NCBI GenBank assembly: GCA_022340665.1
Contig: JAJDNM010000005.1
Coordinates: 1 to 40,698, forward strand
Source of the DNA: Acidobacteriota bacterium
GTDB taxonomy: Bacteria; Acidobacteriota; Thermoanaerobaculia; Thermoanaerobaculales; Sulfomarinibacteraceae
DNA: 40,698 bases
Reading direction: 5' to 3'
Shown here: positions 1-40,698 of the stretch, in pieces
Numbering within the stretch: the stretch's first letter is position 1
Layout of the letters: each line of letters starts with the position of its first letter
The notes under the pieces: model-generated
Database searches by the model: none
The model's input: the letters and a program-made list of their open reading frames with translations, nothing else
What the model was told of the DNA's origin: nothing
Program-made: the position numbers and the translations under genes

Positions 1-495
1 CAGCAGCCTTCGGGTACGCCGTCGGATGCCGCAACCATAGCAGTCGGTGCGGACCACGGCGGCTTCGAACTCAAATCATCGATCATCGAGCATTTGCGCG
101 ACCAGGGCCTTCCAGTCCACGATTGCGGCTGCACAAGCAAAGATGCGGTGGACTATCCGGACTTCGCACACGCGGTAGCCAATCTGGTCGGTACGGGCGT
201 GTGTCGCTGGGGCATCGTCGTCGACGGTGCCGGCATCGGCTCGTGCATGGCCGCCAACAAGGTGCCCGGCGTGCGGGCCGCTCTCTGTTACGACCTCTCC
301 TCCGCCCGCAACAGCCGTGAACACAACCACGCCAACGTCCTCACCCTCGGTGCAGGCCTGATCGGCAACGGCCTGGCACACCAGATTGTCGACGAATGGC
401 TGGCTACGCCGTGGGGACCCGACCGCCATGCCCGCCGGGTAGCGAAAATCACCGACATCGAAAAAAGATATCTGCGGCCGGGAGCAGAAGCATGA
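1..495 (+). CDS. rpiB: RpiB-like sugar-phosphate isomerase, 5' end outside window
   Basis: The frame is open from base 1, so the start codon lies upstream. The product belongs to the RpiB/LacAB family, which interconverts ribose 5-phosphate and ribulose 5-phosphate. Visible family motifs are ADHGGFELK near the start, GAGIG..MAANKVPGVRAA, SREHNHANVL with the catalytic-acid His, and a C-terminal RHARRV phosphate-binding stretch. RpiB proteins normally begin directly at the IAxGxDH strand. Here at least 12 extra residues rich in Pro, Ser, Thr and Asp precede it, which looks like a linker to an upstream extension such as a cargo peptide. The residue aligned with catalytic Cys66 of E. coli RpiB is Asp (codon 223-225), so chemistry or substrate may differ. 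The stop overlaps the deoC start as ATGA (492-495), consistent with one operon and microcompartment cargo. Confidence 0.88.
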   Translation, partial: QQPSGTPSDAATIAVGADHGGFELKSSIIEHLRDQGLPVHDCGCTSKDAVDYPDFAHAVANLVGTGVCRWGIVVDGAGIGSCMAANKVPGVRAALCYDLSSARNSREHNHANVLTLGAGLIGNGLAHQIVDEWLATPWGPDRHARRVAKITDIEKRYLRPGAEA

Positions 496-1322
496 TCGAT
501 CGAAACGAGCTCATTGAGGTCGTCACCCGCCAGGTTCTGGCGACGCTTGCCGGCCAGCCAGGAGATCAGGGGCTGGAACATGCTGCACAGGTGGTTGCCA
601 ACGGCGCCGCACGCCTCGGCTACTGCGGCGCCGGCGTCGATGTGCCGAGAGATCTGGCGCAGTTCATCGACCATACCCTGTTGCGTCCGGACGCAACTCC
701 AGCCGACATTGATCGGCTGTGCGACGAGGCAGCAGAGTACGGCTTCGCCGCGGTGTGCATCAACCCCTCCTGGGTGGCACGAGCGAAGAGGCGTTTACGA
801 AATGCTGGCGTCACTGTCGCGTCGGTTGTCGGCTTCCCTCTCGGAGCCAACACCCCCGAGATCAAGGCGATGGAGGCGCGCCGCGCATTGCGCGACGGCG
901 CACGGGAAATCGATATGGTGATCAATATCGGAGCTCTGAAGGGCGACAAGCACGATCTGGTGAAACGCGACATCGCTGGCGTGTCAGACGCCTGTCGGGA
1001 GGTCGGCGCTCTCAACAAGGTGATCATCGAGGCCGCGTATTTGACCGACGAGGAGAAGGTGATCGCCTGCCGGCTCGCTGTTGCCGGCCGCGCCCACTAT
1101 GTCAAGACCTCGACCGGCTTCGGTCCCGGAGGTGCCACCGTCTTCGACGTCGCACTGATGCGCGAGGTGGTTGGCGCCAAGGTCGGCGTGAAGGCGGCCG
1201 GCGGCATCCATACCGCCGACGAGGTTCGCGAGATGATCACCGCCGGCGCGACCCGTATCGGTGCCTCAGCGGGCGTCCGTATCGTGACCGGCGAGGAAGG
1301 AGAGTCCGGTGGATCATATTGA
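492..1322 (+). CDS. deoC: Deoxyribose-phosphate aldolase with N-terminal cargo peptide
   Basis: A 276-residue class I aldolase that would cleave 2-deoxyribose 5-phosphate to acetaldehyde and glyceraldehyde 3-phosphate. The catalytic residues are in place: Asp141 (EIDMVINIG), Schiff-base Lys205 (YVKTSTGF) and Lys234 (GVKAAGG). The DeoC domain begins near residue 55 (FIDHTLL). Residues 1-20 form an amphipathic helix ([16 protein letters not shown]) followed by a Gly/Ala linker, the typical layout of a BMC encapsulation peptide that ordinary DeoC proteins lack. I chose the ATG at 492 because it overlaps the rpiB stop and starts exactly at this helix; the frame is open further upstream, inside rpiB. 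The gene overlaps the next shell gene by 14 bases. The acetaldehyde produced would be the toxic intermediate held by the shell and passed to the aldehyde dehydrogenase at 2760. Confidence 0.95.
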
Positions 1323-1935
1323 CCTTCGCTCCTACGTTTTTCTGGATTCGCTGCAGCCTCAATACGCAGCATTTCTCGGCACCGTCGCCCAGGGTTTCCT
1401 CCCGTTGGCCGGCGATGCGTCGTTGTGGGTGGAGATCTCCCCGGGGATCGAGATCAACCGCCTCACCGATGTGGCCTTGAAGGCCACCCACGTTCGCCCC
1501 GGGATGCAGATTGTCGAGCGGTATTACGGCCTGCTCGAGGTGCACTCCGAATCACAGGCCGACACCCGGGCCGCCGGTGCCGCGATCCTCGAGGAAATCG
1601 GCATCGAAGAGACGCACCGCCGCAAACCGCAGATCCTCTCCAGCCAGGTCATTCGCCACCTCGACGACCACCAGGTCCAGCTCATCAATCGCATGCGCCA
1701 TGGCCACATGATCATCCCCAAGCAGACACTCTACGTGCTCGAGGTCGAGCCGGCCGCCTACGCAGCGTTGGCAGCAAACGAGGCCGAAAAGGCGGCTGAA
1801 ATCAACATCCTCGAGGTGCGGGCGTTCGGCTCGATGGGTCGCGTCTATCTCGGTGGAGAGGAACGGGACATCGACGTCGGTTGGCGCGCCGCGGTGGCAG
1901 CAATCGAAGGCGTTGAGGGAAGAGAAGGCGATTAG
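1309..1935 (+). CDS. Double-stacking tandem BMC shell trimer (CsoS1D/CcmP-like)
   Basis: A 208-residue tandem BMC-domain protein. The sequence [11 protein letters not shown], then [19 protein letters not shown], then LTDVALKA is the signature of the CsoS1D/CcmP group, whose trimers stack face to face around a large gated pore. The Glu-Arg pair that gates CsoS1D is kept as Glu70-Arg71 (IVERYYG). The second domain starts near residue 105 ([24 protein letters not shown]). The start is a GTG inside the end of deoC, preceded by GGAAGGAG at suitable spacing. It would form the controlled entry for a large substrate such as a sugar phosphate or cofactor. Following it is a 142-base gap with a large inverted repeat, the only sizeable gap in the operon. 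Confidence 0.92.
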
Positions 1936-1960
1936 TTGATCGAGACGAAACGACACAACC

Positions 1961-2057
1961 AGATGCTGGATGCTAGATGCTGGATAGATGGCCGCCGCCA
2001 AAGCGAATCCGGAACGGACGGGCCGATCCAGAATCCAGCATCCAGGATCCAGCATCC
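1961..2057. repeat. Imperfect 25-bp inverted repeat inside the BMC operon
   Basis: Left arm 1961-1985 is built from the repeated word GATGCTG; right arm 2033-2057 is its reverse complement at 22 of 25 positions, with a 47-base spacer. It lies between the BMC-T and BMC-H genes, 5 bases before the Shine-Dalgarno region GGAAAGGAG of the BMC-H gene. In RNA it could form a long hairpin that partly terminates, stabilises or marks a processing point, allowing the abundant hexamer to be expressed at a different level. Function is inferred only. Confidence 0.75.
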
Positions 2058-2077
2058 GAATTGGAAAGGAGTCAGAG

Positions 2078-2395
2078 ATGGCTGAAGCGTTGGGAATGAT
2101 CGAGTGCCGCGGGTTCGCGGCAGTGGTCGAGGCTGCAGACGCCATGGTCAAGGCGGCCAAGGTGGAGCTGGTTTCGTACGAAAAGACTGGGGGTGGCTAC
2201 GTCACCGCTATCGTACGCGGCGACGTCGCCGCGGTGAAGGCGGCGGTCGAGGCCGGAATCCGCGGTGCCGAGACCGTCGGCGAAGTGGTCTCCACCCACG
2301 TCATCGCACGCCCCCACACCAACATCGACATCGTCCTGCCCCTCGGCCGCGCCGACGAGGCCGCCGGCGAGACCAAGGCCAAAGGCAAGCGCTGA
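2078..2395 (+). CDS. BMC-H hexameric shell protein
   Basis: A 105-residue single-domain BMC protein, the main facet tile of the shell. It shows the standard order: [24 protein letters not shown], pore-loop segment [25 protein letters not shown], then [11 protein letters not shown] and a short charged Lys-rich tail. The length fits the PduA/CcmK/Hoch_5815 type. The ATG at 2078 has GGAAAGGAG about 8 bases upstream; earlier in-frame codons fall in the inverted repeat and are not credible. It is the only BMC-H gene in the window; others may lie upstream. The stop overlaps the following pentamer gene by one base (TGATG). Confidence 0.95.
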
Positions 2396-2709
2396 TGCTG
2401 CTCGGGCGAGTGGCCGGCACCCTGGTCGCGAGCCGCAAGGACGAAGGCCTGCAGGGCCAGAAGTTCCTGGTGGTTCGCGAGCTCGGGGTGGATGGCAAGG
2501 AGACCGGTGGCCACGTAGTGGCCGCGGACTCGGTGGGAGCAGGTTTCGGGGAGGTGGTGTTGTGGGCATCCGGCTCCTCGGCGCGCCAGACCGAGTACAC
2601 CCGCGACCGACCGTGCGACGCGGTCATCATGGCGATTGTCGACAGCTGGGAGGTCGGTGGGAAAGAGGTCTACCGCAAGACTCCGGCTGGCGGCGAGTGG
2701 GCGAGTTGA
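2395..2709 (+). CDS. BMC-P pentameric vertex protein (EutN/CcmL family), copy 1
   Basis: A 104-residue EutN/CcmL protein that would cap the vertices of the shell. Family features are the N-terminal [20 protein letters not shown], then [32 protein letters not shown] and [12 protein letters not shown]. The start ATG overlaps the BMC-H stop (TGATG), so it is probably translated by coupling. It is the longest of three pentamer genes here because of a C-terminal tail after VDSWEV ([15 protein letters not shown]) that the other two lack. A gap of 50 bases with a small hairpin separates it from the aldehyde dehydrogenase. Confidence 0.93.
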
Positions 2710-2730
2710 TGGGGCTTCGAGCACGAATTG

Positions 2731-2754
2731 GGCCGAGGTTCGACCACCTCGGCC
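2731..2754 (+). promoter_or_regulatory. Perfect 8-bp hairpin just before the aldehyde dehydrogenase start
   Basis: GGCCGAGG (2731-2738) and CCTCGGCC (2747-2754) are exact reverse complements with an 8-base loop. It ends 5 bases before the GTG start at 2760 and no clear Shine-Dalgarno lies between. There is no T-run, so it is not a standard terminator. It could limit or gate translation of the cargo enzyme; role inferred. Confidence 0.55.
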
Positions 2755-2759
2755 GGTGA

Positions 2760-4217
2760 GTGGAGGCGCAGCAGTTGGAAGCAGCATTTGATCAGCAGGA
2801 GATCGCGGCAGTTGTCGAACGGGTCCGGCTGAGGCTTCGCGGCCACGCCGAAGCACCGCCTCCGGTGCCGGCCGATACTGAGGCTGTCGTGGGCGACGGC
2901 ATCTACCCGGACGTCGACCAAGCCGTTGCCGCCGCCCGCAAGGCATTCGAGGCCTATCACACGATGGGGATCAAGAAGCGCCAACGCATCATCGACGCGG
3001 TGCGCGCCGCTATGCGCGATCGGGCCGGGGAGCTGGCGCGAATGGCACACGAGGAAACCGGCATCGGGCGAACCGATGACAAGGCCCTCAAGAACCGCCT
3101 AGTGATCGAGAAGACCCCCGGTCCCGAGGATCTCGAACCTCGCGTGTGGTCCGGCGACCTCGGGCTCACCGTCACCGAGTACGCGCCCTTCGGCGTCGTC
3201 GGCGCCATCACGCCGACCACCAATCCCACGGCGACGATCATCAACAACACCATCGCGATCTTGTCGGCCGGCAATGCCGTCGTCTTCAACGCCCACCCCA
3301 ATGCCAAACAGGTTTCGGTTCAGAACGTGCGCTGGATCAACCAGGCCGTCGTCTCGGCGGGTGGCCCAGCCGATCTCGTCACCGCGACGCCGGAACCGAC
3401 GATCGAAAGCGCGCAGCGGCTCATGAACCACCAATTGGTCCGGATCCTGATGATCACCGGCGGCCCCGGGGTCGTGAAGGAGGCACAGAAGACCCGCAAG
3501 CGATCGATCTGCGCCGGGCCCGGCAATCCCCCGGTGGTGGTCGACGCCAACGCAGACCTCGAGCTCGCTGGGCGCGAGATCGTCCGCGGCGCCTCTTTCG
3601 ACAACAACGTCATCTGTACCGATGAAAAGGTCGTCATGGTCGTTGACTCGGTTGCCGACGAGCTACTCCGCCAGCTCGTTTCCAATCGAAGCTACCTGCT
3701 CAAGGAGTACGAGCTCAAAAAGATTGAACGCGTAATCTTCACCGAAATGGGCGAGCCCGGAGAGCCGGGTCGAATCAATCCCCGCTGGATCGGCAAGAAC
3801 GCCGGCGCCATCCTCGGCGAAATCGGCATCCAGGGCGGCGACGAGCTGCGCCTCGTCCTGGCTGACGTGCCACCCGAGCACAGCCTGGTATGGACCGAAC
3901 AGATGATGCCCGTGATGCCTGTGGTTCGGTCGCCGAACGTCGACGATGCAATCGACCTCGCGATTCGCGCGGAGCGCGGCTGCGGCCACACCGCCTCCAT
4001 CTACTCGCGCGACGTCAACGCCATCACCCGCATGGCACGCGAAATCGACGTCTCGATCTTCGTCGCCAACGCTGCCAACCTCGCCGGCCTCGGCGACGGC
4101 GGCGAAGGCTACACCTCCTTCTCCATCGCCAGCCCGACCGGAGAGGGCCTGACCCGGCCACGGAGCTTTTCACGCGATCGACGCATCACCGTGGCCGGTG
4201 GGCTGAGGATCGTCTGA
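2760..4217 (+). CDS. PduP-like CoA-acylating aldehyde dehydrogenase (BMC core enzyme)
   Basis: A 485-residue aldehyde dehydrogenase of the PduP/EutE group, expected to oxidise acetaldehyde from DeoC to acetyl-CoA with NAD. Visible features are an N-terminal amphipathic helix (QQEIAAVVERVRLRLRG, about residues 12-28) followed by a Pro/Ala linker, typical of an encapsulation peptide; the cofactor region ITPTTNPTATIINN; the glycine motif ITGGPGVVK; and the catalytic Cys286 in FDNNVICTDEK. The start is taken as GTG 2760, which keeps the whole targeting helix; a hairpin precedes it and the ribosome site is poor. The stop overlaps the next BMC-T start (TGATG). NAD and CoA recycling enzymes (alcohol dehydrogenase, PduL) are not in the window and would be expected upstream. 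Confidence 0.94.
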   Translation: MEAQQLEAAFDQQEIAAVVERVRLRLRGHAEAPPPVPADTEAVVGDGIYPDVDQAVAAARKAFEAYHTMGIKKRQRIIDAVRAAMRDRAGELARMAHEETGIGRTDDKALKNRLVIEKTPGPEDLEPRVWSGDLGLTVTEYAPFGVVGAITPTTNPTATIINNTIAILSAGNAVVFNAHPNAKQVSVQNVRWINQAVVSAGGPADLVTATPEPTIESAQRLMNHQLVRILMITGGPGVVKEAQKTRKRSICAGPGNPPVVVDANADLELAGREIVRGASFDNNVICTDEKVVMVVDSVADELLRQLVSNRSYLLKEYELKKIERVIFTEMGEPGEPGRINPRWIGKNAGAILGEIGIQGGDELRLVLADVPPEHSLVWTEQMMPVMPVVRSPNVDDAIDLAIRAERGCGHTASIYSRDVNAITRMAREIDVSIFVANAANLAGLGDGGEGYTSFSIASPTGEGLTRPRSFSRDRRITVAGGLRIV

Positions 4218-4807
4218 TGCAGCCGGCCATTGCCCTCCTCGAGTTCGACTCCATCGCCATCGGCGTGCTCGCGGGTGATGCCATGGTCAAGCGCGCCCCG
4301 GTCGAGGTCACCTATGCCGGTACCGTCCACCCCGGCAAGTACCTGGTGCTGGTCGGCGGCGACACCGCCTCGGTCGAAGAGTCCTACGCAGCCGGACTGA
4401 CGATCGGCAAGGAGGTACTGATCGACAAAATCATTCTGCCCTCCGCCCATCCCGAGGTCGTGCGCTACCTGCGAGGGATGCGGGGGCGGGTGACCGGCGA
4501 GGCCCTCGGCATCGTCGAAACCACCACCGTCGCCGCCACTCTCGGCGCCGCGGACCGCGGTCTCAAGGAGGCCGATGTCGATCTGGTCGAACTCAAGCTC
4601 GCCGACCGCCTCGGCGGCAAGGCCTACTGCGTATTCTCCGGAACGGTCGCCAACGCACAGGCGGCGGTGGAGGCCGCTGTTGCCAGCATCAACAACCCCT
4701 CCACCCTCGTCGCCGAGGTCGTGATCCCTGATTTCCACGACGAGATGCTGGCCAATCTCGAAGCGGCAACCGAGTTTTCGATCCGCATCACCGGCGGCAG
4801 GGGCTAG
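4217..4807 (+). CDS. Single-layer tandem BMC-T shell trimer, PduT-like, His at pore
   Basis: A 196-residue tandem BMC protein closely patterned on PduT: ALLEFDSIAIGVLAGDAMVKRAPV, then GTVHPGKYLVLVGG in domain 1, and ALGIVETTTVAATLGAADRGLKEADV, then DRLGGKAYCVFSG in domain 2. PduT carries a 4Fe-4S cluster at its three-fold axis through Cys38 in a CPGK loop. In this protein residue 38 falls at the same place (VHPGK) but is His. A classical cluster site is therefore absent, though three His side chains could still surround the pore or bind a metal. It is translationally coupled to the dehydrogenase (TGATG) and followed after 4 bases by a pentamer gene. Confidence 0.92.
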   Translation: MQPAIALLEFDSIAIGVLAGDAMVKRAPVEVTYAGTVHPGKYLVLVGGDTASVEESYAAGLTIGKEVLIDKIILPSAHPEVVRYLRGMRGRVTGEALGIVETTTVAATLGAADRGLKEADVDLVELKLADRLGGKAYCVFSGTVANAQAAVEAAVASINNPSTLVAEVVIPDFHDEMLANLEAATEFSIRITGGRG

Positions 4808-4811
4808 CCGG

Positions 4812-5087
4812 ATGGAACTCGGCCGTGTCACCGGCACCGTCGTCGCGACCACGATCTACGAAGGGCTCGAAGGCGCACGTCTACTGATCGTGCAACCGCT
4901 CGACCGCACGCTGAAACCTCGCGGGCGTCCGGTGGTGGCCGCAGACGGCGTGGCCATGGCTGCCCCCGGAGACCTGGTCGCAGTGGTCGCAAGCCGCGAG
5001 GCCTCGCTCGCCCTGCCGCCGCCACCGGGACCCGTCGACCACGCCATCGTCGGCATTGTCGACGCGGTCGAGGAGTGGTCACGGTGA
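4812..5087 (+). CDS. BMC-P pentameric vertex protein, copy 2
   Basis: A 91-residue EutN/CcmL-family vertex protein: MELGRVTGTVVATTIYEGLEG, LLIVQPLD, VVAADGVAMAAPGDLVAVVASREAS and AIVGIVDAVEEW. The segment between the last strands holds an uninterrupted Pro stretch (LALPPPPGPVDH), unlike the other two copies. The ATG at 4812 follows the BMC-T stop by 4 bases and has the purine stretch GGCAGGGG upstream. Its end overlaps copy 3 by 4 bases (GTGA). Confidence 0.93.
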   Translation: MELGRVTGTVVATTIYEGLEGARLLIVQPLDRTLKPRGRPVVAADGVAMAAPGDLVAVVASREASLALPPPPGPVDHAIVGIVDAVEEWSR

Positions 5088-5356
5088 AGATCGGACGCGT
5101 TGCCGGCACCATTGTGTCCACCATCTGCGTGCCGGTGTTCGAGAATCGAAAGCTGCTCCTGGTCGACCTCCTCGACACCGACGGCAAGGCCACCGGCACT
5201 GATCTCATTGCGGTGGACGTGGTCGGGGCTGGCGCGGGCGAAACCGTGCTCGTGTTGGACGAGGGCAACGGCGCCCGACAGGTTCTCGAAGCCCCGGATG
5301 CTCCGGTTCGCGCGGTCGTCGTCGGCGTGATCGACGAATTGATGATCGGCGAATAG
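5084..5356 (+). CDS. BMC-P pentameric vertex protein, copy 3
   Basis: A 90-residue EutN/CcmL-family vertex protein: MKIGRVAGTIVSTICVPVFENRKLLLVDLLD, LIAVDVVGAGAGETVLVLDEGNGARQ and RAVVVGVIDELMIG. I prefer GTG 5084 over the in-frame GTG at 5075 because it gives the family N-terminus, forms a GTGA overlap with the preceding stop and has AGGAG about 8 bases upstream. It appears to be the last gene of the BMC operon. The following DNA has only a short palindrome (GCCCAATGATTGGGC, 5370-5384) and no clear terminator. Confidence 0.92.
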   Translation: MKIGRVAGTIVSTICVPVFENRKLLLVDLLDTDGKATGTDLIAVDVVGAGAGETVLVLDEGNGARQVLEAPDAPVRAVVVGVIDELMIGE

Positions 5357-5653
5357 CTCCACATGTGCCGCCCAATGATTGGGCCACGACGCTGACGTCA
5401 TAGAGAACCCGCAGCGGTTTGAACGAGTGTTTCCCTGCCTTATCAGGAAGCGCGGCCGATTTTTCCAGACGTCGTCTGAGCCAAAGAACCGATAGCTTCC
5501 GATAACAAAAGAATTCCTCGGTGTTTTTGCCGTCTTGGTGGTGAAACAAGGGCGGGCGGGAGACGTATGGCGACGATTTGGTGGAGAGAAATCACGGCGC
5601 ACAAAGGGCGTCCGCACCTCTTAACTCTCAATTCTCAACTCTGAACTGCGGAG
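5357..5653. other. Non-coding gap after the BMC operon with quasi-periodic sequence
   Basis: No convincing gene lies in these 297 bases between convergent genes. Read on the minus strand, about 5500-5553 is a degenerate CACCAAGAC-type periodic sequence (ACCACCAAGACGG, AAAAACACCGAGG). About 5620-5646 is a different periodic word (CTCAATTCTCAACTCTGAAC). A 15-base palindrome sits at 5370-5384. These look like degenerate intergenic repeats and have no assigned function. Confidence 0.6.
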
Positions 5654-6517
5654 CTAGAACCTCACCCGTAGGAAGACCGAAAAATCGTTGATGTCCAGAT
5701 CGATCCGGGCGTCGAGAATGTCCATCTCCTCGGTGGCGATGGCGGCCCAGTCCACACCGGCCTGGGCGATGTTGATGGAAGCGCCGAAGCCCCACCGCTT
5801 GTCCGTCAGGTACTCGATCTGCGCCCGGCCGATCCACTGGCCACCCTCGACGTCCCCGATGTTGACGTAGAGCCAGCCGAAGCCGGTGGTGAAGCGCCAG
5901 CTGTCCGAGAAGAGCCGCCGATACTCGAAGTAGATGTACGGCAGGGGGGCGGAACCCTTGACATCACCACTTCCCTCGACGACGTCGTCTTCTCCCTCGC
6001 CGCGATAGGCCAACGTCGCCTGAATATCCATCCATCGGAAACCGAGACCGAAGCCGGCCCCCCAGCGGTCCTTGACCCACGGGTAGTAGGCGTAGTCGAT
6101 AAAGGCCTGAGTGATGTCGAAACCGAGCGTGATGTCGGCATCGATGGGGATGATCTCGTCGCCCCACTGGATCTCGGTCAGGGCCTGCGACGAAGAGTCT
6201 CGATTGATGTTCTGCCAGCGCACGCCGAGCTTGTGCTTCTTGGCGATTTGCCACTGGAGGCTCAGGCTCGGGATGACCTGGTTCTTGTCGAGATCGAGGT
6301 CGTCCTCGAAGCTCAGGGTCGTGCCCCTGCCGAGGACTTCCGAGTCGAGCCGGATGTCGGTCGTGAGCCCAACCCAGCTTGCTTCGAGCTTGAAGTTGAA
6401 CTTGTCGAAGAGCGGCTCGAAGTCGCGCTGGGCCTCGGCCGGCACAGCCGACATCACGGCCAACACTCCAGCAAAGATCACCATCGTGAACGCGCGCCGC
6501 CCCGGAATCTCGGACAT
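5654..6517 (-). CDS. Outer-membrane beta-barrel protein, paralogue A
   Basis: A 287-residue protein with a signal peptide (hydrophobic stretch about residues 12-26, cleavage near AEAQ). Alternating aromatic/hydrophobic strands follow throughout, and the chain ends in FSVFLRVRF, the terminal-aromatic pattern of outer-membrane barrels. The function is unknown. It is clearly paralogous to the product at 11931-12752: both share GTTLSFEDDL, HKLGVRWQ.IN / HRLGVRWQ.IN, GxEIIPIDA, YYPW and a C-terminal DxxDFSxxLRxR. The ATG at 6517 has AGGGAGG upstream and starts at the signal peptide; the long upstream open frame opposite the gabD-like gene is not coding. It is divergent from the dehydrogenase at 6758. 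Confidence 0.85.
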   Translation of the reverse strand: MSEIPGRRAFTMVIFAGVLAVMSAVPAEAQRDFEPLFDKFNFKLEASWVGLTTDIRLDSEVLGRGTTLSFEDDLDLDKNQVIPSLSLQWQIAKKHKLGVRWQNINRDSSSQALTEIQWGDEIIPIDADITLGFDITQAFIDYAYYPWVKDRWGAGFGLGFRWMDIQATLAYRGEGEDDVVEGSGDVKGSAPLPYIYFEYRRLFSDSWRFTTGFGWLYVNIGDVEGGQWIGRAQIEYLTDKRWGFGASINIAQAGVDWAAIATEEMDILDARIDLDINDFSVFLRVRF

Positions 6518-6757
6518 GAGATACCTCCCTGGTGATCGCCCTTCACGCATCATAGCCTTTTCGTACCGCGCGCACCACGCACTTGCTGCAAACATGATTC
6601 GCGTTATCGGCTGTACGAACCAGACCCCGGAGACCACGCAATTGTATCGATGCACTTCATTCCCCGAGCCCCCGGTTGTCATATATCCTAGCGAGGGTTC
6701 GACCGATTTCGAGCCGCAGCCACGGTGGGATGGAAAACACCGTAAGGAGGCACCGGA

Positions 6758-8215
6758 ATGCAGCTCACCGAAAGTTCTTTGCTGAGGTCGCTCGCCTGGA
6801 TTGGCGGGCAATGGATCGGCGCCGACAGCGGCGAGGTCTTCACCGTCACCAACCCGGCGACCGGCGAAACCATTGCCGAGGTTGCGAGGTGTGGCGGCGA
6901 AGAAACCCACCGGGCTGTCGAGGCGGCCGAGAGAGCGCAGATCGAGTGGCGCGAGAAAACCGCTAGTGAAAGATCGGTCCTGATGCGGCGCTGGTTCGAT
7001 CTGATGATGGAGCACCAGGAGGATCTCGCCCAGATCCTCACCGCCGAGCAGGGAAAACCGCTCGCCGAGGCGCGAGGTGAGATTGCCTACGGCGCGAGCT
7101 ACATCGAATGGTTCGCCGAGGAGGCCAAGCGGGTCTACGGCGACGTCATCCCGCCGCCGGCCACCGACCGGCGCATCGTGGTCATCAAGCAGCCGGTCGG
7201 TGTCGTCGCCTGCATCACGCCGTGGAACTTCCCCAACGCGATGCTCGCGCGCAAGGTCGCAGCTGCCCTGGCGGCGGGGTGCACCACCGTCTGCAAGCCG
7301 GCGACCGCGACACCTCTCTCCGCCCTCGCGATGGCCGAGCTCGCCCATCGCGCCGGCATCCCGGCCGGAGTGATCAATGTGCTGGCAGGTCGAACAGGGC
7401 CGATCGGTGAAGAGCTCACCTCCAACCCTACCGTGCGCAAGCTGACGTTCACCGGCTCGACCGAGGTCGGCAAGAAGCTCGTGGCCGACTGTTCCCGGAC
7501 GATGAAGCGCACATCAATGGAGCTTGGCGGCAACGCGCCCTTCATAGTCTTCGACGACGCGGATCTCGACAACGCGATTCGGGGAACCCTCGCCTCCAAG
7601 TACCGCAACGCCGGCCAGACCTGCGTCTGCGCCAACCGGATCCTGGTCCAGGAGAGCGTCATGGAGGCGTACTCCGAGAAGCTCGCCGAAGCGGTGGGTC
7701 AGTTCAAGCTCGGCGACGGCGCCGAGGAAGGCGTGACCATGGGCCCCTTGATCGACGATGCCGCCGCGGACGCCGTCTGCGCGATGATCGACGACGCAGT
7801 CGAAAAGGGTGCGGAGGTCCTCCTCGGCGGCGGCCGATCGGAGCTCGGCGGTAGCTTCGTCGAGCCCACCATTCTCTCTGGCGTCACCAGCGATATGCGG
7901 GTCTTCCAGGAGGAGATCTTCGGGCCGGTCTCTCCTCTCGTCAGCTTCAGCAGCGAGGAGGAGGCGATCGCCATCGCCAACGACACCGAGTTCGGGCTCG
8001 CGGCCTACTTCTGCGCGCGCGACGTGGGACGCATCTGGCGGGTGTCGGAAGGGCTCGAGTACGGCATCATCGGCATCAACGAAGGCGTCATCTCCAACCC
8101 CATGGCGCCGTTCGGCGGCATCAAGGAGTCGGGCAACGGCCGCGAGGGCTCCAAGTACGGCCTCGACGACTACCTCGAGATCAAGTACCTGTGCATCGGC
8201 GGGATTGACGCCTAG
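6758..8215 (+). CDS. gabD: Succinate-semialdehyde dehydrogenase-type aldehyde dehydrogenase
   Basis: A 485-residue NAD(P)-dependent aldehyde dehydrogenase that resembles GabD along its whole length. Key motifs are TPWNFPNAMLARK, KPATATPLSALA, FTGSTEVGKKL, the general-base Glu255 in MELGGNAPF, and catalytic Cys289 in GQTCVCANR. The Cys-x-Cys pair (289, 291) is typical of succinate-semialdehyde dehydrogenases, where it can form a redox-sensitive disulfide. The C-terminal region has MAPFGGIKESGNGREGS. The ATG has TAAGGAGG 8 bases upstream. It lacks a cargo peptide and is separated from the BMC operon, so I see no reason to place it in the shell. Substrate is inferred from similarity; another semialdehyde is possible. 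Confidence 0.88.
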   Translation: MQLTESSLLRSLAWIGGQWIGADSGEVFTVTNPATGETIAEVARCGGEETHRAVEAAERAQIEWREKTASERSVLMRRWFDLMMEHQEDLAQILTAEQGKPLAEARGEIAYGASYIEWFAEEAKRVYGDVIPPPATDRRIVVIKQPVGVVACITPWNFPNAMLARKVAAALAAGCTTVCKPATATPLSALAMAELAHRAGIPAGVINVLAGRTGPIGEELTSNPTVRKLTFTGSTEVGKKLVADCSRTMKRTSMELGGNAPFIVFDDADLDNAIRGTLASKYRNAGQTCVCANRILVQESVMEAYSEKLAEAVGQFKLGDGAEEGVTMGPLIDDAAADAVCAMIDDAVEKGAEVLLGGGRSELGGSFVEPTILSGVTSDMRVFQEEIFGPVSPLVSFSSEEEAIAIANDTEFGLAAYFCARDVGRIWRVSEGLEYGIIGINEGVISNPMAPFGGIKESGNGREGSKYGLDDYLEIKYLCIGGIDA

Positions 8216-8225
8216 GATGCTCCTG

Positions 8226-8285
8226 CAGGGATCCGAGACGTCCAGCCTGCGGGGCCTCGGGATCCCTGGTCACCCGGTTTTGCAT
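8226..8285 (+). terminator. Hairpin after the GabD-type gene, probable terminator
   Basis: CAGGGATCC (8226-8234) pairs exactly with GGATCCCTG (8260-8268), and GAG/CTC extends the stem inward past a one-base bulge. A short T-run (GGTTTTGC) follows about 10 bases later. It lies between convergent genes. The distance to the T-run makes it imperfect as a classic intrinsic terminator. Confidence 0.5.
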
Positions 8286-8316
8286 CGAGCGGAACCGAGT
8301 CTGCGCCAGCTCATAC

Positions 8317-9003
8317 TCAATAAAACATCCAGCCGAAGTCCAGGGTGATCACGTCAAACCGCGGCGTGCCGCTGGTGCCGTCGAAATCCATCCACTGGCT
8401 GGTGTAACCGAGCTGCAGGTACGACTGGTCGCTGTTGAACGTGTACCGGAAACCCACCAACGCCTGGTAGGAAAACGCGTCGATCGTCTCAGTCGGGTAG
8501 TTCGTGGAGCACACATAACCCCACCAAGGATCCCACCAGCACCAGGTGTAGGGCGGACCGTTCGGAACCCGGGTGTCGATCCACGTCCAGCCGATGCCGG
8601 CACCGACGTAAGGGGAGAGCTGAGCATCAGAGAGGTAGTACACCAGGTTGGCCGACAGAGCGAACGAGTCGTACTTGCCAGAGATGTCGACCGGGAGGCC
8701 GTCCTCATCCATCGCCGTGGCGTCGTAGCCGATGCCGGCCCACTGTAAGCCGAACCTCGTTGCAAGGCGATCGCTGAAGTTGAAGGCGCCGCCGATAGCA
8801 AGACCAAAATCGTCGTCGGTTTCGAGGCTCGAAAGACCCTGGCTATCGATCGAGGTGCCGAGCTGGTAGATCGTTCCCAGCGAAAACTCCCACCTTCCCT
8901 CGCGATCCTGGGCTTCGGCCGAGGCGGCGCCGAACAAGAACACTGCCGTAAGGGAAGCCACGGTTAACATCTTTCTCGTCCAGAGCAAGTACGCACTATT
9001 CAT
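8317..9003 (-). CDS. Outer-membrane beta-barrel protein (OmpW/OprF-like fold), unknown role
   Basis: A 228-residue exported protein with a signal peptide (about residues 1-31, cleavage near AEAQ) and roughly eight predicted amphipathic strands. Examples are FGLAIGGAFNF, LATRFGLQWAGIGYD, FALSANLVYYL, SPYVGAGIGWTWID and FSYQALVGFRYTF. The chain ends in DFGWMFY with an aromatic terminal residue. The region around residues 150-170 is rich in Trp, Tyr and Pro with two Cys (TWCWWDPWWGYVCS), probably an extracellular loop with a disulfide. GGAGGAAACA directly precedes the ATG, so the start is secure. It is not related by eye to the paralogue pair at 5654 and 11931. Confidence 0.82.
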   Translation of the reverse strand: MNSAYLLWTRKMLTVASLTAVFLFGAASAEAQDREGRWEFSLGTIYQLGTSIDSQGLSSLETDDDFGLAIGGAFNFSDRLATRFGLQWAGIGYDATAMDEDGLPVDISGKYDSFALSANLVYYLSDAQLSPYVGAGIGWTWIDTRVPNGPPYTWCWWDPWWGYVCSTNYPTETIDAFSYQALVGFRYTFNSDQSYLQLGYTSQWMDFDGTSGTPRFDVITLDFGWMFY

Positions 9004-9251
9004 TGTTTCCTCCTGATCACCGAATTTCCCAAAAAGTCTCCACTGACGGAAGTGGGGCAAGACAACACTTCGAGATGCCGCGAATGGTCAGTCGAGATCC
9101 GATGCTTTCCGAACACATACGCCCTCGCGCCGGACTCTGTTTCAGCCGATGCGCGGAGGGTTCAACTCGGGGTCAACACATTTTCATTCCCTGCCCGAGC
9201 GAAGACGAGGTGCCGGATAGGACTGTCGGAGCCCGCTATACTCCCTTCGGC

Positions 9252-9359
9252 ATGATCGAGAACCCACGTTACGAGATTTTCGGTCCTGGCGAACCGCTCT
9301 TCAGGGTTGGGCGCCCAGATGACCTCGGGACCGGGCACCGTGCCGTCGGGACGGACTGA
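9252..9359 (+). CDS. Possible 35-codon upstream reading frame coupled to the phosphatase gene
   Basis: The region 9004-9358 holds no other gene. ATG 9252 starts a 35-codon frame that ends at 9357-9359, overlapping the next start as TGATG. A TATACT hexamer (9237-9242) lies 9 bases before this ATG, so the transcript could be leaderless and this frame could be translated first, coupling into the downstream gene. The peptide has no recognisable domain. It may be only a chance frame; the TGATG junction and the nearby -10 are the only support. Confidence 0.3.
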   Translation: MIENPRYEIFGPGEPLFRVGRPDDLGTGHRAVGTD

Positions 9360-11686
9360 TGCCCTCTCGAGCTCCAATTCGTCGCAAGCTTTTTCTGCTC
9401 ATCCTCGCGGTGACCATCCCCGCAGTGACATTTGTCGGGGTTGTCAGCTTCGTCCGAGGACGTACAGTGGCAAGAAATGCGACGCTCGACCATCTGACTT
9501 CGGTCCGGGCCTCGAGGGCCGACCAACTCGAGGTCACGTTCCGGCAGCTCCGTGTCGAAACAGACGCCATCTCCCGCAGTCGGATGATCGTCAGAGCGAT
9601 GCGCCGGTTCGGCGCCGCCTACAACGCCCTCGGAGCATCGGCCCCGACCGATGAGCAACGCGATAACGTGGTCCGCTTCTACAACGATCACTACCTTCCT
9701 GCCCTTGGCGGTCGGTCGAGTGGGGCGACGACCCTTGACGAACTGCTGCCTTCCCGCGTTGAAGCAATCCACCTGCAGTCCTTCTACATCGCGGGCAACC
9801 CGTACCCGCGCGATGAATGGGACCTGCTGGTCGACGCCGACGATCCCAGCGCTTATGGCAGGGTCCACCGCGAGCTCCACCCCGACCTGAGGGAGTTCAC
9901 CAGCCAGTTCAGGTACCACGACATGCTGCTGATCGACCTCGAAGGCAACGTCGTGTACACGGTGAACAAGGAGCCGGTTCTGGCGACGAGTCTCGTGCAG
10001 GGGCCCTACCGGAATTCGAACCTGGCAACCGCTTACCGCGCGGCGGTCGAGGCGCCTCTGAATCACCGCGTATGCCTGGTGGACTTTGCCTTCTACCGCC
10101 CGTCTCTGAACACTCCAATGGCGTTCATCGGAGCACCGGTTTTCGACGGCGACCAGCGAATCGGCGTCCTGGTACTCCAGCTGACCGGCGCTCAACTCGA
10201 CGGGATCATGACGGGCCGGGGCCACTGGCGCGACCACGGCCTCGGCGAAACCGGAGAGGCGTACATCGTCGGCAGCGATCATCTCCTCCGGTCGGACTCG
10301 CGATTCTTCCTCGAAAACCCCGATGGATTCGTCGATGGAGGTGGAGCCGCCCAATTCTCGCAAGAGCTCCGGCGGCGAATTGTCACCTGCGGGACCACCA
10401 TTCTCCTGCTGAAAGTCAGCACTCCACAGGTGGAGGCGGCATTCGAAGGAAAGACCGGCACCACGGTCGCGACCAATTACCGGGGCGAGGAGGTCCTGGC
10501 ATCGTACGAACCGCTGACCATCGAGGGCCTTGACTGGGTCGTCGTGGCCGAGATGGACACCGCAGAGGCCTTCGTTCCTGTTCGCCGGTTCGTCCGCCGG
10601 ATGGCCGAAGCGTCTGCCGTTCTCGCCCTGTTCATTCTCGGCATCTCGTGGTTCGCAGCCAAACGCTTCGTCGAGCCCATCATCGAGCTCGACAACGCGT
10701 CGAGACGATTTGCCGAAGGCGACGAGGACATCCGATTGACGATTCGCAGCGAGGACGAGCTCGGACGGCTCACGGCATCCTTCAACGAAATGATCGCCGC
10801 CATTCGGCAGCAGAAGGACGAGCTGAGGCGAAATTACGACGAGATCAAACGCCAGCGCGAAGAGCTGGCAGTGGCCAAGGAGGCGACGGAGGCCGCCAAT
10901 CGCAAGATGAAGGGAGATCTCGAGGCGGCGGCGAGGATCCAGGCCACCCTCCTGCCCGATGAGGCGGTGGAGATAGAGGGCGCGCGTTTCGCCTGGCGCT
11001 ACGTGCCCTGCGACGAGCTCGCCGGCGACACCCTCGGCATCGTGCCCTTCGACGAATCCAGGGTCGGGATCTACGTGGTCGACGTCAGCGGCCACGGTGT
11101 CCCGTCGTCACTGCTCTCGGTATCAGTCAGCCGGCTGCTGTCGAAGGACCCTGCATCGTCGGTGCTGTGGCGGACCGATCCGGCGTCCGAAGAGCGGCGG
11201 ATTGCCACACCGGCGGAGGTCCTACGGGTCCTTTCCCGGCGCTTTCCCTATGACACGCGTACCAACCAATACTTCACCATGGTCTACGGAGTGCTCGATC
11301 TGAATCGCCGCGAGCTCTGCTACGCGTCAGCCGGACACGAGCCGTTGATCGTGGTCGGACCGAACCGGGAGCCGGAGATGGGGTCGAGCACCGGACCGCC
11401 GGTCGCGCTGATCCCCGAGATCATCAAACCCAGTGTCTACGAGGAGCGGAGCATCAGCCTCACACGCGGCGATCGCATCTATCTCTACTCGGACGGCATT
11501 CCCGAGGCAGCGGCCGCCGACGGCGAGCAGTTCGGCGGGCAGCGGTTGAGCGAGCGGCTCCGCGAACTCTTCGGGAACGACCTCGACGACGGGCTGCCGA
11601 CCCTCCTCGACGCTGTGCGAGCCTGGCAGGAGGGGCCGTCCTTCGCCGACGATGTGTCAGTCCTTGCAGTGGAGCTCGTTGAGTAA
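9359..11686 (+). CDS. Membrane sensor with HAMP and SpoIIE/PP2C serine phosphatase domain
   Basis: A 775-residue signalling protein. Order: TM helix at about 10-31; a large extracytoplasmic dCache-like sensor of about 380 residues with strands such as DMLLIDLEGNVVYTV and GEAYIVGSDHLLRSDSRF; a second TM at about 416-437; HAMP (EPIIELDNASRRFAEGD..IRLTIRSEDELGRLTASFNEM); a coiled coil at about 485-525; and a SpoIIE-type PP2C domain from about 520. Phosphatase motifs are IQATLLP, VVDVSGHGVPSSLLS, YLYSDGIPEA and FADDVSVLAVE. The usual GGD metal motif reads AGD (ELAGDTLG), a mild change. Such proteins dephosphorylate STAS anti-sigma antagonists in partner-switching. None is adjacent; a STAS protein is encoded at 30424. 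The gene ends at a hairpin and terminator. Confidence 0.9.
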   Translation: MPSRAPIRRKLFLLILAVTIPAVTFVGVVSFVRGRTVARNATLDHLTSVRASRADQLEVTFRQLRVETDAISRSRMIVRAMRRFGAAYNALGASAPTDEQRDNVVRFYNDHYLPALGGRSSGATTLDELLPSRVEAIHLQSFYIAGNPYPRDEWDLLVDADDPSAYGRVHRELHPDLREFTSQFRYHDMLLIDLEGNVVYTVNKEPVLATSLVQGPYRNSNLATAYRAAVEAPLNHRVCLVDFAFYRPSLNTPMAFIGAPVFDGDQRIGVLVLQLTGAQLDGIMTGRGHWRDHGLGETGEAYIVGSDHLLRSDSRFFLENPDGFVDGGGAAQFSQELRRRIVTCGTTILLLKVSTPQVEAAFEGKTGTTVATNYRGEEVLASYEPLTIEGLDWVVVAEMDTAEAFVPVRRFVRRMAEASAVLALFILGISWFAAKRFVEPIIELDNASRRFAEGDEDIRLTIRSEDELGRLTASFNEMIAAIRQQKDELRRNYDEIKRQREELAVAKEATEAANRKMKGDLEAAARIQATLLPDEAVEIEGARFAWRYVPCDELAGDTLGIVPFDESRVGIYVVDVSGHGVPSSLLSVSVSRLLSKDPASSVLWRTDPASEERRIATPAEVLRVLSRRFPYDTRTNQYFTMVYGVLDLNRRELCYASAGHEPLIVVGPNREPEMGSSTGPPVALIPEIIKPSVYEERSISLTRGDRIYLYSDGIPEAAAADGEQFGGQRLSERLRELFGNDLDDGLPTLLDAVRAWQEGPSFADDVSVLAVELVE

Positions 11687-11766
11687 AGGCTCGGAAGCCT
11701 TTATCACCGTGCAAGCAAAAAACGCCCGGCCGCAGGCCGCAGCCACGGTCGGGCGTTTCTCTTTCT
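11685..11766 (+). terminator. Two hairpins ending the phosphatase gene
   Basis: AAAGGCT (11685-11691) and AGCCTTT (11696-11702) form a small stem overlapping the stop codon. A stronger stem follows: AAACGCCCG (11720-11728) with CGGGCGTTT (11750-11758), then TCTCTTTCT. An A-run on the left side means it could also act on the minus strand. Confidence 0.8.
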
Positions 11767-11930
11767 ATTCTGGATTTGGATGCTACGGCCCTAACACAAT
11801 GGTTGTCGCATAAACTGGGGGCGGGTCACCACGACCGGTGGATTCAGCCAAGGCTTCCAGGATGGCGGGTTGTGCGGACTGGAGTTCTGTTACCGTAAGT
11901 GAGACTACCAAGTGGCCGGGAGGGCTGATC

Positions 11931-12752
11931 TTGAGGCGAATCGCATGTCTGGCTTTGGTCACCGTGACTTTGGGGACCGCACCTGCGGCGGCACAGGGAA
12001 TGTCCGATTCACTCTTCGACACTTTCAACATCAAGCTCGAGGGAAGTTGGGTCCGCTCCGCGACCACGATCCGGCTCGACTCTGAGGGCCAAGGGAAGGG
12101 TACGACGCTCAGCTTCGAGGACGATCTCGGCCTGCCGGACAAGAAGACCGTACCGTCGCTCTCCTTCGAGTGGCAGTTCGCGCGAAAACACCGCCTCGGC
12201 GTCCGCTGGCAGGACATCAACCGAGGGTCGGTGACCCAGGTGCTCGAGGAAATCGAGTGGGGCGGCGAAATCATCCCTATCGATGCCGAGGTCACTCTCG
12301 ACTTCGACATCCGCAGCCTCTCGGCCGACTACACCTACTACCCATGGATCAAGGAAAGGTGGGCGGGTGGCATCGGGCTCGGTATTCGCTCAATGGGCCT
12401 GAGGACCATCCTGAGGGCGGACGGCAGCGAGCTCGAAGCGGAAATTGACGGCACCGCCCCTCTTCCCTACATCAACTTCGAGTACCGGAGGATGCTCGGC
12501 GAACGATGGCGCCTCAAGGCCCAGGTCGGCTGGCTCGAGGTGAAGATCAGCGATATCAAGGGCGGCCAGTACATCGGCCGCTTGGCGGCCGAGTACCTCT
12601 CCACCAGGCGCTGGGGGTTCGGCGCGGCCATCAACTACTCCGCCATCGACGTTGACTGGGAGTCCATCAAGGGTCCGGAGGAGGACCTATTGACCGCGAT
12701 CATCGACCTCGATCTCGACGATTTCAGTCTTTACCTTCGATTTCGCTGGTAG
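11931..12752 (+). CDS. Outer-membrane beta-barrel protein, paralogue B
   Basis: A 273-residue exported barrel, paralogous to the protein at 5654-6517 over essentially its full length (shared GTTLSFEDDL, GVRWQ.INR, GxEIIPIDAxxTL.FDI, YYPW, APLPYI.FEYRR and a C-terminal DDFSLYLRFRW). The ATG at 11838 would give a long polar leader before the signal peptide. I prefer the TTG at 11931, which is preceded by GGGAGGG and begins exactly at the signal sequence (RRIACLALVTVTLGTAPAAAQ). The function is unknown. A 7-bp stem with an 8-base loop (12756-12777) follows the stop codon. Confidence 0.82.
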   Translation: MRRIACLALVTVTLGTAPAAAQGMSDSLFDTFNIKLEGSWVRSATTIRLDSEGQGKGTTLSFEDDLGLPDKKTVPSLSFEWQFARKHRLGVRWQDINRGSVTQVLEEIEWGGEIIPIDAEVTLDFDIRSLSADYTYYPWIKERWAGGIGLGIRSMGLRTILRADGSELEAEIDGTAPLPYINFEYRRMLGERWRLKAQVGWLEVKISDIKGGQYIGRLAAEYLSTRRWGFGAAINYSAIDVDWESIKGPEEDLLTAIIDLDLDDFSLYLRFRW

Positions 12753-12809
12753 GCGTCCCAAGGCTTGAGGCTTGGGATCTGAGGCCGGCGGTCCACGGCT
12801 AGAGGTCCG

Positions 12810-12841
12810 AAAAAACGCCCGGCCACGAATGTGACCGGGCG
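12810..12841 (-). terminator. Intrinsic terminator of the DUF4136 gene
   Basis: On the minus strand CGCCCGG (12841-12835) pairs with CCGGGCG (12822-12816), with an extra CAC/GTG inside, and is followed directly by six T residues (12815-12810). This is a textbook intrinsic terminator 30 bases after the stop of the minus-strand gene. Confidence 0.85.
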
Positions 12842-12870
12842 ACTGATGACAGAATTTTTCGGGATCTGGC

Positions 12871-13425
12871 TTACTTGCCCTTGCCGGCGAGGATCTTGTC
12901 CCACTTGTTGCCGAGCTTATCGAGGATGTTCTCGACCTGCTTGATCTGTTTCTCCGGCTTGGCCTTGACCGTCACTGTGCCGGTGCCGCGCCAGACCATC
13001 TTCTTGTCTGTCGCGTCATATGCGTCGATGATCAGGGTTCCATCGGTGTAGGTTTGCTGCTGAGTCGTCGAGCTTCCCATGCTGCCGCCCCAACCGTACC
13101 AACCGCCGTGGTATCCGCCGTAGCCGTAGTTGGTGGTGGTATAGCTCGACCGCTTCTCGGTCGTGTAATGGTAGGTCACGAAGATATCAGGATTCTCCTG
13201 CACCTCTACGAGGCCGCCCTCGCGGAGCTCCTTGATGATCATGGTGGCGACGCGATCTGCCATCATCTGATTGCCCTGAATATTGCTGTCCGTGGTGTCA
13301 ACGTACTGAAACGTCTTGACGCTGCCAAAGTCGTAATCGTGGGCGAAGTCGATGGTGACCTTTTGAGCTGCCGCCGGCGCCGCGATCAGGGCCAGCACGA
13401 ATACCAATCCAAGTGCTCTCTTCAT
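12871..13425 (-). CDS. DUF4136 family exported protein
   Basis: A 184-residue secreted protein with a clear signal peptide (about 1-20, cleavage at AAAQ). The mature part shows the DUF4136 pattern: VTIDFAHDYDFGSVKTFQYVD near the start, then MMADRVATMIIKELREGGLVEVQENPDIFVTYHYTT, and a C-terminal LIIDAYDATDKKMVWRGTGTVTVK. A Gly/Tyr/Trp/Ser-rich insert (residues about 98-118) is inserted before the last strands. Many family members are lipoproteins, but this one has no lipobox Cys. The function of the family is not established. The ATG has GAAAGGAGAT upstream. Transcription ends at the terminator at 12810. Confidence 0.85.
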   Translation of the reverse strand: MKRALGLVFVLALIAAPAAAQKVTIDFAHDYDFGSVKTFQYVDTTDSNIQGNQMMADRVATMIIKELREGGLVEVQENPDIFVTYHYTTEKRSSYTTTNYGYGGYHGGWYGWGGSMGSSTTQQQTYTDGTLIIDAYDATDKKMVWRGTGTVTVKAKPEKQIKQVENILDKLGNKWDKILAGKGK

Positions 13426-13583
13426 TTCCGATCTCCTTTCACGAGGTCAAACTCTAGTGAATCAAAGCGTATTCCACTCCGCGGAAAGGGAAATTTAGCA
13501 CCATACCCCACCTCGCGCAACGAAGCCGCACGGTAGCGCTCGAGCGTGTCGTTGCTCGAACTCGCTGGGTGAGACGGCGGCCC

Positions 13584-15689
13584 TCAGTTCGACGACTTTG
13601 AATTGGTCTCGACCTGCGCCAGGTACTCACGAATAGCCCGCAGATTGCGCGCCGCACCAGGATGCTCCGGCATGCCGGACGCCGCCCGCTCCAGGAAGAC
13701 CTCCGCTTCGGCGTACCGGCCCATCTCGGCCAGCAGAAGACCCAGCGAGTAGGCCACCTCGTACTGCTCCGGATAGGCATCGAGGATCGAGCGCAACAGC
13801 GCCTCCGCCTCCTCGTTGCGGCCCTGCGCGTTCAGCAGCACGGCGAGGTTCGCCTTGGCGGGAAAGAAGAGATCGTCGATCGCGATCGCGATCCGATAGT
13901 ACCGCTCGGCCTCGGCTGCGTCACCGAGCCGCGCAGCCAGATTCCCCAGATTGTGGCCGGCAAAAGCGAAATCGAGGGAGTACTCCATTGCCTGCCGGTA
14001 CTCAGTCAGAGCCTCGGCAAGGGCCTCGCGTTGGTACGGCTTCAGTATCTCATTCGGCACATCGGCGAGCTGCACCGCAGCCTGCATCCGCACCGCCCGC
14101 ATCGGATCGAAAAGCAGAGGCGCCACCAAACCGACGAGTTCTCCGGGGCTGGCGGCAACCACGCTGCTGACGGCCGTATAGCGCATCAAGGGTTCAGCGT
14201 CAGCCAGCGCCACCGCAAAGGCACGTGTGCTCTCCTCGCCCGGGTACCGGCCGAGCAGCGAGAGCGCGGTGGCACGCACGATCGCCGGATACAGCTCATC
14301 ACCGGCAAGCCGAATGAGATCGTCCCGTGCTTCCGGACGACCCTCTCGGCCCGCGGCGATCGTCGGTCCATAGTGAGGTTTCTTGGCCAGGCCGTACCAC
14401 CTCTCGAATGCGTCCACCGACCAGCTCAGAGGCTTGTCGTCGTGACACCCTCCCTGGGAGCACGCGTTGGGGGTGCCGAGTTCCTGACTGAGATCCGGCC
14501 GCGGCACGCGAAGGCTGTGGTCCGCGCGTTCATCGATCACCATGTACGGCCGCTCGGGCATGTGGCATTTGACGCACAGGGCGCCATCGGAGGGCTTGCC
14601 CTGGTGAATTTTCTTGTGGAAGTGGTGGTCCGCGGTGTCGTAGGCGTCGGCTCGGTGGCACTGGAGACAGAGGTCGTTGCCGTCGAACTTGAGCTTCAAG
14701 CTGTGGGCGTCATGGCAATCCGAGCAGCGGACATCATTGGCGTACATCTTGGACTGCGTGAAGGAACCCCAGACGTAGACCTCTTCGAGGATCTGTCCGT
14801 CGGCGTAATAGAGGCCCTCATCGAGCAGTGACGGCAGATGGCTGTCGAATAAAGCTGTGGTCGTGTGGTTCCAATCTCCAAGCTCGGTGCGTCGCGCGTG
14901 GCACGGTGCGCAAAGCTCGACCTGCTGATGGGAGCTGATCCCACTGGTGGGCACAACCAGACCGTAATAGTCGACCTCCGGGCGGGCCATCGGTTGGATC
15001 TCGGCCCAGGTGACGTGATCCGAGCCAGGACCGTGGCACGCCTCGCAGCTGACGTCGATCTCGGACCAGGTGGTGTCATAGGTGCTGGTCGACGCATCGA
15101 AGTTCTTTCGCAGGTCGGTCGAGTGGCATTCCGCGCACATGGCATTCCAGGTCTGAGCTGCGCGAGTCCAGTGGAGCCAATCGTCGGGCGGGATCTCCTG
15201 ATCCGGATAGAGGTCGAACCACTCGTTCAGGTCCGAATCCCAGGCAATCGTGAGGCACTGGAGCCTCCCTCCGGGGAACGGCACCAGATACTGCTGGAGC
15301 GGTTCGTGGCCGAAGGTGTGAGTGATCTCGAAGTCGGCCATCTCCCCGTCCGGTCCCTGGGTGTTGACGAAGAACCGACCATCTCGCTTGAAGAAGGCCG
15401 AAGTCACCCCTTTCGATGTGAAGAGCGTGTCACCGAAATCGCCATATACCGTCTCCTCTGTCGCCACGTCCATCGCCAGGTCGTGGTCAGAGCCCTTCCA
15501 GCTCTCGAACGCCGCTTCGTGGCACGGCCGGCAGGCTTCGCGCCCGACAAATCCGGGCCCGGCGTCCGCCACCTCCTCACGGTTTGCCGCCGACCCCACG
15601 CGGATCAGCCATGCCGGAACGCTGAGCACGATCACCGCGGAAGCGACCACGCCGATCAGCTGCCAGCGCTCGAGCGGTGAGTAATTCAC
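13584..15689 (-). CDS. Membrane-anchored octaheme cytochrome c with HEAT and TPR repeats
   Basis: A 701-residue protein. After an N-terminal anchor (about 11-29) come seven CxxCH heme sites: CRPCH (53-57), CAECH, CEACH, CAPCH, CSDCH, CLQCH and CVKCH. An eighth, wider site CSQGGCH (Cx4CH) follows. The second half has HEAT-like helices (ARDDLIRLAGDELYP..IVRATALSLLG) and then three or more TPR units (FAGHNLGNLAARLGDAAEAERYY). The start is GTG 15689, overlapping the Rieske stop by 4 bases; longer frames run into the Rieske gene. Being co-transcribed with cytochrome b and Rieske, it probably takes the place of cytochrome c1/f as electron acceptor on the periplasmic side. The TPR/HEAT part suggests binding of a protein partner. 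No catalytic site for a specific substrate is recognised. Confidence 0.9.
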   Translation of the reverse strand: MNYSPLERWQLIGVVASAVIVLSVPAWLIRVGSAANREEVADAGPGFVGREACRPCHEAAFESWKGSDHDLAMDVATEETVYGDFGDTLFTSKGVTSAFFKRDGRFFVNTQGPDGEMADFEITHTFGHEPLQQYLVPFPGGRLQCLTIAWDSDLNEWFDLYPDQEIPPDDWLHWTRAAQTWNAMCAECHSTDLRKNFDASTSTYDTTWSEIDVSCEACHGPGSDHVTWAEIQPMARPEVDYYGLVVPTSGISSHQQVELCAPCHARRTELGDWNHTTTALFDSHLPSLLDEGLYYADGQILEEVYVWGSFTQSKMYANDVRCSDCHDAHSLKLKFDGNDLCLQCHRADAYDTADHHFHKKIHQGKPSDGALCVKCHMPERPYMVIDERADHSLRVPRPDLSQELGTPNACSQGGCHDDKPLSWSVDAFERWYGLAKKPHYGPTIAAGREGRPEARDDLIRLAGDELYPAIVRATALSLLGRYPGEESTRAFAVALADAEPLMRYTAVSSVVAASPGELVGLVAPLLFDPMRAVRMQAAVQLADVPNEILKPYQREALAEALTEYRQAMEYSLDFAFAGHNLGNLAARLGDAAEAERYYRIAIAIDDLFFPAKANLAVLLNAQGRNEEAEALLRSILDAYPEQYEVAYSLGLLLAEMGRYAEAEVFLERAASGMPEHPGAARNLRAIREYLAQVETNSKSSN

Positions 15690-16177
15690 GACCGCACCAC
15701 CTGCGATTCCGAGAAGGCCCGGCGCCTCACAGCCTGCCGGACATCGACCTTCACGATGTCGTTCTCGATGCGCACCGGAAAGGTGTCCAGCGGCCGCGGC
15801 GCCGGCGGGCTCAGGACGTTGCCCGTGATGTCGAATGACGACGCGTGACAGGGGCAAACGAAGCGGTGTTCGGCGTCGATCCATGGAACGGTGCAGCCGA
15901 GGTGGGTGCACTCGCGATGGAGTGCGAGGAAACCACCGTCGTCGAGCCGCGCGAGATAAAACTTGCCCTCGGGAAAAGCAGTCACCGATCCCGGTTCGAA
16001 GCGGTCCACCGGCCCCGCAACCACGACCGAACCGCCTTCGTCAGCCGTTTTTCGGTTCCGGCGGGGTTTGAAGAAATCGGTGACGATCCACACTGCCTCG
16101 GCAAAGGCCACTCCCCCGAGCAGCAACCACGCCTTCCAGAGAAAGCTCCGTCGCGATCCCCTTTGACCCTCTGTCAT
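15686..16177 (-). CDS. Rieske 2Fe-2S protein of a cytochrome bc-type complex
   Basis: A 163-residue Rieske subunit. The N-terminus has a Tat-like motif (SRRSFLWK, residues 9-16) followed by a single hydrophobic anchor (about 17-33). Cluster motifs are CTHLGC (Cys90, His92, Cys95) and CPCHASSFD (Cys108, Cys110, His111). Cys90, His92, Cys108 and His111 bind the cluster, while Cys95 and Cys110 form the disulfide. The protein passes electrons from quinol at the Qo site to the c-type cytochrome. The gene is placed between cytochrome b (upstream) and the multiheme cytochrome (downstream, GTGA overlap), an order different from the usual Rieske-first arrangement. Confidence 0.95.
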   Translation of the reverse strand: MTEGQRGSRRSFLWKAWLLLGGVAFAEAVWIVTDFFKPRRNRKTADEGGSVVVAGPVDRFEPGSVTAFPEGKFYLARLDDGGFLALHRECTHLGCTVPWIDAEHRFVCPCHASSFDITGNVLSPPAPRPLDTFPVRIENDIVKVDVRQAVRRRAFSESQVVRS

Positions 16178-16214
16178 AGGGACCTTCCGACGGTGACGTG
16201 CCCCGTGAACTCAT

Positions 16215-16302
16215 GCGGAGGAGAAAAGGGGAAAAGGGGAAAAGGGGAACGAAGAGAATGTGCAGAGTCCCACTGCTCCTCTTCTCCTTTTCTCCTCTGC
16301 GC
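16215..16302. repeat. Purine/pyrimidine inverted repeat between cytochrome b and Rieske genes
   Basis: The left arm from about 16215 has repeated GGGGAAAA units. The right arm from about 16276 to 16302 (CTTCTCCTTTTCTCCTC) is close to its reverse complement. It fills most of the 153-base gap between cytochrome b and the Rieske gene and would form a long, imperfect hairpin in the polycistronic RNA. Role unknown; mRNA stabilisation or processing is possible. Confidence 0.65.
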
Positions 16303-16330
16303 AAGGTTTTGGTGTTGCCTAATCATTGCC

Positions 16331-17725
16331 TCATCCCCATGGCCAAACCAATGCCATACCGGGACCTCGGAACCAAACGCCGGTCACAGTCAACGCTGCA
16401 AGCGCAGCCAGGATGAGGACGAAAACCGCCTGCACGACCTCCGCCTTGACAGCGCCGAACCGCCTGATCAGCAACCATCGAAATCCAATCAACCCAAAGG
16501 CCATCAACGCCAACGGCACCAGCCCTCTGCTGACCAGCGACGGCAATCCCGCGCCGGGCTGGAGAACGAACTCGTCGAGGACAACCAGTACTGCGGCGGA
16601 AAGGAATCCAACCACTGCCGCGAGGACTGAGCTTTTTCTGCCGATTTCGGTCAGGAACCACGGCCCGGAGAGTTCTTCCGGATATCGCAGGTACGGGATT
16701 CCGAGCAATGCCAGCGCAACCAGGCCGGGAATGACAACCACGGCAATCAAAGGATGGAAGTGGAGCTGCAGTTCCTGGAAGCCGACGAAGTACCACGGCG
16801 CCTTGGCCGGATTGGTGCTCATCCCAGGGTTTGCCGGAGCGCCGAGCGGCGCATCGACGAACACCGATAGTGCAACCACGCAGGCAATCAGAACCAGGGC
16901 AACCGCGAGCTCGCGTGTCAGGAGCTCGGGCAGGGTCGAAACCAGCTCAGGTTTCTGTTCGGCGACCTCTGAAGACGGTCGAGGATCCACCACGCCTCCG
17001 GCCTTGCGCACCCGCCAGAAGTGGAAGCCCATCATCACCACCAGGGCAACCGGCACGAGGGTGGTGTGAAAGGCGAAGAAAATAACCAGGGTGGTGGGCC
17101 CGATTTCTGCACCACCACGTGCCACGCCCTGCAACCATTCGCCGATCCACGGAACGTATCCCAACATCCCGGTGCAGATCGTGACCGCCCAATATGCGAG
17201 CTGGTCCCACGGCAGGAGGTAGCCCGTGAAGTTGGATGCCAGCACGCCGGCGAGTAACCCCAGGCCGATGACCCAGTTGAAGCGGCGCGGGCCGTGGAAG
17301 CCACCCGTGAAGAAGACCCGCAGCATGTGCAGGAGGACCACCGCCACCAGGATGTTGGCGCTCCAGTGATGGATGTTCCGCACCAACCCGCCGAAGGCGA
17401 ACTGATCCTGGAGACCCGCGACCGAGTCGTACGCTCGTTCGGGACTCGGCTCGTAGGCGAGCATCAACAGCACACCTGTGAAGACCATCAACCCGATCAG
17501 GGTGAGCGAACTCCCGCCGAGGCCGAAGGTGTGCGTGTACCGGAGGGTGCTCTTTCGCACCCGCACCGGTCGCATGTGGAGGAAGAAGTACTCGATGATC
17601 GTGCGCCGCTGCTCGCGTTCGGTCCGCGGCACGATCGGACGCGGGAAGACCGAGCGCCAGACCTCAGTCACGAGAGTCCAGCTTTTTTTGCCTTCTCCCT
17701 GAACGGCGGGTTTCGGTTCGGGCAT
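16331..17725 (-). CDS. Cytochrome b, fused b6 and subunit-IV type
   Basis: A 464-residue multi-helix quinol-oxidising subunit. The first heme-ligand helix reads IHHWSANILVAVVLLH. The second has two His with 14 residues between them (FHTT...GFHFW), the b6-type spacing rather than the 13 of mitochondrial cytochrome b. The subunit-IV part is fused and carries APWYF where many proteins have PEWY at the Qo site. The Cys that holds the extra heme of b6f is absent (TFGLGG in place of FYCLGG). The ATG at 17725 was chosen because MPEPK begins the cytosolic tail; the upstream frame runs into the divergent gene. No ribosome-binding site is seen, but an extended -10 lies 7 bases upstream, suggesting a leaderless mRNA. 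Confidence 0.92.
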   Translation of the reverse strand: MPEPKPAVQGEGKKSWTLVTEVWRSVFPRPIVPRTEREQRRTIIEYFFLHMRPVRVRKSTLRYTHTFGLGGSSLTLIGLMVFTGVLLMLAYEPSPERAYDSVAGLQDQFAFGGLVRNIHHWSANILVAVVLLHMLRVFFTGGFHGPRRFNWVIGLGLLAGVLASNFTGYLLPWDQLAYWAVTICTGMLGYVPWIGEWLQGVARGGAEIGPTTLVIFFAFHTTLVPVALVVMMGFHFWRVRKAGGVVDPRPSSEVAEQKPELVSTLPELLTRELAVALVLIACVVALSVFVDAPLGAPANPGMSTNPAKAPWYFVGFQELQLHFHPLIAVVVIPGLVALALLGIPYLRYPEELSGPWFLTEIGRKSSVLAAVVGFLSAAVLVVLDEFVLQPGAGLPSLVSRGLVPLALMAFGLIGFRWLLIRRFGAVKAEVVQAVFVLILAALAALTVTGVWFRGPGMALVWPWG

Positions 17726-17732
17726 CGATTTG

Positions 17733-17741
17733 AATATAGCA
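17733..17741 (-). promoter_or_regulatory. Extended -10 promoter for the cytochrome b operon
   Basis: On the minus strand TGC-TATATT, with TATATT at 17738-17733, lies 7 bases before the ATG at 17725. No clear -35 is visible. The spacing puts the transcription start at or next to the A of ATG, predicting a leaderless transcript. Confidence 0.55.
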
Positions 17742-17781
17742 AGCTCACAGAGCGCCCTTCCATGAGCTGGGCGATACCGGT

Positions 17782-17790
17782 TGCTACAAT
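17782..17790 (+). promoter_or_regulatory. Extended -10 promoter for the META-domain lipoprotein gene
   Basis: TGC-TACAAT, with TACAAT at 17785-17790, is a good extended -10 hexamer without a recognisable -35. It faces away from the cytochrome b promoter about 45 bases to its left and gives a leader of roughly 40 bases before ATG 17838. Confidence 0.45.
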
Positions 17791-17837
17791 CTATTCGCGG
17801 CCGCTCGGCGAGGCCGAAGATCAACCGCCGGTGTTCG

Positions 17838-18785
17838 ATGATGAGAACTGTTTCAATCAAGCCCAAGAGGATGAGTGCAGGAGTCGCGCTTGCACTCCTC
17901 GTCCTGCTGACTTCAACTGCAGCCTGCAGCCGCGGGGATGCGACGACGACGTCGACCGAAAACAGCGGTGCACCGTCCGTGGCCGAGTTGGCCGATGCGA
18001 CCTATGCCGGCATAGCTGAAGATCCGGTGACACTGATCGATGGACGTTGGGAGGGTGCGCCATATGTCGAAGGCGGCGTTTCCCGACCTTCCGTCGGCCT
18101 GCTCGAAAACGGCACCATGACCGGTGATCTCGACGGTGATGGAACCGATGAAATGGCGGCTTTGCTGTGGGAGTCTTCCGGAGGTTCCGGGACACGACTC
18201 TATCTCGCGGCGATGGATCGACGCGAAGGCGACATCAAGAACGTCGGGACCGTTCTGATCGGAGACCGTGTCCAGGTTCGCAAGGGTTCGATCGACGGCA
18301 AACTGATCGTTCTTTCAGTCGTGCGCGCGGGCCCGGAGGACGCCGCGTGCTGTCCGACCGAGACGGCCCTGGTGAGTTGGGAGTTCGATGGGAATGGCCT
18401 GAATCCCGTTGAGGATCGGGTCACCGGCACTCTCTCACTCACCGATCTGGAAGGCACGGAATGGGTCCTGCTCGAGCTCGGTCGCCAGACGACCCCACCA
18501 GACGGCGTGACCGTCACTTTCGTCGTTCGCGATGAACGAGCTTCGGGACACAGCGGCTGCAACACCTACTTCGCAGGGGTTTCAGGCCCGACCCCAGGTG
18601 AGCTTCATTTCAACGGCATGGGTGCCACTCGAGCGGCGTGCGCCGAGCCGACAATGGAATTCGAGCGGCAATATCTCAAGATTCTCGCCACCGCCGCCAC
18701 TTACGATTTCCTGGCCGGTCACCTCGTGCTGACCTGTCAGACCGGCGACGGGCCGATCGCCCTGAGATTCGCGGCACACGAGTGA
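17838..18785 (+). CDS. META/HslJ-domain lipoprotein
   Basis: A 315-residue envelope protein. The N-terminus has a basic stretch, a hydrophobic core (VALALLVLLTSTAAC) and a Cys near residue 30 that is a probable lipid-attachment site, though the lipobox is weak. The middle has an FG-GAP-like acidic segment (GDLDGDGTDEMAALLW). The C-terminal 110 residues match the META/HslJ fold: LEGTEWVLLEL, GHSGCNTYFAGVSG, GATRAACAEP.MEFERQYLKIL and HLVLTC. META proteins are linked to heat or motility stress, but the role is not defined here. ATG 17838 or the adjacent ATG 17841 are both possible; 17871 would shorten the basic region. Confidence 0.8.
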   Translation: MMRTVSIKPKRMSAGVALALLVLLTSTAACSRGDATTTSTENSGAPSVAELADATYAGIAEDPVTLIDGRWEGAPYVEGGVSRPSVGLLENGTMTGDLDGDGTDEMAALLWESSGGSGTRLYLAAMDRREGDIKNVGTVLIGDRVQVRKGSIDGKLIVLSVVRAGPEDAACCPTETALVSWEFDGNGLNPVEDRVTGTLSLTDLEGTEWVLLELGRQTTPPDGVTVTFVVRDERASGHSGCNTYFAGVSGPTPGELHFNGMGATRAACAEPTMEFERQYLKILATAATYDFLAGHLVLTCQTGDGPIALRFAAHE

Positions 18786-18896
18786 TATGTACTTCATCAG
18801 TGGGCCGTCGAACGACGTGACGCAACGCCGGTCGGTGTAGAATGCGCTTGATCATACAAGCCCAATCTGGGAACTGAGCATCGACGGAGGTATCTC

Positions 18897-19241
18897 ATGA
18901 CGCGTTTTCTGATCCACTGGCTGGTCATCGCCCTCGCGCTGTGGGTGACCGCCTTCATCGTGCCCGGAGTCACCATCGAGTCGACCACGGCGCTGGCCAT
19001 CGCCGCCATCGTTTTGGGGCTGGTCAACGCACTCGTTCGTCCGATCCTGACGATCCTGACGTTCCCGATCACCATCCTGACCCTCGGTCTCTTTTACCTG
19101 CTGGTCAACGGATTCACCTTCTTCCTGGCGACAAAGGTCGTGCCGGGCTTTGCCGTTTCGAGCTACTGGTGGGCCGTGCTCGGAGCTCTGGTTGTCAGTC
19201 TCGTATCGGCCTTCGTGGGCAGTTTCGTCAAGAAGGACTAG
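18897..19241 (+). CDS. Small four-helix membrane protein (DUF360/'phage holin 4_2' family)
   Basis: A 114-residue integral membrane protein with about four hydrophobic helices: LIHWLVIALALWVTAFIVPG, LAIAAIVLGLVNALVRPIL, ITILTLGLFYLLVNGFTFFLA and WWAVLGALVVSLVSAFVGSF. The VRPILTILTFPITILTLG core is the hallmark of this widespread family. It is called phage-holin-like by database tradition but is a normal chromosomal protein of unknown function, and there are no phage genes nearby. GGAGG lies about 7 bases before the ATG. Confidence 0.85.
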   Translation: MTRFLIHWLVIALALWVTAFIVPGVTIESTTALAIAAIVLGLVNALVRPILTILTFPITILTLGLFYLLVNGFTFFLATKVVPGFAVSSYWWAVLGALVVSLVSAFVGSFVKKD

Positions 19242-19278
19242 GCAGCCAGATTCGATGGGCGAGAACGGGCAGACGAGC

Positions 19279-19974
19279 TTACCTGCCTTCGAGCCAAGTC
19301 GTCACGTCCGAAGGGTGTTTCTTCGATATCGCCGGAACCCGGCATTCCGCGGCCGGAAAACCGACGGGAAAGAGAATGTAGGGTCGCTCGTTTGCAGGCC
19401 GCTCGAGGATGCGGCTCAGGAACCTCATCGGCTGCGGCGTATGGGTGAGGGTGGCAAGGCCCATGCGGTGAATCGATGCGATGAACAGCCCGCAGGCGAT
19501 TCCGACACTTTCGTTGACGTAGTAATTCTTGAGTCGAGATCCGTCGGTGGCGATCGGGTGTATCTGCTTGAAGACCACGACGAGCCACGGGGCTTGCTCG
19601 AGAAACGGTTTCCGCCAGTCAGTGCCGAGTGGTGCGAGCGCCTCGAGCCATTCCTCGGTCGCTCGACCACCCTCATAAAACTCCCTCTCCTCGGCCTCTG
19701 CGCCCCGGCGGATCTCCGTCTTGACTTCCGGATCGGATACTGCGACGAAATGCCAGGGCTGGCGATTGGCTCCCGATGGGGCGGTGTTGGCGGTCGCGAT
19801 GGCCGTCTCGACGAGCTCGCGAGGCACCGGGTCGGAAGCGAACTCACGCACCGAGCGCCGACCTCGCAAATCTGTCAGGAGATCCTGACCGCGCACCGCC
19901 ATTTCATCCGGCGGAAGTCGTTGAAAGTCCAATGGTACTGAGCGGTAACTTGGCTGACTCATGGAGCCAAGCAT
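19279..19974 (-). CDS. Iodotyrosine deiodinase-like FMN nitroreductase
   Basis: A 231-residue nitroreductase-fold flavoprotein that matches iodotyrosine deiodinase (IYD) along most of its length. The FMN segment RRSVREF (39-45) and TAPSGANRQPWHFVAVSDP are followed by a lid GAEAEEREFY and TDWRKPFL. The three lid residues that grip the zwitterion of halotyrosine in IYD (Glu, Tyr, Lys) align with Glu96, Tyr100 and Lys122. Further matches are VVVFKQIH, YYVNESVGIACGLFIAS and ILFPVGFPA. It may reductively dehalogenate halotyrosines using FMN and an electron donor; this is inferred from the conserved lid. ATG 19974 has GAGGT upstream; ATG 19962 is the alternative. It is convergent with the small membrane protein. 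Confidence 0.88.
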   Translation of the reverse strand: MLGSMSQPSYRSVPLDFQRLPPDEMAVRGQDLLTDLRGRRSVREFASDPVPRELVETAIATANTAPSGANRQPWHFVAVSDPEVKTEIRRGAEAEEREFYEGGRATEEWLEALAPLGTDWRKPFLEQAPWLVVVFKQIHPIATDGSRLKNYYVNESVGIACGLFIASIHRMGLATLTHTPQPMRFLSRILERPANERPYILFPVGFPAAECRVPAISKKHPSDVTTWLEGR

Positions 19975-20191
19975 ACAGATGACCTCGGGCTGCCAGAACC
20001 TGAAAGGCGTCCCACCTGAAAACCGCATACCATCGATAAACGAGCCACATATATTGCGGTGCCACCAAGGTTGTGACACACTCATCGCACGCGATTCCAC
20101 GGCGATCGAATGGGATGAATCCGCCGGATCGAGAGTCTGACGACGGCTTCACCGAGAGTCCAGTGGTTGAAACGATACATGAGGAGGAGAC

Positions 20192-21619
20192 ATGAAAAAG
20201 TACGTCTTGTACGCAGTTCCGATCTTCGCTGTGGCGATCCTCTCCATCGCCTGCGCGTCATCGCAATCGAACCTGAGCTTCGAGCCCGGCTCGATCGACA
20301 CCAGCCAATATGTTCGTAAGGTCGATCAGTTCGTCATCATCGCCGACGGCTCGCTGTCGATGGCCCAACGTTCGAATGGTCAGATGAAGCTCGGCATCGC
20401 CGAGGACCTCCTTCTCAGCCTCAACAGCACGATTCCCGACCTCGGCTATGACGGCGGATTGCGGACCTTCGGGCGTGGACTCTGCGGCAGCGATGGCAAA
20501 ACGGTCTCCATTATCGAGGTCAGCGATTATTTGAGCTCCTCATTCACCGACGGTGTTGCCCGGTTCAACTGCGCGAACGGTACGAGTCCGCTCAACCTCG
20601 CACTTGACGCCGCAGGAGCGGACCTCGAAGACAAGAACGCACGAACGGCGATCGTGATCATTAGCGACGGCCAGGACATGGGAAAGAAAGAGATTGCCTC
20701 TGCCGAGAACCTGAGCACTGCTTTCGGTGACGACATCGACATCTACGCGATTCAGATCGGCGACAGCCGCAAGGGCCACCGGATGCTCGAAGAGGTGGTC
20801 GCGGCAGGTGGTTCCGGCTACGTGAAGAGTGCCAGCGAGCTCACCTCGCCTCAGGCGATGGCCGGATTCGTCACCGACGCCTTCCTGTGGCCGGACGCCG
20901 ACGGCGACGGAGTGCCAGATCACCTCGACAAATGTCCGGACACTCCGGCAGGCGCCGAAGTCGATGCGGTGGGTTGTCCGCTCGATTCCGATGGCGACGG
21001 CGTACCCGATCATATGGACAAGTGTCCGGGTACTCCGGCGGGGGTTGCAGTTGACGGGACGGGCTGTCCGATAGACACCGACGGCGACGGCGTGCCCGAT
21101 TACATGGACAAATGCCCGGGCACACCGCGCGGCGCCAAGGTCGACGCCACCGGCTGTCCGGTCGATTCTGACGGCGACGGCGTGCCTGATTACATGGACA
21201 AATGCCCAGGCACACCGCGCGGGGTCCCGGTCGATACCTCGGGATGCCCGATCGAGGGCATCGAGGTGTCGGGTGGCGAGTGGTTCGTGCGCGGTAAGGT
21301 GCTCTTCGATCTCAACCGCGACACGATCAAGCCGGAGGCCGCCGAAATTCTGCTTCAGGTCGCCGACTTCCTCAAAAAGAACGAGCGATACGTGGTCGAA
21401 ATCCAGGGCAACACGGACAGCACGGGGGCTCTCGCCTGGAACATGAAGCTCTCCGAGATGCGAGCCGAAGCGGTCAAGGCATTTCTGGTCAGGAACGGCG
21501 TTGCCGCTGGTCGGCTGACCACCAGGGGGCTCGGCCCCAACGAACCGATCGCACCCAACAATACGGCCGAAGGCCGGGCCATGAACCGACGGGTCGATTT
21601 CAAACCCAGCACACGCTGA
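20192..21619 (+). CDS. VWA - TSP3 repeat - OmpA lipoprotein
   Basis: A 475-residue envelope protein with a probable lipoprotein signal (Cys21 after SIA). A von Willebrand A domain spans about residues 44-230 with a complete MIDAS start DGSLS (52-56). Four thrombospondin type-3 calcium-binding repeats follow (DSDGDGVPDYMDKCPGTPRG type, about 235-354). The OmpA C-terminal domain (about 370-475) has VLFDLNRDTIKPEA, IQGNTDSTG..WN..LSE.RAEAVK and PNNTAEGRAMNRRVD for binding peptidoglycan. It would link the outer membrane to the cell wall while the VWA part binds another protein or metal. The ATG has GAGGAGGAG upstream and the gene ends at a strong terminator. Confidence 0.92.
   Translation: MKKYVLYAVPIFAVAILSIACASSQSNLSFEPGSIDTSQYVRKVDQFVIIADGSLSMAQRSNGQMKLGIAEDLLLSLNSTIPDLGYDGGLRTFGRGLCGSDGKTVSIIEVSDYLSSSFTDGVARFNCANGTSPLNLALDAAGADLEDKNARTAIVIISDGQDMGKKEIASAENLSTAFGDDIDIYAIQIGDSRKGHRMLEEVVAAGGSGYVKSASELTSPQAMAGFVTDAFLWPDADGDGVPDHLDKCPDTPAGAEVDAVGCPLDSDGDGVPDHMDKCPGTPAGVAVDGTGCPIDTDGDGVPDYMDKCPGTPRGAKVDATGCPVDSDGDGVPDYMDKCPGTPRGVPVDTSGCPIEGIEVSGGEWFVRGKVLFDLNRDTIKPEAAEILLQVADFLKKNERYVVEIQGNTDSTGALAWNMKLSEMRAEAVKAFLVRNGVAAGRLTTRGLGPNEPIAPNNTAEGRAMNRRVDFKPSTR
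20894..21253 (+). repeat. Four tandem 90-bp repeats encoding TSP3 units
   Basis: Units begin at 20894, 20984, 21074 and 21164 with an exact 90-base period. Units 3 and 4 are the most alike (shared GCCCGATTACATGGAC-like stretch in unit 3 and near-identical in unit 4), suggesting recent duplication. Each encodes one calcium-binding repeat with two Cys. Confidence 0.85.
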
Positions 21620-21641
21620 CATCCGACGGCTGTGAACTCGA

Positions 21642-21670
21642 ACGACCCGGCAATCGCCGGGTCGTTTTTT
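21642..21670 (+). terminator. Intrinsic terminator after the VWA-OmpA gene
   Basis: ACGACCCGGC (21642-21651) and GCCGGGTCGT (21656-21665) form a perfect 10-bp stem with a 4-base loop, followed by a T-run. Confidence 0.93.
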
Positions 21671-21676
21671 CAGGTA

Positions 21677-21682
21677 TATATT
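21677..21682 (+). promoter_or_regulatory. -10 hexamer for the barrel gene at 21691
   Basis: TATATT lies 8 bases before ATG 21691 and directly after the preceding terminator. No Shine-Dalgarno is present in the remaining space, so a leaderless transcript is likely. The -35 region would fall inside the terminator stem. Confidence 0.5.
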
Positions 21683-21690
21683 CAGGCGAC

Positions 21691-22548
21691 ATGAAATCTG
21701 CCCCCGCCGAGTGGTCGCAAACTGTAGCCCGATTCAGCCTCCTGCTTTTGTTGGCAACACTTCCGTCTTTCGCTCCAACCTGCTTCGCGCAGGACGGCGG
21801 CCAACCCTCACCGGCGTCCAGCAGCCACCCATCAGTCTTCGGGGTGTGGGGGGAGTCTTCCGCACTGGAGACCAAGGTCTACGACCTCCGCATTCCCTTG
21901 AGTTTCACCCTTCTCAGACCCGACGATCGGAGGTGGGGACTTCGTTTGCGCCTCGTCACCTACGCCGGAGTCTATGACTTCACCCTCGACGAGGCGATTG
22001 ATCTCGACCTCAGATTCCAATCTTTGGCGGTCACCCCCGGGGTTGAGTTCCTGGTTCCAGTCGGAGAATCCTGGGTTCTCAAACCGTTCGCTGAAATCGG
22101 CTATGGCCGGGACTTCGATAACCAACTCGGTTTCGGCGTGTGGTCAATGGGCATGCGGACCCTCGCCACCTGGCCGGTCAAGAAGTTCGACCTCAGTTTC
22201 GGCACCAAATTTCAGTACCTCTCGACACTCACCAACGACCTCGAACTGTCGGACAGGTTCGGCGAAATCCGACTCGGCTTCGACGCCCGCCATCCACTGC
22301 CCTTCACCATCGGTCGCAGTCAGGCCGACCTCAGTGGTTTTTTCATCCGTCGCCAGTACATCGATGCTTTCATCGGTCGCGAACAGTCCGACCCCCTGGA
22401 AATCAACTACGCCAACGAGGTAGGCTTCACCTTCGGCACGACACCGAAGGTCAAGCTGTGGTTCTTCCAGCTCCCGCGCATCGGTCTCGGCTACCGCTGG
22501 GGCCCTAATGTCCGGGGCATTCGTCTGAACTTCGGATTTCCGTTCTGA
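21691..22548 (+). CDS. Outer-membrane beta-barrel protein, unknown function
   Basis: A 285-residue exported protein. A hydrophobic signal core (FSLLLLLATLPSFAPTCFAQ, about 15-34) is followed by many amphipathic strands, for example VYDLRIPLSFTLLRP, WGLRLRLVTYAGVYDF, LAVTPGVEFLVPV, WVLKPFAEIGYGRDF, FDLSFGTKFQYLS and IGLGYRWGP. The chain ends in IRLNFGFPF with a terminal Phe, the outer-membrane barrel signature. No recognised domain. It sits alone between a terminator and a convergent gene and shows no close similarity to the other barrels in the window. Confidence 0.78.
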   Translation: MKSAPAEWSQTVARFSLLLLLATLPSFAPTCFAQDGGQPSPASSSHPSVFGVWGESSALETKVYDLRIPLSFTLLRPDDRRWGLRLRLVTYAGVYDFTLDEAIDLDLRFQSLAVTPGVEFLVPVGESWVLKPFAEIGYGRDFDNQLGFGVWSMGMRTLATWPVKKFDLSFGTKFQYLSTLTNDLELSDRFGEIRLGFDARHPLPFTIGRSQADLSGFFIRRQYIDAFIGREQSDPLEINYANEVGFTFGTTPKVKLWFFQLPRIGLGYRWGPNVRGIRLNFGFPF

Positions 22549-22625
22549 GGCTCGGGGCTCGAGAACCGAGGTCGAGGGTATCAAGATCCGGGCAAGCCTC
22601 GAGCCTCAGATCTCGGGCTTTTGCG
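22544..22625 (+). terminator. Long hairpin with T-run between convergent barrel genes
   Basis: TCTGAGGCTCG (22544-22554) pairs exactly with CGAGCCTCAGA (22600-22610), and the stem extends inward to 22559/22595 with one G-T pair, giving about 16 pairs. A T-run at about 22619-22622 follows. The stem includes the stop codon at 22546-22548. The loop continues the GAGGCTCGGGGCTCGAG-type periodic sequence seen elsewhere in other words. Confidence 0.6.
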
Positions 22626-22631
22626 AGCTCA

Positions 22632-23129
22632 TCAGAAGGTGTAGAGCAGCCTGATCGTCCAACTTTGATACGTCAGGTCGCCGTCGATGTTGTTGAAGAG
22701 AAGCTCGGCCTTGAGCTTACCGAAGAGCTCGATGCCACCGCCGAATCCCCAGGTACCGCCGCCGCCGAAATCCCCGTCGAGAATTGTAGAGATCGACATG
22801 TCGGCGTACCCGAGTCGCCCTGCGAAATAGGCGGGTCCGAGGAAGAACCGGCCGATCGCATAGATCTGGTAGTAGCTGGCGTCAAAGTTCTCGAAGGTGG
22901 CGCCGCGCGAAAACCCGTACTCGACTCCTGCGCCAACCTCGACAAAGGGAATCTTGACCGCGATTTCGAGACCCAGGCTATAGCCCGTGTCCGAGCTGAA
23001 ACTGATATTGCCGAGATCGAAGTCGCCGCCGAAATCGGCTCCAACGGCCAGATTGAGGTCGAATGCCCGCGCCGGGGCGACGGCCGCGAGGACAACCAAC
23101 AGGGCGAGGAATATGTTTCGACGAGGCAT
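22632..23129 (-). CDS. Small outer-membrane beta-barrel protein
   Basis: A 165-residue exported protein with a signal peptide (about 1-22, cleavage near ARAF) and about eight strands: LNLAVGADFGGDFD, YSLGLEIAVKIPFVEVGAGVEYGF, YQIYAIGRFFLGPAYFAGRLGYA, TWGFGGGIELFGKLKAELLFNN and WTIRLLYTF, ending in Phe. The size and strand number resemble OmpX/OmpW-type eight-stranded barrels. ATG 23129 has GGGAGGG upstream; the TTG one codon earlier is less likely. Convergent with the preceding barrel gene. Confidence 0.8.
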   Translation of the reverse strand: MPRRNIFLALLVVLAAVAPARAFDLNLAVGADFGGDFDLGNISFSSDTGYSLGLEIAVKIPFVEVGAGVEYGFSRGATFENFDASYYQIYAIGRFFLGPAYFAGRLGYADMSISTILDGDFGGGGTWGFGGGIELFGKLKAELLFNNIDGDLTYQSWTIRLLYTF

Positions 23130-23204
23130 CAATCCCTCCCGTTAACCGGCAGCACCGTACCACGTAAACCGGCATCCAGTGCGAATGATCGGCTTCTGTG
23201 TTCG

Positions 23205-23216
23205 TGACCGCGGTCA
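23205..23216. promoter_or_regulatory. Perfect 12-bp palindrome TGACCGCGGTCA
   Basis: An exact palindrome about 75 bases upstream of the barrel gene at 22632 (minus) and about 190 bases upstream of the cassette promoter. It could be a dimeric regulator site, but only one copy was noticed. Confidence 0.3.
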
Positions 23217-23395
23217 TATTCCACGTGGCACCGCATCCCCATTCTGTACCTGCGTCGAAAGCAACCGCATTCCCTCGGATAGGAGCAGATGATCCCGACC
23301 CCCCAAATCATCTTGGACACCATCCGGCTTGTCGCGTGCTTTCCGACCCTCCTGAGGACCCTCGCCAGGGAATGATAAAAAGCTGAGATTACCCC

Positions 23396-23424
23396 TTGAC
23401 AATCGAGAAAACGGCCGATACGTT
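23396..23424 (+). promoter_or_regulatory. Sigma-70-type promoter of the peptide cassette
   Basis: A perfect -35 TTGACA (23396-23401), exact 17-base spacer and -10 TACGTT (23419-23424, 3 of 6 consensus positions). It gives a leader of about 22 bases before ATG 23454. The 324 bases between 23130 and 23453 contain nothing else but the palindrome at 23205. Confidence 0.75.
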
Positions 23425-23453
23425 AGCTCCAAATACATGATGGAGGGCGGATC

Positions 23454-23654
23454 ATGTCAAAGAGAAAATTGGGCTTCCTGATCATTGCGGTCATGATTGT
23501 CGGTGCGATCGTGCCGGCTTTGATCGCCCCCAGCCTCTCCGAGGCTGCGGTTCAAAAGGTGGGTTGGATGGTCTACACGCCAAACCACCCCAATGGCTGC
23601 GCACCGCTGCCGTACGACTGCTACGTCATCTGGGTTTACCCGGACAACCCCTGA
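23454..23654 (+). CDS. 66-residue exported two-cysteine peptide (candidate precursor)
   Basis: A very small exported protein. Residues 1-31 form a strong signal peptide (KRK, then a long hydrophobic core, cleavage likely at LSEA/AV). The predicted mature peptide has only about 35 residues, is rich in Trp, Tyr and Pro, and has exactly two Cys (49 and 56) enclosing a six-residue Pro-containing loop, CAPLPYDC. It ends YVIWVYPDNP. It has a strong ribosome site (GGAGGG, 6 bases before ATG) and its own good promoter. A hairpin separates it from the downstream beta-propeller gene. I recognise no family. The layout resembles Bacteroidetes NVEALA-type small exported peptides beside beta-propeller proteins, but no NVEALA motif is present, so this is analogy only. 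Confidence 0.75.
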   Translation: MSKRKLGFLIIAVMIVGAIVPALIAPSLSEAAVQKVGWMVYTPNHPNGCAPLPYDCYVIWVYPDNP

Positions 23655-23660
23655 TCGAGG

Positions 23661-23683
23661 TTCGTCAGCTCCAATCTGACGAA
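23661..23683 (+). promoter_or_regulatory. Intergenic hairpin after the peptide gene
   Basis: TTCGTCAG (23661-23668) and CTGACGAA (23676-23683) are exact reverse complements with a 7-base loop, starting 7 bases after the peptide stop. No T-run follows, so it is better read as a processing, stabilising or attenuating element that favours the first gene over the two downstream. Confidence 0.7.
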
Positions 23684-23700
23684 TCCCATCAGGTGAGCCT

Positions 23701-24777
23701 ATGCGGCACGTCCTGAGAGTCGTGTTGCCCTGTGCCGGCGTAGTTCTCCTGTGCGCCGGAGTGCTGGCGTCGCCGGCCGACAAGGCCGGACCCACCTGCA
23801 GCGTCCAGTCCCTCAGCCTCGAAAACCCTGCCTACATGGTCGTCGATGCAGTCGTGCGCGGGGAGCGTCTGCTCCTGCCCGACTACACGAAAGGGCTCCG
23901 CGAAGTCGACCTTCAGACGGGCAAGGACCTCCGTTCGGTCCTCCCCATGGGCACCCAACGGGGCGAGGTCACCGGACCGCAACACCTGGGTTGTGGTTCG
24001 GAACGTTGCGTGGTCTGGGGTGACCGTTACTTCTGGGTCTACTATGACTCCAGGTGGCGATTCCTGCACGAGTACCCGGGTATGAACAGCGCCGCCAGCG
24101 GCCAGCCGCTGGTCTTCCCAGATCGTATGATCGTCTACGGGGTCGCCAGCCCGGAGGTATCGGGCGGCGGGGTTCCAGCGTATCTCTTCGTCCAGTACGA
24201 CGACGGGGAGATTCTGCCACTCCAGGAGTACCCGGCCTCGATGCCGATTCCGGAGATCGTCAAGCGGATCCACTTCCAGGGCGTTACGACCGGAGGTCTG
24301 GCGGAGCTGCCGGACGGAGGCTGGGTCTTCGTCGATCCGCGCAGCTATTCGGTCTTCGTCTTCGATGCCAACGATCGCCTCACCAGGGCGTGGCGAGGAA
24401 CCAACCCCCTCTTTCGGGCGCCAAATTGGGGGGCCTCGCCTCCCGTCTCCGATGATTCGGGACGTCAGGCGTACTCGCGATGGCAGCTCGCGCAACCGCA
24501 GGTGAAGCGTCCGGTCCCGCTCGGCGAAGATCTCCTGGCATTCGTCGTCGGGGTGCCCGACGGGCCGATGCGGCAACGCCACGAGCTGGACATCTACAAG
24601 ACGAGCGGCGAGCCGGTCGCAGTGGGCCTGTCGATCGACGGCGTCCGATCCGGACGGCTCATCATCGCGGACGCGGGCGCAGGTCGCCTGGTTCTCGTGG
24701 GACAAGAAACCTGGGAGCCGTCGGCCGCCACCACGGTCTGGCAGGTCGAAGTACCGCATCTTTCGGTCACGCAGTAG
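23701..24777 (+). CDS. Exported six-bladed beta-propeller-like protein
   Basis: A 358-residue secreted protein with a signal peptide (about 1-24, VLLCAGVLAS). The repeated strand pattern is that of a six-bladed propeller: YMVVDAVVRGERLLLPDYTKGLREVDLQTGK, CVVWGDRYFWVYYD, GGLAELPDGGWVFVDPRSYSVFVFDANDRL, LDIYKTSGEPVAVGLSI and RLIIADAGAGRLVLV. No enzymatic motif is seen. The ATG has AGGTGAG a few bases upstream. It is the second gene of the cassette that starts with the two-cysteine peptide and is followed after 18 bases by the large multi-domain protein. A role in binding, processing or export of the peptide is possible but untested. Confidence 0.75.
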   Translation: MRHVLRVVLPCAGVVLLCAGVLASPADKAGPTCSVQSLSLENPAYMVVDAVVRGERLLLPDYTKGLREVDLQTGKDLRSVLPMGTQRGEVTGPQHLGCGSERCVVWGDRYFWVYYDSRWRFLHEYPGMNSAASGQPLVFPDRMIVYGVASPEVSGGGVPAYLFVQYDDGEILPLQEYPASMPIPEIVKRIHFQGVTTGGLAELPDGGWVFVDPRSYSVFVFDANDRLTRAWRGTNPLFRAPNWGASPPVSDDSGRQAYSRWQLAQPQVKRPVPLGEDLLAFVVGVPDGPMRQRHELDIYKTSGEPVAVGLSIDGVRSGRLIIADAGAGRLVLVGQETWEPSAATTVWQVEVPHLSVTQ

Positions 24778-24795
24778 CAGGATTATGGGGATTTC

Positions 24796-27700
24796 ATGAA
24801 TCGCACCACGGTCATCATCATCACAGGGTTGGCGATGGCACTGGGCGTCGTAGCCTTCGGATCCGAGGTTGTTGCTCCGGACGGAACGGTTGTCACGGAT
24901 ATCGTGGCGGCGCAGGCGAATGACAGCACGACGTGGGTCCGGGTCGGCGCGGGTGTTCCGGTAGCAACGGTTGCTACGGCGGAGGGACAACTCGCCCTGC
25001 CGCAACTTGCCGTCGCCTCCTACCTCGTTCAGGACGCGGTCAGCGGCGAACCAGTCACGATCGGTTCGTTGACCTGGCTGGTTCCCGAAGCTCCAGAGAC
25101 TCTCACCACCGCGGAGTGGGAATCGAGCCGCGGGCACCTCGACCTTCATTGTCGCAACGGTGATCGCGTCGTCGTTGCCGCACGGGGTCATGCACCGGTG
25201 ACTACCCGGGTTGTGACCGACGGTCGACGTCACACGGTTCTGTTGCAGCCCCGATCCACGGTCACGATCGAGCTCGAGCCGGCGACTGCGGCTCAGATGT
25301 GGCTTGCTCGTGAAGATCAGATCGACGTCCTGACCCTGTTCGCGAACGTCGCCGCCAAGCACGATGTCCCCGAGGATGGCCGGATTGACGTGCCGGATCT
25401 CGATCTCGATGCAAGATATTTAGGCGTTGTCGTCGCGCATGGCAAGGCACCGGCGGTCACGATGTTCCGTGATGTCTCCGAACCGCTGACGGTGCAGCTG
25501 GCGGATGGTCTCGAAGTCACCGGCAGGGTACTCGACGAGGAGGGTGAACCATTTGCCGGGGCAAAGATCGACGTCCTCGGGCAGATTTCGGAACTCGACA
25601 GCTTTCGCTACAACCAACGTGGCCGGAGCTCGCCAAATGGCGAGTTCGCATTGGCAGGGCTCCTTCCGGGCGCGGTCCGTGTCCGCGCGTGTGCAGACGG
25701 CCTTGCCTGCGCAGAGGCCATCGTCGAGCTGAGCGAAGACGCCGCGAGCGAGCCGGTCACCCTGCAGCTGATTCCCGGTCGCGACATCGTGCTGGTTGTC
25801 GAGAACGAGATTGGCGAACCTGCCGCCGACGCGATCCTCTACTTCAAAGACCGGGTGTATCAGACCGACAGCAACGGCGAGCTGCGTGTGCCGGGTTTGT
25901 CGCGCGGCACGACCATACCGATCAAGATCTTCGGTACCGGATTCGGGTTCTGGGAGGGCAGCTTCGCGACCGACCGCGAGCGTGTCGTCATCACCGTCCC
26001 GGGCGGAGCGATCATCGAACGTCAGGTTCTTTCACCGAGCCGATTCGCAGCCGACGAGGTCATCGTTCGCTGGCAGGCCTACACCTCCACCGGTCGCGAG
26101 GGGAAGTCCGGCAAGGGAAGCTGGGATGCCGAGCACGGTATCGCCCGCGCATCGGGCCTCGAGGCCGGTACGTACTCGCTTTCGGTCAGGCTTCCCGGCT
26201 CGGCCACGATCACTTCCGAGCGTGTCACGGTGGCTCTCGGCGAGGAGTTGGCGCTTGCCCCGATCGTTCCGGACCGCGGCCTCGCGCTGGCCGGGCGGGT
26301 GCTCGATGCGGAGACTCTGCAACCCGTCCCCGGAGCCCGGGTCAAATGCGAACCTGGCTCGCCGGCAGTCTTCCGGGCACCGGAATTGCTCGGCGACGTG
26401 CCGAGAACTCTGACCGACGCCGACGGCATGTTTCTCCTGGAGGGTCTCGACCCGGGCACCTGCCGTGCAATCGTCAGCGCCTCGGGTTACGCTACGTGGC
26501 GGCTCGACGGCGTCGAGCCTGACGACGTTGGTTACGACATCGGAGACGTGGAGCTCGACGCCGGCATGACGATCGTCGGTCAGGTCTACGACCGGATGGA
26601 TCGTCCCGTCACCGGCGCGGTGGTGGAAATCACCGAGGCTGCCGCCTACGCATACTTCGCCGAAACCAAGGTTCGCACCGATCACGACGGCTATTTCCGC
26701 GCCGATCGCGTGCCGGTCGGCCGATGGAAGGTGACTGCCACGCACGGCCAGGAAACCGCATCCGAAACGGTCGAGGGCGACTCCCGGGAAACGGTGGTGG
26801 CGGATCTCATGCTCGGTGGCATCCGCATCGAAGGCGAGATCTGGCTTGGCGACGATCGGGCGCCGGGAGGCACTCTGGTCCTGACCACCGAAGGAGCGCA
26901 GGCTCCCGGTGTCGTCGTGATGATGCAGCGGGTCACCGATGATCGACAGATCTTCGGCATCGACCAACAGCCGGTACAGTTCACGGTCGGCACCGACGGG
27001 CGGTTCTTTGGCTCGGGCCTCCAGGCAGGTCAGTACTGGGCGTCCTACACCCCTCCAGGCTCGGGCGCCGCGCCGATCACCAAGTCTCTCGTCGTTCCGC
27101 AGGTCGAGACTTATCGGTGTGCGATCCAGTATGCGGATGCAGCCGTCGAGGGATACGTCGTCGACGACGACCACAATCCGGTAGCCGGGGCGATGGTCCT
27201 CGCCAGCGTCGGCGAGAACGCTCAGGACGTCACGGCCTATACCGACGGGGAAGGCCGCTTCTCCGTGCGCGGTCTCGAGCCAGGCCACCTGGTGCTGACG
27301 GCCAGCCACACCGACTTCGCGCCATCCGACCCGTCGGAGCTCGAGATCCGCGACGGTTCCGTCGAGGGACCGGTTGTGCTCGAGCTCCAACCGCACGACG
27401 GCGCCAGCGTGTTGCTCGCAGTCAACACCCTCGCCGGCTCGGCCGGTGGCGCACCAGTCTATCTCGTGGGGCCCGAAACCTCGACCGGTTTCACGGATGG
27501 GGGCGGCTTGGCGACCTTTACCGGCATCCCTGCCGGCAGCTATCGTCCATGCGGCATCGCGTATGGCGGAGCCACCGGTTGCGGTCCGAATTTGATGGTC
27601 GACAATGGCGAGCAGCTTCAGGCTCAGCTCGATCTCGGCCAGGGTGGATACATCGATGTCTACCTGGATGATGACGCGGCCGGTTTCGCATCTTCGAAGA

Positions 27701-27936
27701 ACGTCGTAGTGGCGGCCGCGAAGCGGGGGCCGAGGATTCGGGTCACGACTGCCGACGGCGTCGATCTTTCGAGCCTTCTGTTCATGGCGAGCCCGCCGCA
27801 ACAAATGAGCGGTGGCGTCCGTATCGGACCGCTGCAGCCCGACGACTACATCGTCACGGTCACCACCGAGCTCGGACCACGGCAGGGCCAGGTTCAGGTC
27901 CGCGAGGGCGAAGGAGTTTCACTCGACCTGCGGTGA
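24796..27936 (+). CDS. 1046-residue exported protein of repeated carboxypeptidase-regulatory-like domains
   Basis: A very large exported protein with a signal peptide (about 1-23) followed by at least six beta-sandwich units of the carboxypeptidase-regulatory-like (CarboxypepD_reg/Cna-B-like) type. Unit hallmarks are GRVLDEEGEPFAGAKIDVLG, then TDSNGELRVPGLSRG; GRVLDAETLQPVPGARV, then TDADGMFLLEGLDPG; GQVYDRMDRPVTGAVVEI, then TDHDGYFRADRVPVG; and GYVVDDDHNPVAGAMVLA, then TDGEGRFSVRGLEPG. No membrane anchor, LPxTG or barrel domain is seen at the C-terminus. It would be periplasmic or surface-located with an adhesive or scaffold role. It ends the peptide cassette, 20 bases before a strong terminator. 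The minus-strand frames inside it are shadows of its codon bias. Confidence 0.85.
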   Translation: MNRTTVIIITGLAMALGVVAFGSEVVAPDGTVVTDIVAAQANDSTTWVRVGAGVPVATVATAEGQLALPQLAVASYLVQDAVSGEPVTIGSLTWLVPEAPETLTTAEWESSRGHLDLHCRNGDRVVVAARGHAPVTTRVVTDGRRHTVLLQPRSTVTIELEPATAAQMWLAREDQIDVLTLFANVAAKHDVPEDGRIDVPDLDLDARYLGVVVAHGKAPAVTMFRDVSEPLTVQLADGLEVTGRVLDEEGEPFAGAKIDVLGQISELDSFRYNQRGRSSPNGEFALAGLLPGAVRVRACADGLACAEAIVELSEDAASEPVTLQLIPGRDIVLVVENEIGEPAADAILYFKDRVYQTDSNGELRVPGLSRGTTIPIKIFGTGFGFWEGSFATDRERVVITVPGGAIIERQVLSPSRFAADEVIVRWQAYTSTGREGKSGKGSWDAEHGIARASGLEAGTYSLSVRLPGSATITSERVTVALGEELALAPIVPDRGLALAGRVLDAETLQPVPGARVKCEPGSPAVFRAPELLGDVPRTLTDADGMFLLEGLDPGTCRAIVSASGYATWRLDGVEPDDVGYDIGDVELDAGMTIVGQVYDRMDRPVTGAVVEITEAAAYAYFAETKVRTDHDGYFRADRVPVGRWKVTATHGQETASETVEGDSRETVVADLMLGGIRIEGEIWLGDDRAPGGTLVLTTEGAQAPGVVVMMQRVTDDRQIFGIDQQPVQFTVGTDGRFFGSGLQAGQYWASYTPPGSGAAPITKSLVVPQVETYRCAIQYADAAVEGYVVDDDHNPVAGAMVLASVGENAQDVTAYTDGEGRFSVRGLEPGHLVLTASHTDFAPSDPSELEIRDGSVEGPVVLELQPHDGASVLLAVNTLAGSAGGAPVYLVGPETSTGFTDGGGLATFTGIPAGSYRPCGIAYGGATGCGPNLMVDNGEQLQAQLDLGQGGYIDVYLDDDAAGFASSKNVVVAAAKRGPRIRVTTADGVDLSSLLFMASPPQQMSGGVRIGPLQPDDYIVTVTTELGPRQGQVQVREGEGVSLDLR

Positions 27937-27955
27937 CTTGATCGAGCAATAGCAC

Positions 27956-27986
27956 AAGGGGGCGGCTTGAACCGCCCCCTTTCCCT
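27956..27986. terminator. Strong intrinsic terminator between convergent genes
   Basis: AAGGGGGCGG (27956-27965) and CCGCCCCCTT (27972-27981) form a perfect 10-bp stem with loop CTTGAA, followed by TCCCTTT. The A residues on the left side are few, so it serves mainly the plus strand (peptide cassette) and may partly serve the convergent gene. Confidence 0.85.
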
Positions 27987-28016
27987 TTGCGATGCTCGGT
28001 GGTTTCCGTTCGCGAC

Positions 28017-30302
28017 CTATCGCCGACGTGTGGGGACTGGACGCTTCGTCGGTCCACCGCTTCTTTGGAGCTGTTGCGTCCGGATGTCTCCACGCTGCCG
28101 TCCGCCATAAGCCCTGTTGAGAGAACCGGGCGTCGTCGCCGGTCGGGTCGCCGGGCGTTGCCCGGTGGTTGGCCGCGATCCCGTGGACGGCCGGGTCGAG
28201 GGTCGCGTGTCGACCGAGGGACGAGTTGAGGGTCGCGTGTCGGCCGATGGACGGGTCGAAGGTCGTGTGCTCGGCCCCGGCAGGGTTTCTCTGCCGGGGA
28301 CGTCAACCGTCGACCACCCTCCCTGGCCGCGTCGGTCCCAGCTGCCGTCATCATTGCGCCGGTAGACGTTTCCACTGCGGTCGGTATAGATGTTGTTGTC
28401 GCGATCGCGCGCCACTGCAGGGCGGCGATCCGGTGTCACGCGATCTCGGGTGGTGGCCACCCGGTCCGAGTTCGCGGGTCGCGCGTAGATGTTGTTGTTC
28501 GGTCGGGTCCGTCCGTAGGGAGTGGGATGGGGACGGCTCGCAGCAGCCGACCCGTGAAGGTAACCGTGGCGGTAGCCCGCCCGGTAGCCGGCGCCGTAGC
28601 CGTACCACGGATAGGGTCGGTACCAACCCGGGCCCCACCAGCCGCCATGCCAGTGGCCACCCCATCCCCATCCGCCGAATCCGACCGAAAAGTTGAACGG
28701 ACCGGTCGACCAACTGAGGCCGAAGCCCCAGCCGTACCACGGGTTCCACCGCACGTGAAAGCCCCAGGTCGAATGGTGGGGATAGTAGTAGCGTGGTCCC
28801 CAGTAGGGTCGGTAGTACCAGCCGGTGCCATAAACCACACAGCCGTGCGCGATATAGCTCGACGTATAGCCCGGTGTGTAGCCCACATAGACGACTTCCG
28901 GCGTCGACTCATAGACCTTCACATAGGTAACGTTGTAATGAGGGTTCGACGGAGGGATGGTGTAGATCTCGTCCGGTACGTTCTTGCAGACCATCCAGGG
29001 TCCGGTGGCCGACGTGGATTCATACCAGATGCCCTGGTCACAGCAGTAATATCTACTACCCGACTTGATGACCGCAGCCGAGGTGTTGACCGCATAGGTC
29101 ATGCGGGTACCCTCGACAGGTTGAAACTGTGGTGTGCCGTCGTACTCAACGCTGAATGATGCTCCGGCGTTCGTTTTGACTGCCGCGGTCTGCGGTACGG
29201 CCTGTTCGAGCAGCGCCTCCTGCGCCTCGTCGGTGCCGGCCACCGATGCGCGGAGATAACCGACGTCCGACTCGGCCGGAATCTCCGAGAACTCCACCGA
29301 CAGTTCGTCGTTCGCCACCCAGATCCACGGACCCAGATCGAGGTCTTTCGTACGGTACCAACGACCCGAGAGCAACGCATAGTAGTCCTGGCTCGCGATC
29401 TCGAAGAGCACGTCGGAGTCGGTATTCGACACCATCATCACCTCGCTCGCCGAGAACGGTTCGAGCTTCGGTTGGCCATCGATAAAGATCAGCTCCGCTG
29501 GCACCGTCGACACCACGATCTCCGGAATGCGCTTGTCGGTTGCTTCGGCCTTGGACGCGTCCTGTTCCTGCTGCTGTTTCTTGAGCTCGTCGTCGACCCT
29601 CTGGACATCCTTCGGCAGATCACCGGCCAGCTTCCAGGGGCCCTTGATCGAGGGGGATTCGAACCAGCGCGTGTCCGACGCCAGGTAATAGGAGTTTTTG
29701 TGTTTCAGGATCACGTACGGGGTGTTGACCACCCGTTCGAGCGACGAGCCATCGACGTCTTCCAGCTTCGGCTCGCCGTCGATCAGAATCAGCACCGCAG
29801 GTTCGTATTTGACGATGATCTCCGGCGGCGCGTGTTTCAGGTCAGCCTCGGAACGCTGAACGATTTCGGCGTCTTCGAGCAGCGGCACGAGGCGGTCGAG
29901 TTCGATCTCCAGGTCCCAGGTGGGGATCTTTTGCTCGAGAAACGATGCCAGCCTCTCTCGATCTCCCTCTGACGTCTCGGGGAAGGCCACGGACGGGACC
30001 TCGATATCGAAAAAGCTCACCATGCGGGTGTCGCGATTGACGTCAAATCGGCCGCTCAGCCAGACCGCACCATAAATCGGCGCGTCTTCGCCCTTGGCGA
30101 TGGACACCGCCGCCCGCGCGTCAAATGTGTTGTTCGTCCAGGAATCGATCTGCGGCTCGAACATGGTCACGGTGAACAGATCGCCTCTCATGACCTGCGG
30201 CCACATCTTGGTTGTATCATCGTTTTCGGCGACGACTGTTCGAGGGACCGCTGCGATCGCGATCGCCACCACCATCGCCACGAGCACGGCTCTCTTGATC
30301 AT
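28017..30302 (-). CDS. Large envelope protein with Gly/Tyr/Trp-rich core and S-T-R-P tail
   Basis: A 761-residue exported protein with a signal peptide (about 1-25). The first half has repeated beta units of similar pattern: PPEIIVKYEPAVLILIDGEPKLEDV and PEIVVSTVPAELIFIDGQPKLEPF, each followed by a YYLAS.TRWFES...GPW or YYALLSGRWYRT...GPW motif, then YYCCDQGIWYES.SATGPW. About residues 480-610 are extremely rich in Gly, Tyr and Trp. The tail (about 690-740) repeats STRPS/DTRPS units and is strongly basic. Similar proteins are labelled carbohydrate-binding family V/XII in databases, a label I cannot verify here. GGGGAGG precedes the ATG. Confidence 0.78.
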   Translation of the reverse strand: MIKRAVLVAMVVAIAIAAVPRTVVAENDDTTKMWPQVMRGDLFTVTMFEPQIDSWTNNTFDARAAVSIAKGEDAPIYGAVWLSGRFDVNRDTRMVSFFDIEVPSVAFPETSEGDRERLASFLEQKIPTWDLEIELDRLVPLLEDAEIVQRSEADLKHAPPEIIVKYEPAVLILIDGEPKLEDVDGSSLERVVNTPYVILKHKNSYYLASDTRWFESPSIKGPWKLAGDLPKDVQRVDDELKKQQQEQDASKAEATDKRIPEIVVSTVPAELIFIDGQPKLEPFSASEVMMVSNTDSDVLFEIASQDYYALLSGRWYRTKDLDLGPWIWVANDELSVEFSEIPAESDVGYLRASVAGTDEAQEALLEQAVPQTAAVKTNAGASFSVEYDGTPQFQPVEGTRMTYAVNTSAAVIKSGSRYYCCDQGIWYESTSATGPWMVCKNVPDEIYTIPPSNPHYNVTYVKVYESTPEVVYVGYTPGYTSSYIAHGCVVYGTGWYYRPYWGPRYYYPHHSTWGFHVRWNPWYGWGFGLSWSTGPFNFSVGFGGWGWGGHWHGGWWGPGWYRPYPWYGYGAGYRAGYRHGYLHGSAAASRPHPTPYGRTRPNNNIYARPANSDRVATTRDRVTPDRRPAVARDRDNNIYTDRSGNVYRRNDDGSWDRRGQGGWSTVDVPGRETLPGPSTRPSTRPSADTRPSTRPSVDTRPSTRPSTGSRPTTGQRPATRPATTPGSLNRAYGGRQRGDIRTQQLQRSGGPTKRPVPTRRR
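28170..28275. repeat. 30-bp period coding repeat of the S-T-R-P tail
   Basis: The unit GGTCGCGTGTCGGCCGATGG recurs with changes at about 28201 and 28231, and in more diverged form at about 28171 and 28261, a 30-base period. Each encodes ten residues of the minus-strand gene (TRPSTRPSxD type). The tail probably varies in length by slippage. Confidence 0.7.
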
Positions 30303-30423
30303 TCATAGCCTCCCCGGCTCCGCATGAGCCGTCACCAGCCCCGTCGCCGTGGCGAGGATCCTGCAGCTTCGCCTTGATTGCCCCTCAAGCGAGTCCTAAA
30401 CGTTGCGGGATCGCAGGTGATGT

Positions 30424-30765
30424 TCAGGCGCCGAACGACGCGACCGCCAACTCCTCGTCATCGAACATCTCGAAAACGCCGACCAGCTGGGCCATGGTCA
30501 ACAGCTTGCGCGCCTTGATGTTGGCGTTCAACAGCTTGACCTCGGCGTCGTGTGATGTGGCCGTCACCTTGCTTCGGATGAGCTCGCCGAGACCCGAGGA
30601 ATCAATCGTGCTCACGGTTTCCAGATTGATCAACAGTTTCTTGCCGCCGCCATCAAGTTCTTTGACGAGCGCTTCTCGAAGCGCCACGTCGCCGGTGCCG
30701 ATGGTGAGCTTGCCGTCGAGATCGAGTATCGCGACGTCACCCACCTTGCGATTGGTGATATCCAT
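30424..30765 (-). CDS. STAS-domain anti-sigma factor antagonist
   Basis: A 113-residue single STAS domain like SpoIIAA/RsbV. VAILDLDGKLTIGTG, then LLINLETVSTIDSSGLGELI and VKLLNANIKARKLLTMAQLVGVFEMFDDEELAV match the fold. The phosphorylatable serine is in DSSGLG (Ser56/Ser57). It would bind an anti-sigma kinase when dephosphorylated. A SpoIIE-type phosphatase that could act on such a protein is encoded at 9359, but no kinase or sigma factor is seen in the window. ATG 30765 has GAAGGGA upstream and gives the family N-terminus; the longer frame is not needed. Confidence 0.9.
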   Translation of the reverse strand: MDITNRKVGDVAILDLDGKLTIGTGDVALREALVKELDGGGKKLLINLETVSTIDSSGLGELIRSKVTATSHDAEVKLLNANIKARKLLTMAQLVGVFEMFDDEELAVASFGA

Positions 30766-30860
30766 GTCAGTCCCTTCGGGCTCTCGCGGCGGGCGAACCC
30801 GCGCCGAGCGTGGAAAAGTCGAGACATTATCGCACAATTACGGCCAAAAGCCAGCAACTT

Positions 30861-33350
30861 CTATTCCGAACCGCTGTCAGCGTCCTTCTCGTCTCGCTGC
30901 GAGAGCGAGATCGCTGCATCCGAGTCAACCGACCGGAGGTGGATGTCACGTTGCGGAAACGGTATCTCTATGCCGGCCTCGCGGAACGCGTCATCGATGC
31001 TGACTCGCAGATCACTCGAGACGGCTACGAAGTTCTCCCTGGTCCAGGCACGTAGCTCGAAATCGAGGGCGCTGTCACCGAATCCGAGGAAGAGCGCCTC
31101 CGGTTCGGGATCAGCCAACACCTCGGGGTGGTCACCCGCAACCCGGTTGAGGATCTCGATGACCACGCGCGGATCGGTGCCGTATGCAACTCCGACCGGC
31201 ACCTTTGCACGGCGCCAATTATCGCTCAGGGTCCAGTTGATGACCTCGGTAGATATGAGGTTGGCGTTGGGGACGATGACTTCGGCACCCTCGATAGTGC
31301 CGACCACGCTCGCCCGCATGCCAATACTCTTGACCGTTCCGAACAGGTCGTTGACCTCGATCTTGTCGCCAACTCGGATTGGCCGCTCGAACAGCAAGAT
31401 CAGGCCCGATACGAAGTTGTTGACCACATTCTGGAGACCGAAGCCGATGCCGACGCCGAGAGCACCGATGATCAGACTGATGTTCGAAAAATCGAGACCC
31501 GCAGCCGAGCCGGCGATGATGACGCCAATGACGATGATCACGTAGTGGGTCAGGCGGGAGATGGTCGCTGGTACGCCGCGCGGAAGATCCATCTTCGGCA
31601 TGACGTCCGTCTCGAGTCCGAATCGAATGATCCTCGAGATCTTGAACGTCAGCCAGACAATGAAAACGAAGATCAGGACGTGCGCAGGGACAATCGAGAA
31701 ATCCCCGATGGAAATCGGCCGATTCAGGATTCTCTTGAGGCCGGACATCACATCATCGAAGACTCCGAACCCGCGCAAGGTCATCGCAGCCCATCCCACC
31801 AGCGCGAGGAAGTCGATCAGCGCGAAGAGACTTTGGCGGAGAGTGTCTCCGTGCAAACGGACAAGACCGAATCGACGCGCAAATTTCGTCAGCAACGCGA
31901 CCCGCACGACCGCCTTCATCAGGATGGTGCCGACCCGGGCCATGATCGCCGCGTAGACGCTGGTGAGGGTTCCGTCGATGATCAGGGTTGCCAAGCCAAC
32001 AGAGCCGAAAAGGTTGGCGATGGTCCCTGCTACAAACGCGAGGAACACCAACCATGCGAAAAAGACGATGGTGTGCGTCCATCCTTGCGAGACGTCGAGA
32101 GCCCGGTTGCGGACCTTTTTGAGAAACCAGTAGCCCGAACCGGCAGCGGTGAGCGACAGGGCAAGGAGTGCGAATCGGTTGATGATGTTGCCGTCAGGTG
32201 CCAAATCGGCGATTTTCTGGAGGAAATACACCAGGGGCAGCAGGTAGGCGCCGAGTCGAAGCGACTCGGGGAGCAAAATCGGGAACATCCTCAAGAGGGC
32301 AAGCAGCAGGAGAAAACCGAGAAGACTTTCCCAGGCACGCGGCGCGCTTGGATTGAAGACCTCACTGAGAAGAAAGGTAATGATGAAAGCGGCTGCCACC
32401 GGACGAGCGAGGAGATCTACTACTGACTGAAGGGAACGGTCCTGTTGCACCCAAAGCGAAGCGTGCCTGCGCAAAAACAACAGAAAGACGGTGAGCAGAA
32501 CAAAGAACCCGCCTTGCTTGGACAACCTGTCCTTGCTCGCGGTGGCATACGCCTGGATGGATTCCCTGTTTTTTGTCCAGATTTCCTCGAAATAATCAAC
32601 TGGCGAGGCGGTGAGTCCGGGAGCCGCAAACACCTTCCATATGGGCAAGCTGTCAGAGCCGAAAATGCCTCGTCCGCGGCGATCCATTTCTTCCGAGAGG
32701 TGCACCAGCATTTCGTCTGTCGCAACCTTTTCGCGCGCCACCTCGGACTGCAGCGTGAGCACCGCGTCACGACTGCTGAGAACGGCCGTCTCTGCCTCGC
32801 CAATCGCTGCAAGCGTGTCTTCGACCTGCTGGCGAAGGACCCCTGGGAGGCTGACTTCGTCGGCCGATTCCAGTGTCAGCTCCCAGAGCCGACGCTCCTT
32901 CTCGAGTCTTCGTCTCTCTTCTTCAATCTCGGTGGAAGCGCTCTTCAATGTGCCCATCCAACCATCGAGCAGGCCTGCCGAGCTCAACCAATCGGGTTCG
33001 ACCTCCTTCACAATCGACCCCGGCCCTCCGGCTTCGACCCGGCGCAGCGTTTCCTCTCTCAGTTGATCAAGCTGTTGCCTCTCGCGATCGAAATCTTCCG
33101 CGAGTTTCTCGAGGTCTTCACTGACGTCTGTAGCGGCGACCGCATCGCGAAGCGTGACGCTGATCTCTGCGGCTTCATTCGGAATCTCGGACGCAGGAAT
33201 CGCTGTCGGCACCGGCGTCGGCAGTATGGCCGGAGTCTCCGTCGGCTCCTGGCCTGTTTGAGCGAAACTCGTCGTTGCTACCAACAGACACGTCACCAGG
33301 GCACCACACGACACCTGCCGCAACACGCCCGTACCCACTTTCCGTCTCAT
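30861..33350 (-). CDS. Large MscS-family mechanosensitive channel (MscK/MscM type)
   Basis: An 829-residue membrane protein. After a signal peptide (cleavage near SFAQ) comes a periplasmic, largely coiled-coil region (about 50-280, e.g. LEKLAEDFDRERQQLDQLREETLRRVEAG). About ten membrane helices follow. The MscS core (about 590-810) has the pore helix IGALGVGIGFGLQNVVNNFVSG, then LLFERPIRVGDKIEV, GTVKSIGMRASVV, VIVPNANLIS.EVINWT and a beta/alpha cytoplasmic end. It would open under membrane tension to release solutes in osmotic downshock. ATG 33350 gives a normal signal peptide; the upstream frame extends into the neighbouring nhaA gene and is rejected. The ribosome site is weak. Confidence 0.92.
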   Translation of the reverse strand: MRRKVGTGVLRQVSCGALVTCLLVATTSFAQTGQEPTETPAILPTPVPTAIPASEIPNEAAEISVTLRDAVAATDVSEDLEKLAEDFDRERQQLDQLREETLRRVEAGGPGSIVKEVEPDWLSSAGLLDGWMGTLKSASTEIEEERRRLEKERRLWELTLESADEVSLPGVLRQQVEDTLAAIGEAETAVLSSRDAVLTLQSEVAREKVATDEMLVHLSEEMDRRGRGIFGSDSLPIWKVFAAPGLTASPVDYFEEIWTKNRESIQAYATASKDRLSKQGGFFVLLTVFLLFLRRHASLWVQQDRSLQSVVDLLARPVAAAFIITFLLSEVFNPSAPRAWESLLGFLLLLALLRMFPILLPESLRLGAYLLPLVYFLQKIADLAPDGNIINRFALLALSLTAAGSGYWFLKKVRNRALDVSQGWTHTIVFFAWLVFLAFVAGTIANLFGSVGLATLIIDGTLTSVYAAIMARVGTILMKAVVRVALLTKFARRFGLVRLHGDTLRQSLFALIDFLALVGWAAMTLRGFGVFDDVMSGLKRILNRPISIGDFSIVPAHVLIFVFIVWLTFKISRIIRFGLETDVMPKMDLPRGVPATISRLTHYVIIVIGVIIAGSAAGLDFSNISLIIGALGVGIGFGLQNVVNNFVSGLILLFERPIRVGDKIEVNDLFGTVKSIGMRASVVGTIEGAEVIVPNANLISTEVINWTLSDNWRRAKVPVGVAYGTDPRVVIEILNRVAGDHPEVLADPEPEALFLGFGDSALDFELRAWTRENFVAVSSDLRVSIDDAFREAGIEIPFPQRDIHLRSVDSDAAISLSQRDEKDADSGSE

Positions 33351-33448
33351 TTCATGATCCAATCCAAGACCCAGCGCCCGACTGTACTCAGAGCTATCGT
33401 GACGCGATGATTCTAAGCGACACCACCCTCTGGCCCGAAGAGGAAAGT

Positions 33449-34762
33449 CTAACCCTTCGGCAAAGCTCGCGCCAAAACTCCGTATCCAAGGATTCCAGAG
33501 CTCAGCGATGCCGCGAGAATTCCGATCTTGGCGGTTGCAATCAGTGCCTCGTTGTCGAAAGCGAGATCGGTGATGAAGAGAGACATCGTGAATCCGATGC
33601 CCGCCAGGCACCCGGCGCCGAATACCTGAGCCCACGTTACGCCTGCGGGCAGCGCACCGTGTCCGCTCTTGACTGCCAGCCAGCTCATGAGGCCGATGCC
33701 AACGGGCTTGCCCACCACCAGTCCTACGATGATGCCGAGGGAGAGTGGCCTCGCGAGCACCTCTGTCACATTCCCACCGACCGCAACACCCGCATTGGCC
33801 AGGGCGAAGAGGGGCAGTATCAACCAGATCTGGATGGGGTGCAGGTGGTGTTCGAGCACCAGGCCGGTGGGGAGCGCATCCTCGGCCCTGGAGCGGATGG
33901 ACTCGACGATATCGAGTTGCTCGCGATCATCGATCATCGAGTGCACGGAGGGCTTCAGGTGCTTGATGCGTTCGAGCCGTTCTTCGGTTTCGTCGATGAA
34001 CACTTGCGGATCGACCCGCGGCCGCACCGGAATGACCAAAGCTACGAGTATTCCGGCCACCGTTGCATGAACCCCCGAGGAGAACACGGCGAGCCACACC
34101 CCGATGATCAAAAGATAGAGAATTCCCCGGCGCCACCGGGCTTTTACGGCGACAAACAGCAGCGCCAGCAGAACTGCGGCCGCTCCGAGGGCGCCGACCT
34201 GGATCTCATCGGTATAGAAGATCGCGATCACCGCCACCGCACCGAGGTCGTCGGCAATGGCAAGTGCCGTGAGGAAGATCTTGAGAGCCAGCGGCGCACG
34301 GGTGCCGAATATGGCAAGGACCCCGAGGGCGAACGCGATATCCGTGGCCATCGGAATGCCCCATCCACGGGCACTCTCCGTTCCCAGGTTGAGCAGCATG
34401 AAGAAGGCCGCCGGCACGACCATGCCACCGACCGCCGCTGCCACCGGCAGCACCGCCTTGTCGAACGAGGAGAGCTCGCCGACCACCAGCTCCCGCTTGA
34501 TCTCGAGACCAACGACAAAGAAGAAGACCACCATCAAGCCATCGTTGATCCAGTGGTGCAGGGAGAGCTTGAACGACGCGTCGCCCCACGTCACACCGAT
34601 GTAGGTGTGCAGGAGATCGAAGTAGGTATCCGCCCATGGAGAGTTGGCCCACAGCAACGCGACAACGGTGCATGCCAACAAGAGGAGGCTGCCCGCCACC
34701 TCTGAACGAACGAACCACTCGAACCAACTGCGGACGCCTGTCGTGTCCTTCGCTGTAACCAT
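33449..34762 (-). CDS. nhaA: Na+/H+ antiporter NhaA
   Basis: A 437-residue NhaA antiporter that exchanges internal Na+ for external protons. The ion-binding aspartate pair is Asp171-Asp172 (AIADDLGAVAVIA), the crossed-helix motif is ATDIAFALGVLA (Asp141), and the conserved Lys region is VVGKPVGIGL. Further family landmarks are HHWINDGLMVVFFFVVGLEIKRE and AGIGFTMSLFI. Length is slightly above the E. coli protein. ATG 34762 has GGGAGG upstream; the longer frame overlaps the divergent channel gene. It is divergent from the pentameric channel at 34851, with an 88-base shared control region. Confidence 0.96.
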   Translation of the reverse strand: MVTAKDTTGVRSWFEWFVRSEVAGSLLLLACTVVALLWANSPWADTYFDLLHTYIGVTWGDASFKLSLHHWINDGLMVVFFFVVGLEIKRELVVGELSSFDKAVLPVAAAVGGMVVPAAFFMLLNLGTESARGWGIPMATDIAFALGVLAIFGTRAPLALKIFLTALAIADDLGAVAVIAIFYTDEIQVGALGAAAVLLALLFVAVKARWRRGILYLLIIGVWLAVFSSGVHATVAGILVALVIPVRPRVDPQVFIDETEERLERIKHLKPSVHSMIDDREQLDIVESIRSRAEDALPTGLVLEHHLHPIQIWLILPLFALANAGVAVGGNVTEVLARPLSLGIIVGLVVGKPVGIGLMSWLAVKSGHGALPAGVTWAQVFGAGCLAGIGFTMSLFITDLAFDNEALIATAKIGILAASLSSGILGYGVLARALPKG

Positions 34763-34837
34763 TTCAGGCCTCCCGATTGAGATGCGGAATGATATCTCAA
34801 ACATTTTCGGGTCTTCCCCCCAATCCAGCGCAAACTG

Positions 34838-34843
34838 TAAAAT
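34838..34843 (+). promoter_or_regulatory. -10 hexamer for the pentameric channel gene
   Basis: TAAAAT is followed by 7 bases and ATG 34851. No Shine-Dalgarno fits in between, so a leaderless transcript is likely. An ATG within the hexamer (34842) is in frame but would place the start inside the promoter. Confidence 0.5.
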
Positions 34844-34850
34844 GTGGCGA

Positions 34851-35858
34851 ATGAAAAACAGAATTGCCACTCGATTCGTCGTCGCGCTCGTTCTTCTCCT
34901 CCTCGGGGCGCTCTCCTCCGCCGCTTCGGAGGACCTCACCGGTACGCGTCCGGGTCCCCCGGGTCAGCCGTTGACCATCAACGGCACCCTCTTCCTGCTC
35001 GATGTTTCGAAGATCGACGGAGCCGACAGCAGCTTCACCGCTGACGTGTTCCTGATGCTGAGCTGGAAGGACGAGCGGCTGGCCTCGGAAGCCGAGGGGA
35101 TACGCCGGAAATCGCTCTCGAGCATCTGGAGCCCGCAGGTCCAGGTTCTCAACCAGCGGCGGATCTGGAAGACCTTTCCCGATACCGCCGACATTTCGGC
35201 GGACGGCACGGTCATTCACCGGCAACGCTATTTCGGCAGGTTCGCCGCGCCTCTCGACCTCCGGGATTTCCCGATCGACCGTCAGCAACTCGAGATACAG
35301 GTCGTGATTCCCGGATACGGCCCAGACGAGATCCATTTCGTGCCAACCACCCACGACCTCGGCACCGGTCGATCGCCCGATATGACGATCCCAGACTGGT
35401 CGATCGGCTCGTTCGAGGTTCGCTCCGAGCCGTATTCGGCGGTGCCGGGGGGTCGGGAGCTCGCAGCGCTCAGGGGCACATTCGAAGCGCGCAGATATCT
35501 CGGCTTCTACATCGGCAAGGCACTCGTGTCAGTGGCCATCATCGTCTTCATGTCGTGGGTCGTCTTCTGGGTGTCGCCGACCCAAGTCGGGCCCCGCCTC
35601 AGCGTCTCGGTGACCTCCATGCTCACCCTGATCGCCTACCGCTTTCTCCTCGGGCAATCGCTTCCACCCGTTTCCTATCTCACGCGGCTCGACTACTTCC
35701 TTCTCGCTTCGACGATTCTCGTCTTCATCGCTCTGATACAGGTGGCTTTGACCAGCAGCATGGAAGAGGGGCGAGGTGCGAGGGTCAACCGGTTTTCACG
35801 TTGGATTTTTCCGGTCGCATTCCTTCTGATTTTCGCAGTCTCGTTCCTGGTGACCTAG
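34851..35858 (+). CDS. Pentameric ligand-gated ion channel homologue (GLIC/ELIC-like)
   Basis: A 335-residue protein with a signal peptide (about 1-24), an extracellular beta domain and four membrane helices: M1 about 218-240 (ending SWVVFW), M2 about 249-267 (RLSVSVTSMLTLIAYRFLL), M3 about 279-301 and M4 about 317-334. The Pro-loop motif FPIDRQQLEIQV (in place of the animal Cys-loop) is present. The M2-M3 linker LPPVSY is typical. There is no Cys in the protein. The proline normally found in M1 of GLIC (ILP) reads as Ser227. It should form a cation- or anion-conducting pentamer opened by a ligand or by pH; which one is not visible. The adjacent divergent nhaA suggests a link with pH or sodium. 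Confidence 0.92.
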   Translation: MKNRIATRFVVALVLLLLGALSSAASEDLTGTRPGPPGQPLTINGTLFLLDVSKIDGADSSFTADVFLMLSWKDERLASEAEGIRRKSLSSIWSPQVQVLNQRRIWKTFPDTADISADGTVIHRQRYFGRFAAPLDLRDFPIDRQQLEIQVVIPGYGPDEIHFVPTTHDLGTGRSPDMTIPDWSIGSFEVRSEPYSAVPGGRELAALRGTFEARRYLGFYIGKALVSVAIIVFMSWVVFWVSPTQVGPRLSVSVTSMLTLIAYRFLLGQSLPPVSYLTRLDYFLLASTILVFIALIQVALTSSMEEGRGARVNRFSRWIFPVAFLLIFAVSFLVT

Positions 35859-35988
35859 GAGCCTATCCGAGTACATCTCGAAGAATCGCTAGACGCGTCC
35901 CAGATCCTTCGCATTTCGGCGCGAGGTCCTGCTACCTTACTGCCGGGAAAGAATGTCTGATCGTCTGGGGGGTCCCATGAAACGGCTG

Positions 35989-38900
35989 TTTGCCCTGTTC
36001 GTCGTATGTTCGTTGATCGTCCCGTTCGTCGCGGCTGAGGACGAGGAGCCCGGCACCGGTATGACCGCCAAGGCTTTCAAGGGCCTGGAGCTCCGCAGTA
36101 TCGGTCCGGCTTTGATGTCGGGTCGGATCGCGGACATCGCCGTCCACCCGACCGACTTCAGCACCTGGTACGTGGCTGTCGGCTCGGGCGGAGTCTGGAA
36201 GACGAACAACGCCGGTACGACCTGGGAGGCGATATTCGACGGTGAGGCATCGTACTCGATCGGTTGCGTGGCCCTCGATCCGACGAACCCGGAAACCGTT
36301 TGGGTCGGAACCGGCGAAAACGTCGGCGGCCGCCACGTCGGGTTCGGTGACGGCGTTTACAGAAGCATGGACGGCGGCAAGAGCTGGAAGAATATGGGAC
36401 TTGCCGACTCCCAGCACATCTCCGAGATCATCGTCGATCCAGAGGACTCGAACACGGTCTACGTCGCCTCCCAGGGACCCCTGTGGTCAGCCGGGGGGGA
36501 ACGCGGGCTCTTCAAGACCAGCGACGGCGGGAATACCTGGGAAAACGTCCTGTCGGACGGTGAGTGGACGGGAGTCACGGATGTCGTGATGGACCCGCGC
36601 GACCCGCAGGTGCTGTATGCGGCCACTTGGCAACACCACCGGACGGTGGCGGCCGTGATCGACGGTGGCCCGGAGTCGGGAATCTATCGCACCGATGATG
36701 GCGGCACCGCATGGACGAAACTCACCAAGGGTCTGCCCAAGGGCAACATGGGCAAGATCGGCCTTGCCATCTCACCGCAGAAGCCGGATGTCATCTATGC
36801 CGTCATCGAGCTCGACAATCGCAAGGGGGGCACCTGGCGGTCGTCCGACCGCGGCGCGAGCTGGGAGAAGCGCTCCGACGCCGTTTCGGGCGGCACAGGC
36901 CCGCACTACTACCAGGAGCTCGAGGCAAGCCCACACGCATTTGACCGTATCTACATCATCGACGTGCGTATGCAGGTGTCAGACGACGGCGGCAGGACAT
37001 TCCGCCGAGTCAAAGAGGTGGCGAAGCACTCGGACAACCACGCTCTGGCCTTCCGGCCAGACGATCCCGACTGGCTGCTGGCCGGCACGGATGGAGGGCT
37101 CTACGAGAGTTTCGATCTCGCCGAGAGCTGGCGATTCATCGCCAATCTGCCGGTGACCCAGTTCTACAAGCTGGCCCTCGACGACTCGGAACCCTTTTAC
37201 AACGTCTACGGCGGCACGCAGGATAACAACTCCCAAGGGGGACCGACACGGACCGCCAGCGTCAACGGCATCACCAATGCCGACTGGTTCATCACCCTCT
37301 TCGCGGACGGCCATCAACCGGCGGTCGAGCCGGGAAATCCCGACATCGTCTACTCGGAATGGCAACAGGGCAATCTGGTGCGCACAGATCGAACCACCGG
37401 TGGCATCGTCTACATCCAGCCCCAGCCCGAACCTGGCGACCCGCCCGAGCGCTTCAACTGGGACGCGCCGATTCTGATCAGCCCGCACTCCCCGACCAGG
37501 CTCTACTACGCCTCGCAGCGGGTGTGGCGATCGGATAACCGGGGAGACAGCTGGGTTCCGGTGAGCCCCGACCTGACGAAGAACCAGGACCGCATCCTGT
37601 TGCCCGTGATGGGCCGTCAATGGAGTTCGACCGCGCCCTGGGACCTTTCCGCCATGTCGAACTACAACACAATCACCTCTCTCGCCGAATCACCGGTCGA
37701 GGAGGGCCTGTTGTGGGCCGGAACAGACGACGGGCTGCTACAGCTCAGCGCGAATGGCGGCGAAAGCTGGCAAGCGATCCCGGTCGGAGACCTCCCGGGA
37801 ATCCCGGACACCGCATTCGTCAACGACATCAAGGCCGATCTCTTCGATGCCGACACCGTGTACGTCTGTCTGGACAATCACAAGTACGGAGACTTCAAAC
37901 CCTACCTGATGAAGAGCACCAATCGTGGCCGGAGCTGGTCATCGATCGCCGGCGACCTGCCCGATCGGCACCTCGTGTGGCGGCTGGTTCAGGATCACGT
38001 CAAACCGGACCTCCTGTTCGCCGCCACCGAATTCGGGCTCTTCTTCACCGTCAACGGTGGCTCGAACTGGATTGGACTTTCCGGTGGGGTACCGACCATT
38101 TCCTTCCGTGATCTGGCAATCCAGAGGCGAGAAAACGACCTTGTCGGCGCGTCCTTCGGACGCGGATTCTATGTGCTGGACGATTACACAGCGCTTCGTG
38201 ATGTCAGCGAAGAATCGATGAGGAAGGAGGCAACGCTCTTCCCGGTCAGAAAGACCCCCTGGTACATCCAACGGCGGCCACTCGGAGACAGCGGCAGGGC
38301 ATCGCAGGGAGCATCCTATTTCGTCGCCGACAATCCTCCCTTCGGCGCAGTCTTCACCTACCACCTCGCTGACGGTTTGAAATCTCTCGAGGATCAGCGC
38401 CGCGACGGTGAGAAGAAGCTGGAAAAAGACTGGAAGGACACTCCGTACGTCGGGTTCGAAGCCCTCGAGAAGGAACGGCGGCAACCGAAACCCGCCATTC
38501 TACTGACCATACGCGATGCAAACGGCAACGTTGTCCGCACTCTCAGCGGCCCCATCAAGGCGGGTTTTCACCGCGTGGCCTGGGACCTCACCTACCCGAC
38601 CACCGCCGCCATCCAGCGAGGGCGGAACATCAGCGAGGAAGAGGAGTCGGAAGGCCGCGACTCGGGCTTCATGGCGCCGCCAGGCATTTATACGGTAACC
38701 CTGTCGAAGAGAGCTGACGGCCAGATCACGAACCTTTCGGAGCCTATGAGCTTTGAAGTTGTCCGCTATTTCGAGGGAGTCCTCGATGGGATGACGCCGT
38801 CCGCGACCGCCGAATTCATGCAACGGGTGGCCGAGCTGCAGCGCAGTGTGACCGCTGCCAACGCGTCCCTGAGGCAGGCCTTCGAAAAAGTTGATCTCCT

Positions 38901-39267
38901 CGAGCAGGCACTGGCGAGATCAAAGGTCGATCCGGGTGCCCTCGATATCGAGCTCGCGAGTCTTCGACAGCGACTCTTCGAACTCGACGAGATGCTGTCC
39001 GGCAACCGGTCGCGGCGATCGATCGGAGAACCTCGGCCACCCACGGTTTCCGGGCGGCTGCGGGTGGCAGCGATGACCGACGGCCAGTCAGACTATGGTC
39101 CGACCATGACTCACCAGCGGGCCTTCGAGATCGCGCGCGACGAGTATGCGACCATCGAGCCTCAGCTGCGCCAGGTCCTCGAGGTGGATATTCCCGCTGT
39201 CGAGGCAAGGATGGAGGCGGCCGGTGTGCCGTGGACCCCGGGGAGGTCGCTACCGACAATCCATTGA
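35989..39267 (+). CDS. Sortilin/VPS10-like Asp-box beta-propeller protein
   Basis: A 1092-residue exported protein with a signal peptide (about 1-20). About ten Asp-box motifs (SxDxGxxW type: TNNAGTTWE, SMDGGKSWK, TSDGGNTWE, SSDRGASWE, SDNRGDSWV, SANGGESWQ, STNRGRSWS) lie in a double-length propeller from about 40 to 750. After this is a beta-sandwich (AILLTIRDANGNVVRTLSGPIKAGFHRVAWDL), then a coiled-coil C-terminal region (about 935-1080). Family members are often called glycosyl hydrolase, but no catalytic residues are evident and the role is unknown. I chose ATG 35989 because it begins the signal peptide; ATG 35953 lies downstream of a TACCTT -10-like hexamer (35933-35938) and is the alternative. 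Confidence 0.88.
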   Translation, partial: FALFVVCSLIVPFVAAEDEEPGTGMTAKAFKGLELRSIGPALMSGRIADIAVHPTDFSTWYVAVGSGGVWKTNNAGTTWEAIFDGEASYSIGCVALDPTNPETVWVGTGENVGGRHVGFGDGVYRSMDGGKSWKNMGLADSQHISEIIVDPEDSNTVYVASQGPLWSAGGERGLFKTSDGGNTWENVLSDGEWTGVTDVVMDPRDPQVLYAATWQHHRTVAAVIDGGPESGIYRTDDGGTAWTKLTKGLPKGNMGKIGLAISPQKPDVIYAVIELDNRKGGTWRSSDRGASWEKRSDAVSGGTGPHYYQELEASPHAFDRIYIIDVRMQVSDDGGRTFRRVKEVAKHSDNHALAFRPDDPDWLLAGTDGGLYESFDLAESWRFIANLPVTQFYKLALDDSEPFYNVYGGTQDNNSQGGPTRTASVNGITNADWFITLFADGHQPAVEPGNPDIVYSEWQQGNLVRTDRTTGGIVYIQPQPEPGDPPERFNWDAPILISPHSPTRLYYASQRVWRSDNRGDSWVPVSPDLTKNQDRILLPVMGRQWSSTAPWDLSAMSNYNTITSLAESPVEEGLLWAGTDDGLLQLSANGGESWQAIPVGDLPGIPDTAFVNDIKADLFDADTVYVCLDNHKYGDFKPYLMKSTNRGRSWSSIAGDLPDRHLVWRLVQDHVKPDLLFAATEFGLFFTVNGGSNWIGLSGGVPTISFRDLAIQRRENDLVGASFGRGFYVLDDYTALRDVSEESMRKEATLFPVRKTPWYIQRRPLGDSGRASQGASYFVADNPPFGAVFTYHLADGLKSLEDQRRDGEKKLEKDWKDTPYVGFEALEKERRQPKPAILLTIRDANGNVVRTLSGPIKAGFHRVAWDLTYPTTAAIQRGRNISEEEESEGRDSGFMAPPGIYTVTLSKRADGQITNLSEPMSFEVVRYFEGVLDGMTPSATAEFMQRVAELQRSVTAANASLRQAFEKVDLLEQALARSKVDPGALDIELASLRQRLFELDEMLSGNRSRRSIGEPRPPTVSGRLRVAAMTDGQSDYGPTMTHQRAFEIARDEYATIEPQLRQVLEVDIPAVEARMEAAGVPWTPGRSLPTIH

Positions 39268-39300
39268 TTGAGCACCGTTCTTTGTTGAAACTCTGCGAGC

Positions 39301-40698
39301 CTACTCCAGACCCTCGACTCGCGCCGTCGTTTCGGCGACTCGTTCAGACAGGGCTCTGAGCTGATCCCGTTTACCGGCCAGGCGTTCCGATTCTGAACGC
39401 ACGAAACGTGTGTACGGCGCAATCGTCTCTTCGAGGCGTCGACGACCTCGTTCCGCCTCACTCTCGAAATGCGCCGAGAGAGCGGACATCAGGTCACGTC
39501 GAAGGGCCTCGATCTTTTGCTTGAGCTCCACCTTCGCCTGGCGGCGGCGGTGGGGCAGGATGAAAAGACCCAACGCCGCCAGCAGGCCGGCTGCCGTCAG
39601 CCCCGTAACGTCGGCCGCGGTAGAGCTCGCAGCCAGCGCCACCGCCGCTCCGAGTCCGAGAGCACCGACCTCGATAACGGCGGCAGACGTCACTGCTTTC
39701 TGAAGATCTTCAGCCATGCGCTGTGCTTCACCGGATCGGTCGTACGAGGCGAGCCCTTCGCGCGCCGCTCGCCCGACCGTTTCGAGGAGACGTGCCCGAT
39801 CCGCCTCGAATCGCCCACTGACCTCTCCGACCATGCGATCTGCATGGGCTGCAACTCGACGGTTGACGTGGTTGACAACGTTCTGCCAATGCCCAAGCTC
39901 CGAATCCACCAGCCAGTCGATCAGTGAATCGACCTTGGCGTCCACCACTTCCGGTGCGTCCGCAACAACCAGGCTGTCAAACTGGCTCTTGAGTTCGGAT
40001 TTGTCGAACAGCTTCGGCAGTCGATTGAGTCGAACCGTGTCATCGAAGAATTCGGTACCACGCTGCTCCATCGCGTGGAGAACGTTGTCGATGTCCGCCA
40101 GTCGAAGATCGAACTCTCTGCGGATATCCTCGGTCCACACGCGGGTCTGGCTCTCGATATCATCTATCGTCTTCAGATCAGCTGCCAACATCTCGAGTTG
40201 ACCCTCCACCCGCTGCAGTGCAGCATCGAGAAGGTGGGAGGCAACGCCGAGGGGGTTCCCGAGCTTGAGCCTCAGAAGCTCTCCACTGTCCAAGGTGTCG
40301 CGGAGGTATCTCTCCACCTTCGGCAGGCCGCTTGCCTCCCTCTCCGCCTCATCCTCCGCCTCGACAGCGAGCTTGGAGGAGACCGGAAAGACCTCGGGCT
40401 TGACGCCGAGCAATCGCGTGGCGTTCTCGGTCACATAGTCAACGACCTCGACCACCTCGTCCTCGCTCCGCAGGATGTCAATCTTGTTGACTACCATCGC
40501 CACCTTTTTGCCCCACTGGCGGATGGTCTCGAGGAATACCCGCTCGCTTTCCGACAGCGGGCGATCGGCCGAGGTCACGAAGACCACGAGGTCAGCTCGC
40601 GGCACGTAATCTTTCGTCAAGGCCTCGTGCGCACGATCGAGCGCATTCGTTCCCGGCGTATCAACGACGCTCAACTGGTGAAGGGTCTCCACCGGCGC
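39301..40698 (-). CDS. Dynamin-like GTPase, N-terminus outside window
   Basis: The C-terminal 465 residues of a bacterial dynamin-family GTPase; the frame is still open at the window edge, so the P-loop lies outside. Visible GTPase motifs are DTPG (G3), VVFVTSADRPLSESE and VVNKIDIL (G4). A long helical stalk follows (LRLKLGNPLGVASHLLDAALQRVEGQLEMLAADLKTID). A hydrophobic pair near residues 340-380 (SAAVIEVGALGLGAAVALA, then LTAAGLLAALGLFIL) resembles the membrane-inserting paddle of bacterial dynamins. The tail is a coiled coil. Such proteins remodel or protect membranes and often occur as gene pairs; a partner may lie beyond the edge. Convergent with the Asp-box protein, 33 bases apart. Confidence 0.9.
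   Translation of the reverse strand, partial: APVETLHQLSVVDTPGTNALDRAHEALTKDYVPRADLVVFVTSADRPLSESERVFLETIRQWGKKVAMVVNKIDILRSEDEVVEVVDYVTENATRLLGVKPEVFPVSSKLAVEAEDEAEREASGLPKVERYLRDTLDSGELLRLKLGNPLGVASHLLDAALQRVEGQLEMLAADLKTIDDIESQTRVWTEDIRREFDLRLADIDNVLHAMEQRGTEFFDDTVRLNRLPKLFDKSELKSQFDSLVVADAPEVVDAKVDSLIDWLVDSELGHWQNVVNHVNRRVAAHADRMVGEVSGRFEADRARLLETVGRAAREGLASYDRSGEAQRMAEDLQKAVTSAAVIEVGALGLGAAVALAASSTAADVTGLTAAGLLAALGLFILPHRRRQAKVELKQKIEALRRDLMSALSAHFESEAERGRRRLEETIAPYTRFVRSESERLAGKRDQLRALSERVAETTARVEGLE

Follow-up and report, generated by a model that had tools for sequence, protein, structure and literature searches.

A small, conserved two-cysteine peptide gene precedes a propeller-like gene and a carboxypeptidase-regulatory-like repeat gene in two genera of Acidobacteriota

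Small exported peptides beside propellers

NVEALA peptides (PF14055) of Bacteroidota sit beside six-bladed propellers, and in methylamine and quinohemoprotein amine dehydrogenases small cysteine-containing exported subunits sit on propeller subunits. The window analysed here, a 40,698-nucleotide stretch of DNA from an Acidobacteriota bacterium of the family Sulfomarinibacteraceae, carries a cassette of three genes, for a 66-residue peptide, a 358-residue propeller-like protein and a 1046-residue protein built of carboxypeptidase-regulatory-like (CPD) domains. A sequence-only reading of the window had named the NVEALA loci as the nearest analogy, which holds for the layout, in that a gene for a small, predicted exported peptide adjoins one for a predicted exported propeller, but goes no further: the window peptide lacks the NVEALA motif, belongs to a different phylum and is accompanied by a third gene, that of the CPD-repeat protein. 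PF14055 had no match to the peptide in the Pfam scan (E ≤ 1) and none in the whole genome (E ≤ 0.1), and the peptide is not an NVEALA family member.

The cassette is likewise similar in layout to the amine dehydrogenases, combining a small cysteine-containing exported peptide with a propeller-like partner, but its peptide is far smaller, has two cysteines only and matches no chain of a solved structure in the PDB. The propeller-like protein has a weak profile match, over short stretches, to the NHL-repeat propellers TRIM71 and Thin, and differs from them in being bacterial, in its signal-peptide-like start and in having no Pfam match. The third gene encodes a multi-domain CarboxypepD_reg (PF13620) protein, but one linked to a peptide-propeller pair. 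No described family matches this set, in agreement with the earlier statement that no such system had been described; searches of the open literature brought up no paper about NVEALA or a gene set like this one, which says little, most subscription papers being missing from that literature.

Three genes in a fixed order

The peptide gene (23454..23654, + strand) ends in ...GCAPLPYDCYVIWVYPDNP and encodes a predicted signal peptide to about A31, followed by a mature part of about 35 residues with two cysteines, C49 and C56. Ahead of it lie a Shine-Dalgarno sequence GGAGG (23442..23446, + strand), kept in 6/6 loci, and a promoter (23396..23424, + strand) composed of a −35 element TTGACA (23396-23401), a 17-nt spacer and a −10 element TACGTT (23419-23424). 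Both had been picked out from the sequence before and are where they were said to be; the pattern TTGACA-N17-TAnnnT recurs in 6/6 loci, and a consensus promoter scan did not list this promoter, whose −10 element agrees with TATAAT at only three positions. The six loci are that of the window and those of five further genomes returned by a propeller search of the family: G016 and G018, which share the window's genus g1, and G009, G010 and G011 of a second genus, g6 (62-82% identity). Wherever the junction is assembled, the peptide ORF lies immediately 5' of the propeller gene (6/6 genomes in two genera), and the order peptide, propeller, CPD-repeat protein is invariant in 6/6 loci. The small ORF, its promoter and the arrangement of the genes are found again in five other genomes, which is more than chance would give.

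Alignment of the six peptides gives 20 invariant columns and a mature core of G-W-M-x-Y-x-P-N-H-P-x-x-C-x-P-L-x-x-D-C-Y-V. The expected signal cleavage site A31 is invariant, as are W38, Y41, H45, C49, D55, C56 and Y57, and six residues separate the two cysteines in all six sequences. Between the window and G016 genes there are 21 synonymous and 3 non-synonymous codon differences, and dN/dS for the whole gene is about 0.03-0.31 in 13/15 pairs. Between the genera the signal part has diverged (dN 0.67-0.94) and the mature part is conserved (dN 0.06-0.44), with mature dN below signal dN in 9/9 cross-genus pairs, for example 0.06 vs 0.90 for window vs G010; constraint on the mature part is moderate in some pairs, such as G018 vs G011 (dN 0.44, dS 0.77). 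Judging from these codon comparisons, purifying selection acts on the mature peptide at the protein level, selective constraint sits on the portion predicted for export, and the 66-residue ORF is a genuine, strongly conserved gene. The proposal of a real two-cysteine peptide gene with a signal-peptide-like start is thereby borne out: neither outcome named beforehand as refuting it, absence of the small gene from homologous loci or lack of conservation in its codons, was seen at the 6/6 orthologous loci.

No Pfam or NCBIfam family matches the 66-residue peptide, and a peptide profile, run against 396 Acidobacteriota genomes and 149 from the class, found nothing outside its own clade. Weak profile matches in G291, G344 and G473 (E 0.003-0.013) were to translations without the peptide motif and were rejected; the remaining weak matches were taken for noise without reading their translations. 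A low-confidence model of the peptide places strands at residues 37-41 and 57-61, on either side of the Cys loop.

An intercistronic hairpin (23650..23693, + strand) spans the junction with the propeller gene. Its inner stem is a perfect 8-bp helix (23661-23668/23676-23683), and its outer stem pairs CCTGAT of the peptide stop region with ATCAGG overlapping the propeller Shine-Dalgarno sequence. Folding z-scores of this junction in the three genus-g1 genomes are −2.8, −3.7 and −3.4, with 1/200 shuffles folding as well in each; in G016 and G018 the pairing covers most of the propeller Shine-Dalgarno sequence, and in G018 the inner stem keeps its pairing despite a different sequence. Rfam has no match at the hairpin. 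The simple reading is translational coupling, because a ribosome finishing the peptide would open the hairpin. The perfect stem had been correctly noted earlier and taken as a sign that the first product is made in excess, but the element is better read, from its pairing geometry, as a coupling device. No hairpin of this kind was found in genus g6 (G009, G010, G011), and the hairpin is therefore no universal part of the cassette; there the propeller start lies 11-14 nt past the peptide stop without a clear Shine-Dalgarno sequence of its own, a short spacing that would couple the two genes by proximity. An excess of the first product is compatible with coupling, though neither geometry argues for an excess device.

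The propeller-like gene (23701..24777, + strand) is present where an exported propeller had been announced, the fold itself being drawn from a weak NHL profile match only. An eight-sequence profile compared with NHL propellers gave its match to TRIM71 at E 1.3e-5, weak and over short stretches only; Pfam has no match for the 358-residue protein, and an AlphaFold model built from a two-row alignment was unusable (pLDDT 41.6). On this weak profile match the protein appears distantly NHL-like. Behind its signal part, Cys33, Cys98 and Cys103 are invariant in the six cassette propellers, and Cys98 and Cys103 are absent from both distant homologues aligned (G031, G036). Such a pattern is to be expected if peptide and propeller share a disulfide-dependent surface; the co-occurrence of these cysteines with the peptide amounts to one phylogenetic event.

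The CPD-repeat gene (24796..27936, + strand) encodes a 1046-residue, predicted exported chain that matches PF13620 with E 8.6e-57 (189.9 bits vs a cut-off of 32.3). The earlier count of six or more domains stands as regards a multi-domain chain, for which six or more is plausible, but Pfam detects five stretches. Behind the gene, the predicted strong terminator corresponds to a GC-rich hairpin with a T-rich tail (27958..27982, + strand), which the consensus scan did not list as a terminator; terminator-like hairpins of differing sequence occupy the same position in G016 and G018. The three genes would form one unit, co-transcribed from the promoter of the peptide gene.

Neighbours and distant relatives

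Among the 20 genomes of the family, the CPD gene occurs in the six cassette genomes and in G017, where it lies at a contig end and the contig stops before the propeller; it was not found elsewhere in the family, where several of the genomes are incomplete drafts. The three-gene set likewise went undetected in most of the family's other genomes and in the Acidobacteriota sampled. The cassette is new and narrow, carried by a small group of Acidobacteriota.

Upstream neighbours differ by genus, with OmpA-like and barrel-like genes in g1 and, in g6, a gene encoding a trypsin-like protease (G011) or one similar to it (G010). Downstream, a STAS gene (30424-30837) and an MscS-like gene (30861-33635) lie near the cassette in both genera. 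Further genes of the window were recorded in passing. One at 28017-30302 (minus strand), coding for 761 residues rich in Tyr, Trp and Gly with a Ser/Thr/Arg/Pro repeat tail and no Pfam match, adjoins the cassette in both genera and is carried by several family genomes without the cassette, among other neighbours. A 166-residue exported-looking protein without Pfam match (22632-23132, minus strand) is also encoded beside the unit in G016 and not in the second genus, and a 1104-residue protein with Sortilin-Vps10/BNR repeats (35953-39267) is encoded near the cassette in genus g6 also.

Distant propeller homologues are found in a sister family. No recognisable small exported ORF lies upstream of those in G029 and G031, so that propellers of this family do not always come with the peptide. 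Next after the propeller, G029, G031 and G036 encode a small protein that looks thioredoxin-like (GACFGC in G036), a label given by appearance, with no match in Pfam, and hinting at thiol chemistry. G036 has the order propeller, thioredoxin-like-looking protein, CPD protein, the last with 990 residues and aligning along its length with that of the window (26%, E 1.8e-58). Propeller and CPD protein may form the older core, and only in the two genera is the peptide certain.

A 51-residue exported-looking ORF 5' of the G036 propeller (L051, G036:C46:49810-49962, minus strand) was considered as a distant relative of the peptide and not accepted, as 16 further genomes from its family yielded no relatives. 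L051 ends in CKP-TAG, and its frame stays open for 24 codons beyond the TAG (MHVCELTRSEIALSYNHKLRELLP), reaching the start of the propeller gene in an ATGA overlap; with the TAG counted as a residue, a C-x6-C spacing like that of the window peptide appears, for which chance or a nonsense mutation are possible explanations. Separately, the distant propeller gene at G029:C159:3852-4929 is read as two pieces in different frames, which points to either a frameshift or an assembly error.

Possible roles of the three products

Our best explanation, a tentative one, makes the peptide a small subunit of the propeller, closed by a disulfide, and the CPD protein an envelope scaffold, a reading we favour because the mature peptide is conserved, the order fixed, translation seemingly coupled and the propeller cysteines lineage-specific. 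One promoter and coupled translation would yield a Sec-exported peptide and an exported NHL-like propeller; signal cleavage would leave about 35 residues, in which a C49-C56 disulfide would close a small two-strand loop. The peptide would then most likely dock on the propeller, and the CPD-repeat protein, in the periplasm or at the surface, would carry both. Adhesion, sensing and extracellular ligand binding are all candidate tasks for the trio.

An unlikely, though still sizeable, alternative is that the mature peptide is released as a pheromone or effector, with the propeller or the CPD protein as its receptor or carrier. Small size, a signal-peptide-like start, first place in the unit, a strong ribosome site and a conserved mature part would all suit a released peptide, but sensor kinases, receptors, processing peptidases and exporters are all absent from the conserved cassette, and species-specific pheromones differ from a mature core that is nearly invariant across two genera. 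Somewhat less probable is that three adjacent envelope genes share no common function; against this, the order is kept in two genera despite different upstream neighbours, and within the family the CPD gene never occurs without the other two except at a contig end. It is improbable that the peptide is a mini-subunit in which the invariant residues (His, Asp, Tyr, Trp, Cys) serve as metal ligands or are converted into a cofactor: these residues and a propeller-like partner in the same unit fit such a role, but no radical-SAM or other maturation gene was found in the cassette or the neighbouring window genes scanned (not every small ORF), and the peptide resembles no chain of known structure. 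Least probable is a cis-acting regulatory leader whose translation would do no more than open the hairpin and in this way control the propeller, since, although the hairpin spans the peptide stop and the propeller Shine-Dalgarno sequence, mature residues are conserved well upstream of it amid many synonymous changes, and genus g6 conserves the peptide without such a hairpin.

The subunit-and-scaffold reading can be extended to a new class of envelope machine: a propeller held on a giant CPD-repeat scaffold would have a disulfide-looped peptide of 35 residues as its obligate subunit, translated together with it, and other phyla would have arrived at equivalent sets with different peptides; we regard this extension as speculative and rather unlikely. 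An ORF without family match now stands for a gene family whose conservation is firm and whose partners are defined, and the cassette makes an unexplained layout, a very small exported peptide next to an exported propeller, testable in compact form. Should the peptide turn out to be a subunit of the propeller, comparable small ORFs that adjoin propellers elsewhere would become interpretable.
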